NCBI RefSeq assembly: GCF_036227485.1 | Contig: NZ_CP109479.1 | Span: forward strand, 10,168,001-10,232,000 | Direction of reading: 5' to 3' | Origin: Streptomyces sp. NBC_01451 | GTDB taxonomy: Bacteria > Actinomycetota > Actinomycetes > Streptomycetales > Streptomycetaceae | DNA length: 64,000 bases | Shown here: positions 1 through 64,000 of the stretch, one piece after another | Layout: every line of letters starts with the position of its first letter | How positions within the stretch are numbered: the first letter of the stretch is position 1 | Translations under genes and position numbers: made by a program | The notes under the pieces: model-generated | Databases searched by the model: none | What the model saw: the letters and a program-made list of their open reading frames with translations, nothing else | What the model was told of the DNA's origin: nothing

Positions 1-54
1 GAAATTTGCAGAATTGATGTAAACAACGCTGCTGAAAGGTGTAATAATTGCTGC

Positions 55-1338
55 ATGAATCAGGCTGACGTGCTGAGGAAGCTAGGGGAGAGGGCCTCCG
101 ACCAGTGGGGGCTGGTGACTGCTGCCCAGGCGAAGCTGGACGGTGTCCAGGGGGTGCATCTGCTGCGGCTGGAGCGCGCGGGCCTGCTGGAGAGCGTCGG
201 GCGCGGGGTCTACCGGATTGCGGCCGGGGCTCCGCCGGAGCATCTGGAGACCAAGGTGGCCTGGCTGCGACTGGACCCCAAGACGCCGGCCTGGCAGCGC
301 AGCAGTGCGCAGAAGTGGGCGGGCGTCGTTTCCCACGCGTCCGCCTGCGAGCTCCACGGACTGGGCGATCTTCCCGCCGACAGGGTGGAGCTGATTGTCC
401 CGATACGGCGCACCACCCGGGACGACAGTGTGCTGCTGCACCGCCTGGCGCTGGAGGCCGACGACGTCACCGTGGTGGACGGACTGCCGGTCACCACGGC
501 CGAGCGGACTATTGCCGATCTGCTGCGCTCGCGTGCAGACGGCGCGCACATCGGCACAGTGATCGCAGATGCCGACCGCAGAGGCCTGATCGACGTCGAC
601 CACCTTGCCGACCGCGTGGTTCCCTTCGTCCGCGGCTACGGCCTTCCCGCCACTGCCTCGGGGGAGGAACTGCTGCAGGCCCTGTGCCAGCAGGCAGGCC
701 GCAGCCTGCGCCGCCACGAAACCGAACAGGCCGTCGCAGCAGGCTTCGCCTCCGCCCTGAGCGCACTGGAAGAACTGGACGCCTCGGCCGCGCTGGAGAA
801 GGTCCTGCAGAACATGCCTGTGGCCGATCGTCAGTCCCTGCTGCGGTCGATGGCTGCTCAGCCGACTGCGCTGGAGAAGGTTCTGCAGAGGCTCGGGTCG
901 ACGCCCCTGGAGAAGATCCTGCAGGACTCGGCTGGCCGTCAGTCCGTACTGCAGGGGCAGAGCGCGGTGGAGAAGATCCTGCAGAGGCTCGGCTCGACGC
1001 CCCTGGAGAAGATTCTGCAAGACGTGGCCGATCGTCAGTCCCTGCTGCGGTCGATGGCTGCTCAGCCGACTGCGCTGGAGAAGGTTCTGCAGAGGCTCGG
1101 GTCGACGCCCCTGGAGAAGATCCTGCAGGACTCGGCTGGCCGTCAGTCCGTACTGCAGGGGCAGAGCGCGGTGGAGAAGATCCTGCAGAACTCGCCTGCC
1201 CTGCGTTTCCTGAAAGCTTCGAGCGGTCTGGGCCAGCCTCTGAAGGGCCTGGACGTATGGCGGCCTGTGCTGGAGCAGACAACGCCCCGGCCGCGGGCGC
1301 TTGAGAGGGCCAAGCACGATGAAGAAGAAGCTGACTGA
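55..1338 (+). CDS. AbiEi-like antitoxin with repeat-built C-terminal tail
   Basis: The N-terminal ~200 residues look like the AbiEi family: a winged-helix segment (residues ~15-55, GLLESVGRGVYRI) followed by the body with VVSHASACELHGLGDLP and TTAERTIADLL. AbiEi is known as the antitoxin and transcriptional repressor of type IV toxin-antitoxin systems. The AbiEii toxin gene follows 60 bp downstream on the same strand, so an operon is likely. The protein has 427 residues, longer than I expect for the family. The extra length (~245-385) is built from near-identical helical units carrying L-E-K-(V/I)-L-Q. No strong ribosome binding site precedes the ATG. The family call is fairly safe; the role of the tail is unknown. 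Confidence 0.85.
   Translation: MNQADVLRKLGERASDQWGLVTAAQAKLDGVQGVHLLRLERAGLLESVGRGVYRIAAGAPPEHLETKVAWLRLDPKTPAWQRSSAQKWAGVVSHASACELHGLGDLPADRVELIVPIRRTTRDDSVLLHRLALEADDVTVVDGLPVTTAERTIADLLRSRADGAHIGTVIADADRRGLIDVDHLADRVVPFVRGYGLPATASGEELLQALCQQAGRSLRRHETEQAVAAGFASALSALEELDASAALEKVLQNMPVADRQSLLRSMAAQPTALEKVLQRLGSTPLEKILQDSAGRQSVLQGQSAVEKILQRLGSTPLEKILQDVADRQSLLRSMAAQPTALEKVLQRLGSTPLEKILQDSAGRQSVLQGQSAVEKILQNSPALRFLKASSGLGQPLKGLDVWRPVLEQTTPRPRALERAKHDEEEAD
820..1189 (+). repeat. In-gene direct repeat, 166 bp units, 204 bp period
   Basis: Bases 820-985 recur almost unchanged at 1024-1189. Each unit encodes about 55 residues with several LEKxLQ segments and the phrase DRQSLLRSMAAQ. The 204 bp period (68 codons) keeps frame, so copy number could change without breaking the antitoxin gene. 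The near-identity at DNA level suggests a recent duplication. Confidence 0.9.
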
Positions 1339-1398
1339 CCCTGCCGGGCCCGCGCCCGTAGGGTCGGTTCCTCCGAAGACGGCCCGGCGAGGAGCACG

Positions 1399-2316
1399 AT
1401 GAACGATGGCTATGCCACTCCGGGAGCGCTGGATACCGCGCTCAAGCACCACGCCAAGAAGCATGCGAAAAACGCCAAAGACGTCGGGGCGCTGCGCCGT
1501 GCGTTCTTCTTCCAGCGGCTGGCGGCGCGCGTCTTCGTCGCCGACCCGGACGGCTGGATGATCAAGGGTGGGCAGGCGCTGCTGCTGCGCTACTCCACTG
1601 ACGCCCGCCTGAGCAAGGACATCGACATCCTGCGTGCGGACAGCGAGGCGAGCATCGAGGAGGCAGTCCAGGCTCTGAAGGCTGCGGCAGCTGTGGACCT
1701 GGGGGACCATCTCACATTCGTTCCCACCGGGCTGACCATGCACGGCGACGAGGAAGGCGGCGCCAACCAGGCCTTCATAGTTCAATTGGGGCCCCGCAAA
1801 TCCGAATCCATCCGAGTAGACCTGGTAGTCGGGCGCACCCCCACGGCCATTCCCCAGGTGCGCCGTATCGAGCCGGCGGTACCGATGCCCTGGCCCGACG
1901 ACTGGCCAGAGGTGCGTCTGTACCCTGTGGTCGATCATCTGGCCGACAAGATCTGCGCCATGTACGAGTGGCACGGCACCATCCCCTCAAGCCGGTTCCG
2001 CGACCTGGCGGACCTGTTGCTGATCAGCCAGCGTGAAGTGGTCGACGGCGTACAGGCGCGCCACGCGCTCCGCACAGAGGCCGCCCGGCGGATCGCCAGG
2101 GGCAAAGTCCGTCTCGAGCTGCCTGACTCCTTCAAGACACCGCACCCGTCCTGGCGGACTGGCTATCCCCGGGCTGCCCGTGACGTGAGCGGCCTCAAGG
2201 ACTGTGCGACCTGGGAGGCTGCAGAAACGGCCGCCGCCGAGTTCCTCCCCCCGTTGCTGGGGAGCGAGCCCATTGGCACCTGGGATCCCGCCGATCGTCG
2301 GTGGCGTGACGGCTAG
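1399..2316 (+). CDS. AbiEii/AbiGii-family nucleotidyltransferase toxin
   Basis: The 305-residue protein carries the AbiEii signature: IKGGQALLLRY (Gly57-Gly58) followed by SKDIDIL (Asp74, Asp76), the metal-binding pair of the nucleotidyltransferase fold. A later conserved segment reads VDHLADKICAMYEWH and SRFRDLADLLLI, also typical. AbiEii toxins act by nucleotidyl transfer, and the related MenT enzymes modify tRNA; the substrate here is not known. A good ribosome binding site (GAGGAG) precedes the ATG. With the upstream AbiEi gene it forms a type IV toxin-antitoxin or phage-exclusion module. Both motifs are intact, so activity is plausible. Confidence 0.88.
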   Translation: MNDGYATPGALDTALKHHAKKHAKNAKDVGALRRAFFFQRLAARVFVADPDGWMIKGGQALLLRYSTDARLSKDIDILRADSEASIEEAVQALKAAAAVDLGDHLTFVPTGLTMHGDEEGGANQAFIVQLGPRKSESIRVDLVVGRTPTAIPQVRRIEPAVPMPWPDDWPEVRLYPVVDHLADKICAMYEWHGTIPSSRFRDLADLLLISQREVVDGVQARHALRTEAARRIARGKVRLELPDSFKTPHPSWRTGYPRAARDVSGLKDCATWEAAETAAAEFLPPLLGSEPIGTWDPADRRWRDG

Positions 2317-2852
2317 AGCCCTGCGCGCTCTTCCGGGCCTGTTCGCGGAGGGAGCAACCAGGCGGTCGGGTGCGTCGCGTCGGCCACCAGCACCAGCGGA
2401 CGACGTTCGCGGAATCTGACGGACACAGACGAACCGGCGGAAAAAAGCGGGATTGGCAGGCGGAATGCGAGAAGGCTCATTGGTAGCTGAGGAAAGCCAT
2501 TTAGCGCTTTGCAGGATGCCGCCTGAAGCATGTGATGGTGCTGGGCGGCATGCTGGCAGCTGGCAAGCGGCGCTGTGCCGGGCGGCCGCTCATGGTGCAT
2601 CGCGTGAGGAGCGCAGGCTGGGTAGGTGAGCACGCGGGACCCATAAAGCAACGGCATTGGGCCTAGCGGGCGGGCATCGATGCACGCGAGATCTGCTGCG
2701 CGGGGCGTTCTTCGGGCGCCGCTCGCGCGGCAGGTAGCCCGGGCCCGTCCAGAGCGCGGTCGGGACCAGGCTACAGCCGTGAACTCTAGACCGGGCAGCG
2801 GAGTTGAGTGCTCAGCCCTCGTGCACAGGGCGCGGCTTCCCAAGGAAGGCCT
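2317..2852. other. Intergenic region, convergent genes
   Basis: These 536 bases separate the AbiE operon from the convergent lipoprotein gene. Open frames exist on both strands but have no recognisable motifs, ribosome binding sites or consistent codon bias. I see no RNA gene or clear terminator here. Confidence 0.5.
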
Positions 2853-4499
2853 TCACCCTGAGCCCACATGGCCGGAGCAGCGGTGCACGCCCGGCTCACA
2901 GAACAGGCCGTATCCCCTCTTGTTGATGGTGATGTCGATGGCCATATAGGGCTCACGGGTGATCGTGATGGAGGAGCCCGCCGGGTCGTTCGGGAGTGCG
3001 TCGACCACCGTGCCGGAGGCTTTGTCGGCGGTGCGGCCCTCGTGAAGGGTCCCGGAGGCCCCGCCTCCCATTTCGGTGCCCTTGTCACAGGGAGGGGCGT
3101 GCTCGGAGCACTGCACCATGGTCAGATAGCGGTAGGAGAATGAGCCGTCGGCCCTGATGGTGATGCTGGCGCCGGACCAGGTCCAGGTCCCGACGAACTG
3201 TGCCAGTGGTCGACGCGAGGCCGACGGGGATGGGTTGCGGGAACTGCGGGCGAGGTCACCGATCCAGATACGAGCATGTGCGGGGTCGGAGGTCTCCCAG
3301 GCCCGGCGGGAACCGAGAACCACGACGTTCTCCTTCCATACGGTGAGTGTTGCCAGCGATCTCAGGTTGTCGAACCCGTTGGCCCGGGTCGGTTGTTTGA
3401 TCCACTTCTTTCCGTCGGCGGAGAACCAGAGGGCGCCGACCGCGGAGTTGTCGGCCGCGCGGGCGGACCCGACAGCGACGAAGCCGCTGCCTGCCGGTGT
3501 GACGGCGAGCATTTCCTGGTCCTTGCGGGGGACGACGCCGGCGTCCGGCAGACGTCCCACGTCGAGCGGCGCGCCGGTATGCCACCTGTCATTGCCCTGT
3601 CTGTACCACGTGCGAGGCTCGGTGGTGTGCTCGACGTCGTCGTCGGCCAGGCCACCAGTCAGCACCATGGTGTCGCCATTGCGCGCCAGGTGGCCGAACT
3701 CGTTCCCGTTGTCCGGCAAGGGCTCCTTCTTCCATCTGCCTCCGTCATGGGACGTGAAGAGCTGGTCCGCGGGCTGGAAGTCACCGGTGGTGCAGTTCGT
3801 CAGTAGATGGAAGGCGTCATCGGCGACGAGCACCTCCGCCTTCGCCTCGTCGCCCTCGTGGCCACCGCAGGGTGTCTCGAACAGTGTGGTGGGGTGCCCG
3901 GTCTTCTCCACCAGCCGCACTCGCAGACTTGCCTGCTGCTCGTCGGGCTTGGCTCTGCCGGGTGTCACCTTGGTGACCACCAGGGCCCCCCTCTCTCCGG
4001 CCGCCACCGCCACGGGTATCTCCGTGTCCGGGGACCGGGGCAACAACATGGGGCTCTTCCACGACGACCCGTCGTTGTCTGTGGTCCAGAGCGCCGCGCG
4101 GGCAGTCGAGAACCCGCTGCCGCCCAGGAGCCAGGTGGTCGATCCGTAGGCTGCGAGGGACTGGACGGTGGCCGCCGTACTCATCCCCTCCGGCGTACGG
4201 TCCCGCCATCCGACGCCGTCCCGACTGGCGAATACCTTCTGGGGCACATCGAGTGAGGTGATGGGCAGATAGCCGCTCGCGGCGAAGAGGGCCTTGCTGG
4301 ACGAGGACATGGACGACGGGTAGAAGTCGACGAAGTCCGCCGGGAGTTCGGCCTCGGGGACGTTCAGCCAGACCGGCGCTTTCGATAGAGGCCGGGGCTT
4401 GTCGGAACCGGACTCGGTGCACGCCGAGAGAAGGCACAGCGCGGCCAGGCAGGCGAAGGCGCTGTGTGCCGTGGCGAGGCGATGGTTCAGGAGGCGCAT
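2853..4499 (-). CDS. Asp-box beta-propeller lipoprotein
   Basis: This 548-residue secreted protein starts with a lipoprotein signal peptide (hydrophobic FACLAALCLLSAC, lipobox LSAC). It then carries repeated Asp-box-like motifs: SRDGVGW, TDNDGSSW, SHDGGRW and SADGKKW. Such motifs cap the blades of BNR/sialidase-type propellers. A separate C-terminal domain begins near FVGTWTWSGASITI. Catalytic sialidase residues are not evident, so a binding or scaffold role is more likely than hydrolysis. The ATG at 4499 lies 13 bp inside the end of the upstream gene, which indicates translational coupling with the membrane-anchored HTH protein. Its ligand is unknown. Confidence 0.75.
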   Translation of the reverse strand: MRLLNHRLATAHSAFACLAALCLLSACTESGSDKPRPLSKAPVWLNVPEAELPADFVDFYPSSMSSSSKALFAASGYLPITSLDVPQKVFASRDGVGWRDRTPEGMSTAATVQSLAAYGSTTWLLGGSGFSTARAALWTTDNDGSSWKSPMLLPRSPDTEIPVAVAAGERGALVVTKVTPGRAKPDEQQASLRVRLVEKTGHPTTLFETPCGGHEGDEAKAEVLVADDAFHLLTNCTTGDFQPADQLFTSHDGGRWKKEPLPDNGNEFGHLARNGDTMVLTGGLADDDVEHTTEPRTWYRQGNDRWHTGAPLDVGRLPDAGVVPRKDQEMLAVTPAGSGFVAVGSARAADNSAVGALWFSADGKKWIKQPTRANGFDNLRSLATLTVWKENVVVLGSRRAWETSDPAHARIWIGDLARSSRNPSPSASRRPLAQFVGTWTWSGASITIRADGSFSYRYLTMVQCSEHAPPCDKGTEMGGGASGTLHEGRTADKASGTVVDALPNDPAGSSITITREPYMAIDITINKRGYGLFCEPGVHRCSGHVGSG

Positions 4500-5662
4500 G
4501 TCTTCCCATCCGTCAGCCGCACGAGGCGGGTGCTGGTTGAGTCCGGACACAGCCACGTCGCGTTCCGGTCGGCCGTCGTACGGAAGGGCTTGCCCTGGTC
4601 GTCGATACGAAGCTCGCCCCGTTTCCCGTTCCATGCCCACTGCAGCCGCAGTGTGAAGGTCACGTCGTGCGCGTGGGTGGACGGTTGCACGACGAAGTGC
4701 TCCGGGTCGCTGCCGCTCACGGTGTACGGCCAGCCAGTGTCGGACGCACTGCCCCCGTCGCCTGCACGGGCGGCGGCTTTGACCACCTGAGGACGTGCCT
4801 GGTCGAGGTTCACGGAGAGGTTGCGGTTCGGTGGGTCGCCCTGGCACACCACGGGCACCCGGCTCCCTCGTAACGGCTCGTGCTTGGAGACGACCTCCAC
4901 AGCCAGACCGAGGAGGGTTACGGTCTGTCCTTCCTTGCCCTGGACCGTGAAGCCCAGGCCCGTCTTCGAGGCCGAGACGCCGTCAGCCGGCCGGGGACCG
5001 GGCACCATCTGTGATGCACCGATCGTCCCAGGAACCACAACTGCGTCGCCGCATTGCCAGCTCGGGGAGTCAGCCACGAAGGTCAGGGGCGCGGTTGACT
5101 GCCTGCCACTCGGAGAGTCGTCTGCGGACGACTGCCAGCCGTCACCCGCCGACGCACGGGACATCTCGTACGCGCCCACAGCTCCCCCCGCAACCAGTGC
5201 GACGAGTGCTATTCCCACCACAATCCCTCTCGGGCGGGACCACCGAGGCCGGCGGCCAGCCGGGTCCGTATCGGACACGGCGGCGTCGACCGCGTCGGCA
5301 GGCACGGCCGACTGGGTCACGCCAGTCGCTGACCCGGCCGCAGCCGGGCCGCCCTTCCTCTGAGTGCTCGGCGATGCCCCCCTCTTCTTCTGCTCGCGCA
5401 GCCGATCCAACCAGAACTCGTCCAGCCGCATCTCTAAAGGAACCCGCTGGCCGCCGCGTTGGAGGAGCGCTTTGACGACGTTCAGGGCGACTGTCCTGTT
5501 TCGCGGCGTACGCCCTTCCTTCAACCACCCCTCGATAGTGGTGGCACTGACCCTCGTCACCGCCTCCAGACCCTTCGTCGTCGGCTCGCCTGCGAGTCCG
5601 TACAGCCTGGCGAGAGCCTCCGTGAACGGGCCCTGCCCGGTCGGCTCTTGAGAACGCGCCAC
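4487..5662 (-). CDS. HTH-like cytoplasmic domain, single TM, extracellular domain
   Basis: The GTG at 5662 is chosen because AAGGAG lies six bases upstream. Residues ~1-85 look like a helix-turn-helix fold (VSATTIEGWLKEGRTPRN). A basic linker follows, then one membrane helix (GIVVGIALVALVAGGAVGAY) and an extracytoplasmic domain of about 220 residues with paired cysteines. The order suggests a one-component transmembrane regulator or anchored sensor that couples an outside signal to DNA. It overlaps the lipoprotein gene by 13 bp, so the lipoprotein may be its outside partner. I do not recognise the extracellular domain. Confidence 0.65.
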   Translation of the reverse strand: MARSQEPTGQGPFTEALARLYGLAGEPTTKGLEAVTRVSATTIEGWLKEGRTPRNRTVALNVVKALLQRGGQRVPLEMRLDEFWLDRLREQKKRGASPSTQRKGGPAAAGSATGVTQSAVPADAVDAAVSDTDPAGRRPRWSRPRGIVVGIALVALVAGGAVGAYEMSRASAGDGWQSSADDSPSGRQSTAPLTFVADSPSWQCGDAVVVPGTIGASQMVPGPRPADGVSASKTGLGFTVQGKEGQTVTLLGLAVEVVSKHEPLRGSRVPVVCQGDPPNRNLSVNLDQARPQVVKAAARAGDGGSASDTGWPYTVSGSDPEHFVVQPSTHAHDVTFTLRLQWAWNGKRGELRIDDQGKPFRTTADRNATWLCPDSTSTRLVRLTDGKTCAS

Positions 5663-5861
5663 CCGCAACTCCTTGCCTGGCACGGCACGAGTCGGGCCGA
5701 GTCGCCCGAGTCGGAGAAACAGAACTTAGCGCCTGACCAGGGAGCTCACGGCAGAACGGCCAAACGTCCGGTGCAGAGCGGACGGAGACGTGCTGACCTC
5801 TCCTCCTATACGCCTTTGCGGTTCCATGACGCCGCACGGGCCCAAGGGCCAGGGAGTCGTG

Positions 5862-6122
5862 ATGAGTTCGCATCTCACCATTGGATTAGCAGACACTCAC
5901 GCCCAGGTGGAAACGCTCGGGAACACAGGCCCTGAAGCCGGGCCCATGTTGACCGCGCTTCTGGTTGGCCTTCTCGTCGCGCCGGCAACCGCACTGATGT
6001 ACCGCCACAGCGGCGCATCGGTCCCGAAAAGCGTCAAGCGCGGCGGCCTCGCCTTCGCATGCGCCGCTACTTTCTCCTGGGACCTATTCCCGATCTCGTT
6101 CTGCGTCAATATCGCAACTTGA
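5862..6122 (+). CDS. Small membrane protein, unknown
   Basis: This is an 86-residue reading frame starting at ATG 5862, with GGGAG a few bases upstream. It contains one clear hydrophobic helix (MLTALLVGLLVAPATALMY) followed by a basic stretch and a second weaker hydrophobic segment ending in Cys. It is divergent from the HTH/lipoprotein operon. I see no family match. A small plasmid-transfer (Spd-like) or immunity role is possible but unsupported. Confidence 0.5.
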   Translation: MSSHLTIGLADTHAQVETLGNTGPEAGPMLTALLVGLLVAPATALMYRHSGASVPKSVKRGGLAFACAATFSWDLFPISFCVNIAT

Positions 6123-6165
6123 ACGGTGGGTTACCCCCGATCGATACCGGCTACAGGAGCCCACC

Positions 6166-6474
6166 ATGCCCGTTCCGTCCCATGCTCCGCAGGCCCCTAC
6201 CCCGGCACGCCCCAGCCGTGTGCCCGCTCTAGCGGGCGCGGGCCTTTCCAGCGTCGGAGTCCTGACCGTTAGTCTCGCCGGTGCACCCTGGCCCATGGTT
6301 CTCGCCCTCGCCCTCACAAGCCTGCTCGTCGTCCTAGTCCAGTCCGCACTCCAGTCCCTCATTCCGCAGGAGTCTGTCCACCGCCTCCACTGGTGGCGCA
6401 GTTACTGGAGCCATCGAAAGACCGGCCATCGTGGCCGCGATAGCCAGCCCGACACTCTCCCGCCCGCGCCCTAA
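6166..6474 (+). CDS. Small two-helix membrane protein, unknown
   Basis: This 102-residue protein starts at an ATG with AGGAG seven bases upstream. A Pro/Ala-rich N-terminus is followed by two hydrophobic segments (about residues 22-38 and 42-60, including MVLALALTSLLVVLVQSAL) and a basic tail. It lies 43 bp after another small membrane gene on the same strand, so they are probably co-transcribed. Such pairs of small membrane proteins are common next to conjugation functions of Streptomyces plasmids, but nothing here proves that role. Confidence 0.55.
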   Translation: MPVPSHAPQAPTPARPSRVPALAGAGLSSVGVLTVSLAGAPWPMVLALALTSLLVVLVQSALQSLIPQESVHRLHWWRSYWSHRKTGHRGRDSQPDTLPPAP

Positions 6475-6804
6475 GAGGGCGTCTTCGGCGAGCCGGTCAC
6501 GACCCATCTACCACCATCCGTGGATTGCATTGATCAGGTTCGACACAGCGGTGATGAACACTGTCCAGGCGAGGATGTCCCTTCGGTGTGGAGGCGGAGA
6601 GTCTGAGGTGGTCGGATCAAGCATCGCTAGCCCCCTGCTGGCTTCGTATCGTCCCGGTTGTATGAACTTTTGTAGGCGATTCGATTGCTGCGCACACCGG
6701 GCGCGTTGCGTCGGCGCTGTTGAGCAGGCGCGGGCGCGGGGGCGCGCCGATTACCGCGCACCTGCGCGCTATTGCGCAGCGCTGCTTGCCGCGACGATGG
6801 CCGC
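6475..6804. other. Intergenic region
   Basis: About 330 bases with no convincing gene. Short frames lack ribosome binding sites and typical codon bias. The stretch 6745-6790 is rich in GCGC and may be the promoter-proximal region of the next gene, but I see no clear -35/-10 pair. Confidence 0.4.
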
Positions 6805-7938
6805 ATGGAACAGGAACGAACTCTCAAGGACCACCTGTCCTACCCCTACAACCAAGACCTCTCTGGTGTGCTGCGCCGGATGAACCGGCGCACACCCTTC
6901 AGCAGGAAGAGACTGGCCAACGATCCGGTGACCGCCGCCTACGTGCTCGCCGGCATGCAGTTGATTCGACGCCACCTGGGGCCCGGCGCGCAGAGAGTGC
7001 TCAACGATCCAGAAGATGACAACTCTCTTGGACGTCCTCTTTTGAGCTTTCTGTCCCAGCGAGCGATCGTGGCCGAACTGGCCAACAATCCGGCGCCCTT
7101 CCCTCGCGTGGGGTCTACCGCCACTCTTCGGTGCAGTTGGAGGTCACACTCGGACTACATCGCCGACCTGCTCAGCTTTGGACTGTGGTCGCTTCACGAG
7201 CCGGCGCTATACGACTCGCGGATCGGCCCTGACACCGAACGACTCCTTGAGGGGCCGGAGTTCGTCGAGGCAGCTCATCGGTTGTGCTACTACGATCTGA
7301 CTACTGTCGTCGACGGGCCGACGTTCCGCCTCGAGCTCGTCGCCACGGCCGCAGCCGAGGGCGACGAGGTGATCCAGGAGGCTCTGGCAGCAAACCACCA
7401 GGGCGCTATGGAACCCTGGAAGCAGGTGTACCAGGAGATGTTCCTCGCTCGCGGACTACGACTGCGTCCCGACGTGACCCTGGACGATTTCGCTGGAATG
7501 CTCGCTGCCTTGGCATCCGGGTACGCGCTGCGCCAAATCGGCAATCCTGCCTTGGTCGGCATCGATACATCAAAGGAACGCTGCATCTTCGGCACAGCGG
7601 CACTGGCCCTGCTCCTGGGCTGTGTAGAACGCGTCGCCGAAGGTGGCACAGCCGACGTCAGCATCGAGGATGCAATCCGTGAACTTATCTACGGTCAACT
7701 GCCGCAGGAAGGTCAACAAACTGCTCCGCCTGCACCGCCCCAGGAAGCAGATCCCCACTTCGAGACGGGTAACGCCTCGTCTGGCCCCCTGCACGAAGAA
7801 CCGACGGCCTCGTCCGAAGACGAGACACGCGCATTCTTCGTCCAGCTCGACCGGCTCTGCAACGAGCAACAGCCAGCCGAGGTAAAGCAGGCCGCAGTGG
7901 CACTGCGCGACCGGTTGCTCTCCCCATCAGATGACTGA
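6805..7938 (+). CDS. Unknown cytoplasmic protein, mostly helical
   Basis: The product has 377 residues when read from ATG 6805; a TTG 11 codons upstream is possible. It is strongly helical with no membrane segment. The middle (about residues 180-300, DDFAGMLAALASGYALRQIGN) resembles the ligand-binding helical domain of TetR-type proteins, but no N-terminal helix-turn-helix is obvious. The C-terminal ~90 residues are acidic and Pro/Ser-rich. It is convergent with the AAA ATPase downstream. I cannot assign a function. Confidence 0.6.
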   Translation: MEQERTLKDHLSYPYNQDLSGVLRRMNRRTPFSRKRLANDPVTAAYVLAGMQLIRRHLGPGAQRVLNDPEDDNSLGRPLLSFLSQRAIVAELANNPAPFPRVGSTATLRCSWRSHSDYIADLLSFGLWSLHEPALYDSRIGPDTERLLEGPEFVEAAHRLCYYDLTTVVDGPTFRLELVATAAAEGDEVIQEALAANHQGAMEPWKQVYQEMFLARGLRLRPDVTLDDFAGMLAALASGYALRQIGNPALVGIDTSKERCIFGTAALALLLGCVERVAEGGTADVSIEDAIRELIYGQLPQEGQQTAPPAPPQEADPHFETGNASSGPLHEEPTASSEDETRAFFVQLDRLCNEQQPAEVKQAAVALRDRLLSPSDD

Positions 7939-8036
7939 CGAAGCGTCCCTGAGCGCCCGCCCTATGACTGACACCGCTGGGACGACACCGATCGCCCGGT
8001 TGTTGATGCACCAGGCGGGCACGTGCTGGAGCGGAA

Positions 8037-9410
8037 TCACCGTTCCGGCTCCGGCTCCAGCCGTGCGGCGACTTCTGCCACCCTGCTCTGCACGGAGCTG
8101 GTCAGCAGACGGCTCAGTTCCCGGTACTCGGCTACCTCTGCCTCCGAGGCGGTGGCGGCGTACACCTTGCGTTCCAGTTCCACCAGCCGGCGGCGGTGTT
8201 CCTCGGCGCGGCCGGAGTAGAGAGTGTCCAGGCCGAACAGTTCGGAGAGCACCGCGTCGTCCGCGCTGCCGAAGACGACCCGCCGGTAGAGATCCTTATC
8301 CACCACGGCGGGCGGCTCGTTCTCGTCCCAGCCGGGCAGACGGATCAGCGCGTCCTCGTCGGCGGCCTGGCAGATGTAGGGGCTGTGACTGGTGACGATG
8401 AACTGGATGTTGGGGAAGTGCGCGCGCAGCCAGTGCCCGATCCGCTGCTGCCAGCTCACGTGCAGATGATTTTCTACCTCGTCGATCAACACCACGCCCG
8501 GCTGCAGGACGGTGACGCGCCCGTCCTCGTCCTGCTGCACATCCAGCTGGCCGTACGCTTCGTGAATGTGCCGCGCGATGTCCAGGACCAGGGCGGCCAC
8601 CGTCCGGTAGCCGTCACTCATCGCGCGCAGTGCGAAGCCGACATCATCGTCGCTGGTCGACACCCACAGCCCGTCGGCCGAAACCCCGTTGACCTGCAGC
8701 TCGTTCGGCATGAGGCCGTCACTGAGCAGGTTCAGCACGATGTCCAGCAGCCGTGCGGCGGGACCCGGATCCGTGCTGGCGTCGTCTGTCCGTTCCTCCA
8801 GCGACCGGTGATGGAGATCGATCACCCACCCCACGCTCTCACCCAGGGCAGCGTCCTCGTGGAAGAGCGTGGCCAGGTGGCTGGCCACTAGATCATCGCG
8901 GGCGTATCCGCCGGACAGGCCCCCTGACAGCCGCCGGAACGGCCCGTACCCGGCGCAGAACCATCCTGAGGCGGCAGGCGACCACGGACCGCTCTCGACG
9001 GCCTCGGCATCGCTGAGACCTGGCGTCAGCATGCTCGTCGGCCGATGCCCCGGCCCACGGGGCCTGGCCGGCAGAGCCTTCCACATCAGGCCCAGTCGGA
9101 GCTCTCGCGGCAGGTCCCCGTCCCTCTCCAGACCAGTGAACTCATCGGCCTCCGCGTCGACCTGGACATCCACCACGGCCTGGCCGCTGGAAGCCTCACG
9201 CGAGACCATGCCCGCCACCCCCGCATTCAGGGCCAGTGCGGTCTGCGGGCCGCACAGCGCCAGAGCGACGGTCTGCAGCAGGGCCGACTTGCCGGAGCCG
9301 TTGCGGCCGGCCAGGACGATCCAGCCGCCGCGCCCCGGCAGCCTCAGGTCTACGGCCCGGCTGCCGCTGAAGCCCCTGATGTCAGTGAGCCGTACCCGTG
9401 TGACGTACAC
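8037..9410 (-). CDS. AAA/RecF-SMC-like ATPase (OLD-type core without nuclease)
   Basis: The 457-residue protein opens VYVTRVRLTDIRGFSGSRAV and has Walker A GRNGSGKS (Lys41). Near the C-terminal third it has Walker B VVLIDEVENHLH and the following IVTSHSPYI. This is the RecF/SMC/OLD class of ABC-like ATPase whose two halves pair to form the site. OLD proteins usually carry a C-terminal Toprim nuclease; none is visible, only a coiled tail (YRELSRLLTSSVQSRVAEVAARL). The GTG at 9410 has GGAG six bases upstream. Such solitary ATPases often occur in anti-phage loci (as in Gabija or retron partners), but no partner nuclease is adjacent. Confidence 0.78.
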   Translation of the reverse strand: MYVTRVRLTDIRGFSGSRAVDLRLPGRGGWIVLAGRNGSGKSALLQTVALALCGPQTALALNAGVAGMVSREASSGQAVVDVQVDAEADEFTGLERDGDLPRELRLGLMWKALPARPRGPGHRPTSMLTPGLSDAEAVESGPWSPAASGWFCAGYGPFRRLSGGLSGGYARDDLVASHLATLFHEDAALGESVGWVIDLHHRSLEERTDDASTDPGPAARLLDIVLNLLSDGLMPNELQVNGVSADGLWVSTSDDDVGFALRAMSDGYRTVAALVLDIARHIHEAYGQLDVQQDEDGRVTVLQPGVVLIDEVENHLHVSWQQRIGHWLRAHFPNIQFIVTSHSPYICQAADEDALIRLPGWDENEPPAVVDKDLYRRVVFGSADDAVLSELFGLDTLYSGRAEEHRRRLVELERKVYAATASEAEVAEYRELSRLLTSSVQSRVAEVAARLEPEPER

Positions 9411-9729
9411 CCGTGCTCCGTCTTCTTCCCTGTTCCGTGCGCCTGTCCGGCACGCACGCACGAGTGTGCAGGAACATCCAACCGCTGACCTTCTCACGAG
9501 GCAGGAGGCCCCAGAGCTGTCATCCGTCCGTTCGCGGGATGCAGCGCACGGCAGCACCATTCCTCGGTGGCCTGCCGGTATACCGAAATGCCCGAGAACC
9601 AGACCTTCTTCGGCTCGGTTCCGGCAATGTGCTGCGGTGCCCGCACTCCGGCCGGGCCGTCGTGCAGGAGGCTCCCGGACACGGCAAGCGATCCGGTGCC
9701 GTGCAGGATCCGGGGGAGGGGGCGGCTGT

Positions 9730-9828
9730 ATGGGTGAGCCTGCGCACAGTGCTGCGGCCGGCGCGCTGGGCTACCAGCACCAGACGTGGTGGGTGCTGCT
9801 GGAACTGCTCAGAGGCTGTCGTCGGTGA
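9730..9828 (+). pseudogene. Fragment of a DUF4297-like defence gene N-terminus
   Basis: An ATG preceded by a G-rich ribosome binding site begins a short frame whose phrase GALGYQHQTWWVLLELLRG resembles the start of dsDNA-nuclease/DUF4297 proteins, where a Gly/Phe-x-Tyr-Gln motif opens a long helix. The intact NACHT gene at 35.7-38.6 kb starts with the comparable FTYQAQATLRGVLEML. The frame stops after 32 codons. I read it as the beheaded remnant of a second such defence gene. Confidence 0.45.
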
Positions 9829-10015
9829 GGGAACCGCGCTGCAGCAGCTCCTCGACGGTACAGCCGCGCCGCTGCGCGATCGCACGGAAGGTGTCCTGCT
9901 CACGGTGCCAGGACAGAGCTCGGTCGGCCACCGTCTGCCGGATGTACTCAGTGGCGGAGAGATTCAAAGCGGCAGCGTGGGCGGCGAGTGCGGTTTGTTC
10001 CTCGGGAGTGAACAT
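9809..10015 (-). CDS. Small ribbon-helix-helix-like protein
   Basis: A 68-residue frame with the layout of CopG/MobC-like proteins: a helix (PEEQTALAAHAAALNLSATE), then YIRQTVADRAL, then a short acidic tail. Such proteins act as antitoxins or as relaxosome accessory factors. GAGGAG lies upstream, though 13 or so bases from the ATG. It is divergent from an integrase remnant. Without a visible toxin or relaxase partner the role is open. Confidence 0.5.
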   Translation of the reverse strand: MFTPEEQTALAAHAAALNLSATEYIRQTVADRALSWHREQDTFRAIAQRRGCTVEELLQRGSLTDDSL

Positions 10016-10035
10016 GATGGCGGGGGATCTCCTCG

Positions 10036-10263
10036 GTGGCGACGGATGGTCGGTATCCGGTGCGGGTGGCGGGGCCGCTGGCCCTGTCGGTTCATCCGTT
10101 CCGGTTGGAGTTGGTGCGGCGCGGGTTCACGCCGCGGTCCTCTCAGGATCATGCCTACGTACTGGCGGACCTGAGCCGCTGGCTGGAACGCAACGGGCTG
10201 GCTCCGGGGCAGTTGACCGCGGAGCAGGTGGGGGAGTTCGTCCGGGCCACTGACGGTGGCTGA
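10036..10263 (+). pseudogene. Truncated tyrosine recombinase/integrase (N-terminal domain only)
   Basis: The 75-residue frame matches the SAM-like core-binding domain of tyrosine integrases: FRLELVRRGFTPRSSQDHAY, then LADLSRWLERNGLAPGQLT and a closing VGEFVRA. The catalytic domain (Arg-His-Arg-Tyr) is absent and the frame ends after TDGG. This is the stub of a transposon- or plasmid-borne recombinase left by a deletion. Confidence 0.65.
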
Positions 10264-10319
10264 CGGATCGGTCGTTGCAGCTACGCTCGGCTTTCTACGG
10301 GAGGCTCTTCACCTTGAAC

Positions 10320-10348
10320 TTGATCGGCGCGGCGTGGCTACCTAAGTA
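10320..10348 (+). promoter_or_regulatory. Sigma-70-type promoter for the two-component operon
   Basis: TTGATC at 10320-10325 and TAAGTA at 10343-10348 are separated by exactly 17 bases. This fits the housekeeping promoter pattern, about 50 bases before the GTG of the histidine kinase gene. Confidence 0.55.
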
Positions 10349-10395
10349 CGCACGTCTGTAGGGGTGTTGCGGCGGCATGCTGACAGCTTCATCAT

Positions 10396-12819
10396 GTGAG
10401 CGTGCGGGCGCTAAATTTTTTCGCGCTGCCTTCCCGGGTTCCATCCGCCACGGTGCTGGCAGGAGCCCTTGTCGCCTTGGGCTGCTGGGGCTTCGCCCTC
10501 CGTTTGGATACTCCATGCGATGGAACAGATGTGCGGTATTCGCGCGCCGATTGGCTGCCTGCAGGGCTTGTGGTGGGCCAATGGTTTTCCCACGCGGAAC
10601 AGATCAGAAACGACGACGTGGTCATCGCAATCGAGGGATACTCCCTGGCCGAAGGCTTGGGCTCGGTGCCAGATCAGCCACTGCGTTCCGGCACGGTGCT
10701 GCACTATGAGCTGTTGCGGGACGGAGCGCCGACGGAGGTAGAACTGTCCTTAGCTCGTCCGCCATTGGGTAGGCAGCTGATCACCTTCTCCGGGCCTCTG
10801 ATTTATCTGAGCTTTCTGGGTGTGCTGGCCTTATGGTTGCGTGCCCGTCGGCCGACAGCCCCCACGGGAGCCCCCTTGCTTCTCGGATTCGCCGGCACGT
10901 TCGCGTGGTTGATCGCCGGGCCAGCGGTCGGGATGTCAGCGCTGGATGTGGCGACTGGGAGTCCACTGTTTTGGCTGTACCACATCGCAACCGTCGGCGG
11001 CGGGTCGCTCGCCTGGGGATCCATGGTGGCCCTTGCCCTGGTTCCCCTGCGAACTCACTGGTCGGGCAACTATCGCTGGCTTCGCGCCGCCGCCTACGGC
11101 GGGCCGTTGCTACTGCTCGCCAGCTGGACCGGGAGTGTACTGGTCCTGGGCCCGTCGGGGATGCCGGCGATCGGGCTGATCCACGCTGGGCAGGAAGCCA
11201 TCACCGTCGCATGCTGGATCGTGGCCGGATACCTCGCGCTGCGCGTCTACCGCCAGGCGGGACCCGAGCGCCGCCGTCCCCTTCGCTGGGTGCTCGGTGG
11301 CGGGCTGCTGTCCGGACTGGGCTTGTTCGCGCTGTGGCTCGTCCCCGACATCGTCGTCGGCCACCGGCCCACCACCATCGCGTGGGTCGGCTTGGCTGGC
11401 CTGCCCATCCTAGTCGGAATCGTCGTTGCGATACTCCGCTATCACCTGTACGCCATCGAGCGCTTCGTCAGCCGAGCCGTGGCTTACACCGTCCTGGCGG
11501 CCATGCTGTTCGGCTGTTACATGTCGGTCACCGTAGCGGCAGCAACTACGGCGGCGTCCGACACCACCGTCGCCGCTGCCGCAGCGGTGTCGGTAGCGCT
11601 GCTTGCCTTGCCGTTACGCGAAGCGATCCGCCGCGGTGCCGCTCAACGGTTGTTCGGTGGACGGGAGCAACCTGCTGAGGCACTGCGTGCGCTGGGCCGA
11701 GCGTTGGCCCAGATTCCGTCTCCCCAACAGGCGCTGCCTCATGTGGTGGCTGCCGTCACCCGGGCATTACAGCTGCCCTACGCAGCCGTCGAGTTCGCCG
11801 ATCCGACCGCGCCGGGCGGCTTTCGCACCGCTGAGCACCTGGGCACCCCGGTTGGCGCCTACTACAGCCAGCTGATGTATCACCACGGCCGCACCGTGGG
11901 CCGCCTGGCCGTCTCGGCCCGCGAGGTCGACGAGCCGCTGTCCGCATCTGATCTCACTCTCTTAGGCGAAGTGGCCGCGCAACTCGGCCCAGCCGTGCAG
12001 GCAGTGGCTCTGCATGATGAGGTGTTGCGCTCGCGCACCGCTGCCGTTGCCACTCGCGAGGACGAACGCCGACGGCTGCGCCGAGATCTCCACGACGGGC
12101 TCAGCCCTACGCTGACCGGGCTGTCCTTGAAGACCGAGGCAGCCCTCGCCTTGCTCGACAGTTGGCGCGGCCACGCCGCCTCCGTGCCGCCAGCTGATGA
12201 GGACGCGAGCATGCTGGTCTCGCACCACGTCGAGCAGGATCGCTTCGAGCGCGCCCACCGTCTGCTGTGCGAGAGCGCGGCCGGCATGCGTGCCGCCGCA
12301 CACGACCTGCGTCTGCTGGTCGAGGGCTTGCGGCCTCCCGCGCTGGACTCCCTCGGCCTCATGGGGGCAATACGTGTCAAGGCGCACGACCTGTCGGCAG
12401 ATGCTGCCGACACGGTGCGCCTAGAGGTGGAAGGCCCTGCTCAGGCCGTCGGGCTGCCGGCCGCCGTCGAAGTCGCGGCGTATCACATCGCGCTAGAGGC
12501 AATGGCCAACTGCATCCGCCACGCGCACGCATCGAGATGCCTGGTGCGCATCACCGTCACCGCCACGCCCGACCTGCCCCGTCCGTCGGCGCTCGGTGAG
12601 GAAACGCCGCGGCTGCACCTAGACGTGATCGATGACGGTGTCGGGTTCCCGGACACGATCGACGACCGCGACCGGGGATTTGGGCTGCGGTCGATGCGCG
12701 AACGCGCCGAGGAACTAGGCGGGCGATGCACCATCCACGGCCGGCGCGGCGGCGGCACCATCGTGCAGGCAGCCCTGCCGTGCCCACCGCCAGACCCCCT
12801 CACCCGGCAGGCGCCATGA
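10396..12819 (+). CDS. NarL-type sensor histidine kinase with PDZ-like and 7TM-like input
   Basis: This is an 807-residue membrane kinase. After one N-terminal helix there is a PDZ-like extracytoplasmic segment (IRNDDVVIAIEGYSLAEG), then about seven hydrophobic helices (residues ~125-410) and a GAF-like region (~435-545). A HisKA_3 dimerisation domain follows with the phospho-acceptor in RRDLHDGLSPTL (His566). The HATPase domain has the N box around LEAMANCIRHA and the G box DDGVGF. The family autophosphorylates and passes phosphate to a NarL/LuxR-type regulator, here encoded next with an ATGA overlap. The PDZ/7TM input suggests sensing of membrane or envelope state; the signal is unknown. 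Confidence 0.85.
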   Translation: MSVRALNFFALPSRVPSATVLAGALVALGCWGFALRLDTPCDGTDVRYSRADWLPAGLVVGQWFSHAEQIRNDDVVIAIEGYSLAEGLGSVPDQPLRSGTVLHYELLRDGAPTEVELSLARPPLGRQLITFSGPLIYLSFLGVLALWLRARRPTAPTGAPLLLGFAGTFAWLIAGPAVGMSALDVATGSPLFWLYHIATVGGGSLAWGSMVALALVPLRTHWSGNYRWLRAAAYGGPLLLLASWTGSVLVLGPSGMPAIGLIHAGQEAITVACWIVAGYLALRVYRQAGPERRRPLRWVLGGGLLSGLGLFALWLVPDIVVGHRPTTIAWVGLAGLPILVGIVVAILRYHLYAIERFVSRAVAYTVLAAMLFGCYMSVTVAAATTAASDTTVAAAAAVSVALLALPLREAIRRGAAQRLFGGREQPAEALRALGRALAQIPSPQQALPHVVAAVTRALQLPYAAVEFADPTAPGGFRTAEHLGTPVGAYYSQLMYHHGRTVGRLAVSAREVDEPLSASDLTLLGEVAAQLGPAVQAVALHDEVLRSRTAAVATREDERRRLRRDLHDGLSPTLTGLSLKTEAALALLDSWRGHAASVPPADEDASMLVSHHVEQDRFERAHRLLCESAAGMRAAAHDLRLLVEGLRPPALDSLGLMGAIRVKAHDLSADAADTVRLEVEGPAQAVGLPAAVEVAAYHIALEAMANCIRHAHASRCLVRITVTATPDLPRPSALGEETPRLHLDVIDDGVGFPDTIDDRDRGFGLRSMRERAEELGGRCTIHGRRGGGTIVQAALPCPPPDPLTRQAP

Positions 12820-13472
12820 ACACCAGGCCGATAACCGTCTTGATCGCTGAGGACCATCCCGTGTTCCTCGACGGGCTCGCCGCCCGACTTTCGGCCACCG
12901 AGGACATGCGGGTGGTGGCGACTGTCCGCACGGGCCTGCAGGCCGCGCAGGCAGCCTTGGAACACCGTCCCGACGTTGCCGTCTTGGACATCGAGATGCC
13001 TGACCAGGACGGCATCGAGACGGCCCGACAGCTCCACCGCCTGGAGCCGCCGGTCCGGGTGCTGATCCTCACAGCTCATGAGGATGACCAACGGCTGACC
13101 GCTGCGATGCACGCTGGCGCCTTGGGCTACCTGTCCAAGCACGCCGAGCCGGCCACCATCTTGGAGGCAGTGCGCACCGTTGCCCGCGGTGCGATGTTCT
13201 TCGACCCGAGGCTGAGCGACCGGATACGAGCCCGTCTGTCCTCAGACCACCTACGGCGCCAACCGTTCCCCCAACTGACCGACCGAGAGCACCAGGTGCT
13301 CGCCCTGCTGGCCACCAACTGCTCCAACCAGGCCATTGCTCAGCGGTTGGGGATCAGTGGCAAGACGGCGCGCAATCACGTCTCGGCCATCTTGGCCAAG
13401 CTCCCTGCCCGCGACCGTGCTCAGGCCGGACAGCAGGCCCGTAACGCGGGTCTCACCCTCCCATTCGACTGA
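12816..13472 (+). CDS. NarL/LuxR-family response regulator
   Basis: The 218-residue regulator has a receiver domain with Asp-Asp near the start (IAEDHP), the phosphorylation site Asp58 in AVLDIEMPDQDG, the switch residue region LILTAHEDD and the conserved Lys in GYLSKHA. The C-terminal LuxR-type helix-turn-helix reads LTDREHQVLALLATNCSNQA. The start overlaps the kinase stop codon (ATGA), so the pair is translationally coupled and is almost certainly a cognate two-component system. Target genes cannot be read from the sequence. Confidence 0.92.
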   Translation: MNTRPITVLIAEDHPVFLDGLAARLSATEDMRVVATVRTGLQAAQAALEHRPDVAVLDIEMPDQDGIETARQLHRLEPPVRVLILTAHEDDQRLTAAMHAGALGYLSKHAEPATILEAVRTVARGAMFFDPRLSDRIRARLSSDHLRRQPFPQLTDREHQVLALLATNCSNQAIAQRLGISGKTARNHVSAILAKLPARDRAQAGQQARNAGLTLPFD

Positions 13473-13923
13473 ACCGAGCCAGCGCCGGCCAAGGTGCCCG
13501 AGCGTCCGGGACGTTCGCCCCATGCGGCCCAGGACACCGGGACTGCAATGTGGCTGCTGTACCACCGTGGGCGCGGCAGATCCACGCCGTGTCCAAACCC
13601 CGTGGGGGGCCATGAAGCACATCCGCCTGGTAACACGCCGCGCCATCACAGCCGCCTGCGCAGCCGCAATCCGAGCAACGCCGTACCGCCGGTTACATCC
13701 GGCAGCGGTCACAGCGGCAGCGAAGACAGCTTGGCCACGAAGGACGCGGAGAGCGACGACATCGTCCGCAGCAGGTGCGGCCCCGGCCTCGGCGCACGTT
13801 CCACGGACCCTGGCGACCATCCCACCGGTCGTCCCTGGTTTCACCACCTAGGTCTTGCCTGACGCCGCCACACCGGTCCAGGCCGAGACGGCCACCGCAC
13901 ACCACCCGCTGACGGAGGACCTC
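13473..13923. other. Intergenic region
   Basis: About 450 bases between the response regulator and the SGNH hydrolase. Open frames on both strands have no recognisable domains or ribosome binding sites. The only signal is the GGAGG at 13914-13918 that serves the next gene. Confidence 0.45.
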
Positions 13924-15861
13924 GTGCTCAAAACCACTATCCGCAAGAGGCGAGAAACCCATCCAACGGACCAACCACTCAGGTGGGCACGCTGGGTCGC
14001 TCTCGCCGCAACCACCGCCCTCGCTGTACCCGCCTTGTCGTCGTGCACGCCCGACGACCCCCCGGGCGACCTCATCTTCGACTCGACCGCCAAGCCAGTC
14101 CTCGATTGGAGTGTTCCGCGTCGGTTCGAAGACAGCTGGGCAGCCTACAACGAGACCAGCGCGACCTACGATCAGGGAATCGTGAAGCCTAACTCGTGGG
14201 GCCTGAACCTCGACGGCTGCGCGTCGACCGCTGTGCGTCGGATCCAGAAATACACGTTCACAGTTCGCCAGACGGGCAAGCCCTGGCAGCGGACATTCAA
14301 CAGCACGTCGTGCCGACTCCAGATCCCCAAGATCTTACCGGCCCAGGGCCTGTACAAGGCGACCCTGACCTTGCACACCGACTGGGGGGCGGCTGACGGC
14401 GTGAGCGCATCCGTCAGCATGAACGTGGGCATCCGCGACTATCTGATCGTGTCGATGGGGGACTCGCTAGCATCGGGCGAGGGCACCCCCGACGTCCCTG
14501 GGTCGTATTCCTTCGACCCCGACTTCGCTTGGCCGCCCGCACATGTCGTCACGAAGCGAGCCGCCGTGTGGAAGGACCGGCGCTGTCACCGGTCGGCCAA
14601 GAGCGGACCGTCACAGGCGGCCAAGGCATTCGAGGACGCGGATCCCAAGACATCTGTGACCTTCGTCAGTGTCGCCTGCTCGGGCGCGACGGTAGCCGAC
14701 CTCATCCCTCGGCCAGACGAAAAGGTGCTCGGGCAGGTGGGCGCGGTGGCGAGTCTGTTCGGTCCCAACTCTGACGGCGACCCCCGGCCCATTGATTCCT
14801 TGCTGCTCTCAGCCGGGATCAACGACCTGGACTTCAGCTCCATCATCGGGCGCTGCGCGTTCAACAACAACCTCTCTCGCGACTCCGAGAAGTGCGTGAC
14901 GAAAGGCGGGATCGCGGAAGCGATCAATACCCTCCCCGTGAAGTACCTCAACCTTGCGGTTGCCATCAAACGCGAGCTTCCAGACGCCAGGGAGGTCTAC
15001 ATCAACGACTACCCGGGCGAAGTCTTCGAGGGCGGGGGGTGCGGACTGCTCGGGGAACCGGGCATAGGGATCGACGAGGTGGAGGAAAGCGAGATGAATG
15101 TCTATGGCAACCAACTCAACCGCCACATCGAGAACATGGCAACGATGCTCGACCGTATGGGGTACCGGTGGAACTTCGTGGACCGTCTGGAGCACGACTT
15201 CCTTCCGCATGCCTACTGCGCGACCCCGAGTTGGTTCACCAGCTTGGAAACCTCGCTGAGGACGCAGGGCGACGCTGAGGGTACCGCCCACCCCAACGCA
15301 GCCGGCCACATCGCGTTCAGCAAGATCCTGCACCGCATGGTGGTGCCGGAACACGTGAAGTCGCCGTACCGCACACTCAAAATCACCATCGACGAGGTCA
15401 AGGCCGCAGACGGCCAAGGCACCCTTCAGATGCTCGCCAGCCTCACGAAGTTCCAGAACGACCGCCGGGGACTGAACCGCTACATCGACGTGCCACGCAA
15501 CGGCCAGTGGACTTCAATCCCACCAGACGAGGGAACCTTCTTCCTCGACGTGACTCGGGCACCTTCGCCACCACGTCACGCCACCGACCTCTGGATGAAT
15601 TTCGGTCATACCCTGGCGGTTCACCACGGGTTGAGCGACGCATACGGCGCCGGCCCCCATGAGGTGCCCCACAACCCAACAGGGTTGTTCCACAAGCTCT
15701 CGGTCCGGTACACCGTCAGCGTACTAGCCCCGCCCTCAGGCGACGGAGACGTCTTGGCGCGTGATCGCGAATCTCTTCAGGCCAGGTACGGCTTCGAGGG
15801 TTCTGCGGCAGAAAAGGCGTGTCATGCACCTCGCACGCGGGAAGCCGGCGGGTGCCGTTGA
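13924..15861 (+). CDS. Secreted SGNH/GDSL-family esterase-lipase, lipoprotein
   Basis: Starting at GTG 13924 (GGAGG five bases upstream), the 645-residue protein has a twin-Arg-containing signal (RKRRETHPTDQPLRWARW), a hydrophobic core and lipobox LSSC. After an N-terminal domain of about 130 residues comes block I GDSLASGEG with the catalytic Ser, then SVACSGAT, the GxND block in SAGINDLDFS, and the late block HPNAAGHIAF with the catalytic Asp/His region. This is a complete SGNH hydrolase of the long Streptomyces type. The last ~40 residues run into transposon-like sequence, so the true C-terminus may have been altered. Confidence 0.8.
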   Translation: MLKTTIRKRRETHPTDQPLRWARWVALAATTALAVPALSSCTPDDPPGDLIFDSTAKPVLDWSVPRRFEDSWAAYNETSATYDQGIVKPNSWGLNLDGCASTAVRRIQKYTFTVRQTGKPWQRTFNSTSCRLQIPKILPAQGLYKATLTLHTDWGAADGVSASVSMNVGIRDYLIVSMGDSLASGEGTPDVPGSYSFDPDFAWPPAHVVTKRAAVWKDRRCHRSAKSGPSQAAKAFEDADPKTSVTFVSVACSGATVADLIPRPDEKVLGQVGAVASLFGPNSDGDPRPIDSLLLSAGINDLDFSSIIGRCAFNNNLSRDSEKCVTKGGIAEAINTLPVKYLNLAVAIKRELPDAREVYINDYPGEVFEGGGCGLLGEPGIGIDEVEESEMNVYGNQLNRHIENMATMLDRMGYRWNFVDRLEHDFLPHAYCATPSWFTSLETSLRTQGDAEGTAHPNAAGHIAFSKILHRMVVPEHVKSPYRTLKITIDEVKAADGQGTLQMLASLTKFQNDRRGLNRYIDVPRNGQWTSIPPDEGTFFLDVTRAPSPPRHATDLWMNFGHTLAVHHGLSDAYGAGPHEVPHNPTGLFHKLSVRYTVSVLAPPSGDGDVLARDRESLQARYGFEGSAAEKACHAPRTREAGGCR

Positions 15862-15960
15862 TGCCCTTCCACTCGTAGCTCCATCGGTAGCAGGTCGTGC
15901 CCTTGACGCCCATCGCGCGGCACGCGTCCAAGTTGCTCATCCCTTCGCCGTGAGCCGAAT
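15840..15960 (-). mobile_element. Possible IS30-type transposase N-terminal fragment
   Basis: On the minus strand the phrase GMSNLDACRAMGVKGTTCYRW resembles the first helix-turn-helix of IS30-family transposases. No continuation of the enzyme is present. The stretch overlaps the 3' end of the SGNH gene and abuts the IS3 remnant. I treat it as transposon debris with low certainty. Confidence 0.3.
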
Positions 15961-16079
15961 GCCGTTGCCGACCTCCTCCGCAAGTACCTGCCCGCGGCTG
16001 CGGAGCAATGCCCTGTCCTGGCCGGCAAGAACGTCACCCCGCACATACGGGGCTTCCCCTGAGCCGTGGACACCGTTTG

Positions 16080-17230
16080 CTATGCGGCAGAGGTCAGCGT
16101 AACCGTTCGTTGTTCGAAGGCGATCGGGCTGACCTGGCCGATCGCTGAATGCCTTCGCCTGGTGTTGCAGCAGGTGATCCAGCGGAAGACTGCGAGGCGG
16201 GCCTTGCGTACTCCTGGCCAGCGTTTCCGTCCCTGCAGGGTCTCCCGCTTCAGGGCCGCGTTGAAGCTCTCCGCAGCGGCGTTGTCCGCACTTGTCCCGA
16301 CCGCTCCGCGAGAGCGGATCACGCGGAATTTGCGGCATGCGTTCGCGAAGTCCTGCGAGGCGTACTGGGCTCCGTTGCCGCCGTAAGACCGCCCCGGCCA
16401 GGTCGCCGCAGCGGGTGCGGGCGGCGGCTTCGGGCGCGTCGGTGACCAGCTCGGTGCGCGTGTGATCGGCGATCGCCCAGCCCGCCAGGCGCTTTGAACG
16501 GAGGTCCAACACCGTTGCCAGGTAGAGGAATTGGCCATCGCCGACGTAATTGGTGTTCGGGTCGCTCGCGGTGAAGTCACGCTGCAGGAGGTCGGGGACC
16601 TGGGCCGCGTGCGGGGCGGGCACGGTGGTGGTGACCTTCTTGCGCAGGTGCACGCCGACGATGCCGGCCTCGCGCATCACGCGCTTGTGGTTGACCCGTC
16701 AGCCCTCGGCCCGCAGCTCGGCGGTGATGCGCGGGGAGCCGCAGGTGCCGTCCCATTCGGTGTGGATCTCGCGGATCTTCCCGGTCAGCTCGGCATCGCC
16801 GAGAGCCCGCTCGACGCGGGCGCCGGTGGCGGCCCGCCACCGGTAGTAGCCGGAGCGCGAGACTTCCACGACCCTGCACAGCCGCTTCACCTCGAAGGTG
16901 TCGCGATGGTCATCGACGAACTGGAAGCGGCTCGCCAGCTGGTCTCGCCCGCGAAATACTTGGCCGCCCGGCGCAGGATCTCGCGCTCCAGTTCCAGCTC
17001 GCGCACCTGCCCGCGCAGGGCAGCGATCTCGGCGTCCTTGTCCGCCTCAGCCCGCACTGACGGCGTTTCGGACTCCTCGGGCGGCCTTGATCCACGGGCG
17101 CAGCGTCTCGTGGTTCACGCCCAGATCCTTGGCTACGGCCGTCACCGGACGCCCCGGGCTGGCGCGGTACAGCGCGACGGCGTCGGCCCGGAACTCAGCC
17201 GAGTACTTGTAGGTCCCCAACGGGAACTCC
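16080..17230 (-). mobile_element. Decayed IS3-family element (orfA and orfB frameshifted)
   Basis: On the minus strand the orfA part near 17040-17225 reads as SAEFRADAVALYRASPGRPV then GVNHETLRPW, an IS3-type helix-turn-helix. The orfB integrase core follows in changing frames, with TNYVGDGQFLYLATVLDL carrying the first catalytic Asp region. The last part reads ADNAAAESFNAALKRE, with the DDE Glu, and ends after IAFEQRTVTL. At least three frame changes separate these pieces, so the element cannot make its transposase. I could not define terminal inverted repeats. It separates the SGNH gene from the nuclease remnant and STAND gene. Confidence 0.8.
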
Positions 17231-17274
17231 TGATCTCTGGAACTTCATAGATCCAGTGTCCAAGGTGTTCACGA

Positions 17275-17532
17275 CCAGGGGAAACCCCCATACATACCAG
17301 GAACCGGTCCTTCTCGATGATGCGGTTGTACAAGTAGAAGCTGCCCAGAGCCCGGCCGCCGCCTTCGTTCTGCGGTGCCGTGATCATCGCCGACTGTAAC
17401 TGCCGCTGGTCTTGGCCCCCTCCCAGGTCGAGGCGAAGGGGTACTCGTCGCACTGCTTGCCCTCGGGCCGCGGCAGGCTCGAAGGGCAGCAGCCGCGGCC
17501 AGCCGTGGCAGGCGTCACACCCTTGATGCTCG
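17275..17532 (-). pseudogene. Remnant of a NucA/NucB-type secreted nuclease
   Basis: The minus strand encodes KQCDEYPFASTWEGA, the core motif of NucA/NucB deoxyribonucleases (Asp-Glu plus the Tyr-Pro-Phe-Ala phrase). After a frame change it reads NEGGGRALGSFYLYNRIIEK, matching the usual continuation. The N-terminal half is missing where the STAND gene ends, and the C-terminus runs into the IS3 remnant. The gene is therefore truncated at both ends and frameshifted. Confidence 0.6.
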
Positions 17533-20178
17533 TCAGGTGAGGAGAGAAAAGAGGTAGAGACCCAAGGCTCCGCCGGCAACCACGAGTCCCTCTGAACCCC
17601 AAGCACAGCTATGGAATGGCCTGTTGGCGCGCTGTAGTGAGATAAGAGACTCTGAGGCTACGTCCCAGATACGCACGGACCAGTCATCGCTTGCGGTCGC
17701 GATCCAGGTGCCACTGGGTGAGATGGCAACGGACCGCACGGCGCCAGAGTGGCCCTCCAGGTTCGCGGAGAGTTGTCCACTGCGCGGGTCCCAAATCTTG
17801 ACGGTCGTGTCCTCGCTGCCCGATGCCATCCATGCACCGTCGGGTGAGATCGCCACGGACCGTACGGCGCCCGTGTGGCCGCCGAGGACCAGGGATACCT
17901 CTCCGCTGGACGGGTCCCAGATCTGTACGGTTGCGTCGTCGCCTCCGGTGGCCACCCATGTAGCGTCAGGTGAGATCGCAACTGAACGCACCGCGCCAGC
18001 ATGGCCGTTGAAGGCACTGCGAATGCTTTGTGTGCTCCGGTCCCAGACCCGAGCCGTCTGATCGTCGCTTGTCGTGGCGAGCCACGCGCTATGCGGCGCA
18101 ATGGCTACGGCCCTTACTGCGCTGGTGTGACGCAGAACCGCAGAGACGTCTCCGCTGCCTGGGTCCCAGATACGCACACTGTTGTCGTCGCTCGACGTGG
18201 CGAGCCAGGTTCCGCTACGGGCGATTGCTACAGCGCGAACGGTGCTTGCGTGACCTCTCCGGCGGGTTGGATCGATGGCAGCGTAGTGGTCACCGAGCGC
18301 GATGCAGTTGCCTGTGGAAGGGTGCCAGATTCGTACTGATCGGTCGAAACCCCCGGTAGCGAGCCACGTGTTGTCGGCAGAGATGGCCACCGCCTCGACG
18401 GGCTTGGCGCGGTCGGGGTGGTGGAGCCGGGTGCCTGCGTAGTCCGGGGGCGGCCATCGGTTTGCCAAGAGTGGGCGCAGTGCCGGATCTTGTTGGCGGG
18501 CTGTGATCTGGTCGCGCCACTGGGAGTGAGGCGGCAGGCGGCTGTGCAGCACTGCGATGACAGCCTTAGAGGGCGTTGTGGGAGTCAGAAGGTGGGCCAC
18601 GAGCGTGAGGTCGTAGGCCAGGGCCTGAGCGCGGGCGACGGGAATGCGTGCGAGGTCGCCTTGGGGGGCGTTGGCGCCCCGGGAGACGAGGCGCGATTCG
18701 ATCCAGCGAAGGTCCCCGGCTACGGACAGCGCCTGAGTATCGCGGCCAGCCGCAAGGAGATGGGAGATGAGATGGTCTCGGAGGTATCCGTCTTTGTTTT
18801 CCCACCAGGCCCGTTCAGGCGCCAGGGTTGCCGGAGTGAGCGGTGAGGCCTGGGGGAGCGTGTCACCGACCGCGTCTAGCAGTTGTGCGTTCACGTCGGT
18901 CAGTGCACTGTCGCCGAGCTCGCTGCGCAGGTAGTCCCGGATGACATCGTGGAGACGGATCCGGCCGTCGTCCACAGGAGTGATAGTCAGGAGGGACAGT
19001 CGTTCCATCTTCCGGCAGAGAGAGCGGGACTTCTGCTCGGTCAGTCCACCAGTGGTCTTCCAGAGCAGAATGACGAGGGGGACAGGGATGCTTTCGTCCT
19101 CGGCGAATATGCCCAACTCGGCGAATCGCCGATCCCCTCCGGAAGGGAGTCGGGTGGTGGCAGCCTCGATGGAAGCCCGGACAGCTCGACTGCGCATCTG
19201 AGGATCATCTAGGTCCCAGGGCATGTCCGGATCTGCGAAGGCATTCGGCCCCTGGGACCGCAGCTGTTCCAGGACTTCGGTAGCCGCTTGTGTGACACCG
19301 ACCGCGGTGGCAACCTGTTCGGCGATCAGCCGATTGGTCAGGCGTAGAAGCAGGGCCCAACGACCAGTCGCCTGCAATAGATCCGATGCCAGAACGGCCG
19401 GGAGAGGCGGTAGGTTCCAGGTCAGCACGGCAAAAGCCTGTTCAAGCGACATCTGGTCCACGTGGATCCGCGGCGCATCAGGAGAGATCAGTTCCGGGTT
19501 GCGCGTGGTGACCAGACGCACGCAACGCTCACCACCGAGGAGGAAGGGACGAAGCTGCGCCTCCTCCCAGACATCGTCCAGGAACACAAGAGTCCTTGGC
19601 TGCCTGTCGAGTAGGCGACCGAGGTGCGAGCCCGCCAAGTCCGGGTCTTCGAAGGCGGTCTGGTCTCCAGTGACAAATCGGGTAACCTCTGCCACTTTGG
19701 ATGCAATCGCCGCGCGGCCGCGCACATCGCGCCCGATCGTCACGATGTAGACGCGAGAGCGAAAGTGCCGCTGGACGCGCGTGTTCGCACATACCGCTGT
19801 GGCGAGGGTCGTCTTTCCAAACCCTCCCGCGCCCCACAGAGAGGTCGTGATAGCCACGGATCGTCCGCCCCGACACACCGCCCGCACTGTCTCGTGGACT
19901 TCGGAACGGTCCACGAACCAGCCCGGAATCACGGGTGGTGCAGGTGGGTCAGCGCAGTTTGCCGTAGGCTCCTCCTGAATCCGCACGGTCACCGTCATCC
20001 CGGCAATCGACAGGATTATCAAAACACCGACCCAGGGCCATGGATGCTGCCGTAAGAGATCGAGTGGTCCGGGCCATTGTTCATCCGATGTGGCCTTGTT
20101 GGCTGCCAGTCCCAAGAACGCAGCAAGCACTGTTCCCGTCCCGGCAAGTACGGCCATTCCCAGCACACGCCCTCGCAC
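17533..20178 (-). CDS. Membrane-anchored NB-ARC/STAND NTPase with WD40 repeats
   Basis: The GTG at 20178 is preceded by a strong G-rich site (GGGGAGGGGG). The 881-residue product has two N-terminal membrane helices (about residues 4-26 and 48-66) and then an NB-ARC NTPase with P-loop GAGGFGKTT (Lys122) and Walker B TLVFLDDVWEE. A winged-helix/linker region (IRLHDVIRDYLRSELGD) leads to about seven WD40 repeats ending in repeated RIWDP/KIWDP motifs. This is the Apaf-1-like plan in which the propeller senses a ligand and the NB-ARC oligomerises. No catalytic effector is visible, so the membrane segment may be the effector (pore or anchor). Function in defence is inferred from architecture and neighbours. 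Confidence 0.82.
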   Translation of the reverse strand: MRGRVLGMAVLAGTGTVLAAFLGLAANKATSDEQWPGPLDLLRQHPWPWVGVLIILSIAGMTVTVRIQEEPTANCADPPAPPVIPGWFVDRSEVHETVRAVCRGGRSVAITTSLWGAGGFGKTTLATAVCANTRVQRHFRSRVYIVTIGRDVRGRAAIASKVAEVTRFVTGDQTAFEDPDLAGSHLGRLLDRQPRTLVFLDDVWEEAQLRPFLLGGERCVRLVTTRNPELISPDAPRIHVDQMSLEQAFAVLTWNLPPLPAVLASDLLQATGRWALLLRLTNRLIAEQVATAVGVTQAATEVLEQLRSQGPNAFADPDMPWDLDDPQMRSRAVRASIEAATTRLPSGGDRRFAELGIFAEDESIPVPLVILLWKTTGGLTEQKSRSLCRKMERLSLLTITPVDDGRIRLHDVIRDYLRSELGDSALTDVNAQLLDAVGDTLPQASPLTPATLAPERAWWENKDGYLRDHLISHLLAAGRDTQALSVAGDLRWIESRLVSRGANAPQGDLARIPVARAQALAYDLTLVAHLLTPTTPSKAVIAVLHSRLPPHSQWRDQITARQQDPALRPLLANRWPPPDYAGTRLHHPDRAKPVEAVAISADNTWLATGGFDRSVRIWHPSTGNCIALGDHYAAIDPTRRRGHASTVRAVAIARSGTWLATSSDDNSVRIWDPGSGDVSAVLRHTSAVRAVAIAPHSAWLATTSDDQTARVWDRSTQSIRSAFNGHAGAVRSVAISPDATWVATGGDDATVQIWDPSSGEVSLVLGGHTGAVRSVAISPDGAWMASGSEDTTVKIWDPRSGQLSANLEGHSGAVRSVAISPSGTWIATASDDWSVRIWDVASESLISLQRANRPFHSCAWGSEGLVVAGGALGLYLFSLLT

Positions 20179-20853
20179 CTTGCCCCCTCCCCTGAGTGGC
20201 AGTCGGCATGAGAAAGCTAGCCGCCATTGGCGAAAAGCATGGCAGCAAGTGTCGATTGAGCGCCAGTGGCCCGCGTGTAGCACGAGGGAGTTACAAGTAG
20301 GCCCGAAGCTGCGGCCGGGGAAAAGGGACAGGCCGTTGGCGCAGGCTGGCTTCTGACTCGGGCGACGTTAGCTGGCGATGCGTTGTTGTGGCCGCCGCAC
20401 GCGACAAAGGTTCGGGATCACGGTTCCTGCTACTGCATTCGTACGGGCCCGCAGAATACCTCCCCATAGCGCGCGACCCAGCTGGTCGCGGCGATAGCAG
20501 TGGCCTTCATCGTGTTCAGCCTCTTCTCGCTGGCCTCGAAGGCAGGCCATCCGCTCCGGCCCGGCAGGCAGCCTGCGGACCTGCACCTCGGGGACCTACA
20601 GACGTCGCTCGACGCCCTCCGCCTGGGTAAAGGCGAACACTTCCGCCAGTGCCCGAAGGTGCAGGCTGGTGCTATGGACCGACGAGATCACCCGGGCAAT
20701 CGACCGGCTCAAGGCCCTGCCGAGCCCCGGCTGACCAGCCACACCGACCACCCCGACGACCCGCACCACCACACCGGAGCAGTGGAACCCGGCGCCCACC
20801 CGACGCGGCACTCGCGCTGTCGGCCTGCCCACCATCAGCCACAGAAAGCGAAA
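20179..20853. other. Intergenic region between two STAND genes
   Basis: About 675 bases. A plus-strand frame from ~20500 begins AFIVFSLFSLASKAGHPL, a short hydrophobic start, but becomes Pro/His-rich without domain features. I do not accept it as a gene. No RNA structure is obvious apart from the terminator at the right end. Confidence 0.4.
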
Positions 20854-20880
20854 CGGTCCGCCGACGGAGTCGGCGGACCG
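20854..20880. terminator. Perfect 12-bp hairpin terminator
   Basis: CGGTCCGCCGAC and its exact complement flank a GGA loop. It lies 17 bases after the stop of the caspase/STAND gene on the minus strand, so it most likely ends that transcript. Confidence 0.7.
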
Positions 20881-20896
20881 TCAAGAAAGATCAAGG

Positions 20897-23800
20897 TTAG
20901 GGTGCGAGGGCGCTAAAGTCCACGACGGCAAAGCCGGCCGGGCCGCCGAAGGCCAGGGTGCCATCTTTCTCATTGCCCGCGAGGGCGTAGACCGACGCAG
21001 CCGTGAGGAGAGTATGGACTGGTGCGCCGGTCCATGGATCCCAGATGCGGATGCTGTGGCCATCGCCTGACGCTAGCAGCGAGGCACCGTCCTTACCGAC
21101 CAGGTAGCTGAGCCTCTTCGTGCCGAGTGCGGTGATGGTTGCCACCGGACGCCAGTCGGAGGTGTGCCAGACATGAATCGCGTCTCTGCTCGCGGCGGCG
21201 AGGAGAAGGCCGTCCGGGCTGTTGAGCGTGCACAAGCTTTCAACGGGGGCCGGGGTGCCTGTGCTGAGCCGGGCCGTCGCCGCGTCGCGGTCGAGGTTCC
21301 ATACGTAGACCCATCGACTGGCCCCGATCGCCACGAGTGTGCGGTCCTCAGAAGGCACCGGAGCAAGACTTGTGATCCGTGACGAGAGGCCAAAGGAACA
21401 CTCGGGGAGCGTCGTGTCTGGGAGCAGTTGGTGCACGCGCAGACCTTCCTGCGGCGTGGACACGCACAAAGCGGGCCCGCCCGTCAGGTGGTGGGGCGGA
21501 TCGGGCCGGAGCTCGACGGCACACGCCCGGGCCCGTTGGTCGACCGGCACAGTCAAGGTGATCTCGTTGCTGGCAATGTCCCAGACTTCGATCGCGGTCT
21601 CGGTCCGTACCGCCAGAAGGTCGGAGTTTCGTTCGGGGGTAGCTGGGAAGACGTCGTAGACCGGGGGACGGCCGCCTAGTTGGTGGATGAGCCGCAGGTC
21701 GGCGCGTCGTAGGAGCTGCACGCCCTCGATCGTGCCGAGAGCCCAGGCCTGCTCGCCGCCATAGACAAGCGAACCGAGGCTGATGGCTCGCACATCGCGA
21801 TCGACTCGGGGCCGCCTCGCTGGGATCTGGTCACTGGCTGGGCGTGAGCCCTTTGGTTGCTCCCACAGCCGGATGCCGTCCTCGCCGGCGGTTGCCAGCC
21901 GCCAACTGCCGTGACGGCTCGGCAGCGCTGTCACGGCGTGTACGGGGCCGACCCGCATTGCTGCGGCTGGACGCCAGTCAGCTCCCTGCTGCTGCCAGAT
22001 GACGGCCAAGCCGCCGTCGTTCAGTCCTGCCAGCGACGTTGGCCCATCACGGTCAGGGACCGAGTGAACGTGCCGCGGAACGCCTGACATCTGGCTGACA
22101 TGGCCGCTCTGTGGATCCCAGAGGAGCGCACCTCGCCCCGCCCCATAAGCCATCAGCAGGTCAGCTGCCCCCTCGCGGGGGATAAGCCGCAGCAGGCGGT
22201 CTGGCGGCAGGCCGGGGTTGGGTCCGACGTACGGCTCATCGAGACCGCTCACGCGGAAGTCTGTCCGGGTCTTATGGACGATGAGCCAGCGCCCGTCGTG
22301 ATCGCGGATGACTACGCTCTGGAAGCCACTTCTGGGGAGAGCCTGCAAGCGTGAGCCGAGATCCGGCAGCCACAGTTGCAGGCCTTGGTCGCGAGTATGG
22401 AGCAGCAGACGCCAGCGCTGGTCCCCGTCCGCCAGTACCTGCAGATCCATTACAGGGTGCAGGTCCTCTGTACCGGCGACCTGGAGACCGGACAGGGGAT
22501 CGTACACAGCAGCGCCCCGCACGCCTGCGACGGCGAGGAACACTCGTCCGCTGCGGCCGCGGATCGGGCGCATCCCCAACGCCATCCCGGTGTCAAGGTC
22601 GACGAGATGATGACCCGAGGCAACATCCCAGATGTGCACACTGTGCTTGGTCCCCGCCGCCAGGAGCGTTCTGCCGTCGTTGAGTTCGAGGGGTGTCAGC
22701 GTCTTGATGGCGCCCGGCGGCGAGGCCAACACATTGGTCGCGGCCTCCCACGAAACGCTCTGGGGCACTGCAGGCCCGGTCCCCGGTCCCAGACGGCGGG
22801 TCCGCCCAAAGGCCGACATGTGGAAATTGATGCTACTAGCGCGCGAGCCCGAGTCGACCGATGAAGTGATGTAGGGCTCGATCAAAGCGGCTGCGGCCAG
22901 ATACGACTGTGAAGGACTGTCGGCAGGGAGCGGCAGTCCCAGCCGGGACCGCAACGTCAACGATGTCTCCTGGCTGAGCAGTTGCACGGGTAGCCATTCG
23001 TCCCGCAGCATATGACCCGCATCGGCATGGGCGACCAAGTATCGCCGGATGTACGGATGCGCTGTCTCTTGGCGGCCGGATCTGACCAGCTGAGCGAGAA
23101 CCTGGGTGATGCGCTGGTGGCTCGCCTCCGCGATACGCCGGCGCGCGCGGCGCGCGCGGGAGCCGACCTGCACCAAAGCTGAGCCCGGCGCCGAGAGTGC
23201 GAACGACCTGGGCGAAGACTGCAATTCCTCGGTGACGCGCTGGTGAACCGGCCGGTAGACGGTGCGGCCGTCTTCTTCGCCGCGGGCGAGGTATCCGTCG
23301 AGCCGACTCGACCTGATCAGGCGAATCGCCGCGTCCAGCGTCTCCCTGTCCGCTTCCGTGCCGTCAGGCAGAAGAGCCCGGGCCGCGGCTGGCCACACTT
23401 TGTCCCATGGCAGACCCGCGCCGAACGCGAAGGCGGTCGCCCGAAGCGCGGCCAGCAGCACATCCGCCGACACCCCCCCCGCTGAGGGCCACGTCACGCA
23501 GATCCTCACGCAATAGCGCGACCGTGCCGGAAGCCAGCCGGGCCTGCCAGCGCTGTGCCTGCAGGTTCTGGATTTCGCTGATGTTGCGTAACTGGTCAGC
23601 GGCCAGGCGCGCATCCAAGAAGGAGGGGACCGTCGCGGAAGCGATCGAGGCCGCCGTGGCCCGCGCCGTGGCCGGGTCGCGGTACGCGTCGGAGGGGCCG
23701 GCCAGCAGCAGTGCCTCGGCGTAGGCGGCGATGTCCTCTTCGCAGTCCGGGCCGTCGGTGCGCAGCAGCAGAGTTGGCACCGGCTCGCGATCATCGGCGA

Positions 23801-25250
23801 GGGCGCGCTGAAGTGTGTCCAATAGCGCATCGGCGCGCCCGTCCTGCAAGCGCTCGGCCGCGCTCCCGAAAGTCGGGGAGCTGCGCATCCCCAGGAGGAG
23901 ACGTGTTAGCCCTACGCCTCGGTGGTCGCGCAGACGTGCGAGCGGCAGTACAACATCGCTCAGGCATGCTCCTGGCTCCTGAGCCTCGTCCAGGCCGTCG
24001 ATGACCACCGTCACCGGACGCCCGTCCGCCAACTGCTCAATGTGGTCGAGCAGCACCTTGAGGGGAGCCTCCCCTGGGAGCGGCGGGGCTGCGCCCGACG
24101 TCTGGAGCAGATCGGTCAGGAGGTCGAGCGAAGTCTTCCCGCGCGCGAGCACGGCTGCGTCGATCGTGCCGACCGCCGGGCGGTCCTGCGGCGCGACCTC
24201 TCCTGCCAGTTCCGCGTACCGGGGGTTCTCCAGGAACAGCCGGTCAGTCAGTGTCACCAGCCGCGCCAGCAGGGCCGACTTTCCCGAGCCTGCGGCGCCG
24301 GTGACCACCAGCGTTCCCACGCCCTCGTGCAGGAACCCGGACAGCGTCCGCATCGCCTCCGCACGGCCTCTGAAGTACCAGCCGGTGTCCTCGTTGCTGG
24401 CGCGGCCGGACGCCCGGTCCTGCCAGTAGGTCGTGGAGAGAGCGGCCGGGACTGACAGCTCCTGCAGGGCTGGGCTGAACAGGGGCTGGTCGGACCGGTA
24501 GCGTGGGTTGGGCAGGCACGGGCTCGGGTCTTGGGTGAGCCTGGTCGGCCACACCCACAACGGCTCGGCAGACCCCGTCTGCTCTTCGTGAGCCTCCTGA
24601 AGCAGGCCCTCCCACTGATCAAAGGACAGGTAGGGATCAGCGAAGCCCGCCGGCTCGTCCGCGACCTTGGCCAGGGCACGCTGGATTAGCTCGGTGAAGG
24701 AGCCGACGTTGGGGCTGTCCTCGAAGTCCCCTGCCGTGACCACCGCCAGTGAGTTGAGTCGACGCCGCGACTTTCCGAGGTCGTCCAGAAGGTTGTTCAG
24801 TTCACTGCGCAAGGTCCCCGAGAAGCACGAGTCCACCATGATCAGGGCGTGCCTGGAACGGCTGCTCAGGGCTGCGCTGATTACTTCGCTTGTCGTCAAC
24901 GCCGTACCGGGGAGCCGTTCGTCCTCGGTCAGCGCGAGGCGAAGGTAGTGGCGACCTGACACGCCCCGCTCGCCATGACCGGTGATATAGATGACCAGTG
25001 CGTCGTCATCGTCGGCTTCGGCAAGATCGCTGTCGTGTAGAAACGCCCGTACCTGACGCAGCGACAAGAGCTTCTGCGGCGGCGTCTCCACCTCGAAACG
25101 GCGGTCCGGTTCAAGCTCAGTCGAGGTCCACCAGCCAGCCACGACGGCGACCTGCTGCTCGATCGCCTTCTTGAATGACTCGTCATTCTCTCCGTAGTCG
25201 CTGACAGCGATCACGATCAGACGCCGACGATTACAAGGCGTGCCGCTCAT
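20897..25250 (-). CDS. Caspase-STAND-propeller protein, split by a +1 base in a poly-G tract
   Basis: Read on the minus strand from ATG 25250 (GAAGGA upstream), the protein starts with a C14 caspase-like domain: YITGHGERG (His92) and IMVDSCFSG (Cys142). A P-loop NTPase follows with VTGAAGSGKSALL (Lys324) and Walker B VTVVIDGLDEA. At about residue 590 a run of eight G (plus-strand C8 at 23473-23480) shifts the frame. With seven G the frame continues as VSADVLLAALRATAFAFGAG into a C-terminal propeller with HSVHIWDVASG and HSIRIWDPWTG, giving one protein of about 1450 residues. Both halves keep clean coding bias. Caspase-STAND proteins are known as immune-like proteases; targets here are unknown. 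Either a slippery on/off site, frameshifting, a sequencing error or recent decay explains the split. Confidence 0.85.
23473..23480. repeat. Eight-base mononucleotide tract causing the frameshift
   Basis: C8 on the plus strand, G8 on the sense strand. The upstream frame reads through as Gly-Gly-Gly-Val-Gly-Gly and then runs 30-odd residues to a stop. Removing one base joins the two long frames exactly (4353 bases, 1451 codons including stop). Confidence 0.9.
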
Positions 25251-25351
25251 CCCATTCCTTCTGCACAGGGATCAATCTCCGTACTGTACGACCCTGGCAC
25301 TCGGTCCCGCACGGGCGGCGGGAACCAAAACAGGTACACGTTGGGCGCCGC

Positions 25352-25366
25352 ATCAATACCATTGAT
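25352..25366. promoter_or_regulatory. Inverted repeat in a divergent promoter region
   Basis: ATCAAT-ACC-ATTGAT is a perfect palindrome in the only intergenic space between the caspase gene and the divergent hydrolase. It could be an operator shared by both promoters, or part of the -10 region of the hydrolase gene. Confidence 0.45.
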
Positions 25367-25395
25367 AGCTCAGTCACGTGCACGATGGGGGAGTA

Positions 25396-26247
25396 GTGAG
25401 CAGCATTCAGATCGTCGGTGTGCATGGCATTCGTCAGTGGGACACCAACGCCCTCAAGCTGGGCACCGACTGGCGCACGGCACTCGCTTACGGCATCACC
25501 CGTTACTTCGGCGCAGCCGCTCACGTGCCAGGGCTGCTCACTCCCTATTACGGCGACGTCTTTCCCAAGACGAAGCGGTTCCAACTGAGCCAGCCGGGCC
25601 TGGACGACTTGACCGACCCGAACGAGATCAACTTCGTTGTCGAGACTCTGGAGGAATACGCTCCCGACCTGGACCTGCCCGAGCCCGACGGCACCCTGGG
25701 CGTTCCGCCCAGGGTCCGGCCGCGGATTACACAATGGCTCGCAGGACTGGACGGCAAGTGGGGGCGCGGTGCGGGCGAGACCATCGTGACGCGCATCCGC
25801 GAGCTTTACGGCTACCTCCACAATCCGACCGCGGCCGAGCAGGCGCGCCAGCGCATCGTGGGCTCCCTCACCGACTCGGACGTGCGGCTGGTGATCGCTC
25901 ACTCCCTGGGCAGCGTAATCATCTACGACATGTCCCAAAGGGGCGAGATCCCCGCGCCCGGCGCCAACGGTGGCGGCGTGGGGACCCTGATCACCTGTGG
26001 AAGCCCTCTCAATTGGCCCCCCGTCAAGCGACACCTCGATGTCACCAGTGAGTTCCAGCTACCGGCCTCTATCACCTGGGTGAATATTTTTGACCCCAAG
26101 GACCCCATCACCGCTGGACAGGGGCTGTCAGGCAAAGCCACAGGCGTCCAAGACATTCAGGTCGACAACGGTGACGACCCTCACGCGGCCCGGCGGTACC
26201 TGCGCCAGGAAGCCATGGCCCGCGCTGTCCGCACAGCACTGGCCTAA
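25396..26247 (+). CDS. Alpha/beta-hydrolase, lipase/esterase-like, divergent from caspase gene
   Basis: The 283-residue protein (from GTG 25396; GTG 25378 is an alternative, and neither has an ideal ribosome binding site) opens with IQIVGVHGIRQ, the oxyanion-loop strand of alpha/beta-hydrolases. The nucleophile elbow is LVIAHSLGSVI (Ser170), with Ala in place of the usual first Gly. NIFDPKDPIT probably supplies the acid, and His263 in DDPHAARRY is a candidate base. No signal peptide is present, so it acts in the cytosol. Divergent pairing with a caspase-STAND gene suggests an effector or substrate relationship: a hydrolase acting on membrane lipid or a small molecule and controlled by the protease. 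That link is inference. Confidence 0.78.
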   Translation: MSSIQIVGVHGIRQWDTNALKLGTDWRTALAYGITRYFGAAAHVPGLLTPYYGDVFPKTKRFQLSQPGLDDLTDPNEINFVVETLEEYAPDLDLPEPDGTLGVPPRVRPRITQWLAGLDGKWGRGAGETIVTRIRELYGYLHNPTAAEQARQRIVGSLTDSDVRLVIAHSLGSVIIYDMSQRGEIPAPGANGGGVGTLITCGSPLNWPPVKRHLDVTSEFQLPASITWVNIFDPKDPITAGQGLSGKATGVQDIQVDNGDDPHAARRYLRQEAMARAVRTALA

Positions 26248-26488
26248 CCTCGCGCTTTCATGAAGCGGGCTGTCCGGCAGGCGGTCAGGTAAGAAGCTGT
26301 TGTCTTTCCGGACTTGAGGACTGCGTTTCCGCTGGTCGGGTATAGGGTCGGAGATCCCGTGGGAGTTGTGGCCTGCCGTGCTGTCGCGGGTACTCGGTCA
26401 GCACTGTGGTGAGGGAGAGCCCTCTGTGGAGTGGCAAGCGGGCAGCCTCTCCGGCTGTGTCGCTCCGCAAGGCCGGAGAGGGAGCCCT

Positions 26489-27289
26489 TCATCCTGTGAT
26501 GCGCTTTACGAGTGGCTCATCAGCGGCAAGCGTCTCAAGGAGTGCTGCACGCATTGCAGGATCCACTGGCTGTCGCGCGCGACGCTCCAGTGGGCTGGTC
26601 CCCTCATCTGAAGCACCCAGAAGATTGCTTGGCTCCAGCCGCAGTCCTGCGCGCAGCCGAAGGATGACATTGCTGTTGGGCAGCAGCTCGCGGCAAAAGA
26701 CGGCTGGATCGCCTATCGATAGACCAGCGGCACGGACCATGTCCCAGGGAAGGTCATAGTGCGAGGAGCCTTCGCCAGTCACAAAGCGCACCCACTTGCC
26801 GACTTGTGCGGCCAGGACTCCAGGAACTACGTCCTCGTCGGGAACCGGGGGCAGGCCAGCGCGTGCATCGGTGACCGCGTCACTGAACGTATGCAGAACA
26901 TGCCACGCCGCGCGGCTTCGCGGCTCGGATGGACGTACAAGTTCCGCCGGTCGCACGCGGTGCTCTGTGAGGAGTTGCCTCAAGCGTCCCTCGAGAGCCG
27001 TGGACGCATTTCGGTAGAGGTCAGCCGATGTGCTGTCTCCCCGCCGTGAGAGCACTGCAGCGTCGATGTTCAGTTCGCAGAACAGGGATACTTTGCCGCC
27101 GAGTCGGCCGCCAGCTTCATGGACGGCTTCCTGGACCCCTTCGGAGACGACGTGATTGCGGCGCAACGTCCGCAGCCGGGCTTCTGTCGGCTCCCCGACG
27201 GGGCTGTATGCGTTCAGTACGCCTATCCAGCTTGCTACAGGCCATGGGCGGACCGGGGCTGCTTCGGTCATGTCGGCAAGGACTTGCAC
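26489..27289 (-). CDS. Unknown 266-residue protein
   Basis: The GTG at 27289 has GAGGAG five bases upstream. The protein is soluble, with even codon bias, and contains LSLFCELNIDAAVLSRRGD-like and GKWVRFVTGEGSSHYDLP segments that I cannot place in a family. Its start overlaps the stop of an upstream small membrane protein by 22 bp, so the two are co-translated. Together they form a small accessory operon behind the leader at 27.5 kb. Confidence 0.55.
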   Translation of the reverse strand: MQVLADMTEAAPVRPWPVASWIGVLNAYSPVGEPTEARLRTLRRNHVVSEGVQEAVHEAGGRLGGKVSLFCELNIDAAVLSRRGDSTSADLYRNASTALEGRLRQLLTEHRVRPAELVRPSEPRSRAAWHVLHTFSDAVTDARAGLPPVPDEDVVPGVLAAQVGKWVRFVTGEGSSHYDLPWDMVRAAGLSIGDPAVFCRELLPNSNVILRLRAGLRLEPSNLLGASDEGTSPLERRARQPVDPAMRAALLETLAADEPLVKRITG

Positions 27290-27489
27290 AGCCGCTCCTC
27301 TCTGATGGAAAGGTGCCTCCTCAGGGGCAAGGAGTGCCGGAACGTGCGCGGTGCGACCCGGAGAGATCTCTCCGGGAGTGCTTGCGCGACCAGGAACGAC
27401 ATCACACAGCCGACGAACAGCATCACGCAGCCGACGAACAGCATCACGCAGCCGACCGTCGCGAAGAGCACGCTCGTATGTGGTTGCAT
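27268..27489 (-). CDS. Small membrane protein built on a repeated heptad
   Basis: The 73-residue frame starts at ATG 27489. Its single membrane helix is a threefold repeat of VGCVMLF (the last copy changed to VGCVMSF), encoded by 21-bp tandem repeats. A basic, Arg-rich cytosolic tail follows. It overlaps the next gene by 22 bp. The repeat puts three Cys and three Gly residues at heptad spacing along one helix face, favourable for helix packing or oligomerisation. A regulator of, or small toxin for, the downstream protein is possible but unproven. Confidence 0.5.
   Translation of the reverse strand: MQPHTSVLFATVGCVMLFVGCVMLFVGCVMSFLVAQALPERSLRVAPRTFRHSLPLRRHLSIREERLCKSLPT
27400..27457. repeat. 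21-bp tandem repeat, 2.8 copies
   Basis: Units begin at 27400, 27421 and 27442. The first differs by one base, and the third is cut after 16 bases. The unit length is a multiple of three, so copy changes lengthen or shorten the membrane helix of the small protein without a frameshift. Confidence 0.85.
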
Positions 27490-27498
27490 GGACACCAC

Positions 27499-27558
27499 CC
27501 CGATCCGTCGAAAAAACGCTTCGGTGTCACAGTAAGTGTATTCCGGGCGTTTGGTCAA
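27499..27558 (-). promoter_or_regulatory. Promoter and conserved leader (copy A)
   Basis: On the minus strand TTGACC (27553-27558) and TACTGT (27529-27534) are 18 bases apart. The transcript start region GACACCGAAGCGTTTTTTCG then leads to the ATG at 27489. The 30 bases after the -10 element recur with one change at 29768-29797 before a different operon. Confidence 0.6.
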
Positions 27559-28379
27559 CCGCATCTGCGGCCTGCCGTTTGTCTCTCTCTGCAGTGTGCA
27601 CCAGCGATGAACTGCGCTTTTGTCATGTGGGCTGGAGCGTCAGGTAACGAGAAGGGGGAATGCCGTCACTGCTGAGGGTTGTCCTGATCACGCATCGGGC
27701 AGGTCGACGAGCGATTGGCGGCGAACCCGGGGAGCGCATGCGCATTCTGGGACTGCATGCCTCGTGGGCAGAGTTGGCGCTGCCCCTGCGCACTGTTCTG
27801 CCGGCCTGCGGGGTGAGGGCTGTGCGGGGTGAGCATCGTCCACGTCTGCTGTACCGGCTGGCGCGGGTGGTGGAGGATCGGTTGCCCATCTGATTGTGGC
27901 GCCACCGGAATCCCGCCTCCGCTACCTGCCCGAAGCGGATCCGCCGTGTGAAGTGCAGGTCATCCTCGATGATGGGGATGGCTGTCTATGAAGGTGCCCA
28001 TCGGTGGAGGCGGGCCCCAATCCGGCTGACGTGGACGGGCTGAGCCGTAGGAGCGTCGTCCCGTCGAAGTCGAGACCCTGGCGGGTGCCTATGGGCCATC
28101 TCGTGCTCCTGGGGGTTGCCTGTGGTGGTGTAGGGCTGATGTTGAGCGTCGCGAGGCGGGTCGGGGATCGGCTGCCCGTTCGTTTCCCGCCTGTCCTCCT
28201 GGGCTGCGCTGACTGCCGGACCGGCGGGGAGGGTGGCGGCGTATCGTTCGCAGCCTGGCTCCAAGGGGTGAGAGTCAATAGTTGCAATGAGAAATGCAAT
28301 AGCAAATATTGTTGTCGCTTGGGTGGTTCCCCTTGGTCGCTCGTGATGCGAGTATGCCCGTTCGGCAGGGGCTGGCCGT
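27559..28379. other. Gene-poor region
   Basis: No convincing gene. A plus-strand frame at 27660-27893 and minus-strand frames at 27623-27905 lack ribosome binding sites and domains. At 28275-28315 there is a short AT-rich patch (TTGCAATGAG, AATAGCAAATATTG) that stands out from the surroundings but has no clear role. Confidence 0.4.
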
Positions 28380-28808
28380 GGCTGGGTGCGGACGGCAAAC
28401 GACATGGATGTAGGTCGCCGGGTGGTTGACGGCGCGGCGGTCGCCTCGCTTGTGCGGATGGGCTCGGCGTAGTGCTCCAGGCGGTCGGTGAAGTCGTCGT
28501 CACCTCCGAGGGCATGGGTGACGCGCACGGTCACATGGGGAACGAGCGGGTCGGGTGCGAACACGGCCTCGGCCTGCCGCTCGCCCTCGCCGTCATGCGC
28601 GTCGAGGAACTCCGGGTCGCCCCAGGGGAGGTTGTGGTCGACGGCTGCCGTGCGGATCCATGACGCCCTCGGCCGCTGGGGCCACCGTGTACTCGTACAC
28701 CTCGACGGCGGACGTCACCACGTACCGGCGGGTGCGCCCCGCGAAAACCTGGCGCGCGGTCTTCGCATGCCGCGGTGTGTAGCAGACCGACTCCGTCCGG
28801 GCGGCCAT
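28380..28808 (-). pseudogene. Frameshifted gene of unknown function
   Basis: From ATG 28808 the minus strand encodes a protein-like start (CYTPRHAKTARQVFAGRTRR, then VVTSAVEVYEYTVAP). After a one-base shift it continues as DHNLPWGDPEFLDAHDGEGE and VRVTHALGGDDDFTDRLEHY. Both parts have strong GC3 bias. The combined product would be about 140 residues. I do not recognise the family; the frame change suggests decay. Confidence 0.4.
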
Positions 28809-29098
28809 GCGGCGCCCCGACCGAACTCCGGTTCGTGGGGCATCGGATAGAGGCACGGCAGGCCACCCGTCCGGGTCCGCCCACGCCGTCGCACTCTCCG
28901 GGATCTTCTCCCCTGGAGCTGTCGGGAGGGACGGGCGGCGATCACCTTGGCGCTCTGAAGGCGAGATTCGACCTGTTGAGCGACATGGCGATGGGTCTTT
29001 AGGGGTTAGGGCTCGCCCAGGTCGGCGGAACCGTTCTGGCGCGGGCGTGCCCGACTGAGAGGGCGGCGGGTTCCCGGAGAAGGGCTGGCCGATGCCGG

Positions 29099-29629
29099 TC
29101 AGCGGATGCGGGTGGAGTGGACCAGGTAGTCGCCGTTGGTGCTGCGGCGCTGGATGCCGTGGCGGCTGAGAACGGTGCGAGAGGCCTCGTTGGCCGGGTG
29201 GACCGAGGCGTGGAGGAAGACGACCTGTTCCTCCACGTGACGCGAGACGATGTCCATGAAGACGGCCTCTAGGACCGCCGTGGACGCGCGGCGGCCGTCG
29301 GACAGCGACTTTCCCTGGTGATCGACACCTACCGCATAAGCGACAAGCGCCCGCTCGCGAAAGCCGGCCGGATCGTCGGCTTCGGTCAGCGCGTGCACGG
29401 CCGCCCCGACAAGGTCCGTTCCGTCCAGGACGAGGAGCAGGCGCTGGTCGTAGACGGCTTCGTGCTGGTTGCACGACGTGATCGCGTCGCGGCGGAAGTA
29501 GGTCTGCACCTCATGGGCCCAGGGCTGATCGCACGCACGGCGCCGGGGATGATCCGCAGGGCAGCAGGCGAAGGACTGGAGAAGCCGGCCATCGCGTTTC
29601 TCTCCGCGCCGCCAAGAGACATCGTTCAT
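29099..29629 (-). CDS. GNAT-family N-acetyltransferase
   Basis: The 176-residue protein has the C-terminal GNAT pattern FLHASVHPANEASRTVLSRH, where the Asn/Ala turn and following helix contact acetyl-CoA. An earlier strand is GTDLVGAAVHALTE, and the pyrophosphate-loop region lies around SLSDGRRASTAVLE. The substrate cannot be predicted. The ATG overlaps the stop of a 44-codon upstream frame (ATGA), and the operon shares its leader with the one at 27.5 kb. Confidence 0.7.
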   Translation of the reverse strand: MNDVSWRRGEKRDGRLLQSFACCPADHPRRRACDQPWAHEVQTYFRRDAITSCNQHEAVYDQRLLLVLDGTDLVGAAVHALTEADDPAGFRERALVAYAVGVDHQGKSLSDGRRASTAVLEAVFMDIVSRHVEEQVVFLHASVHPANEASRTVLSRHGIQRRSTNGDYLVHSTRIR

Positions 29630-29760
29630 CCTTGAGCCCGCTTCACCTGCGGCATCGTCATCGCGGGCAGTCCCGTGAAGGGTGCATGAGCCGGCGGCCG
29701 TGTGTGTGCCGGCAACAGACGGACCGCGTCGGCGTCACCCACGCCCATGGAGGCTTGCAC
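29626..29760 (-). CDS. 44-codon leader frame coupled to the acetyltransferase
   Basis: GTG 29760 opens a frame beginning MQASMGVGDADAVRLL that ends with TGA overlapping the ATG of the acetyltransferase gene. The start codon and first Gln (GTG-CAA) occupy the same place relative to the conserved leader as ATG-CAA in the 27.5-kb operon. The exact overlap supports translation. The peptide has no recognisable domain and may simply couple translation. Confidence 0.45.
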   Translation of the reverse strand: MQASMGVGDADAVRLLPAHTRPPAHAPFTGLPAMTMPQVKRAQG

Positions 29761-29767
29761 GATCGCT

Positions 29768-29825
29768 CCGATCCGTCGAAAGAACGCTTCGGTGTCAGGT
29801 TAGGCATGTCGTGACGCTGGGTCAA
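29768..29825 (-). promoter_or_regulatory. Promoter and conserved leader (copy B)
   Basis: On the minus strand TTGACC (29820-29825) and TAACCT (29797-29802) are exactly 17 bases apart. They are followed by the same leader as copy A (GACACCGAAGCGTTCTTTCG and GACGGATCGG). The spacer between the two hexamers is unrelated in the two copies, so only functional parts are shared. Confidence 0.65.
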
Positions 29826-29829
29826 ACGA

Positions 29830-30501
29830 GCATTAGGGATAATGAGTCCTGATCTCAGACGACTTGGGCTGGCCTATGGATCCTGTCCCACCGGCGGCGG
29901 TCTGGTAGAGGGCGCCCGGTGCACGTTAGGTGTCTCCGGATGTGGCGACGCCCGCGACGCATCCCCGCGTGCGCGAGCGCGCTGGGCGGTGGGGGTCTGC
30001 CCGCCCAGCGCTGTCGCCGATGTCGACTGCAGGCGCGAACACCTTCTCCGGGATGTTCCGTGGGCTGCCGTTCAAGAGGAGGGCGGCTGGCGGAGAGACC
30101 CGTGCGGCGATCCCGGTCGGATCCCCGGCAGGGCCAGTCAACGACGAGCGGAGGGAACGACGCCCCAGGTGCCCCGTCGAATCCGCGGTGACTGCTCGGG
30201 CCGTAAAGGTCGACCCGTCGTCGATCCGTCGACAGGATCGGAGCTTCGTCCGGCGGCTGGCGGTGGAAGTCGACCTGAAGAACTGGATTTTTGCTCAAAG
30301 ATTCGCTTTAGTGAATATTGAAATGGCGTCCACTGTAGCCGGCCAGGCATCTGGTCCGGGACCGCCACTGCATCCGCTCCGCCAACGGGGAAGCCCGCAC
30401 TCCTCGCCGAGAAGACTTCTTCACGGACACAGGCCCGCGCGCCGCGACATCGCCACTGCAGCGCGAGCTCTGCGCAAGGCCTGAGTTCGGCGTCATACCG
30501 C
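29830..30501. other. Gene-poor region
   Basis: About 670 bases. Long plus-strand frames exist but are Arg/Pro-rich shadows without motifs. No RNA gene or repeat is apparent. Confidence 0.4.
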
Positions 30502-30860
30502 TTACTGGTTGGGGTAGGTCAGTACGATGCGGGCAGTGGCGGCTTTGCCCTGTTCATCGGTGAGGGCGAACAGGTTCATCAGTGCGCTGACTGCGGCGAT
30601 ATGCCCTGCTTGTCGACGAGGGCACTGTAGATGCCCGGCAGGTCCGCGCCGCTCACCTCGCCTCCCGCGCGGTGCGCTCGATCCTCCTGTACGGCATCGG
30701 TGCCTTCGCCCAGCGTCCCCGCATGGTCACCGGCTCCACCTACCCCGCGCCCTGGAGCGCGATGTCCCGCCGGACGCATTCGCTTCGACGACGAACTGAT
30801 CACCTGGCAGAAACCCACCGGCTTCGCCCGCTACCCCAACGCCTACCTTGAATGACGCTG
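30502..30860. pseudogene. Gene debris on both strands
   Basis: On the minus strand a frame ending at 30502 reads GHIAAVSALMNLFALTDEQG then KAATARIVLTYPNQ, a convincing protein C-terminus without a beginning. On the plus strand SILLYGIGAFAQRPRMVTGS and, in another frame, FDDELITWQKPTGFARYPNA look like parts of one gene broken by a frameshift. I cannot name either parent. Confidence 0.35.
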
Positions 30861-30942
30861 ATTACCTGCTGCAGTTTTGGGAGACCGGACCCACGGTGCG
30901 CCCTCCCCGACTCGGCCCCTATGGCGGCAACCGAGAGCCCGG

Positions 30943-31176
30943 CTACTTCAACTGGGCGTTGGCCGGTGCTGGCGTACCGTTTCTGCGGAAAAGCCAGAAC
31001 TTCAGGCGGGGTGCCCAGATTTGCCAGGGCAGGGGTTCGGTCACGGAGACCTCCACGGCCAGCCTCCGCCAGAAGTCCGGTGCCACCTCCAGCAGCGTGC
31101 TGCCGGGCCGTAATTCGTACTCCGAGTCCGCTGGGGAGGAGTTGGGGCCTCGTCTGTCTGAAGGCCGTGACGCCAA
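30943..31176 (-). CDS. Short unknown frame or remnant
   Basis: A 77-codon minus-strand frame whose middle reads STLLEVAPDFWRRLAVEVSV and PLPWQIWAPRLKFWLF with strong GC3 bias. It lies just upstream of and divergent from the giant NTPase gene. The TTG start has no clear ribosome binding site. It could be a small gene or the tail of a lost one. Confidence 0.3.
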   Translation of the reverse strand: MASRPSDRRGPNSSPADSEYELRPGSTLLEVAPDFWRRLAVEVSVTEPLPWQIWAPRLKFWLFRRNGTPAPANAQLK

Positions 31177-31236
31177 ACATGAAGAGGATCGGCCGCTCGG
31201 CTTTGCCTGTCCTACCGACGGCGGAGGTCGCGATCC

Positions 31237-34200
31237 GTGACCCCGTACGGCGGCTTCTCGACGATGGTCAACCAGCGCCGTTACCGGCGATGTCAGTGCG
31301 TCCCTCTACGCTTTGAAGCTGTGACGGCAGCAGCATTGTCCAAAGTGGTCTACCCCTGGGCGCGGCAGATGGTGTCGCTGGGAGATTGGACACCCGGCCG
31401 AGACTGGAGCAGCGCGCCTGCCGCGGAAGGGGACCACGGTCGGCGGCTGGAGGAGCTACGGGACGTGCCGGTGCTCGCCCTGTTCGGAGAGCGGGGCGCG
31501 GGCAAGTCAGTGGCGCTTGTGCAGGAGTATCAGACCCTGGAGGCTGCGCGTGCCAAGACGCGGTGGGTGAACCTGGGGCGGCACCAGACACAGTCCCAGG
31601 TCGTGACAGCACTGGCTGCCACGTCCGCTGCCCAGGAGGCGGGGGAGTGGTGGGTATTCCTGGACAGTGTCGACGAGGGCTTGAACGTCCTGCCTGCCCT
31701 GGGCGGGCTGATCGCCGACTGGATCGACTCACTCGCCGTGGACCAGCGAAGCAATATGAGGCTGCGGTTCAGCTGCCGCACGGGGCGCTGGCCCGACGTC
31801 CTGCAGGACACACTCACCAGGCACTGGCAGTCGCCACTTCAGGTGCGGCACATGATCCTGGCTCCGCTCAGCGACCACGATGTTGCCGTCGCCGCTGAAG
31901 ACTACGGTCTGGACGCTGATGTCTTCGGCACCGTGCTGCGCGAGCGGGGCCTGTCGCAGTTGTCCAGGACTCCCGTCACCCTCTTGCAGCTGCTCGAACA
32001 TCACCGTGTCAACGGGACGCTGCCTGCCACTGCGGCAGACGCCTACGAGCAGGCCTGCGTGCTCTTGTGTTCCGAGACCCGACGCCCGGCCGACGTCCGT
32101 GAACTGCGGGCTCAGCCCACGGGGCAGCGTCTGCTGCCGGTTGCCGCCCGCGTCGCGGCGACGATGCAGTTCGGCGCACACAACGTGCTGAGCGATACCT
32201 CCCCGCACCCCTCCGACCGCGGGGAAATCACCCTGGCCGAACTGGAAGGAGGACATGAGCCCGGCCTGCTGGACGGGCAGGTCCCGTGCACGACCGACGA
32301 ACTGCGCCGACTGACCGAGTCTCATCTGTTCGATCCTGTCGGCCTGTTGCGGTGGACCTTCGCGCACCGCAGCTACCAGGAATTCCTGGCAGCCCAATAT
32401 TTGCAAGCCCACCAGCTTGACCCGCCCGCCCAGGACGGATTGCTGTGGGTCGGAGACGGCGCAGCGCGGCACATCTACCCGGCCCACCGCGAAGTGGCCG
32501 CCTGGCGCAGCGGCACCGACAGCACCCTCTTCGAAAACCTCCTGCGCGACGATCCGCGGGTGCTGCTCCTGGCCGATCTGCCCGCACGGCCGGCCGCCGA
32601 CCGGGCCCGGGTCGTCGAAGCCATCTTCAGCCTGGTCCAACAAGACGACACGATCGACATCGACCATACGACGCTGCACCGCCTCGAACACCCCGGACTG
32701 TCGCAGCAGCTTCTGTCCCGCCTGCGGCCGGACGCGGACACGCTGGTGGTGTACACCGCGCTGCAAGTGGCCCGATTCTGTCCTCATCCAGAGCTGACGG
32801 ATGCCCTGCTGCAGGTCGCCGGGACCACCAGCCTGCCCGAGGAGCTACGCGCCCTTGCCCTACGGGCCGTCGCCGACTTCCGTCCCGCGGATGTCCCGAC
32901 AGTGGAACGGGTCAGGCAAGTGGCGGCCGATGACCCTTCACCGGAAGTTGTCGCTGCCGCTCTCTATCGATTGTGGCCCAGCCATCTGTCCCTGCGAGAA
33001 CTGCTCGACCTCTTTCGCGATCCGGCTGCCGACTACTACGGCCGCGCGTGGGTGCTGCGCTCGGAAATCCCTGCCCAGCTGACCGCAGCCCAGACCGGGG
33101 AGGCTCTGCTGTGGGCCCGCGACACGATTCAGCGGCCACTACCGGGGCACAGCATTGTCCTGGCCACCAGCCTGATCAGTCGCGCGGTCACCCTGGCCGG
33201 TATCGACGGGCTTCCTGGACTGCCTCATCCCGAGACCGTCATCGGTGAGGCGCTCCTCGCGCTGGCCAACCACAGCGATCTGCTGTACGGCCTTGAAGGA
33301 CGCACCGAACACGAGGCCTTGGGCGACGCCTTGCGCGCCCAGCACAGCCTGCGCCGCGCCCTGACACTCCACCTTCTCACCCACCTCGGCGAGCAAGACT
33401 TCTTCCGCGTCTGGAGCGCGGTGCCACGTGGCGGCCTGACCACCTACGACGACGCGTTCTACTGGATGGGGCACTGGGAACAACTCGCTGACGTGCCACC
33501 CGCACTAGCCCGGCTGGTCGTATCCATCACCCCACCGGCCGACCCTGATCTGCAAGCTCTGGTAGAAGCAGCCTGCCGAGCCCATCCCGCCCTCCGGCAG
33601 ATCACCGAGCGTTGGGCTCCGGCCCCCGACCCAGAACCCCGCCAAGAAGCCGACACCACTCGCGACGAGAGCCGCGTCTACAGCGAGACACGGCTGCGCG
33701 AAGCGCTTGCCGCCGTCCACACCGCCACCTCCGAGAATGTCCGCCATACCTGGGGCACCGTCATCGACCAGATGAGATGCACCCACGACGGAGCCGAGCC
33801 TTCTCGCCTGTGGGAGGATCCGCTGCTCCTGTGGGCGCACCACGCCCCGTCCCGTCCGGGGCAGGGCAGCGACCTCGATGCGGAGCTGCGGGCTGCTGCT
33901 CGGCAGGTGCTGACGACCGCGCCGCCCCTGCCATCGCACCTGCTGGCCTATGGCGGGCGCGCCAATCCGCGCCTGATGCTGGAGCTCAGTGCTCTCGCCG
34001 TACTGGGAACCCCGGACGAACTCCCCTCGACGCCCCCTGCCCACTGGGCCAGCTGGGCTCTCGCCCTGGCCACCACGAACGCTTACACATCCCCTGGCGA
34101 AGCCGTCCGGAATACCTTCCTGCTCTACTGCGCTGAACAAGCCGGCCCCGCCCTGATCACCCTGCTTGACGAGGTGCTCCGCGATCCCCACACGGACGCC

Positions 34201-35529
34201 GCCACCACACACGACCTGGCCCGCCGCCTCGGCGCCCACACGCAGCAGGACGCCGTCGACGCTCTCGCCGTCTGGGCCGACCACCCAGACCGCGACCCTG
34301 AACACTGGCAGGGCGTCACCAGCGCCCTGGCCTTCACCGGCCACCCCAGCGCCTACGCGCGCCTGCAGGCGACCCTCGACCTCGATCCTTCGAACTCGGC
34401 CATGACACCCGAAACCCTGACCCGATGGCTCATGGCAGCGCAGATCCTTGTGTACTGTCCGGCACTGCCGAAACTGTGGCCGCTCGTGCACAAACATCTG
34501 CACAACGAGATACTCGCCCGGTCCTATATCGACCAACTCGGCCAGCGCCCCGTGCACCACTACACGCAGCCGCACCAGCTGGCCGACCTGACCGAGGAAG
34601 CCCTCGCCGAGCTATACCTCGCGCTCGCCCGACATGCTCCAGCGGAAGCTCTGGACCCGCCCTTGCGCTCCGGCTGGATCGGCGAGGACCACTTCGGCGA
34701 GCTGATCCGATCCATTCCACCGCTCCTCCAGGCCAAGAACACGCCGCAAGCTGCCCACCAGCTGCACCGTCTGGCCTCCCAGACAGGACTGTGGCGTCTA
34801 CGCCACCTCGCCCGGCAGACCGCAACCACCGCCGCGCAATCCCTGCACGCCCCGGTAACGCCCCCTCAGCTCAGGGCACTTGCCGAATCGCACCAACGCC
34901 GCTGGGTTACTGACGAAGGACACCTCCTGGCGCTCGTGCTGGAGGCTCTCGGCCGCTTCCAACACGCTCTGCATCGTCCCAACGGCCTGAGCATCGCCCT
35001 GTGGAACCGCTCGGAGTTCTCTGCGGCACAAGCCGAGTGGTGGCCCTGTTGGGAGGAAGACCTCAGCGACATCCTTGCCGCGTTCCTCCTGCAGGACATC
35101 GGCGGCTACCGTGTGGTCGTCAATCGTGAAGTCCAGCTCGACCGACCGGGTCTGGCTGGCCGCCGCACCGACATCCAGATCGAGGTCCCAGCCCCGCCAG
35201 ACAGCGGACACGACCCGGTCAGACTGGTGATCGAGTGCAAAGGCTGCTGGAACAGCACGCTGCCCACAGCCTTGGAACACCAACTAGTCGACCGCTACCT
35301 GAACACCCCTCGCACGGCAGGCATCCTGCTGACCGGCTACTTCGACTGCGACCGTTGGTCGGCCACCAAGCGGCGATCCTGCCCCGCAACCCATCACACG
35401 CTCGCGTCAGTTGACCAGCACCAGCAAAAACAGGCCCATACACAGCAAGCCCTCAAGAGTGTCCCCGTCGCAGCCTTCACCCTCGACTGCACCCTGCCTT
35501 CGCCGCCATCGCAAGGTCGGCAGGCATGA
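31237..35529 (+). CDS. Giant NACHT-like STAND NTPase with C-terminal PD-(D/E)xK-like nuclease
   Basis: The GTG at 31237 has GGAGG nine bases upstream. The 1430-residue protein has P-loop FGERGAGKSVAL (residues ~84-91) and Walker B WWVFLDSVDEG (~138-148). The sequence FAHRSYQEFLAAQYL is the typical end of a NACHT winged-helix region. About 850 residues of HEAT/TPR-like helical repeats follow. The last ~120 residues contain RRTDIQIEV (Asp1312), then LVIECKG (Glu1333, Lys1335) and LEHQLVDRYL: the D...ExK spacing and following helix of PD-(D/E)xK nucleases. Avs-type antiviral STAND proteins I know carry the nuclease at the N-terminus, so the C-terminal position is notable. Role in phage sensing and DNA cleavage is inferred. 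Confidence 0.75.
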   Translation: MTPYGGFSTMVNQRRYRRCQCVPLRFEAVTAAALSKVVYPWARQMVSLGDWTPGRDWSSAPAAEGDHGRRLEELRDVPVLALFGERGAGKSVALVQEYQTLEAARAKTRWVNLGRHQTQSQVVTALAATSAAQEAGEWWVFLDSVDEGLNVLPALGGLIADWIDSLAVDQRSNMRLRFSCRTGRWPDVLQDTLTRHWQSPLQVRHMILAPLSDHDVAVAAEDYGLDADVFGTVLRERGLSQLSRTPVTLLQLLEHHRVNGTLPATAADAYEQACVLLCSETRRPADVRELRAQPTGQRLLPVAARVAATMQFGAHNVLSDTSPHPSDRGEITLAELEGGHEPGLLDGQVPCTTDELRRLTESHLFDPVGLLRWTFAHRSYQEFLAAQYLQAHQLDPPAQDGLLWVGDGAARHIYPAHREVAAWRSGTDSTLFENLLRDDPRVLLLADLPARPAADRARVVEAIFSLVQQDDTIDIDHTTLHRLEHPGLSQQLLSRLRPDADTLVVYTALQVARFCPHPELTDALLQVAGTTSLPEELRALALRAVADFRPADVPTVERVRQVAADDPSPEVVAAALYRLWPSHLSLRELLDLFRDPAADYYGRAWVLRSEIPAQLTAAQTGEALLWARDTIQRPLPGHSIVLATSLISRAVTLAGIDGLPGLPHPETVIGEALLALANHSDLLYGLEGRTEHEALGDALRAQHSLRRALTLHLLTHLGEQDFFRVWSAVPRGGLTTYDDAFYWMGHWEQLADVPPALARLVVSITPPADPDLQALVEAACRAHPALRQITERWAPAPDPEPRQEADTTRDESRVYSETRLREALAAVHTATSENVRHTWGTVIDQMRCTHDGAEPSRLWEDPLLLWAHHAPSRPGQGSDLDAELRAAARQVLTTAPPLPSHLLAYGGRANPRLMLELSALAVLGTPDELPSTPPAHWASWALALATTNAYTSPGEAVRNTFLLYCAEQAGPALITLLDEVLRDPHTDAATTHDLARRLGAHTQQDAVDALAVWADHPDRDPEHWQGVTSALAFTGHPSAYARLQATLDLDPSNSAMTPETLTRWLMAAQILVYCPALPKLWPLVHKHLHNEILARSYIDQLGQRPVHHYTQPHQLADLTEEALAELYLALARHAPAEALDPPLRSGWIGEDHFGELIRSIPPLLQAKNTPQAAHQLHRLASQTGLWRLRHLARQTATTAAQSLHAPVTPPQLRALAESHQRRWVTDEGHLLALVLEALGRFQHALHRPNGLSIALWNRSEFSAAQAEWWPCWEEDLSDILAAFLLQDIGGYRVVVNREVQLDRPGLAGRRTDIQIEVPAPPDSGHDPVRLVIECKGCWNSTLPTALEHQLVDRYLNTPRTAGILLTGYFDCDRWSATKRRSCPATHHTLASVDQHQQKQAHTQQALKSVPVAAFTLDCTLPSPPSQGRQA

Positions 35530-35738
35530 ATTGCGGCGACGAACCGGGCGGCCATAGGGCCGATCAGATGCCCACGATGGCCAGCGTATGTTGCAGGCCA
35601 CGGCAGTTCGGTGACTTTGCCGGCCCGCCCGGGCCATCCACATCGTGGCGTCCGGCGAGAGCTGGATCCCGGATGCCCCTTCGTCCGTCCGCCGATCGTC
35701 CTGAGCAGGATGCGGCTTTCTCGGAGCCGGTACGGGTG

Positions 35739-38567
35739 TCAGAGGTCGGTTGAGAGCTCACCGATGATCTGCCGGCCGCGTGGGTCGCCCAGATCGGTCA
35801 GTGCCTGGGCGGCGGTCTTGCACCAGTCGAGCCAGTCCGGGTCGCCCCGGTAGTCGCCGATCAGGGTGTGCAGTGCGTGAACTGCCGCGTCAGGGTCCAG
35901 GGGGGCGAGCCGGTTCGCCGCGTCGAGGCGGTCGTCGAAAAGGATGTCCGCTCCAGCGAGGTACTCCAAGGCCGGGCGGGCGCGCTCGTCCCCGGCAGAC
36001 AGGAGTATGTCAGCGGCTCGTACCCGGACGGAGTCGTACAGGTGAGAGTCGCGGACGAGCCGGTGGCAGGCATCTCTCCCACGCACCGGGTCCAGTTCCA
36101 GCAAGGACCTGGCAGCCAGGAGACGGTCGCTGAAGTCCGGGCTGTGCGGGTCCTCGTTGAACTCCTCGTCCAACAGTCGATCGTCCACCAGTGTCTCGAG
36201 CGCGGTGGTGCCGTCCTGGAGGTTCAGTTCCGCCAGCACGCTCGCCGCCCAGACGCGTGAGGTGGCGTCACGGTCGTCATCCGCGCTCGCTGTTGCCATG
36301 GCCTGTGCAGCCGTCTGGACCAGTGGTTTCCACGTGTCGGCGAGCAGGGTGCCCAGGGACAGCTGGGTGGCTATCAGCAGGCACCCGCGGATGTTGTCGG
36401 GCACCGCCAGGGCCCTGAGGGAGGTGGCGGGATCGGTGGGCGGGGCGGTTCCGGGGTCGATGAGAAACCCGATGTAGGAGGCGGTGTCCAACGGCGCACC
36501 CCACGGGGTCGTCCCCCCGTCCTCCTCCCAGGGGCCGAGCAGCCGGCCGAGCTCACGGGCATGGGCAGAAGGGGTGCGCGCGAGGTGGCGGGCAGCGCAG
36601 TACTCCTGAAGGGTCTGGTGGAGGAAGGCGAAACCGTCCCCGGAACGAGTGAGCAGCCCGCTGCGCTCCAGGACCGAGGCCAGGAAACCGTTCCAGTCGT
36701 CCTCCGGAACGGCGCGGGGGCGCCGCGCGCTGCCCATGGCGGCCAGCGCGCCAACCCAGGACGTTACGCTGCCGCTGCGATGGTCATACGCCAGGCTGTC
36801 GATCGTGTCCGCCAGTTGATCAAGCAGGTCATGGGCCCGAGACACGGCCGTGAGGCCGAAACGCGCAAGGGCGGCTTCGGTCTGGCTCCGCACTCCCGAC
36901 AGGCCCCTGCCGCTCATACGGCGGTGCAGCAGGTCGGTGAACCTCGCGTACAGCGCCCCCCGGGTGGCCGGCAGCGACTGACCGGGATGGGCGGCATAGA
37001 GCTGGCACAACATCGTCGCCATGAGCGGAGTGCGGGCGAAACCGGTCAGGTGCGCGTCGTCCAGCACGCGGACGAACCGGCCTGCCGCGTCCCGGGAGTT
37101 GGGTACACCCAAGCCGTCCAGGACGCGTTGGGCCGCGCTGGACAGTTGGCTGCGGGAGAAGGGCACCACCTGGTAGCGGGGCACGCCGTGACCCAGGATG
37201 CGGAGATCCTTCCCGGGAAGCGGCCGGGTGGCCACGACGAACCGGTACAGGGGGTCGGGCTCGGCGGCGAAGCTGGCCAGGGTGCGCAGGAGGTTCTGCC
37301 GGTCGTGCCGGTCGGTGATCTCATCGAGTCCGTCGACCAGCACGAGCCAGCGGGCGCCCGGGGCGGGCCTGCTGAGGAAGAACTCGTCGGACAGCGTCCG
37401 CTGCAGTGCGAAAGCGGCCAGCTGTGTGGTTGCCGCTGCCGCCAGAGCATTTGGCAGGGGAGAGCCGAGCAGCGCTGTGGCTGGCACGGTCACCCCGAGC
37501 AGTTGCTGGTCCTCGCGGGCCAGCCAGCGTTCGGCCGAGTCGGCCTGCACCGCGCGCAGGAGGCTGGACTTCCCGCCGCCCGGGCCGGCAAGCACCAGGC
37601 ACACGGGTGCGCGTCCCAAGAGCGCGGAGGCGTCGGCAACATCGCCGGGAGACTGATCTGCCGGACTGCCGTACTGTTGCCCGTTTTCCGAGTCGATCCG
37701 GTGCAGGCGCTGCGGCACATAGACGGAACTCAGCGACGGCACGCCTGCCTGCCCGGCCTCAGGATAGGGATGTGTTTGTGCTGCGAGCCGGCTTGCGCGC
37801 ACGTAGTCGGCCAGGTCCGGGCGGGTCAGACGCAGCGCGACGTCGCGGAGCTTCTGCGGCGTCAGGCGTTTGCGCAGGACCGCCTTCGGTACATCGAGCT
37901 GTGTCACCAGCGCCTGCCAACGCGGTCCCAGGCTCCCGCCCATCGCGAGCCTGACCCGGTTGAGGAGATCCGCGTGCAGCACCTCGACTTCCCCGACCCG
38001 TAGATGCGGGGTCAGCTCGAAGAGCACATCGCGGTTGCGGCGCTCCAGCTCGTAACGGTCCGGCAGTTCCTCGATGCGTACCAGCCGCAGGAACTCCGCA
38101 GTCTCGGCAGCGTCCGCATCGAGGTACTTGGCGATCCTGCCCAGCCGCTCTGCGCTGTCGCCTCCCTGTCCCCGCGCGATTGCCCGCACATCCGCCTCGG
38201 AGCTCAGCGGACCCTCCACACCGAGCGTCAGGACGTACGGCAGGTCCCTGTGCTCCCGCAGGGCGCGATGGGTGCGCAGAAGGCTTGCCAGAGCCTTGCT
38301 CCGAAGCACCTTGGACAAGGTCCAACTATCCTGCTTCTCGCGGGACTTGATCTGCTGGAAGTCCCACAGCGCCACGTCGCCCGCCACCGTGCCGCCGGCC
38401 CGGGCGACCAGGACATCCTCGAAATGTTCGCACGTCACGTGGACCACTCCGCCACCCGCCAGCATCTCCAACACCCCACGGAGCGTGGCCTGCGCCTGGT
38501 AGGTGAAACGCTCCTCGGTTGCCGAGCCCGTGTCGTCAGGCGCCGGAAGACGGCCTGGATCCTGCAT
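35739..38567 (-). CDS. NACHT NTPase with N-terminal DUF4297-like nuclease domain
   Basis: From ATG 38567 the protein has 942 residues. Its N-terminus RFTYQAQATLRGVLEML, followed by FEDVLVA (Glu50-Asp51) and WDFQQIKSRE (Asp69, Gln72, Lys74), fits the DUF4297/dsDNA-nuclease version of the PD-(D/E)xK fold. The NACHT core has P-loop VLAGPGGGKSSLL (Lys333) and Walker B WLVLVDGLDEI. After FLHQTLQEYCAARHL come HEAT-like repeats to the C-terminus. The plan matches Avs-like antiviral STAND nucleases that recognise phage proteins and cleave DNA. It is convergent with the other giant NTPase, 209 bp apart. A GGGG tract before the ATG is the only ribosome binding site candidate. Confidence 0.82.
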   Translation of the reverse strand: MQDPGRLPAPDDTGSATEERFTYQAQATLRGVLEMLAGGGVVHVTCEHFEDVLVARAGGTVAGDVALWDFQQIKSREKQDSWTLSKVLRSKALASLLRTHRALREHRDLPYVLTLGVEGPLSSEADVRAIARGQGGDSAERLGRIAKYLDADAAETAEFLRLVRIEELPDRYELERRNRDVLFELTPHLRVGEVEVLHADLLNRVRLAMGGSLGPRWQALVTQLDVPKAVLRKRLTPQKLRDVALRLTRPDLADYVRASRLAAQTHPYPEAGQAGVPSLSSVYVPQRLHRIDSENGQQYGSPADQSPGDVADASALLGRAPVCLVLAGPGGGKSSLLRAVQADSAERWLAREDQQLLGVTVPATALLGSPLPNALAAAATTQLAAFALQRTLSDEFFLSRPAPGARWLVLVDGLDEITDRHDRQNLLRTLASFAAEPDPLYRFVVATRPLPGKDLRILGHGVPRYQVVPFSRSQLSSAAQRVLDGLGVPNSRDAAGRFVRVLDDAHLTGFARTPLMATMLCQLYAAHPGQSLPATRGALYARFTDLLHRRMSGRGLSGVRSQTEAALARFGLTAVSRAHDLLDQLADTIDSLAYDHRSGSVTSWVGALAAMGSARRPRAVPEDDWNGFLASVLERSGLLTRSGDGFAFLHQTLQEYCAARHLARTPSAHARELGRLLGPWEEDGGTTPWGAPLDTASYIGFLIDPGTAPPTDPATSLRALAVPDNIRGCLLIATQLSLGTLLADTWKPLVQTAAQAMATASADDDRDATSRVWAASVLAELNLQDGTTALETLVDDRLLDEEFNEDPHSPDFSDRLLAARSLLELDPVRGRDACHRLVRDSHLYDSVRVRAADILLSAGDERARPALEYLAGADILFDDRLDAANRLAPLDPDAAVHALHTLIGDYRGDPDWLDWCKTAAQALTDLGDPRGRQIIGELSTDL

Positions 38568-38710
38568 CCCCCGATGATCCCCTCTGTGGGCCGGTCCTCT
38601 CTGGCCGCAGCATAGTGACAACCCGTCATGCGGACTGCAGGCCGCGCGACCGGCGCCAGACAACGGCTGAGAAGCGCCACCGCGCAGACGGGGAACATCG
38701 ACTACGGCGG

Positions 38711-39042
38711 CTACGGCCGCAGTTCGGGGAATGCCTCCTCCCATACGTCCTTGACGGCCCTGCTGGTGAGCCTGTGGAGCACCGGCCACAGCTCAAGCAG
38801 AATGTCCCGGTTGAGGAAGCGGCACAGGTCGTCGCGCATGCCTTCGGCGAGCACCGTTCTGTACAGGCTCATGCGCTGGCGCGGCCGGTCCAGATCGAGG
38901 GTGCGCAGCCCGGACCACGCGATGTGCAGCGGCAGTTCCACCCTCCGCGCTCGGGTCCGGTCAGGTCGTCGAGACGGGAAGGCAGCCGTCGCCTGTACCT
39001 CGCTCGCAGCAACGACGCGACGGAGTCGGGGTCGTTGTGCAC
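38711..39042 (-). pseudogene. Frameshifted Streptomyces-type conserved protein
   Basis: From GTG 39042 the frame reads NDPDSVASLLRARYRRRLPS and then, after one base shift near 38940 in a G-rich run, continues LDLDRPRQRMSLYRTVLAEG and ILLELWPVLHRLTSRAVKD. I recall the second half as a conserved Streptomyces protein of unknown function. Restoring one base would give about 110 residues. It lies directly upstream of the NACHT gene on the same strand. Confidence 0.5.
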
Positions 39043-39168
39043 GCTGTCCCTTTCCTCTTCCTCTGCGCGTCGCATGATTTGAGGAGGCCAAAAACTCCGT
39101 CTGCGACTGATGATCTCCGCTGTCGGCTGGCAGTGGTCCTGGTGTGCCCAGTAAGGCACCCCCGGTGA

Positions 39169-39825
39169 TCAGCTGGTCTCGGGCTGGTGCTCGGCCGGGG
39201 CCGTTGCGGGTGTGGTCGGCTTCTGGGCGTCGGTGGTGGTGTAGTAGACGGAGCTGCCCTGCTTGGTGCGCTGGACGTGGCTCTTGGCGACGAGTCCCTC
39301 GACCGTGGTGCGCACGACGGTGGTCTTGATATTCCGGTCGGGGTGGGCCTGGCCGAGTGCGGTGGCGATCTCCGCTGCGGAGCGGGGTTCGCTCTGCTCG
39401 GTGAGGTGGCGGCGGATCAGCTCGACGAGGGTGGGCTGGACCGCCTTCGCTGCCGTCGCCTTGGCTGCGGCCTCGGGCTTCTTGGCGGCCGGCTTCTTGA
39501 CCGCCTCGCCGCCTTGCGCAGCGACAGTCTTCTTCGCCCGTACCCGCTTGCCCGCATCGGGCTGCGCGGTGGTCTTCTGCCGCGGTACCGAGGGTGCTGC
39601 GGCCGCATCGGGAGCGGGCTGGGTGACGGTGTCCGTGGTGCCAAGTGCCTTTTGCATGCTCGTCAGCACGGTGTGGTCGTGTTGCAGGGCGAGCAGTTGT
39701 TCCTGCAGTGCGTCGATTTCCGCGCCGATGCGGTCCTGCTCCTTGGCGTTGCGGTCAAGGTCGCCTGCCACCTGGGCCGTGTAATGAGACGTCAGTTCGG
39801 TGGTGGCGGTCTGGGTGTCAGGCAT
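39169..39825 (-). CDS. Coiled-coil plus winged-helix regulatory-type protein
   Basis: The 218-residue protein starts at ATG 39825 (GGAAAGG upstream). Residues ~25-65 form a coiled coil (DRIGAEIDALQEQLLALQHD), followed by a Lys/Ala/Pro-rich linker (AAKKPEAAAKATAAKA) like that of histone H1-like proteins. A C-terminal winged-helix domain follows (LVELIRRHLTEQSEPRSAAE, then TTVVRTTVEGLVAKSHVQR). I know similar proteins from Streptomyces chromosomes and plasmids, without assigned function. A DNA-binding nucleoid or partition-type role is plausible. Confidence 0.7.
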   Translation of the reverse strand: MPDTQTATTELTSHYTAQVAGDLDRNAKEQDRIGAEIDALQEQLLALQHDHTVLTSMQKALGTTDTVTQPAPDAAAAPSVPRQKTTAQPDAGKRVRAKKTVAAQGGEAVKKPAAKKPEAAAKATAAKAVQPTLVELIRRHLTEQSEPRSAAEIATALGQAHPDRNIKTTVVRTTVEGLVAKSHVQRTKQGSSVYYTTTDAQKPTTPATAPAEHQPETS

Positions 39826-40034
39826 GATGCTGGCCTTTCCTCGGGGCGCGGCCTCGGGCTGAAGCAAACCCCCGGAGCAGGCGCCTGGGCTGGGCGGTAG
39901 GGCTTGATTGAGTCATGGGTGGCCGCACCTGGTGCAGTCTGTCCCCGTGTAGCGATGGTACGGGCGGGCGGAGCCAGTTGTTCCGCCCGGGCGATGTCCT
40001 GCGCTCAGCCGCACTTGTTGTCCATGCACCATAG

Positions 40035-41066
40035 TCAGTGCGTTCGATGCTCGCCGGGCCGTGCTGTGGTGTGCTGTGGGGGCAGGTGCCAGAAGACTTC
40101 GTCGGTTTCGCGGTTGTGGTGCCAGGCGGTGAGTGTGCGTGATGTGGTCAGGCGGTCGAGGAGCTCGGCGGTCTGGTGGGGTGAGTGTCCGCACATGCGG
40201 GCGAGCACCTCCATGTCGGTACTGTCGGCGCCTCCTGAGGTGTGCGAGGCCAGGGTCAGTGCGGTCAGCTGCAGAGCCGCAGGCCGTCGGGTTGGCGACG
40301 CCAGGGGAGTGGGGTGCAGGGCCCAGTGCGCGGCGCGGGCCCGGGCTTGGCCGCCCGGTTGCTGGGAGAGGACCGCCGCGTCCAGCAGCTGTGCCTGCGT
40401 GCGCGGGTGCTTGCCGGCTGTGCGGTGTAGCCAGCGTGTGTGTTCCAGCTCTTCCCATAGTTCGTTGCGGCCGTACAGTCGCATGCCGCGCAGTAGACCG
40501 TCGGGCAGTCGGACGTGGCCGTGGGTGTCGGAGCGTAGGGCGCACTGGAGGGCGAGCAGGCGGGCGGCGGGGGAGGTGAACTGTGGGAGCGCGGCTGCCA
40601 GGTAGGTGAGCATCTCCTTCACGCGGGTGCGTTCGGCCGGGCCGCCCGGCGGCTCGGGTCGGCACTGGACGTGTCCGGGAGGGCGTGGGGTGAGGAGGGT
40701 GGCGGGGACGACGGCGGTGTGACTGGTGGCGGCCGCGCAGGCGGCGCAGGCGTCGGCGAGACGCCAGGTGCGGCCGCTGCGGTCGCGGGTGAGGGCGAGG
40801 AGTACCGGTCCTGCGCAGCCGCGGTGGCGGGGATGCCACTGGCATCCGCGTGCCCGGCACTGGCAGGTACGCAGATGCCCCGGCAGGGCGTCAGTACGGG
40901 CGTGGCGGGCCAGATGGGTCAGGGCCGCGGACCGGGCGGAGGCGGCCTGCACGGGGTGGCCGTGCAGAGTGCAGCGAGGACAGGCCAGAGCCGGCCCGCC
41001 CGGTAGTGGGCGCAGTTCCACCGTCCAGGTGCGCTGCACCGTGGCGTGCGTGCTGGCAAGCCGCAT
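40035..41066 (-). CDS. Cys-rich helix-turn-helix protein, divergent from XRE regulator
   Basis: The 343-residue protein starts at ATG 41066. The N-terminal third has several CxxC or Cys/His clusters (CPRCTLHGH, CQCRARGCQWHPRHRGC, CAACAAA) that probably bind zinc. The C-terminal part has a winged-helix look (MEVLARMCGHSPHQTAELLD followed by a short hairpin). It is transcribed away from the operator array and XRE gene. A plasmid- or transfer-associated DNA-binding role fits, but no specific family name comes to mind. Confidence 0.6.
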   Translation of the reverse strand: MRLASTHATVQRTWTVELRPLPGGPALACPRCTLHGHPVQAASARSAALTHLARHARTDALPGHLRTCQCRARGCQWHPRHRGCAGPVLLALTRDRSGRTWRLADACAACAAATSHTAVVPATLLTPRPPGHVQCRPEPPGGPAERTRVKEMLTYLAAALPQFTSPAARLLALQCALRSDTHGHVRLPDGLLRGMRLYGRNELWEELEHTRWLHRTAGKHPRTQAQLLDAAVLSQQPGGQARARAAHWALHPTPLASPTRRPAALQLTALTLASHTSGGADSTDMEVLARMCGHSPHQTAELLDRLTTSRTLTAWHHNRETDEVFWHLPPQHTTARPGEHRTH

Positions 41067-41147
41067 CGGCCCGTTGCCCCCATCCGAATCCGTGCTGTCC
41101 AGGTGCCGTGCCCTCCCAGGACAAGAGCGGGAGTCGGCCGCACCGTA

Positions 41148-41241
41148 GTGCAGATCCCTGCCCTCCCGCAGTGTCGAGCCGTCCGGCGTCCACCTGCACC
41201 GATAGTGCAGGAACCCGCACTGACAGGGCAGGGGTCTGCAC
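41148..41241. promoter_or_regulatory. Operator array: three GTGCAGnnnCCYGC sites
   Basis: Sites lie at 41148 (GTGCAGATCCCTGC), 41205 (GTGCAGGAACCCGC) and, inverted, ending at 41241 (GTGCAGACCCCTGC). The outer two form a 17-bp inverted repeat, 41148-41164 with 41225-41241, differing at one base. The middle site is also half of the palindrome CCTGCAC-CGATA-GTGCAGG. All sit between the divergent Cys-rich gene and the XRE gene, so the XRE protein is the likely ligand. Confidence 0.6.
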
Positions 41242-41255
41242 CGTCGGATGGTGGG

Positions 41256-41519
41256 GTGACGATCTTGCCGCCCGACCCCGACCTCACTGCGCTGCGCGTG
41301 ACGCTGGCGCGGCTGAGGGACACGCGCGGCTGGACCTTCGACGAACTCGCCGCCCGCAGCGGCCTGGCCAGGCGCACCCTCATCGACCTCGAACACGGCC
41401 GCACCACCGGCAGCGTCACCACCTGGCACGCCCTCGCCCACGCCTTCGACGTGCCGATCGACCACCTGCTGGGCCCCATCTGCGACAACCACACCCCACC
41501 CGGCACCCCGGACTCCTGA
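41256..41519 (+). CDS. XRE-family helix-turn-helix regulator
   Basis: From GTG 41256 the 87-residue protein is almost entirely an HTH_3 domain: LRVTLARLRDTRGWTFDELA, then RSGLARRTLIDLEHGRTTGS, and a closing VPIDHLLGP. Small XRE repressors of this size usually autoregulate. The operator array ends 15 bases before the start codon, which fits. It heads the block of DUF6083 and helicase genes on the same strand. Confidence 0.8.
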   Translation: MTILPPDPDLTALRVTLARLRDTRGWTFDELAARSGLARRTLIDLEHGRTTGSVTTWHALAHAFDVPIDHLLGPICDNHTPPGTPDS

Positions 41520-41688
41520 CCACGCTGCTCCTGCTCGCCCACCGCTCTGTGATTCACCCGAACCGGCGAGCACGCATCGAACCTTCACACGGTGACTGGC
41601 TTACGCGTTCGATGCCGCTGGGCCGCCTGGGGGACACGGCCCGGTCCGTCCCCGTCATCGCGGGGTGTCGCCTGGCACGGTCCCCGCC

Positions 41689-42543
41689 ATGCACCCCAAC
41701 ACCCTCTCCACCGGCTGCCCCTGGGACGGCAGCCCCCGCACCACACCGACGCGCCGTCCGCTGCGCGTGGCCGCCACCAGCCCCAGCCGCCTGCTGCGCG
41801 CCGGCCAGAGCGGCCGCTGCCGCCGGTGCGGCAACCGCATCGACTTCTACCAGCGCACCGACCAGCGGCCCATCGCCCTGCACCCCGCCGAACTGACCGC
41901 CGCCCATGTCCCTGAATCCTGCCGCTGGCACCTGAGCAGCGGCATCGCCCACCCCCACGGCGACGGCAGCGCCTGGTGCCGCATCCCGCACACGGTGCTC
42001 TGCCCGGACCGCACCCCCACCACCCCGACCGGACCGCACCTCCAGGCGGTACGCCGCCAACTCGCCGTCCGCACCCGCCGCCTCATCGACACCGGCGCCT
42101 TCACCCCGGCCCCGGCCGCCGTCTGCGCGCCGCCCGCCGGCAGCCCCGCCCGGTCCGTCGTGCAACTGCTGCTGGGCCGCTACCTCGCCGAGACCCCCGT
42201 CGAGGGCATCCGATGTGTGGCACAGACCCGACACCGCCACCGCTGCCCGGAGCCCGTCCTCGCCCCCAACACCCCCCAAGGCCTATGGACGCTGCTCCCC
42301 GCGAGCCCGCAGCGCGGCCAACTCACCCTGCCCGCCACCCTGATGGCCGTCTACGACCTCAGCCGCCTGCCCTACGCCGAGCAGATGCGCTGGCGCACCC
42401 AGCGCTGCCCCGCCCACGCCGCCCATCCGGGCGCCGCCGACCTCGCCCTCGCCGGATGGCAGGTCTTCGACCCCCTCCTCCACGCAGCGCACATCCGCAC
42501 CCGCCTGTCCCACACCGCGCCCGGCCATCACGGGAAGGGGTGA
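41689..42543 (+). CDS. DUF6083-type zinc-ribbon protein
   Basis: From ATG 41689 the protein has 284 residues. SPSRLLRAGQSGRCRRCGNRI followed by DFYQRTDQRPIALHP and RWHLSSGIAHPHGDGS is the pattern I know as DUF6083 in Streptomyces. The CRRCGNR, SCRWH and VLCPDR cysteines can form zinc sites. A second Cys-rich half follows (RHRCPEP, TQRCPAHAAHP). The next gene starts two bases after its stop. Function is unknown; the neighbours (XRE, helicase) suggest DNA metabolism of a mobile element. Confidence 0.68.
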   Translation: MHPNTLSTGCPWDGSPRTTPTRRPLRVAATSPSRLLRAGQSGRCRRCGNRIDFYQRTDQRPIALHPAELTAAHVPESCRWHLSSGIAHPHGDGSAWCRIPHTVLCPDRTPTTPTGPHLQAVRRQLAVRTRRLIDTGAFTPAPAAVCAPPAGSPARSVVQLLLGRYLAETPVEGIRCVAQTRHRHRCPEPVLAPNTPQGLWTLLPASPQRGQLTLPATLMAVYDLSRLPYAEQMRWRTQRCPAHAAHPGAADLALAGWQVFDPLLHAAHIRTRLSHTAPGHHGKG

Positions 42544-42545
42544 CG

Positions 42546-43022
42546 ATGCCGTACCACGCACTGGACATCACCCTGACCCGGTCCCTCACCCCGACTGAAC
42601 TTCACCGGGCCGCTCGCGCGATGCCGCTCGCGGCCAACCACGACGCCACCCACCTCCTGGCTGTTGTGCCTGCCAAAACCCCGGGAAAGGCACTCAACCG
42701 ACTGCGTCACCAGACCGGCGGACTGCTGCCCATCGACGTGATCACCACGCACTACCCCGACGCGGACGGCAAGATCCTCCTCAACGTCGACTTCCCGCCC
42801 GCCACGCACGCTGTTCTCCAGGCCGCCGCCGACAGAGCGGGACAACCACCCCGCCTCTTCCTGGAACTGGCCCTCCAGCGGGCCCTGGCCCGACACGCCG
42901 GCGAGGAGGTCGAGCGCCTCGACCACGCAGTCCACAACCTGCTCACCCACACCACCGCACCCCACCTCCTCACAGCCCTTGGCCGCGCCCTCACCCGTAC
43001 CTCCGGAGCCACGCCGTGCTGA
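42546..43022 (+). CDS. Unknown small protein coupled to the helicase
   Basis: The 158-residue protein starts at ATG 42546, two bases after the DUF6083 stop, and its own stop overlaps the GTG of the helicase gene by seven bases. A C-terminal helical segment (THAVLQAAADRAGQPPRLFL and LARHAGEEVERLDHAVHNLL) resembles a ribbon-helix-helix plus coiled arrangement. Tight coupling suggests a helicase partner or loader. I do not recognise the family. Confidence 0.6.
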   Translation: MPYHALDITLTRSLTPTELHRAARAMPLAANHDATHLLAVVPAKTPGKALNRLRHQTGGLLPIDVITTHYPDADGKILLNVDFPPATHAVLQAAADRAGQPPRLFLELALQRALARHAGEEVERLDHAVHNLLTHTTAPHLLTALGRALTRTSGATPC

Positions 43023-44512
43023 CCCCCACCGACGAACAGCAAGCCGCGGCCGACGCCTTTCACGCCGGCGATCACCTGGCACTGCAGGCCGGCGCGGGCA
43101 CCGGTAAGACCACCACGCTGGCCCAGCTCGCTCACGCCACCCGGCGTCGCGGCCGCTATCTCGCCTACAACCGGGCCATCGCCCAGGACGCGCGCACCCG
43201 CTTCCCGCCCACCGTCACCTGCAAGACCGCCCACGCCCTCGCCTACGCTGCCATCGGCCACCACTACACCCGCCGCCTGGGCGCACCCCGCCGCCCGGCC
43301 TGGCAGACCGGACAGGCTCTCGGCATCACCAAGAGCATCCGGATCGGCGAACGCGACCTGTCACAACGAACGCTCTCCAACGCCGCGCTGCGGACGGTAG
43401 CCCGCTTCTGCCACACCGCCGATCCCGCCATCACCCGCCACCACGTCCCCCACCTGCGCGGCCTGGACGACCGCGACCTGCACGCCCAACTCGCCGCTCA
43501 CATCGTCCCCTTCGCCCGCAAGGCCTGGGCCGACCTCCAGCACCCCGACGACGGCGCGGTCCGCTTCGACCACGACCACTACCTGAAAATCTGGGCCCTC
43601 ACCGCCCCGAAAATCGCCACCGACTTCCTCCTCCTCGACGAGGCCCAGGACACCAACCCCGTCGTCGAACAGATCTTCCTCGACCAACGCGACCACACCC
43701 AGCTGGTCATGGTCGGCGACTCCGCACAGGCCATCTACGACTGGCGCGGCGCCAAAGACGTCATGACCGGCTTCGACGGCACCCTGCTCGCGCTCTCCCA
43801 GTCCTTCCGTTTCGGCCCCCGCCTCGCTGACGAGGCCAACCGGTGGCTGGCCATCGCCGACGCCCCCCTCCGCCTCACCGGCACCGAGACCGTGCCCACC
43901 GAACTCGGCCCCCTCACCCAGCCAGACGCCGTGCTGTGCCGCACCAACGTCGGCGCCATCGCCCAGGTCATGGACCTGCTGACCACCGGACACCGCGTGG
44001 CCCTGGTCGGGGGAGGAGACAGCCTGCGCGCCCTTGCCCTGGCCGCCCACGACCTGAAAGACGGACGCCGCACCACCCATCCCGAACTGGTCCTGTTCCC
44101 CTCCTGGGGGGACCTGCAGGACTACGCAGCCCACGACCCGGCCGGACGCGATCTGCAGCCACTCGTCGACCTCGTCGACACCCACGGAACCGACGCCATC
44201 CTCTCCGCCGTCGCCCAACTCGTCCCCGAGCAACAGGCCCAGGTCACCGTCTCCACCGCACACAAAGCCAAGGGCCGCGAATGGCCCCGCGTGAGAATCG
44301 CCGACGACTTCACCCCACCCAAGGACAGCGACCAACTGGACGACACCGGCCGTCCGGTGCCCGGCCCGATCGACGACGGCGAAGCCCGCCTCGCTTACGT
44401 CGCCGTCACCCGCACCCGCCACCGCCTCGACATCGGAGGCCTGTCCTGGATCGAGGACCACCCTGCCGCATTCCTGTCACCACCACCGCGAGCCGGGGAC
44501 AGGGACGCGTAG
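43016..44512 (+). CDS. UvrD/Rep-type superfamily 1 DNA helicase
   Basis: The 498-residue protein has the SF1 motifs in order: Walker A LALQAGAGTGKTTT (Lys31), motif II FLLLDEAQDTNP, motif III VMVGDSAQAIYDWRGA, motif IV around ALSQSFRFG, motif V VSTAHKAKGREW and motif VI YVAVTRTRHRL. It lacks the large 1B/2B insertions of UvrD, so it is a compact form. It should unwind DNA 3' to 5' with ATP. It is the last gene of the XRE-DUF6083 block and could serve element replication or defence. Confidence 0.9.
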   Translation: MLTPTDEQQAAADAFHAGDHLALQAGAGTGKTTTLAQLAHATRRRGRYLAYNRAIAQDARTRFPPTVTCKTAHALAYAAIGHHYTRRLGAPRRPAWQTGQALGITKSIRIGERDLSQRTLSNAALRTVARFCHTADPAITRHHVPHLRGLDDRDLHAQLAAHIVPFARKAWADLQHPDDGAVRFDHDHYLKIWALTAPKIATDFLLLDEAQDTNPVVEQIFLDQRDHTQLVMVGDSAQAIYDWRGAKDVMTGFDGTLLALSQSFRFGPRLADEANRWLAIADAPLRLTGTETVPTELGPLTQPDAVLCRTNVGAIAQVMDLLTTGHRVALVGGGDSLRALALAAHDLKDGRRTTHPELVLFPSWGDLQDYAAHDPAGRDLQPLVDLVDTHGTDAILSAVAQLVPEQQAQVTVSTAHKAKGREWPRVRIADDFTPPKDSDQLDDTGRPVPGPIDDGEARLAYVAVTRTRHRLDIGGLSWIEDHPAAFLSPPPRAGDRDA

Positions 44513-44812
44513 GCATCACTCCACCGGCGAGGCCGAATACCCAGACTCTGGGCAGACCACTTGCAGCCTGGCCCAGACCGCCTTTACCGGATCACGGGTC
44601 ATCCGCGACGGCACCGGGGCGTCCCGTCGCTCCACGGGGCAGACGTGGCCGGCGCCCTGTGGTCGGCCCGGCCACGCCCCAGCCTGGTTCATGCAAGGAG
44701 CCGCTGCCGCCTTCGCGGAACGGCACCTCCTGGACATCGACGTCCGTACGACGCGACGGAATCGCCTGAAGAAAGCTCCGGTAGGTCGCCGACCTGCGCG
44801 GTCAACGTCCAT
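44513..44812. other. Intergenic region
   Basis: Three hundred bases between the helicase and a convergent small membrane protein gene. I see no gene, RNA or strong terminator; frames here have no motifs. Confidence 0.4.
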
Positions 44813-45325
44813 TCATTGGAGGGTCTGGATGACCGCTGCCGCCAAACTGGCGAGGGCGGCCACGGTGGCTGCTGCTAGCAGCCACCGAATCGATTGGGTA
44901 TGGAAGCGGGTGTCACGCTCGGCCCTTGCGCGTTCGGTCACGTAGTCCAGGAGCGCGCGGAGCGTTTCAGCATCCAGTTCCTCGCCCGTCCCATCCTGAG
45001 TGGGCTCGGGGTCGCTGAGCGATGCCGTGTTATGTGCACCGGCTGGTTGGTTCAAGGCAGGGTCTGCACCCCGTGGGCGGCGTCGTGCATAGCGCGCGTG
45101 CAGGGTGAAGGAGTGTTGGGGTCCAGCGTCAGTCGGATAGAAGTCGGCGCTCTGGCGAAACAGGCCGGGAAATCCGTTCAACGCGCAGGTGACAACGTCC
45201 TCAGCTAACCCAAGATCCTTTGAAAGGCCGTTGGGAGAGCGGCTCCGCCATCTCGTGAGGGCCATGTAGGTGATGAGGGCGATCAGCGTGTCCAGTTGAG
45301 CCTCGTAGCGTGCCCTGTCATCCAC
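44813..45325 (-). CDS. Winged-helix-like protein with C-terminal membrane anchor
   Basis: The 170-residue protein from GTG 45325 begins RARYEAQLDTLIALITYMAL, followed by a helix-turn-helix-like stretch (GLSKDLGLAEDVVTCALNGF). A linker and a helix (LRALLDYVTERARAERDTRF) lead to a C-terminal membrane helix (WLLAAATVAALASLAAAVI). No ribosome binding site is obvious. The fold order is that of a tail-anchored regulator or a small effector. I cannot assign it further. Confidence 0.5.
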   Translation of the reverse strand: MDDRARYEAQLDTLIALITYMALTRWRSRSPNGLSKDLGLAEDVVTCALNGFPGLFRQSADFYPTDAGPQHSFTLHARYARRRPRGADPALNQPAGAHNTASLSDPEPTQDGTGEELDAETLRALLDYVTERARAERDTRFHTQSIRWLLAAATVAALASLAAAVIQTLQ

Positions 45326-45474
45326 CCAGGCAGTGTTGCACCCTGTAGCCGGCCTTGGAAGGTGGCCTCTGGCGGGGATGGACACCGGCGCGGCTTGCCC
45401 TCGAAACCCGCCCCCGCCACAGCAGGCTCGAACGCTCAACCCGGCGGGAACGCGACCACTTCGCTCCGAAGTAC

Positions 45475-45683
45475 TCACTTGGCAAGCAGATCCCACATCA
45501 CGTCGAACCATTTCTGCCAGTTATCCACCTTCTCGTAGGTCTGCGAGTGCGGGTCGTCGTCCTTGATGTCGTAGGTGAGCGGGGCGCCGACGCCCAGCAC
45601 GTCGATCGTGTCAGCAACTCGTGCTTGAACACGCTGGGCAGCGCCTTGTCCGCGCAGTAGTCCCCACCCGTTCCCGTGGACAT
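45475..45683 (-). pseudogene. Broken gene, conserved C-terminus
   Basis: In one frame the minus strand reads TGTGGDYCADKALPSVFKHE, then after a frame change ADTIDVLGVGAPLTYDIKDD and YEKVDNWQKWFDVMWDLLAK before a stop. The two parts join naturally at His-Glu-Leu/Ala-Asp. A one-base indel has broken the gene. The parent family is unknown to me. Confidence 0.45.
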
Positions 45684-45729
45684 GGGTCCTCACTCCGTCA
45701 CGGCTCACCTGACCGTTTGTAACGCATGG

Positions 45730-45888
45730 TCAGCCCACACACCAGATCCCGACAAGAGGCCCATCACGCCACCTGTCCTGGTTCGCCGCCCCGAAGGGAC
45801 CTATGGATGCCGGGAGCAGATTCTCGGCGGCGTGGGGCACCTGGGCGCCGATGACGTTCGCCGTCAGGGACAGCATGGCGGCGAACAT
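45730..45888 (-). CDS. Possible 52-residue exported peptide
   Basis: ATG 45888 opens a frame starting MFAAMLSLTANVIGAQVPHA that ends at 45730. The hydrophobic start could be a signal peptide. There is only a weak purine-rich site upstream. It may be a remnant rather than a gene. Confidence 0.25.
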   Translation of the reverse strand: MFAAMLSLTANVIGAQVPHAAENLLPASIGPFGAANQDRWRDGPLVGIWCVG

Positions 45889-46102
45889 GGTGAGGAATCC
45901 TGCACCCCCGCTCCGGCCAAATCCAGAAATAGGGCTGGACCGAATCTCGAACCTGCTTCCGGTAAATGGCTCCACCCACCGCAGACCTTGACAGGAGGAC
46001 AGATCTGGGTAATCTAATCCTTGTTCAATGCGCGCCAAAATAAAGCAGCCAGACTTCACCTGCACACAAACTGCGGCGCACCGCAGTGGCGGTCCGACGC
46101 TC

Positions 46103-46243
46103 TTCCACTCCCCCAGTTTTCCTGGTATTATGGAGGCATGTTGAAACACGGAACTTAGCGCTAGCCGCGCACACCCAGGCGTATTCAGCCCGGAACGAGC
46201 CAAGAGGCTCGCACCGGGTTCCTTTTTGTCCAAAAAAGGGACA
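46103..46243 (+). promoter_or_regulatory. Promoter with attenuator-like leader
   Basis: TTCCAC (46103-46108) and TATTAT (46126-46131) are 17 bases apart. The transcript would begin near 46138 and holds a six-codon frame (MLKHGT) with GGAG just before it. A hairpin follows (GAGCC-AAGA-GGCTC at 46197-46210, enclosed by GGAAC/GTTCC) ending in TTTTT at 46223-46227. A second small inverted repeat TGTCC...GGACA overlaps the T run. This is the layout of a leader-peptide attenuator ahead of the gene at 46278. Confidence 0.5.
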
Positions 46244-46277
46244 TTTATGTAAATTTACAATTGGAGAGTGAGAAATT

Positions 46278-46619
46278 ATGTATAAGGTAAATTTCAGCAA
46301 GAAGTCGGGCAGTGAGAGCCCTGACCAGCAACTTTGTAACTCCGGCAACTGCGGACAAGCCCCGCGGTGGAGGATGTGGGAGTCCAGGGCAGCAGCGGAG
46401 CTTGGACTTGAAGCGGCGCGCATCAACCGCGGAACGACCTGGCTGAAGGTCCTGGCGGTCACAATCGCCCTAGCGGGGAGCCTGCTCACCCTCTCCGCAT
46501 GCTCCAGTGAATTCAATATCAATGTAAACCCGACGACAATCACCATTCGGAGTGAGATTCCACAGAATTCCGAAATTCCAGAAATTGCGACACCGACTGA
46601 AAGGGGTAAGCGGAATTAG
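46278..46619 (+). CDS. Small AT-rich gene for a lipoprotein-like membrane protein
   Basis: The 113-residue product starts at ATG 46278 with GGAG about 11 bases upstream. An N-terminal cytosolic part of about 55 residues contains two Cys. A membrane helix with a lipobox-like end (LAVTIALAGSLLTLSACSS) and an Asn/Thr/Ile-rich tail follow (NINVNPTTITIRSEIPQNSE). Base composition (many AAT, ATT, AAA codons) is unlike the rest of the window, a sign of transfer from a lower-GC source. The attenuator-like leader suggests regulated expression. Function unknown. Confidence 0.55.
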   Translation: MYKVNFSKKSGSESPDQQLCNSGNCGQAPRWRMWESRAAAELGLEAARINRGTTWLKVLAVTIALAGSLLTLSACSSEFNINVNPTTITIRSEIPQNSEIPEIATPTERGKRN

Positions 46620-46643
46620 AAAACCCCCTTTATTTTTCTTGAC

Positions 46644-46668
46644 GTCGAGCTGTGGCTCGACTTTATTT
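46644..46668 (+). terminator. Rho-independent terminator after the AT-rich gene
   Basis: GTCGAGC-TGTG-GCTCGAC followed directly by TTTATTTA, 25 bases after the stop codon of the small membrane gene. Confidence 0.7.
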
Positions 46669-46724
46669 ATGCCTTTTTCTGGCAGGGGTGAATATTTTCT
46701 ATACGGAATTTCAGGTCAGTCTTT

Positions 46725-46756
46725 GTGGGGTAGCAGCACACAAGCCGCTACCCCAC
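46725..46756. terminator. Perfect 10-bp hairpin
   Basis: GTGGGGTAGC and its exact complement GCTACCCCAC flank a 12-base loop. No T run follows on either strand. It lies just beyond the end of the HNH remnant on the minus strand. Confidence 0.5.
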
Positions 46757-46764
46757 AGGACTGT

Positions 46765-46986
46765 TCAGCGTGCGTGGACGACCTCGATCGGGCTGTTCGG
46801 ACAGTTGGTGAGGATGTCTGCGAGAGCCGTCTACTCGACCGGGTCGGCGCTCAGCCTCCAGCGGGTCTTGATGGCGATCCGATCAGTGGCGTACGCGCAC
46901 CGGTAGCCGGCTGCCGGTGGCTGCCAGGTGGCGGGTTCCTGGTCACTCTTGCTGCGGTTGCTGACCTGAGCCGACCACGGGCGGGA
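46765..46986 (-). pseudogene. C-terminal remnant of a secreted HNH nuclease
   Basis: The minus strand encodes SNRSKSDQEPATWQPPAAGY and YATDRIAIKTRWRLSADPVE, then an in-frame TAG (46831-46833), then TALADILTNCPNSPIEVVHA to a natural stop. This is the C-terminal third of the same family as the gene at 48225-48953 (which has SNRSKGDQGPDEWQPPSKTY). The catalytic HNH part is missing. Confidence 0.65.
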
Positions 46987-47143
46987 GTGGGAGTTCACCG
47001 GCCTCGAACCCGGTGGCAGGACGGTGACAATCGGGACGGATCCGTAGCGGACGTACAGGGCAACCGTCACGGGTGGTGGTGGGTCGTACGGGGGGCAAGG
47101 GCGCAAGCCCGCGCATTCGACCGGGGAACCAATGGGGGAGACC

Positions 47144-47761
47144 ATGCAGATCCGTACCCGAGGCATCCGTACCACCGTGGCCGCGCTGGCGGCCGTGGCC
47201 GGTGTCGCCGCAGCCGCTGTCCCGGCCGCCGCCACCACGCCGGCCTCCGACACGCCCCGGTTCCTGGAGCCGGCCGACCTGCCGCCCTACCCGTCCTCGC
47301 CGTGGTACGCCGGAGCGGTCACGGCCGGCCAGCCCGACCCGCTGCCGATGTGCGTGGGCGACGCGCTGCCGTCCACCACCACGCACCGGGAGTACTGGAC
47401 GGAGTACGACACCAACGCCCAGCAGCTCACGGTCGAGGGGCGCAGCGAACAGTGGGCGAAGGACTTCGCGGCGCTGCTGCGCAAGGACCTGGCCGGCTGC
47501 GCGAAGAAGCTCATGCAGCAGGACCCGGACATCACGGCGACGCAGAAGTACTACGGCCGGCTGAACGTCGAGGAGGGCGCCGACGTCTACGGCATCCACA
47601 CAGCCTCCGCCTGGGGCTCCTCCGACATCGGCCTCTTCTCGGTCGGCCGCGACGGCGCCACCGTGACGGTCGTCCGGTGGGGCCGGATGGGCACCTTCCA
47701 GCACGCCCAGGTGGCCGACTTCAAGGCCACGACCGTCACGGCGGTGAACAAGCTGTACTGA
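47144..47761 (+). CDS. Secreted protein of unknown function
   Basis: ATG 47144 is preceded by GGGGGAG; an in-frame ATG four codons earlier lies within that site. The 205-residue product has a signal peptide (TTVAALAAVAGVAAAAVPAAA) and a mature domain with two Cys (CVGDALP, GCAKKLMQQ) that may form a disulfide. It ends VRWGRMGTFQHAQVADFKAT, a mixed alpha/beta domain. Similar exported proteins are common in Streptomyces without assigned roles. A tandem CTCGAACGGCG repeat follows the stop codon. Confidence 0.7.
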   Translation: MQIRTRGIRTTVAALAAVAGVAAAAVPAAATTPASDTPRFLEPADLPPYPSSPWYAGAVTAGQPDPLPMCVGDALPSTTTHREYWTEYDTNAQQLTVEGRSEQWAKDFAALLRKDLAGCAKKLMQQDPDITATQKYYGRLNVEEGADVYGIHTASAWGSSDIGLFSVGRDGATVTVVRWGRMGTFQHAQVADFKATTVTAVNKLY

Positions 47762-48224
47762 GCTTTCTTTTTCTTCCGGTCTCGAACGGCGTCTCGAACG
47801 GCGTCTCGAACTGAGTCCTCACCTGGGAGTTCGCCGGACGTGGGGGCGGCCTTCGTCTGATCATGTGCTCCGACCAAGGTGCACGTGACCCCGACGAAGG
47901 CCGTGAGGTGAGTCTGCTGCCTGATGTTGCCCGTAGGGAAGCGGTCGCGGAAGCGTCACGCTTCCCTACGTTGTTCTGCGGGACGTGGTGAGCCCCTCGT
48001 ATGGTTGACCCGCCCAGGGGCGTCGGGTGTGGCTTTCACGCTTCTGCCACTTGTGGCTTGCCCGGATTGGCCGCCCCTCTTCTCACGGATGTACGGCTCA
48101 CCCGACCGTCAGCCACCACCGCTCACCTCGTAGGGGTGAGCGGTGCGCTGCAGTGACCGGGCGGGTGGTACTGGGCGGGTACGCTGCGGCCCGTATGGTC
48201 CCCGGCGGGAGGAATCAACAGGTC
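47762..48224. other. Intergenic region with two hairpins
   Basis: About 460 bases without a gene. It contains three tandem copies of TCTCGAACGGCG-like sequence (47780-47815). A stem of 11 bp lies at 47932-47942 with 47960-47970 (CGTAGGGAAGC), whose loop region contains a second palindrome GGAAGCGTCACGCTTCC. A third hairpin lies at 48117-48145. Confidence 0.55.
48117..48145. terminator. 11-bp hairpin upstream of the HNH gene
   Basis: CACCGCTCACC and GGTGAGCGGTG pair perfectly around a seven-base loop. It may end the transcript of the secreted-protein gene; no T run is present, as is common in Streptomyces. Confidence 0.5.
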
Positions 48225-48953
48225 ATGGGGCGTCAGCAGTACTGGTGGGGGCGGGGCTTGGCGGCCGTGACCGTATTCGCGGTGGCCGGCTGCACGGCCA
48301 TCGACGATCCGGCGGCACCTCAGCCGAGCGACGCCAAACCGTCGGCCTCGGCCTCGGCCGGGGCACCGGGCGGCGAGGCCGGCACGGGCACGTTGCCGGG
48401 CGTGCCGTCGGCTGAACAAACCCGTACCGAGTTGGCCGGGCTGAAGGTGGCGCCGAACGGCTCGATGTCTGGTTACAGCCGCGCCAAGTTCCCCCACTGG
48501 GCCTCGCAGGGGGAGTCCTGCGACACCCGCGAGACAGTGCTGGAACGCGACGGCGCGGACGTCAAGCGGGACGGCGAATGCCGGGCGGTGTCCGGCCGGT
48601 GGGTGAGCGTGTACGACGACAAGGCGTTCACGGACGCCTCGGATCTCGACATCGACCACATGGTGCCGCTGGCGAACGCCTGACGCTGCCCGCCAGTCGG
48701 CGCCAACACGCGGACGCAGGAGAAGCGGAAGGCGTTCGCGAACGATCTGACGCACTCGCAGCTGCTGGCCGTCTCCGCCGCCTCGAACCGGTCGAAGGGC
48801 GACCAGGGCCCGGACGAGTGGCAGCCGCCGTCCAAAACGTACTGGTGCACCTACGCCCGCGCCTGGGTGTCGGTGAAGTCCACCTACGGACTGTCGGTGA
48901 CCGAGAACGAGAAGACCACGATCACCGACATGCTGGGTACCTGCTCCTCATGA
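48225..48953 (+). pseudogene. Secreted HNH nuclease lipoprotein interrupted by one stop codon
   Basis: The frame starts at ATG 48225 with a lipoprotein signal (AAVTVFAVAGC) and reaches the catalytic motif LDIDHMVPLANA. A TGA at 48681-48683 then stands where relatives have Trp. The same frame continues as KRKAFANDLTHSQLLAVSAA, SNRSKGDQGPDEWQPPSKTY and ITDMLGTCSS to a natural stop at 48951. The stretch right after the TGA (RCPPVGANTRTQE) is poorly conserved. The family degrades nucleic acid outside the cell. The truncated product lacks the second half of the HNH site, so it is probably inactive unless the stop is read through. Confidence 0.75.
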
Positions 48954-49234
48954 GCGCACACCCCTCACCGCCGGAGCAGATCGTCAGCAAGGTGAAGGCC
49001 GGTCCCGGCGGTGCGATGACGGACGAGGTCGGTGTCATCACCGGCGACCTCACCATCACCACCCGCCTCCTTGACGACGGACGCGCCCACATCGCCATCC
49101 AGTACACGGACGCAGACGAGTGGTACACCCTCACAGGCAGCCCCGTCCCCGCGCCGCCGCAGAGCCTGGCTGCTCTCCACGAACAGATCCTGGAACGGGT
49201 CCGCCACGGCGGCAGCGCCGAAGCCCCGCGCTGA
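48950..49234 (+). CDS. Small conserved-type protein, coupled to the HNH gene
   Basis: The 94-residue product starts at ATG 48950, overlapping the HNH stop (ATGA). It reads VKAGPGGAMTDEVGVITGDL and ITTRLLDDGRAHIAIQYTDA, then EWYTLTGSPVP, a small beta-rich domain followed by a helix. No signal peptide or nuclease motif is visible. Its place directly behind a nuclease gene would suit an immunity or accessory protein, which is inference only. Confidence 0.6.
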   Translation: MSAHPSPPEQIVSKVKAGPGGAMTDEVGVITGDLTITTRLLDDGRAHIAIQYTDADEWYTLTGSPVPAPPQSLAALHEQILERVRHGGSAEAPR

Positions 49235-49382
49235 TCCTGTGGCACGTGTGGTTCTTCTCTTTCCGTGGGACTCCGGTCCGGCGACAGCGGGCCGGTTTGA
49301 GGCCTTCCTGGGGACGGAGAGCCGGCCGCATACGCTAAACTTGATCTTGAGCTGGTCGCCGCAACTTAGGATGGCTGGTTGC

Positions 49383-49452
49383 GCGTTGGTGGTCCAAGGC
49401 AAGACGCCCCGCTTCCTGCGGGGAAATGCAGGTGCAAGGCCTGCCCGGCGCT
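49383..49452 (+). tRNA. tRNA-Gly(UCC)-like RNA, copy 1
   Basis: All four arms can be drawn. Acceptor GCGTTGG pairs with CCGGCGC (two G-U pairs). The D-arm is GTC/GAC with GG in the loop. The anticodon stem CCCCG/CGGGG has loop CTTCCTG, so the anticodon is TCC. There is a four-base variable loop, and the T-arm is GCAGG/CCTGC with loop TGCAAGG. G1-C72, C2-G71, G3-C70, U73 and C35-C36 are known bacterial tRNA-Gly identity elements. Odd points: T-loop TGCAA instead of TTCRA, U37 instead of a purine, a three-pair D stem, and CGA instead of CCA after the discriminator. It may be a special or decayed tRNA. A second copy lies at 61429. Confidence 0.6.
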
Positions 49453-49460
49453 CGATATAT

Positions 49461-49489
49461 GGGGCCCGTCCGTACACCGGACGGGCCCC
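49461..49489 (+). terminator. 12-bp hairpin after tRNA-like RNA, copy 1
   Basis: GGGGCCCGTCCG pairs perfectly with CGGACGGGCCCC around TACAC. In copy 2 the outer four pairs are A-T instead of G-C, so both strands changed together. Confidence 0.75.
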
Positions 49490-49580
49490 GTTCGTTGCCC
49501 GGCGGGAGAACCCGGGCGGCTGCGATTTCCCTGTTCCGGCGTGCGATGCGCTCGGGGGTGTGGCACCGTGGCGGTCAGTA

Positions 49581-49613
49581 CGGCCCGCCGTTTTCCCCCG
49601 AAACGGCGGGCCG
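49581..49613. terminator. 13-bp C-loop hairpin, copy 1
   Basis: CGGCCCGCCGTTT and AAACGGCGGGCCG pair perfectly with loop TCCCCCG. Related hairpins with a C-run loop occur at 59386-59418 and 61627-61659. They may be terminators or parts of one RNA. Confidence 0.65.
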
Positions 49614-50153
49614 TTCGCGTTCTGCAGGCCCGGCCAGGTGCCGCTCCGTCAGACGTTGCGTATCAGGACCGGCCGCGGGCGACGGACGGGCGGGGGTGGC
49701 CGGTAGCCGGGCAGGGAGGCGAGATGCTCGCAGACTCCGCCGTACTGGGGAAACGCAACCCCCCAGCAGCGACCCGTTCCCGCTGACTGAAGAGGAGGAA
49801 GGAAGAGGACCGCGCACACAAAGAGCACGAGCGTTCCCTCCGCTCTCATACCCAGAGCCACGAGCCGGCCCGGCAGGCGAGTTGACGTGCAGACAGAGAC
49901 GCTGGTGAGGCTGGTCAGTGAGCTGGGTAGCGCCGTCATCGGTGCCGGAGAAGCCCTGCTGCTGGCTGTAACCGGCTGTCCGGGTACGCGGCGGAGGCCA
50001 ACCGCTTCGGCCGAGACTATGGCGTTGAGCACCGTCCCAGGACGATCGGCCACCAGGTAGTCCACATTCGGTCACCTGGCACGCGCAGACCCCGACCTCC
50101 ATGTGACTCACTTCACTTTTCGCGCGAGTGGTCTCCGCAGGCTCTAGGTAGGT
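49614..50153. other. Intergenic region
   Basis: About 540 bases. A small frame on each strand is present but without motifs or ribosome binding sites. No repeat or RNA structure stands out after the C-loop hairpin. Confidence 0.4.
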
Positions 50154-50414
50154 ATGACGGAAAGCCACCCGCAGCTCCCCGAGCAGCCGGATCCGGTTCC
50201 CGAACCGACCGCAGGCTCGGGACACAGCGAAACAGCCAGCTTGGTGTTGTTGATCAACACCGTTCTGGGAGGTCTCGGGACTCTGTACGTGACCACCAAT
50301 TCAGTGGCAGTCACGCTCACTTCGGCTTTACTGGTCCTGCTGATTGTCGTCGTGAAGCGCAGGAACGGGTGCGATTCGCGTCCGGGCCGGAGAGGCGATC
50401 GGAGTGGACAGTGA
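50154..50414 (+). CDS. Small membrane protein upstream of a sigma factor
   Basis: The 86-residue frame starts at ATG 50154 with AGGTAGG nearby. After a Pro/Glu-rich N-terminus there are two hydrophobic segments (SLVLLINTVLGGLGTLYV and VAVTLTSALLVLLIVVV) and a basic tail. Its end overlaps the GTG of the sigma-factor gene by 11 bp, so they are co-translated. A membrane regulator of the sigma factor is possible. Confidence 0.55.
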   Translation: MTESHPQLPEQPDPVPEPTAGSGHSETASLVLLINTVLGGLGTLYVTTNSVAVTLTSALLVLLIVVVKRRNGCDSRPGRRGDRSGQ

Positions 50415-50886
50415 GTCCGACGGTTTCACGGCGTTCTTCGAGAGTCACTATCCCCGGGTGATCGCCATGCTGGTCGCCCACCGCGGTTTCGCCGAGGTCA
50501 TCGCGCAAGACGCTGCTGCCGAGGCTATGACCAGGCTGGTCCAGCACTGGGGGAAGGTGCAGGCCCCTCAGGCATGGGTCCGAACCGTCGCGTTCCGGGT
50601 GGCTTGCCAACTGGCGGGGAATCAGCAGGCCGGGCTGTCGGAGAGGGAACTCGTTGACCGCGGGTCGACGCAGGACCTGGTCGCGGCGGAGCTCGCTCTG
50701 GTCGCAGGAACCGCAATCGCGGCTCTGCCCCGAAGGCAGCAGGAAGTCATGACGCTGACACTGGTTGACATGACTCCTTCGGAGATCGCCGAAGTCCTGG
50801 GGTGCACCCCGGCGCAGGCGAGGGCCAACCTCGCCCACGCGCGCCGGACCCTGAGAAGCGCGATCCGGATGGACAGGGAGGCATGA
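50404..50886 (+). CDS. Sigma-70-like (ECF-type) factor
   Basis: The 160-residue protein from GTG 50404 has a region 2 (FTAFFESHYPRVIAMLVAHR, then DAAAEAMTRLVQHWGKVQAP with AWVRTVAFR). Region 4 has the helix-turn-helix LPRRQQEVMTLTLVDMTPSE and IAEVLGCTPAQARANLAHAR. This is the ECF-type layout, binding core RNA polymerase and a dedicated promoter. No classic anti-sigma gene is present. A small membrane protein precedes it and a DUF742-type protein follows with its start just past the stop. Confidence 0.8.
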   Translation: MDSESDGFTAFFESHYPRVIAMLVAHRGFAEVIAQDAAAEAMTRLVQHWGKVQAPQAWVRTVAFRVACQLAGNQQAGLSERELVDRGSTQDLVAAELALVAGTAIAALPRRQQEVMTLTLVDMTPSEIAEVLGCTPAQARANLAHARRTLRSAIRMDREA

Positions 50887-50888
50887 AG

Positions 50889-51563
50889 ATGGATCCGACA
50901 CCCATCGGCGCGTCCAAGCCGGCCGATCAGGATGCCGCCTACGACCGGCTCGTCGAACAGTATTCCGCACCGGAGACCCTTTCGGCTGCGCTCGAACGGG
51001 TCACCGCCGAAGCTCGCCGACGGGCCGAAGCCGAGGAAGCGGCAGCGGGCCGGCCATCTGCATTCCCTGCCGAGGACACTGCGGATGCGGGCCGTGAGAC
51101 GAACCGGCGTCTTCACCGGCACGGCGACCGCCCTCGCCTGCAGAACCTGCGAGGCGGTGGATCAGCTGGTACCGACGTGTACCCCGCCCGTTCCGGTGCG
51201 GCAGCAGTCGTGGGAGCAGTAGACGAACAACGTTCGCTCGCGCCATCCGTGATGACCGGCGGACGTACCCGGCCGCGCTACCTCCTGGCCATCGAGGCGC
51301 TCGTCTCCACCGCTGCTGAACCTCACCAGTGGGCGGGGATGCTGCCTGAACACCAGAGGATCTGCCGACTGTGCCAGGAGATCAGGTCGGTCGCTGAGAT
51401 CGCGGCGCTCACCGATGTGCCTCTTGGAGTTGCCCGCATCCTTGTAGCTGATCTTGCGGAAGCAGGAATCGTCGATGTTCACCAGCCGCAGGCCGCCGAG
51501 GCCGGTAGCGCCCCTGCCGTAAGTCTGCTCGAACGGGCTCTCAGCGGGCTCCGCAAGCTTTAG
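50889..51563 (+). CDS. DUF742-type protein with unusual N-terminal half
   Basis: ATG 50889 has GGGAGG seven bases upstream. The C-terminal ~110 residues (TRPRYLLAIEALVSTAAEPH, LPEHQRICRLCQEIRSVAEI, LLERALSGLRKL) match DUF742, the winged-helix CvnC-type protein of Streptomyces conservons. In a conservon it would stand between a histidine-kinase-like gene, a roadblock protein and a small GTPase; none is here. The N-terminus has a short helix (YDRLVEQYSAPETLSAALER) and then an Arg/Gly-rich stretch (~residues 65-115) that looks out of frame, so the gene may be a fusion or carry two compensating shifts. Its link to the sigma factor suggests a regulatory partner role. Confidence 0.6.
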   Translation: MDPTPIGASKPADQDAAYDRLVEQYSAPETLSAALERVTAEARRRAEAEEAAAGRPSAFPAEDTADAGRETNRRLHRHGDRPRLQNLRGGGSAGTDVYPARSGAAAVVGAVDEQRSLAPSVMTGGRTRPRYLLAIEALVSTAAEPHQWAGMLPEHQRICRLCQEIRSVAEIAALTDVPLGVARILVADLAEAGIVDVHQPQAAEAGSAPAVSLLERALSGLRKL

Positions 51564-52025
51564 TCGGCCAACAGGTGCAGTCCGAGGCAGCCGCGCGGCT
51601 GCCTGTCGCCTGGTGCTGAGGAGGCAGCGCCGGGCGGTGACCAGGGCGTGCCAACGTTCGCGGGCGGCCGACTCGCCGTCGGCCCAACGGGCGTCGGCCT
51701 GCTGCTCCGAACGGCGGCGAAGTGTCCGGGGTTGACCTGGCCCGGGTCGCGTTGATCAGATCGGTCGGCGCCGTGGTGAGGGGAGGGACTGCTCCCCAGC
51801 CGGTAGCTCCGCCCCAACCCCGGCCACGCTTGAGTAGGCAGCAGGGCGCCTCCCTGCTGATGGCCAAGTCCCGGCATAAGAAGCCGGAGTCAGAGATCGC
51901 CTCAGGGGACGGCTTGAAGTAGCGCGGACGTTCAGCTGACCAGCCTGCTTGCCCCCCGGCGACGCGCGCTGCTGACCCTGCTGTGCATGAAGCCAGCTTG
52001 CGGCTGTACGCTTGCTTTTCGACGC
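51564..52025. other. Intergenic region
   Basis: About 460 bases before the 13-bp repeat array. Frames on either strand have no domains. I see nothing else of note here. Confidence 0.4.
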
Positions 52026-52088
52026 AATCCTTGGATGCTATCCTTGGATTTATATCTTGGCTTCAATCCAAGGATTGCTACCTTGGCT
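52026..52088. repeat. Five 13-bp phased repeats (ATCCTTGGAT core)
   Basis: The core TTGG (or AAGG) starts at 52031, 52044, 52057, 52070 and 52083, always 13 bases apart. Copies 1 and 2 are ATCCTTGGAT, copy 4 is ATCCAAGGAT, and copies 3 and 5 are degenerate. The array ends three bases before the ATG at 52091. Iteron-like spacing and position suggest an operator or replication-type protein-binding array. Confidence 0.75.
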
Positions 52089-52090
52089 TT

Positions 52091-52606
52091 ATGTCAAGCA
52101 ATGAGAAGCCTCGTCTCATCCCGACCGGCAAGTGCTGGTGCGGCTGCGGGAAGGACGTCGGCCTAGGCAAGTTCTTCGCCGCCGGCCACGACAAGATCGC
52201 CGAAGCCGCGCTCATGGCCCTCAAGTACGACGGGTCCGTCGCTCAACTGCTCCACGCCCACGGCTTCGGCTCGCACCATTCCGTCCGCTACGCCGCCGTC
52301 ACCGATCCGGACTGCTCGTGGGAGAAGTGCGCCGACTGTAACTACAGCGGCGCCCCTGCCAGCATCGCCAACCACCGCAAGAAGGATCATCCCGACCGGC
52401 ATGTCCTCGCCCAGGCGATTCGCGCCCTCGGTGGCACCTGGGATCCGCAGCGCGCCATCCAGGCTCTGGGCGACCACGGTCACGCGTGGGAAGACCAACA
52501 GGCAGCGGAGAAAAGGGTCCGGCAGATCCTGCGCGACCTGTGCGCAGACGGGCTCATCATCAAAACCGACCATCAACGGGCTGTCTACGACCTCGTTCAG
52601 GAGTAG
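52091..52606 (+). CDS. Cys/His-rich putative DNA-binding protein behind the repeat array
   Basis: The 171-residue product starts at ATG 52091. The N-terminus KCWCGCGKDVGLGKFFAAGH has a short zinc-knuckle motif. A second cluster CSWEKCADCNYSGAPASIAN with HRKKDHPDRH forms a C2H2-like finger. The C-terminal helices (AEKRVRQILRDLCADGLIIK) look like a winged helix. Similar proteins are common in Streptomyces. The 13-bp repeats lie exactly over the start region, so autoregulation is likely. Confidence 0.6.
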   Translation: MSSNEKPRLIPTGKCWCGCGKDVGLGKFFAAGHDKIAEAALMALKYDGSVAQLLHAHGFGSHHSVRYAAVTDPDCSWEKCADCNYSGAPASIANHRKKDHPDRHVLAQAIRALGGTWDPQRAIQALGDHGHAWEDQQAAEKRVRQILRDLCADGLIIKTDHQRAVYDLVQE

Positions 52607-52701
52607 AGCCGGGGAAGCTGCGGTACTCAACAGGCGCAGATGGCTTGTCACTATGGTGGCCAGCAAGCCACCCCTCGGGTCCCTCCACGTCCTGGATCAT
52701 C

Positions 52702-52746
52702 AGGCCCCTCGCGCGCAGCTCCTTCGGGGCTGCGTGCGAGGGGCCT
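52702..52746. terminator. 18-bp hairpin between convergent genes
   Basis: AGGCCCCTCGCGCGCAGC pairs with GCTGCGTGCGAGGGGCCT (one G-T pair) around a nine-base loop. It lies between the convergent zinc-finger and STAND-TPR genes and can serve both strands. Confidence 0.8.
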
Positions 52747-52847
52747 CTCTGCTGCTGCCTGCCGTTCGCTTCTCCGTCCATCGAGGTCAAACCGAACGGC
52801 AAGCAGCGGACGTACTGACCTCACACGGCCCTGACCTGAGGGAAAGG

Positions 52848-55844
52848 TTACGACGCAGCTTCTGATCTTGACTCTGAAGCTGTGTCCGATCCGCCGACGG
52901 CAGTCGCGTGTCCATCGCTAGTCGGTCGCACAGACCCCGTCGGAGCTCCCCGGGGCTCCAGGATGCGGAGAATGGGGGACAGGAGCCTCAGTGACCAGGC
53001 GGTCCGCTGGGTGTCCGCGCCTTCGGGTGGGTCGTTGAGGGCGGTGGTGACGCGGCGCAGCAGTCGGAAGCCGCCGGTCAGCAGCCGAGGGCTGGGGCGC
53101 AGGGCGAGGACGGAGCCTGCTTGGTGGGTCAGACCTGGCCACTGGATCTGGTGGCTGAGGAGCGCTGCGAGTCTGATCGTGGCCGTGAGGGGGGCGCGGT
53201 TCGTCGGAAGATGCTCCCGCAGCAGTTCAACGAGGGGCCGGGCGATCTTTCCTTCCGCCTCCGCGATGCCGAACTGGATATTGAAAGCCCGAGTGAGGTC
53301 GTTGACAGCGTCTTCGTACCGCTGCGCGTACAAGCGGACCATGCTGCGGCCCGCCAGGCACCACGGCCATTGCGGGTGCTCGGACAGGGCCTGGTCGAAG
53401 TCCTGTTCCGCTTCGGCGAGCCGCCCCGCCTCCCACAGCAGCCATCCGCGCATCGCGAAGGCGAGCTCATACGCGTCGTCGAGGGAGATCGCGTGGTCGA
53501 GGTCGGACAGGGCTTCGGTGTCGCGGCCCAGGCCGTGCAGTGCCCAGGCTCTGAAGGTGTACGGCCAGGCTCGGCCGCGTAGGCCGTCCTCGTCCGGGGC
53601 AGTTAGGGCGCGGTCGACCTCCTGAAATGCCTCCGCGTGCCGTCCGACATCGAGGAGCAGGCCAGCGAGTTGGGCACGGTACCACCCCGATCCGGAGTCC
53701 AGGTCGGCTGCTCGCGCCATGTCGTGGACCGCTTCGTCCCACCGCTCCAATTGACTCAGGCATCGCGACCGCTCCGCGTAGGCCCAGGTGTACTCCGGAT
53801 CGATGCCGAGCGCGCGGTCCAGATCCGCCAGCGCCTCCTGGTATCGCCCCTGAGCGCGGTGGAGTTCGGCGCGGCTGGCGAGGGCCCAGTCCTGCTCGGC
53901 GTCGAGTTCGACTGCCCGGTTGAAATCGGCGAGCGCTTCGGTGCGGTGCCCGGCCGTCAGGTGGACGCGCCCCCGATACACGTGGTTCCAGGCGCCGCCG
54001 GGGTGAGCGCGAATCGCCTCGTCCATGTCGGCAAGGGCGTCGTCGGCGTTCCCCATCTGCTGGTGGATGAGGGCCCGCCCCACCAGGGCGTCAGCGTGCT
54101 GCGGCTCCAGGACCAACGCCGCGGTGAAGTCGGCGAGCGCCTGTCCGTACCGCTCGGCGCGCCGGTGGAGACGCCCCCGGACTATTCGGGTGCGCAGTTG
54201 TCCCGCGGTGTCCATACCGGAGTAAGCGAGCAGTGCGTCAAGGACGGCCATGACGGCCGAGGCGTCGTCCCGGGACGCGGCGGTCAGCCGGTCTCCCCAT
54301 TCGGCCAGGCCCTCGTCCGCGCTGTCCGTTGCGGCCTGAGCGAGCAGCTGCGCCCAGCGCCGGGCCGTGCCGCTCCCGTGCTCGCAGGCACGGACGGCCT
54401 CCGTGAGTGCTTCCGGCAGAGCGCGGCGCGGATCGGCGCACAGGCGGTGGTAGGTCTCGTTCGACCGGTGCTCGCGCCAGACCGTGTCGCCCCAACGTTC
54501 CGCAGTCGGCACCACCTCCTCCCGCTGCGCCCGCCAGGTGTGGAAGGTCTCCGCGAGCAGGTCGTGCGCGGCATGCCAGCGGGCGGGTGACTGGGTGCGC
54601 TGCAGCCGCAGCATGGGAGCGCGTACGACGTCGTGATAGCGGCACCGCCCGGCCTGGTCGGTGACGAAGGCGAGTCGGCGCACCCAGGAGTACTGCTCGG
54701 CGGCCTCAGGCGGGGCAACGGCACGGTAGACGTCCTCGTCGAACTGTAGAGGCAGAGCCAAAGCAAGGGCGGCGGCCCGACGCGGGGGATCCGTCTCCCA
54801 TTTCAAGAACCGCTCCACCGCCGTCCCTGACGGGTCGCCCACAGTATGGGCCGAGTCGGGCCCGGCCTGCGCCAACGTGTGGACCAGTACGGGGAGTCTG
54901 CCCGACAGGCGCAGCACGACCTCGACGACCCGTTCGTCGGTGACGCCCCGCAGTGCCAGAAGCGCTCGCGCCTCCTCCTCGGTGAACACCTCCAGCGGCA
55001 CCTCCGTGACCAGGTCGAGCCAGTCGCCCCAGCTCCGGGCATCCAGACGGCCCTGTCCGGACAGCACGATCTGGACGTTCGCCGGCAGTACGCCGTGCAC
55101 CTCGCCAAAGGCGATGTCGCGCAGCCACTCGTCCAGCACCGGTCCTGTCCGCTCGTACACGTCGAAGAACAGCACCACCCGTGGCCGCCGCCGCGCCACC
55201 TCGGCCAGGTCCTGAAGGAACACCGGGGTCAGGCCGCGCACAGGGTCCATGACGAGCCGTACGTCGTCGTGGGATCGCAGCCGTGCGCCGAGCGCGGCCC
55301 GCAGCCGGTCCGCGCCCTGGGCTACCTGCTGCGGATCGACCGCGCCGGCGAGCGCCCCCACGACCGGCACCATTCCGAGGCCGACGAGACCCACCTGCGC
55401 GGCGACCGACCCTGAGAGCGAGGCCGCGAGCGGTTGCGCGGCACTACCGTCTTCCGCGGGCATCTGGGTGTCCCGCGCCGACTGCGTCTCGTGGTGGCGC
55501 TGGCGGAACGTCGCCAGCAGCTTGTCGAACCGGCGCAGCTCCAGGCCCTGACGGCCCAGCCGCTCACCGATCTCCTCCATCGCCTCCACGGCGCTGTGCA
55601 CACTGTCGTCGAGGTAGACCGTGGTCGCGCACTGTTCGAGGGCGACCGCCTCCCACTGCCGGACCAGCGAGGTCTTGCCCACACCGGCGTTGCCGCGCAC
55701 GTGGAGAAGGAACTGGTAGTCGTCGCCTTCCGGATCCCGGACCAGGTTCTCCCGGAACGCGTTCATCTCCCCGTGCCGGCCCACGAAACCGCTCCGGCGA
55801 CGACGCCGGATCAGCTCCTGCCGCGACGGTCGCTGTTCTGCCAT
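52848..55844 (-). CDS. STAND/AAA NTPase with TPR repeats
   Basis: From ATG 55844 (G-rich site upstream) the 998-residue protein begins FVGRHGEMNAFRENL and has P-loop VRGNAGVGKTSL (Lys57). The Walker B-like strand is VVLFFDVYERTGPVLDEWL. A winged-helix region follows (RYHDVVRAPMLRLQR). The C-terminal half has eight or more TPR units (ALADFTAALVLEPQHADALV, ALADFNRAVELDAEQDWALA, ALADLDRALGIDPEYTWAYA). TPR-STAND proteins act as signal-gated switches in regulation or immunity. No catalytic effector domain is visible. The last ~100 residues are unlike TPR and unassigned. Confidence 0.8.
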   Translation of the reverse strand: MAEQRPSRQELIRRRRRSGFVGRHGEMNAFRENLVRDPEGDDYQFLLHVRGNAGVGKTSLVRQWEAVALEQCATTVYLDDSVHSAVEAMEEIGERLGRQGLELRRFDKLLATFRQRHHETQSARDTQMPAEDGSAAQPLAASLSGSVAAQVGLVGLGMVPVVGALAGAVDPQQVAQGADRLRAALGARLRSHDDVRLVMDPVRGLTPVFLQDLAEVARRRPRVVLFFDVYERTGPVLDEWLRDIAFGEVHGVLPANVQIVLSGQGRLDARSWGDWLDLVTEVPLEVFTEEEARALLALRGVTDERVVEVVLRLSGRLPVLVHTLAQAGPDSAHTVGDPSGTAVERFLKWETDPPRRAAALALALPLQFDEDVYRAVAPPEAAEQYSWVRRLAFVTDQAGRCRYHDVVRAPMLRLQRTQSPARWHAAHDLLAETFHTWRAQREEVVPTAERWGDTVWREHRSNETYHRLCADPRRALPEALTEAVRACEHGSGTARRWAQLLAQAATDSADEGLAEWGDRLTAASRDDASAVMAVLDALLAYSGMDTAGQLRTRIVRGRLHRRAERYGQALADFTAALVLEPQHADALVGRALIHQQMGNADDALADMDEAIRAHPGGAWNHVYRGRVHLTAGHRTEALADFNRAVELDAEQDWALASRAELHRAQGRYQEALADLDRALGIDPEYTWAYAERSRCLSQLERWDEAVHDMARAADLDSGSGWYRAQLAGLLLDVGRHAEAFQEVDRALTAPDEDGLRGRAWPYTFRAWALHGLGRDTEALSDLDHAISLDDAYELAFAMRGWLLWEAGRLAEAEQDFDQALSEHPQWPWCLAGRSMVRLYAQRYEDAVNDLTRAFNIQFGIAEAEGKIARPLVELLREHLPTNRAPLTATIRLAALLSHQIQWPGLTHQAGSVLALRPSPRLLTGGFRLLRRVTTALNDPPEGADTQRTAWSLRLLSPILRILEPRGAPTGSVRPTSDGHATAVGGSDTASESRSEAAS

Positions 55845-55942
55845 CCCGCACCCCCCGGCCGCCAGTATGGCAAGGTGCCCCGCGGCCTGGACCCGGATCA
55901 TGACGTCCTCCCGCCGCCGGGCGGACACCCCAACTCCATGCC

Positions 55943-56434
55943 GTGGCCAGTGAGTCGGTCCGGCCGGTCCTGGAGGCTGAGATCCGCAAGGTTCGTCCCG
56001 GCTACACCGCCGCTGTTCTGCAGTCCTTCCGTGAGGAGCCGGAACCGAACGGGCCGGGCATGCCGGTGTTCGGGTGGCGTCTTGTCCACCCGGTCGGCCC
56101 GGACACCACCTGGGAGGACACCCGCGATGCCGCCGCGTGGAACACCTCCCAGACCATGGTCGGCTGGCTTGGCTACTACGACCACGTCCCCGAGCTCCAG
56201 CGGACCGAACTTGCCGGCCTGCTGCGCAAGCACGGTGTCCCAGTCGTGCTCTGCGTGGATTGCGGCGAACCCATCACCGACCGCCACCCGCGGTGGACCG
56301 GCGTCTGGGTCACGCCCGACAGTGAGTACGGCCCGGTGTGCGGAGAACCCCACGCCCGTCCTATCGCTGCCAAGCCTCTGCTCGGGACGTTCACCGACCA
56401 GGACTTCGGCGCCCCACACCGTCCCGACGCCTGA
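55943..56434 (+). CDS. Unknown protein, divergent from STAND-TPR gene
   Basis: The 163-residue product starts at GTG 55943. A zinc-ribbon-like half is visible (VLCVDCGEPITDRHPRW, later YGPVCGEPHARP). The first half has a charged helical start (VRPVLEAEIRKVRPGYTAAV). It shares its upstream region with the divergent STAND-TPR gene, whose start is 99 bases away. No family comes to mind. Confidence 0.55.
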   Translation: MASESVRPVLEAEIRKVRPGYTAAVLQSFREEPEPNGPGMPVFGWRLVHPVGPDTTWEDTRDAAAWNTSQTMVGWLGYYDHVPELQRTELAGLLRKHGVPVVLCVDCGEPITDRHPRWTGVWVTPDSEYGPVCGEPHARPIAAKPLLGTFTDQDFGAPHRPDA

Positions 56435-56478
56435 GAACACGACCGCAGGCGCGACGATGGAGCCGCTCTGAGCATGCG

Positions 56479-56509
56479 GCAGGGCCCGGCGGAATCCGCC
56501 GGGCCCTGC
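56479..56509. terminator. 15-bp near-perfect palindrome terminator
   Basis: GCAGGGCCCGGCGGA and TCCGCCGGGCCCTGC flank a single base. It lies 45 bases past the stop of the preceding gene. Confidence 0.8.
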
Positions 56510-56519
56510 CCTCTTGCCG

Positions 56520-57090
56520 TACGCCCTTCAGCCCGCGAGAGTCGTCATCGTCGGGCGGAAGGAAGTCCAGTGGCTGACCTGTTGGCCGTGCCACCTTGCG
56601 GAGGTGCCCCGCTGCAACGGGGCCTCCTGCGTTCTGCGGTGCGTGTCCGGACCGTTGGACCTGCGCCTCTCCTGTACGCGCATGCGCGGCCCGCGGGCCG
56701 CGCGCGTCGCGCACGTGGGAACGAGTTCAAGAATGGGGGGATAATTGACCTCGGCCAAGAGCTGTAGGCAGACACTTTCCCCTGTCCAAGCGCCATCCCG
56801 CTTGACCTGCACTGATGAGGCAGATTCGCGGGTTGTTAAATCCGATGGCGAACCATCCTTTGAAAAATTCCGTTCCGACCTTTAAATAACAGGTCGGCGC
56901 TTTATTTATGGTCTGCCTCCAATGGGAACTGAATCGGCATTGTCAGGCGTAAGCGTGGGTAACGTGGGATTCGCTGACACCTGTGGCTGCAACTACTGGC
57001 GTGAGTCAAGTCCCGTGCCCTGCAAGGCACTTGAGCACCAAGTTCCGGACCGCTAGCTGACCATCCGCCTCCTGTTGGGAGTCAACTTCC
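56520..57090. other. Intergenic region with an AT-rich promoter-like patch
   Basis: About 570 bases before the next small gene. Most has no features. From 56820 to 56915 the sequence is AT-rich and holds the promoter/hairpin described separately. Frames at 56528-56812 are not convincing. Confidence 0.45.
56860..56897 (+). promoter_or_regulatory. Promoter with a palindrome across the -10 element
   Basis: TTGAAA (56860-56865) and TAAATA (56883-56888) are exactly 17 bases apart. CCGACCT (56875-56881) and AGGTCGG (56891-56897) form an inverted repeat enclosing the -10 box, as expected for an operator. TTTATTTA just after it also allows a reading as a terminator hairpin. Confidence 0.5.
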
Positions 57091-57318
57091 TTGTCGTTCC
57101 TGCTTCCTGAGCCCGTTCCTGCTGAGCAGAACGGGCCGTGCGCGCACACCCCGGCGAGCACTGCCAAGTCCTCGCCGCTGGCCTCCTTACTCCTGCTGGT
57201 CATACTCCTGGCCGCGCTGTTCGTCCTGCTCGCCCGCGGGATGAAGCTGGAGGAGGCCCTCGCCATCCTGGGGGCCGGCGGTCTCCTGGCCGCCGAACTG
57301 CGTCAGCGTCTGCTCTGA
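57091..57318 (+). CDS. Small holin-like membrane protein
   Basis: The 75-residue frame starts at TTG 57091 with GGGAG nine bases upstream. It has a Pro-rich N-terminus, one strong hydrophobic helix (PLASLLLLVILLAALFVLLA) and a second milder one (LEEALAILGAGGLLAAEL), with a charged end. The shape is holin-like but also fits many small membrane proteins. The regulator gene starts 75 bases later on the same strand. Confidence 0.5.
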   Translation: MSFLLPEPVPAEQNGPCAHTPASTAKSSPLASLLLLVILLAALFVLLARGMKLEEALAILGAGGLLAAELRQRLL

Positions 57319-57392
57319 CCCGATGCCCTGCCGGGGCCCGTCTCACCGACGGGCCCCGGTCCTGTTCCGGGCTCGGGAAGGAGATGGACGCC

Positions 57393-58469
57393 GTGGCCCG
57401 TCCCATGAAGCAACTGCCCCACACCAACGACCCACTGGTGGCCTTCGCACGCGACCTCCAGGCGCTGCGCAAGGAGGCCGGTGACCCGCCGCTGGCGATG
57501 ATGGCCGAACACAGCGGGCTGTCCACCGCGACGCTGTCCAACGCCCACGCGGGCAAGAAGCTCCCCACCTGGGCAACCGTCAACGGCTACATCCTGGCCT
57601 GCGGCGGCAACCCCGAGAGCTGGAGCGCGCGCTGGGAAAGCCTGCGCCTGGCCGCCGCCGGCTTCTCCGGCGATCTCTGCCGCGAGGCACTGAGCCGCTG
57701 GGAGCGCACCGGCAACCTCACCCCGCCGCACGCCGTCGACGAAGCCCAGCTGCGCGAGCTCCTGAAGACGCTGCTGGACTTCAACGGGCTCAGCCACCGC
57801 ACCCTGGCCCAACAGGCGCCCGGCTATTCCCATGTCACGTACGGGGCCGTCCTGCGCGGAGCACGCCCGCTGAAGGCGAAGATCCTCTACCAGATCCTCA
57901 TCGGCTGCGGCGTCCACTCCCTGCGGAGCCAGGAGGCGTGGTTCCACCTCCTGAGCAGCTTCTCCTGGAGGGAAGGCGTGGAAGGCGGCAAGCTGCTGGC
58001 CCGGGTGGACCGGCCCCTGCGGTATGCCGGCGACATCGACCTGAAGATGCTCAAAGCCATCCTCGAACGCCTCGAGCGCGGCCGCGGGCTGTTCGCCGCC
58101 GACATCGTGTCGTACGACAGCATCAACGCCCTGCGCACCGCGTACGAGGACATGCTGGCACTGCTGCTGTCCTCACTGCAGCGCTCCCACGTCCAGCTGC
58201 CGCCCAAGCTCGGCTACGCCTTCAATCGGGTCGTCGGCGAGCTGCGCAACAGCTCGATCCCCAACCCGGCCGCCATCGCCGCCCTCGTCCCGCTCGCCAT
58301 GCCGTTCCACCCCCGCCTGCGCACCCGGGTCGTCATGGCGCTGAAGAACGCGGGCGAACTGCTGCACCGGGCAGAGACCGGCGAACTGAACATCCGGGGG
58401 ATGGCGGGGCTCCGGCTTCCGCTACCGCCGCCCCTGCACGTCCAGCGCACCACGCCAACCGCCTCGTAG
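57393..58469 (+). CDS. HTH regulator with long helical domain
   Basis: GTG 57393 has AAGGAG nine bases upstream; the ATG at 57384 is too close to it. The 358-residue protein starts with an XRE-like helix-turn-helix (FARDLQALRKEAGDPPLAMM then AEHSGLSTATLSNAHAGKKL). A second HTH-like unit lies at ~110-150 (LLDFNGLSHRTLAQQAPGYS). A helical C-terminal domain follows. Two DNA-binding-like units in one chain are typical of a family of Streptomyces regulators found on mobile DNA. Targets are unknown. Confidence 0.65.
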   Translation: MARPMKQLPHTNDPLVAFARDLQALRKEAGDPPLAMMAEHSGLSTATLSNAHAGKKLPTWATVNGYILACGGNPESWSARWESLRLAAAGFSGDLCREALSRWERTGNLTPPHAVDEAQLRELLKTLLDFNGLSHRTLAQQAPGYSHVTYGAVLRGARPLKAKILYQILIGCGVHSLRSQEAWFHLLSSFSWREGVEGGKLLARVDRPLRYAGDIDLKMLKAILERLERGRGLFAADIVSYDSINALRTAYEDMLALLLSSLQRSHVQLPPKLGYAFNRVVGELRNSSIPNPAAIAALVPLAMPFHPRLRTRVVMALKNAGELLHRAETGELNIRGMAGLRLPLPPPLHVQRTTPTAS

Positions 58470-58601
58470 TTCCCGAGCGCGTGACCGGAGCCGCGGTCTC
58501 AGCCGGCGGTGCGGCCACTGCGCGCTGTACCCCCGCGCGGTAGGGCGGCAGTCGGGTAGGGCAGCATCTGCTCAGTTCCCGCCTGACCGTGAGGGGTCAT
58601 C

Positions 58602-59282
58602 ATGCATTCCACCCGCCGCGTGGCGTCGGCCGTGCTGTTCAGCTGCCTGATGCTCGCAGGCTGCTCACCTACTTCGCTCGGCACCTCGGTCTCGGACGCG
58701 TCGGCAAGCGCGAATCCGGCTGCCGGTCCGTCGGGCGCGAGTGCCCAGGGCGGGAGGCCAGGACAGGCGATCGCGGTGGGGGCGGGCCCGCAGAAGACAT
58801 ACACCGTGCAGAAGCAGCCCGCCGCGGGCACCTGCCACTACCGCTACCTCAAGGGCGAGCCGCTCGAGGACCCCACGTGCACGCCGGGCGCCATCTCTCC
58901 GGCGGTCACGCAGTCGAATCTGAAGTCGACGATCTGCCGCAAGGGCGGCTACACCTCCAGCATCCGCCCCTCCACGTACGTCACGGGCAAGGAGAAGAAG
59001 CTGAACGCCGCCTCCTACGGCTTCACCGGCCGTATGAGCGATGCCGAGTACGACCACCTCATCAGCCTCCAGCTCGGCGGTGACCCCAACGACTACCGCA
59101 ACCTGTGGGTGGAGCCCGCCGACCCCGGTCACAAGAAGGGCTCCGGGGTCAACAACCTGAAGGACCCGGTGGAGACGAAGCTGCACACCGCGGTCTGCAA
59201 GGGCACGGTCACCCTCGCCGCCGCGCAGAAGGCCATCGTCACCGACTGGACCACCGCGCTCAGCAAGCTCGGCCTCGGCTGA
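58602..59282 (+). CDS. Secreted HNH endonuclease lipoprotein (intact)
   Basis: The 226-residue protein starts at ATG 58602 (GAGGGG upstream). It has a lipoprotein signal (AVLFSCLMLAGC), a Ser/Ala/Gly-rich linker and an HNH-type domain. MSDAEYDHLISLQLGGDPND carries the catalytic His and continues YRNLWVEPAD with the following Asn. Cys pairs (GTCHYRY, DPTC, ICRKGG, AVCKG) can form disulfides outside the cell. It should cleave nucleic acid at the cell surface. Unlike the two other HNH-related genes in this window it is unbroken. Confidence 0.8.
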   Translation: MHSTRRVASAVLFSCLMLAGCSPTSLGTSVSDASASANPAAGPSGASAQGGRPGQAIAVGAGPQKTYTVQKQPAAGTCHYRYLKGEPLEDPTCTPGAISPAVTQSNLKSTICRKGGYTSSIRPSTYVTGKEKKLNAASYGFTGRMSDAEYDHLISLQLGGDPNDYRNLWVEPADPGHKKGSGVNNLKDPVETKLHTAVCKGTVTLAAAQKAIVTDWTTALSKLGLG

Positions 59283-59385
59283 GGCGCGGTGAGGGCGGTC
59301 GGGCAGCCACCCGCCCTTGCGCAGCGGCGACTTCAGCCAGAGACGGCGTTCCGGGGTCGGTGCGTATGAGACCGTGGCGGTCATC

Positions 59386-59418
59386 TGGCCCGTCGCTTCC
59401 CCCCGTAGCGGCGGGCCA
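59386..59418. terminator. 12-bp C-loop hairpin after the HNH gene
   Basis: TGGCCCGTCGCT pairs with AGCGGCGGGCCA (one G-T pair) around TCCCCCCGT. It is preceded by ACCGTGGCGGTCA, also found before the hairpin at 49581. It lies 100 bases past the HNH stop. Confidence 0.6.
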
Positions 59419-59525
59419 GGCTCTTCTCGGTGAGTGAGGGCGACGCCGTCACGCCGGTCCAGCCAACCGACGTGCCCCCCTGGTTTAGGGGAGACACGAA
59501 ACGCCGCTGCGGAGCTGAGAGCGGG

Positions 59526-59766
59526 TCAGGCCGCCGGCGGCTGGCTGGAGGGGCCGGCCTGGTCGGAGGGCGGGTCCAGCTGCTGCTGGCGGCGGCGCTG
59601 CTCGTTGCGGTGGTCTTCGACGCGCTGGGTGAACTTCTTCAGCGCCTCGTCTTCCCCGTCGGGACCGAACTCGCTGTAGGGGCCGATGCCGAGGGTGACG
59701 GCGTTGGCCTCTTGCTCGATGGCGTCGGCGGTCTGCTGGAGGAAGTACTGCGGTTGAACTCGCAGT
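59526..59766 (-). pseudogene. Truncated copy of the DUF4231 gene C-terminus
   Basis: The minus strand encodes YFLQQTADAIEQEANAVTLG, then FTQRVEDHRNEQRRRQQQL, nearly the same as the C-terminal 80 residues of the intact gene at 61693. The N-terminal 220 residues are absent; the break at 59766 abuts the IS630 remnant. Confidence 0.8.
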
Positions 59767-59780
59767 GGCGGGCCGGTCGA

Positions 59781-60520
59781 TCATCCGGCACTCATGATCA
59801 GTCCGGTCTCGGTGAGGCAGCCGTCGATCAGTTCCGGACGGTACTGGATCTTCTTGAGTTTGCGCTTCATGACGCGGGCCAGGTGGTCGAGGTTGGCGGC
59901 GGCGAAGTCGGCCAGACCGCGCTTGACCAGTGATCAGATGCCCTCCTGCGGATTGAGCTCAGGAGCGTACGACGGCAACTGGAACACCGTCAGCCACTCC
60001 TCGTTCTCCACGAAGAACAGCGCGAGCTCGTCGAACAGATGGACGTTGAGATTGTCCCAGACCCAGACCGCGGGGGCCTTGAGCTGGTTGTGCGCCACGA
60101 CGATCAGGTCACGGTAGTCCTGCCATCCGAAGTTCTTCGCCTCACCCTTCCGCCCCCGGTACACGTGCAACCGGTAGATCAGACGCGATCGTTCGCCGCT
60201 CCTGTAGCAGACCAGTCCCGCCACAGAGACCCGTCCCCGGTTCGCGTCACGCACCCGCACCTGCGGTGTCCGGCCGCACGGTGCCCACGTGTGCCGCCTT
60301 CGGCGGCCTCAGCCCCTGTCCTGCCTCGTCCTCGAAGCAGATCTAGGCGTGCTGGGCCGCCGCAGTGGCTTTACCGTCTCCCACACCTCGCTCCGCCACC
60401 GCTCAACACTCGCGTCGTCCCGCTCCAGCGCCCGCCTCGCCGGCACCTGCGGCGACGAGCGGCCCGAGTTGGCCGCCGCCCTCTCCTGGATCGAGGACAA
60501 GAAGGTCCAGGATGCGGCAA
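59781..60520 (-). mobile_element. Decayed IS630-family transposase
   Basis: The minus strand encodes the DDE core: AVWVWDNLNVHLFDELALFF with the second Asp, then LPSYAPELNPQEGI with the motif before the catalytic Glu. A TGA (59937-59939) stands where relatives have Trp, and the frame continues SLVKRGLADFAAANLDHLAR to MSAG and a stop. Upstream frames (WRSEVWETVKPLRRP) match the N-terminal half but are frameshifted. The N-terminal helix-turn-helix is missing. The element replaces the front of a DUF4231 gene. Confidence 0.75.
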
Positions 60521-60531
60521 CATCGTTCAAC

Positions 60532-61095
60532 ATGAACGAGGTCATGGCTGCGTTAGGTGGAGCCGCGATCGGTGGGGGGTTCGCGTTTGCAGGAGCGCTT
60601 GCGCAAGCCCGCAGCGCCCGAGCACAGGCGGACGCATCCCGCACAGCAGCTAGGCATCAGGCGGACATCGCTCACAAGCAGTGGGTACGGAGTGGCAGAG
60701 GGTCTGCATGCTTCGAGTTCCTGGCTCTGACCCTGGGCATGACAGATCAAGCGTTCAAGCTCCACTCTTGGAGAGAGCTGCTGGGTAGGCGGAGAAGCCT
60801 TTGGGAGAAGATCCGTACTCGGCGGGCCGAAGCGAAGGTCGAGACTGCCATCGATGAGACCCTGAGGCAGATGCGGGCCACCCTCGCCGTGCTCGACCTT
60901 TACGGTCCGGACGAGGTCGCTATCGCGGCACACAGAGTGGAAAGAGCCTGTGTGAACCTGCACATGTGTTGTGGGGGATGGACGAGGCTTCCACCGCTTG
61001 CCCCGTTCGACTGGAACACAGATCTCTCCGCGGTGCTACGGGCGCGGGAGGAGTTCTCTCAGGCCGCTCGCCCGTATCTGAACACCACTGTGTAG
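60532..61095 (+). CDS. Membrane-anchored helical protein, unknown
   Basis: The 187-residue frame from ATG 60532 starts with a glycine-rich hydrophobic helix (MAALGGAAIGGGFAFAGALA). A charged coil follows (ARSARAQADASRTAARHQAD), then a helical cytosolic domain. No ribosome binding site is evident, and the start lies directly against the IS630 remnant, so the promoter may have been lost or supplied by the element. I know similar single-helix anchored proteins in Streptomyces genomes without a function. Confidence 0.5.
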   Translation: MNEVMAALGGAAIGGGFAFAGALAQARSARAQADASRTAARHQADIAHKQWVRSGRGSACFEFLALTLGMTDQAFKLHSWRELLGRRRSLWEKIRTRRAEAKVETAIDETLRQMRATLAVLDLYGPDEVAIAAHRVERACVNLHMCCGGWTRLPPLAPFDWNTDLSAVLRAREEFSQAARPYLNTTV

Positions 61096-61098
61096 CAT

Positions 61099-61428
61099 CC
61101 GCTGCGTCGCGCACGCCTCGCTACTTGGACGCACTTCTCGGGAGCCGATGCCTACGCAGCCTGAATCGCGCTTGAGCGGTGACCGCGGGCCCGTGCAGCC
61201 ATCGAAGTGCCGGGTCCGATATGGGCTTCGCCGACAGCCTCTCGACGTCTCCACGTAAGGCGTCCGGACAGATCGCGGCGACCAGCAGGCACCGCGGCCC
61301 TGAACCCACGGCACGCGCCCTCTGCGATGAGGCGAACGAAGCCAACGGCGTTCTTGTGGGCAAAGCCCTGATCGTATCCGCTAGACTTGATCTTGAACTG
61401 GCCGCCGCAACTAAGGGCGGCTGGTTGC
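61099..61428. other. Intergenic region upstream of tRNA-like copy 2
   Basis: About 330 bases. From ~61379 it is nearly identical to the sequence before tRNA-like copy 1 (CTAGACTTGATCTTGAACTG versus CTAAACTTGATCTTGAGCTG). No -35/-10 pair with normal spacing is convincing. Confidence 0.45.
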
Positions 61429-61498
61429 GCGTTGGTGGTCCAAGGAAAGACGCCCCGCTTCCTGCGGGGAAATGCAGGTGCAAGGCCTGCCCGGCGCT
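61429..61498 (+). tRNA. tRNA-Gly(UCC)-like RNA, copy 2
   Basis: Same 70-base structure as copy 1, with one difference in the D-loop (CAAGGAAA instead of CAAGGCAA). Acceptor, anticodon and T arms are identical, including loop CTTCCTG and T-loop TGCAAGG. Conservation of every stem between copies 12 kb apart, while sequence outside changes, argues that the RNA is kept. Confidence 0.6.
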
Positions 61499-61503
61499 CG
61501 ATC

Positions 61504-61536
61504 AAAAGGCCCGTCCGCGCACAGGGCGGGCCTTTT
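61504..61536 (+). terminator. 13-bp hairpin after tRNA-like RNA, copy 2
   Basis: AAAAGGCCCGTCC pairs with GGGCGGGCCTTTT (one G-T pair) and ends in TTTT, a classic rho-independent terminator shape. The outer pairs are A-T where copy 1 has G-C. Confidence 0.8.
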
Positions 61537-61626
61537 GCGTTGCCCGGCGCCAAAACCCGGGCGGCCGCGATGTCACTGTTCCGGCGTGCACCGCGCCAAC
61601 GGGTGTGGCAACCGTGAGGGTCAGTC

Positions 61627-61659
61627 CGGCCCGCCGTTTTCCCCCGAAGCGGCGGGCCG
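61627..61659. terminator. C-loop hairpin, copy 2
   Basis: CGGCCCGCCG and CGGCGGGCCG form the stem, extended by three more pairs to the loop TCCCCCG. It corresponds to 49581-49613 and lies between the tRNA-like RNA and the convergent DUF4231 gene. Confidence 0.65.
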
Positions 61660-61692
61660 TTCGCGTTTCCCGGCTCGGGGGTGAGCCTGTCG

Positions 61693-62592
61693 TCAGGCTG
61701 GCGGTGACGCCCCCGCTGGTGGGGCTTGGTCGGCGGGCTGGTCCAGCTGCTGCTGTCGGCGGCGCTGCTCGTTGCGGTGGTCTTCGACGCGCTGGGTGAA
61801 CAGCTTCAGCGCCTGCTGCTCCTGGTTTGGGCCGAAGTCTTTGTAGGGGCCGATGCCGAGAGTGACGGCGTTGGCCTCTTCTTCGATGGCGTCGGCGGTC
61901 TGCAGCAGGAAGTAGCTGCGCTCGCGGTACTTGTAGTAGCCGGTGAAGGCGGCTGACAGCGTGACGGTGAAGCCGATGGCGACGATCGTGACGTTCTGCC
62001 AGGTCAGCTTGTTACCGGTGTCCAGGGCTGCAACGGTCGTCGTGGCTGCGGAGCCGATCATGATGAGGTTCTGCAGCGCGTTGTGGACGAGCCGGTACTT
62101 GCGGCTGTCTGCCCGGTGCTGCTCGATGACCCCGACAACATCCTCGCGGTAGAGGCTGCGCCGTTCCTTCAGCGTCGGGTAGTAGAGGGAGCTGAGGAAC
62201 CGCAGTTCCTCGCGCTTGGTGTCAACTGCGTTCATCAGGTCGGCCAGGCGTGGGCCCCGGCGCGGCACAGTCACGATTACGACTGCCACAGCGATCAGTA
62301 TGAGTGTGCCGCAGATGATGGCGATGCGGAGAAGCGTCGCGGGGGAGTCCCAGGCCAGGACGGCCCAGCCCAGACCTGTCAGCAGGGAGACACCGGCAAC
62401 GATCAGCGCCAGCAATCCGATCTGGACGGCCGTCGTGCGGCGGGCCAGTTCCCGATCCGCTTGCTTCACTTCGTGCCGGAGATCGCGCAGCTTGGACCTT
62501 TCCGTGGCTGCCACTCTCCGTTGTTCGGCGCTGAGGTACTCCTCAGCATCGTTCATGCGGCTGGACGCGTCGTCGTCAAGACTGCGGTCCAC
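61693..62592 (-). CDS. DUF4231/SLATT-like membrane protein
   Basis: From GTG 62592 (AGGGGG upstream) the 299-residue protein has two pairs of membrane helices: TAVQIGLLALIVAGVSLLTG and LLRIAIICGTLILIAVAVVI, then LIMIGSAATTTVAALD and VTIVAIGFTVTLSAAFTGYY. The phrase YKYRERSYFLLQTADAIEEE and GIGPYKDF is typical of DUF4231. SLATT/DUF4231 proteins are predicted pore-forming effectors of bacterial conflict systems. No nucleotidyltransferase partner is adjacent; the neighbours are a tRNA-like RNA and tap. A truncated copy of its C-terminus lies at 59.5 kb. Confidence 0.75.
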   Translation of the reverse strand: MDRSLDDDASSRMNDAEEYLSAEQRRVAATERSKLRDLRHEVKQADRELARRTTAVQIGLLALIVAGVSLLTGLGWAVLAWDSPATLLRIAIICGTLILIAVAVVIVTVPRRGPRLADLMNAVDTKREELRFLSSLYYPTLKERRSLYREDVVGVIEQHRADSRKYRLVHNALQNLIMIGSAATTTVAALDTGNKLTWQNVTIVAIGFTVTLSAAFTGYYKYRERSYFLLQTADAIEEEANAVTLGIGPYKDFGPNQEQQALKLFTQRVEDHRNEQRRRQQQLDQPADQAPPAGASPPA

Positions 62593-62803
62593 GGAGCCCC
62601 CTCATCTGCCGTCTGGAATCTCACCGACCCTGCCACCTCAGCCGCGGCCGTGTCAGGGCGTTGATCAGCCAGTCACCAGCGGGATTGCGTCCCCGAGGCC
62701 CATGCAGCCGTGGGGACCGCAGGTTGTTGCCTGCCAGCGAGACGATCGGCCAGCTGCGGAGCGGGGCTGGCCGGCGACGAGCTGCACACCACCTCTCAAA
62801 ATT

Positions 62804-62851
62804 GAGCGATCCAATGCGCGATTTAACGAGCGACCTAATGCGCGATTGATC
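62804..62851. repeat. Two tandem 24-bp repeats before tap
   Basis: GAGCGATCCAATGCGCGATT at 62804 and GAGCGACCTAATGCGCGATT at 62828 begin two abutting 24-base units with four mismatches. They end 26 bases before the tap start codon, suitable for an operator. Confidence 0.8.
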
Positions 62852-62877
62852 TAGGGTGTCTAATGGAGGTGAGCCCT

Positions 62878-64000
62878 GTGCCCACTGAGAACGAGCTGCT
62901 CAGCGCTGTCGATGCGCTGCTGAACCAGGTCGACCAGAATGACCTGCCACCGCCCGCTGAGCGCAAGCGGCTGCGCGAGGCTGCTGAGCTGAGTCAGACC
63001 CAGATCGCCCAGGCCCTTGGCACCCGCCGGGAGGCGGTGGGGAACTGGGAGACCGGCAAGACCGAACCGCGCCCGCCGCAGCGCACTGCCTACGCCCAGC
63101 TGCTCAAAGGGCTCGCCGCGCGTTTCCCCGCCCCCGACAGCGAAGCGGCACCCGAACCTTCCGTCCCCAAGACGTTCACCGCCGCGCCCGCCCCGGCTCC
63201 GTCGGCGCCGATCGCCCCGAAGGCGCCCGCCCGCCCGGCAACGAGCACCGCCAGGCCGTCGTCGACGTCGCGGCGCCCGGGCGCGAAGAGGGCCGCGAAG
63301 GCCACCACTTCAACGGCGGCCGTGGTCGACCCGCGCTTCGAGAACGGCCCGCTGGCGGTCGTCGACTGCGAGGACGGGCAGGTGTCGGCGTACTGCGTCG
63401 GCGGCCTGGTCCTGGACGTGCCCGCCAAGTCGCTGCCGGCGCTGGTGGACTGGACGCTTGCCGAGGCGAAGCTCGGTCAGGCCCGGCTGCACCGCAACGG
63501 CCGTGACGCCGACCCGGTCCTGGTCCTCACCCCGTCGGCGCTGGAGCGCTACGGCCTGCCCGCCGCCCTGTCGGATGAGGACCGGCGCGCGGGCCGGCTC
63601 CCGGACAGCCACAAGGTGATCAAGCAGATCAAGAAGGCCGAACTCCAGCTCACCCAGCTCGGGTTCGGGCCGTGGGCGCGGATCTACCGGGACCCGGAGG
63701 GCTCCCGGCGCCGCTGCGTGCAGGTGTGCATCCCCTCGTGGAACGCGCTTGACGCCAGGGAGTGGGACCACAAGGACGACCCGCAGATCCCGTCCATGCA
63801 CCCCGCCGACCTCGCCCGGTATCTCGGCACGTACGCACAGCTGGTGATCACGCCGCGCGGCACCGCGTCGACGACCGGCCTGGAGCTGATGACCGCGCTG
63901 CGCCCGCCGACCCGTGCGGAGAAGGACGAGACCACCGGGAACTTCGAGCGGGCGTTCAACGCAGACGCGCTCACCGCGGTGTACGACGTCGTGGAGTGCG
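62878..64000 (+). CDS. tap: Telomere-associated protein Tap (partial, runs off the window)
   Basis: GTG 62878 has GGAGG eight bases upstream; 374 codons are visible without a stop. The N-terminus has an XRE-type helix-turn-helix (LREAAELSQTQIAQALGTRR then EAVGNWETGKTEPRPPQRTA). After a Pro/Ala-rich linker comes the conserved Tap core, with YCVGGLVLDVPAKSLPALVD and VLTPSALERYGLPAAL. It continues with KVIKQIKKAELQLTQLGFGP, RCVQVCIPSWNALDAREWDH and DLARYLGTYAQLVITPRGTA. Tap binds the single-stranded telomere 3' end of linear Streptomyces replicons and recruits the terminal protein Tpg. The tpg gene usually follows tap, outside this window. Confidence 0.9.
   Translation, partial: MPTENELLSAVDALLNQVDQNDLPPPAERKRLREAAELSQTQIAQALGTRREAVGNWETGKTEPRPPQRTAYAQLLKGLAARFPAPDSEAAPEPSVPKTFTAAPAPAPSAPIAPKAPARPATSTARPSSTSRRPGAKRAAKATTSTAAVVDPRFENGPLAVVDCEDGQVSAYCVGGLVLDVPAKSLPALVDWTLAEAKLGQARLHRNGRDADPVLVLTPSALERYGLPAALSDEDRRAGRLPDSHKVIKQIKKAELQLTQLGFGPWARIYRDPEGSRRRCVQVCIPSWNALDAREWDHKDDPQIPSMHPADLARYLGTYAQLVITPRGTASTTGLELMTALRPPTRAEKDETTGNFERAFNADALTAVYDVVEC

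Follow-up and report, generated by a model that had tools for sequence, protein, structure and literature searches.

Two tRNA-Gly(UCC)-like genes lie in the analyzed stretch of the Streptomyces sp. NBC_01451 chromosome (64,000 nucleotides, termed the window; G000:C1:34651-98650, minus strand, of a single-contig genome of 10.27 Mb) and belong to a family of dispersed units. Comparison of the family members suggests that these units are probably stand-alone genes for a glycine-accepting, non-decoding tRNA that serves a non-ribosomal use. Unless a contig is given, positions refer to the window.

ARAGORN called a tRNA-Gly(tcc) at exactly 49383-49453 (copy 1) and 61429-61499 (copy 2), both on the plus strand, which bears out the duplicated Gly(UCC) cloverleaf reported in the preliminary description. 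The body of copy 1, which runs from G1 to U73 plus an encoded C74 and is also supported by RF00005 and covariation, differs by one base from that of copy 2. In the whole-genome search with RF00005, copy 1 scored 39.4 bits and copy 2 was not in the list; a window-wide scan at the gathering threshold listed nothing, and the other Rfam families matching at the copy 1 locus (two miRNA families and one sRNA) scored far under threshold. The anticodon UCC of copy 1 occupies positions 49414-49416 (plus strand; ARAGORN position 32 and loop counts) and is directly followed on its 3' side by U37 (49417, plus strand). The T-loop TGCAAGG (49433-49439, plus strand; unanchored T-loop count) has G53-U-G-C in place of G-T-Psi-C. 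U37 and this T-loop, together with the short D stem (3 bp), the pairs G1-C72, C2-G71, and G3-C70, and U73, had all been described earlier and are present in the window copies.

Copy 1 is preceded by a -10-like promoter element, TAAACT (49336-49341, plus strand; -47 relative to the tRNA), and by a 5' leader (49342-49382, plus strand) that is variable in alignment A1; it is followed by a terminator hairpin, GGGGCCCGTCCG/CGGACGGGCCCC (49461-49489, plus strand), identified from the sequence and the downstream MFE. The corresponding parts of copy 2, likewise on the plus strand, are TAGACT (61382-61387, from the sequence), a leader (61388-61428, alignment A1), and a terminator hairpin with A/T outer pairs (61504-61536, from the sequence and the downstream MFE). 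According to window self-comparison, a segment of 295 bases (49327-49621, plus strand), comprising the whole transcription unit and some downstream sequence, is duplicated with 86% identity at 61373-61667. Near copy 2, a stretch of about 198 bases is directly repeated with 88% identity (59556-59752 and 61723-61920). The terminators had been proposed to covary: with the hairpins aligned by eye, about two outer pairs are indeed compensated (G-C to A-T), but copy 2 has extra A-T pairs, and the downstream sequence is on average 37% identical over 63 copies, so that terminators have mostly been replaced rather than covarying. The 5' leader is presumably cut off by RNase P. Its consensus fold contains no predicted pairs, individual copies allow hairpins to be traced by eye, and an outer pairing GAGC/GCTC was given up because GAGC is not conserved. 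The genome contains six dispersed copies, i.e., four distinct ones and two mirrors, the window copies being mirrored at the opposite chromosome end, and also a canonical glycine set consisting of UCC, CCC, and three GCC tRNAs. A further weak tRNA match (L134, G000:C1:6393724-6393794; 31.9 bits, no ARAGORN call) may be a remnant whose 5' part is damaged.

The unit was compared in 63 copies, namely the two window copies and 61 copies from 60 hand-picked regions, which were taken from BLAST matches and lie well inside contigs. Mean ungapped pairwise identity was 0.977 for the 71-nt body, a value somewhat favored by recruitment of the set through similarity to a window copy, 0.446 for the last 45 bases of the leader, 0.373 just downstream, and 0.297 to 0.299 in distant flanks; some pairs of copies share flanks (upstream maximum, 1.00), so the copies are not all independent. 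Conservation and pairing of the body exceed chance, in view of the distance between the body and flank values and of the cloverleaf pairing given below. The motif TANNNT was present in the expected promoter window of 61 of the 63 copies, in 40 of them exactly at -47, compared with 6 of 315 control windows. Folding of the downstream 60 nt gave an energy below -30 kcal/mol in 60 copies versus 10 of 189 control windows.

Alignment A1 displays a canonical cloverleaf with a 7-bp acceptor stem and 5-bp anticodon and T stems; 99.9% of its 1260 cells are paired, and three pairs have changed on both sides. Among 500 shuffles of A1, the observed value was reached by none or one on four of five measures and by 28 on the fifth, although such statistics can be inflated by relatedness of the copies. 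Across the three sub-families described below, the acceptor, D, and T stems are paired in 99.5% of 615 cells. Here, two measures were not above the 500 shuffles (reached by 264 and 85), and the other three were above all of them (0). Slid controls paired in 31 to 45% of cells across sub-families and in 39 to 47% for A1.

Glycine identity was assessed with a script that fixed the letters of the D arm and T-loop and imposed none on the acceptor ends, discriminator, or anticodon loop. It returned 64 distinct bodies, of which 63 are consistent with a cloverleaf and one has a broken acceptor strand. GCG/CGC ends, U73, C74, and an anticodon loop containing CC are common to all 63, and the identity set G1-C72, C2-G71, C35, C36, and U73 is kept without exception. 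This is the set given for bacterial tRNA-Gly in passages of PMC9976931, to which Thermus adds C50-G64 and G10. Among the dispersed bodies, 55 have C-G and 8 have U-G as pair 50-64, pair 49-65 is G-C in 61 of 63, and pair 51-63 is A-U in 60 of 63; the canonical glycine tRNAs of this genome have TTCGA loops and, as read by eye, G51-C63 or C51-G63.

The anticodon arm departs from the canonical arrangement of a seven-nucleotide loop with U33 and a purine at position 37. The loop has seven nucleotides in 42 bodies and six in the other 21. Position 37, scored in the seven-nucleotide loops, is a pyrimidine in 41 of 42 (32 with U and 9 with C) and G in the last one, whereas U33 is kept in 41 (C in the remaining one). 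Because the pattern of the script had fixed the T-loop, this loop was counted separately and without an anchor in 116 of 117 BLAST-fetched loci (L210 omitted). The 37 distinct bodies obtained in this way read TGCAAGG (34), TGCAAGA (2), and TGCGAGC (1); T54-Psi55-C56 is absent from all 37, the sequence being TGC[AG]AG with G at position 55. In the D-loop, the first G of G18-G19 is present in all 41 rows of alignment A2 and the second in at least 90%. When 26 genomes picked for weak hits were searched again, 23 gave matches, with L210 contributing a 22-base fragment only; the remaining matches fell into two diverged forms with loops such as CAGCCG or CAACCG versus CTCCAA, each with six nucleotides between five-pair stems. 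The dispersed family comprises three sub-families whose anticodon arms differ from one another and from that of canonical tRNA. Two single forms were noted in addition: a 73-nt form with a longer D-loop (L187), which is beyond the length limits of the body count, and a body with the anti-Shine-Dalgarno-like anticodon loop CCTCCTG (L043:10054-10124).

The dispersed family has a counterpart on the core chromosome, a non-canonical tRNA-Gly(UCC) at G000:C1:4512198-4512269 (L106:99-170). ARAGORN did not call it in this genome and did call a relative of it in another genome. It is located 80 nt upstream of a tRNA-Gly(GCC) in this genome and about 73 to 80 nt upstream in the loci read. Hits at E 1e-10 or better were obtained in 198 of 199 genus genomes, those beyond the 22 loci read being assigned by similarity. 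AGTAG and GTGC[AG]AT were found in all 22 genus loci read, and eight loci from other genera are canonical. The core tRNA shares with the dispersed family the glycine identity ends, the UCC anticodon, the GUGC T-loop, and A51-U63; it differs in occupying a single conserved locus, in carrying A37 and, within the D-loop, A18, and in what looks like an additional T-arm base. In this genome, a query with the 181-base dispersed unit did not retrieve it.

Distribution was determined in genome samples drawn evenly from each group. By BLAST at E 0.001, matches to the 181-base unit, some of them weak, were obtained in 111 of the 199 genus genomes. With a covariance model derived from 41 distinct bodies, 109 genomes matched at E 1e-6, the E-values of this model being rough; since the two weakest (G025 and G166) proved to contain a tRNA-Gly(CCC) and core-type copies instead of the dispersed family, the number was lowered to 107. 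The loci concerned include an unusual tRNA-Gly(CCC) with a TTCGA loop (L375, G025:C1:4237950-4238022) and a second core-type tRNA-Gly(UCC) off the usual site (L376, G166:C77:103835-103907). A search for more copies had been proposed; with the family model, dispersed copies were located in 107 of the 199 genomes. The other 92 show no copy, and the dispersed RNA is therefore not essential to the genus. The 109 model-positive genomes hold 197 matches, with more than one match in 47 genomes and a maximum of 6 per genome. The tRNA body alone matched in 129 of 245 genomes of the order (one of 8 genera) and in 16 of 296 genomes of the class (one of 114 genera). Among Streptomycetaceae plasmids, 69 records matched at 135 places by BLAST, two of the records belonging to Streptantibioticus. 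The matching plasmid records and, among the matches listed, the named-genome records are nearly all from Streptomyces; S. lavendulae and S. griseofuscus are among the carriers listed, and outside this genus, a contig of Actinacidiphila acididurans among the listed named-genome matches fits the pattern. Relatives in other genera were rejected, as the weak model hits that were read proved to be three canonical tRNAs of other genera and one core form in Streptomyces. Two or three copies spaced 1.1 to 2.1 kb apart occur in S. mangrovisoli (L273), S. populi (L219), S. lavendulae (L234), S. himastatinicus (L255), and G094 (L064); no shared gene was noticed in L273, L234, and L255, whereas the copies in L219 and L064 enclose the same gene. 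In a literature search covering listings and passages retrieved by term, nothing was recognized as a dispersed tRNA-Gly element.

The neighborhood of the copies gave no indication of a partner. A telomere-linked or plasmid-specific role had been considered in view of the location of the window copies; neither role is supported, since copies elsewhere lie along entire chromosomes and have no common neighbor, and the telomere link is rejected despite the mirrors of the window copies at the other chromosome end. In 62 neighborhoods clustered by BLAST (60 fetched, of up to 20 kb, and the two window sites), the largest cluster covered 15 loci, which are scattered, and several clusters of 4 to 6 loci represent syntenic sites, so the copies are not all independent. 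A Pfam scan of 99 of the 111 nearest proteins (three window proteins and nine removed by hand, mostly from loci apparently syntenic with kept ones, were omitted) yielded 118 families, the commonest in 4 of the 99 proteins; toxin, integrase, and transposase families were not among the best 25 of the 118. A phage origin found no support either, with no hit among 50,697 phage records and none to the D-arm/T-arm pattern in viral contigs. The nuclease genes and tap placed beside the window copies in the earlier account were not seen among the 13 distinct ORFs scanned of 46 nearby, which is no proof of absence; the scanned neighbors include DUF742, TPR, and SLATT proteins.

A glycine carrier outside translation had been suggested from the two window copies, and the family adds comparative support through the glycine identity in all 63 bodies, the six-nucleotide loops in 21, A51-U63 in 60, and the pyrimidine at position 37. 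Each unit, with its own promoter and its own terminator, would be transcribed, trimmed to a tRNA, and provided with CCA. Glycyl-tRNA synthetase would then charge the product, to judge from the known identity elements that are kept (G1-C72, C2-G71, G3-C70, C35, C36, and U73). The G replacing Psi55, the weakness of pair A51-U63, and the changes in the anticodon loop may keep the Gly-tRNA off EF-Tu and the ribosome, which would leave it for a non-ribosomal glycine transferase. We infer a tRNA that is charged and used elsewhere because the charging signals are kept while Psi55 is lost, pair 51-63 is weak, position 37 is a pyrimidine, and some loops have six nucleotides. The absence of a common neighbor fits a trans-acting RNA. 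Candidate consumers are a Fem-type cell-wall enzyme in the first place and a glycine-using antibiotic pathway in the second; the synthesis of streptothricin-type antibiotics uses glycyl-tRNA. Passages of PMC4052509 name S. coelicolor among the organisms whose Fem-type transferases use aminoacyl-tRNA. FemAB matches were present in all 199 genus genomes, and a relation of Fem dosage to the dispersed RNA was rejected, the mean count being 3.65 in genomes with a model match versus 3.59 in those without (Mann-Whitney p 0.93; the 109 model-positive genomes include two later found to be non-carriers). As FemAB is universal but its number does not differ with the presence of the dispersed RNA, wall synthesis is a plausible use of the core tRNA and a conjectural one of the dispersed tRNA.

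Alternatively, the RNA might be a decoy or regulatory mimic which titrates a tRNA-targeting enzyme, e.g., a Gly-tRNA acetyltransferase or an anticodon-nuclease toxin, or whose UCC loop binds an mRNA or leader, charging being incidental. The accessory distribution (107 of 199 genomes), the presence on plasmids (69 records), and the extra copies would suit a dosage-dependent function of this kind; according to passages of PMC9976931, TacT acetylates glycine on tRNA-Gly via U73 and G71, both of which are kept in all 63 bodies, and a pseudo-tRNA of B. cereus, tRNA-Other, is assigned a regulatory role in passages of PMC3399842. We nevertheless regard this explanation as unlikely, as the anticodon arm differs among the three sub-families and from canonical tRNA, which would be strange for a decoy or antisense function of the anticodon loop, and no toxin family is among the best 25 of the 118 neighbor families.

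An auxiliary tRNA decoding GGA and GGG for the accessory genome, i.e., an ordinary tRNA with sequence drift, could explain why ARAGORN accepts the window copies, and the U33 kept in 41 of the 42 seven-nucleotide loops means that some decoding is possible for those bodies. This proposal appears quite improbable given the six-nucleotide loops in 21 of 63 bodies, the pyrimidine at position 37 in all but one of the other 42, the lack of T-Psi-C in 37 of 37, and the canonical tRNA-Gly(UCC) in this genome. Even less probable is a mobile or integration-site relic, either an att site or a cassette of tRNA origin that is copied from replicon to replicon, without a cellular role. The units are dispersed, multi-copy, plasmid-borne, and in the window part of a segmental duplication; one of 64 distinct bodies has a broken acceptor strand, and an IS5 transposase lies less than 4 kb from one plasmid copy. 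A relic is, however, difficult to reconcile with a body that is 97.7% identical between near-random flanks, compensatory pair changes, and a maintained promoter and terminators, and neither the best 25 of the 118 Pfam families (no integrase or transposase) nor the phage records and viral contigs (no hit) point to a mobile element.

Staphylococcal cell-wall tRNA-Gly species carry the anticodon UCC and have GUGC where GTPsiC is usual. The dispersed RNA appears to resemble this non-proteinogenic type in several tested respects. As in S. aureus and S. epidermidis, extra glycine tRNAs exist beside the proteinogenic ones, and passages of PMC2630981 and PMC6097841 describe a pyrimidine 37 and U73, respectively, for the staphylococcal species; U73 is stated in the latter to shield non-proteinogenic Gly-tRNA from D-aminoacyl-tRNA deacylase. 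In passages of PMC4052509, A51-U63, which is found in the dispersed family, is given as a weak pair for EF-Tu in the non-proteinogenic tRNA-Gly of S. aureus. In contrast to the S. aureus type, A49-U65 is absent here (G49-C65 in 61 of 63 bodies), and G18-G19 is kept rather than replaced by UU or CU, the core form having A18 (22 loci); because G18-G19 and G49-C65 are kept, we do not assign the dispersed RNA to the staphylococcal type. Two of the Streptomyces sub-families differ further in their six-nucleotide loops with partly GCC- or ACC-like anticodons, and the Streptomyces genes occur singly at dispersed sites, including plasmids, with matches confined to Streptomycetaceae in the samples. B. 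cereus tRNA-Other, as presented in passages of PMC3399842, is likewise a tRNA-like RNA outside translation, and its deletion led to a thinner wall and altered antibiotic resistance; it differs in having a Trp anticodon, being poorly charged, and residing within a longer RNA on an island.

Taken together with the core tRNA, the dispersed family may tentatively be seen as one tier of a two-tier non-translational glycine-carrier system that evolved independently in Streptomyces, with a near-universal core tRNA and a plasmid-borne, multi-copy dispersed family in which recognition by GlyRS is preserved and some branches have become non-decoding by loss of a base in the anticodon loop. If so, extra copies would raise the non-ribosomal supply of glycine for wall or antibiotic synthesis in a major antibiotic genus. 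In passages of PMC4052509, the way in which aminoacyl-tRNA is diverted from protein synthesis to wall-building enzymes is described as somewhat unclear for most cases; with a tRNA family that retains the signals for charging but not those for decoding, this diversion becomes directly testable by gene removal. For annotation, caution is advisable, as tRNA calls in Streptomyces can include genes that probably never decode.

Some neighbors of individual copies deserve mention. In the closest plasmid relative, a protein with DUF1524, a nuclease-type domain, is encoded upstream of the copy. In L372 (NZ_CP108691.1, 4921-12181), a plasmid copy has a DUF1524 protein on one side and, on the other, a DUF2397/DUF2398/SbcC-like operon, which we take to resemble a plasmid-defense (Wadjet-like) operon. 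In the window, copy 2 is adjoined by a gene for a SLATT-domain protein (NF033634, E 3.2e-20; 61693-62592, minus strand), a domain that accompanies defense-type effectors.
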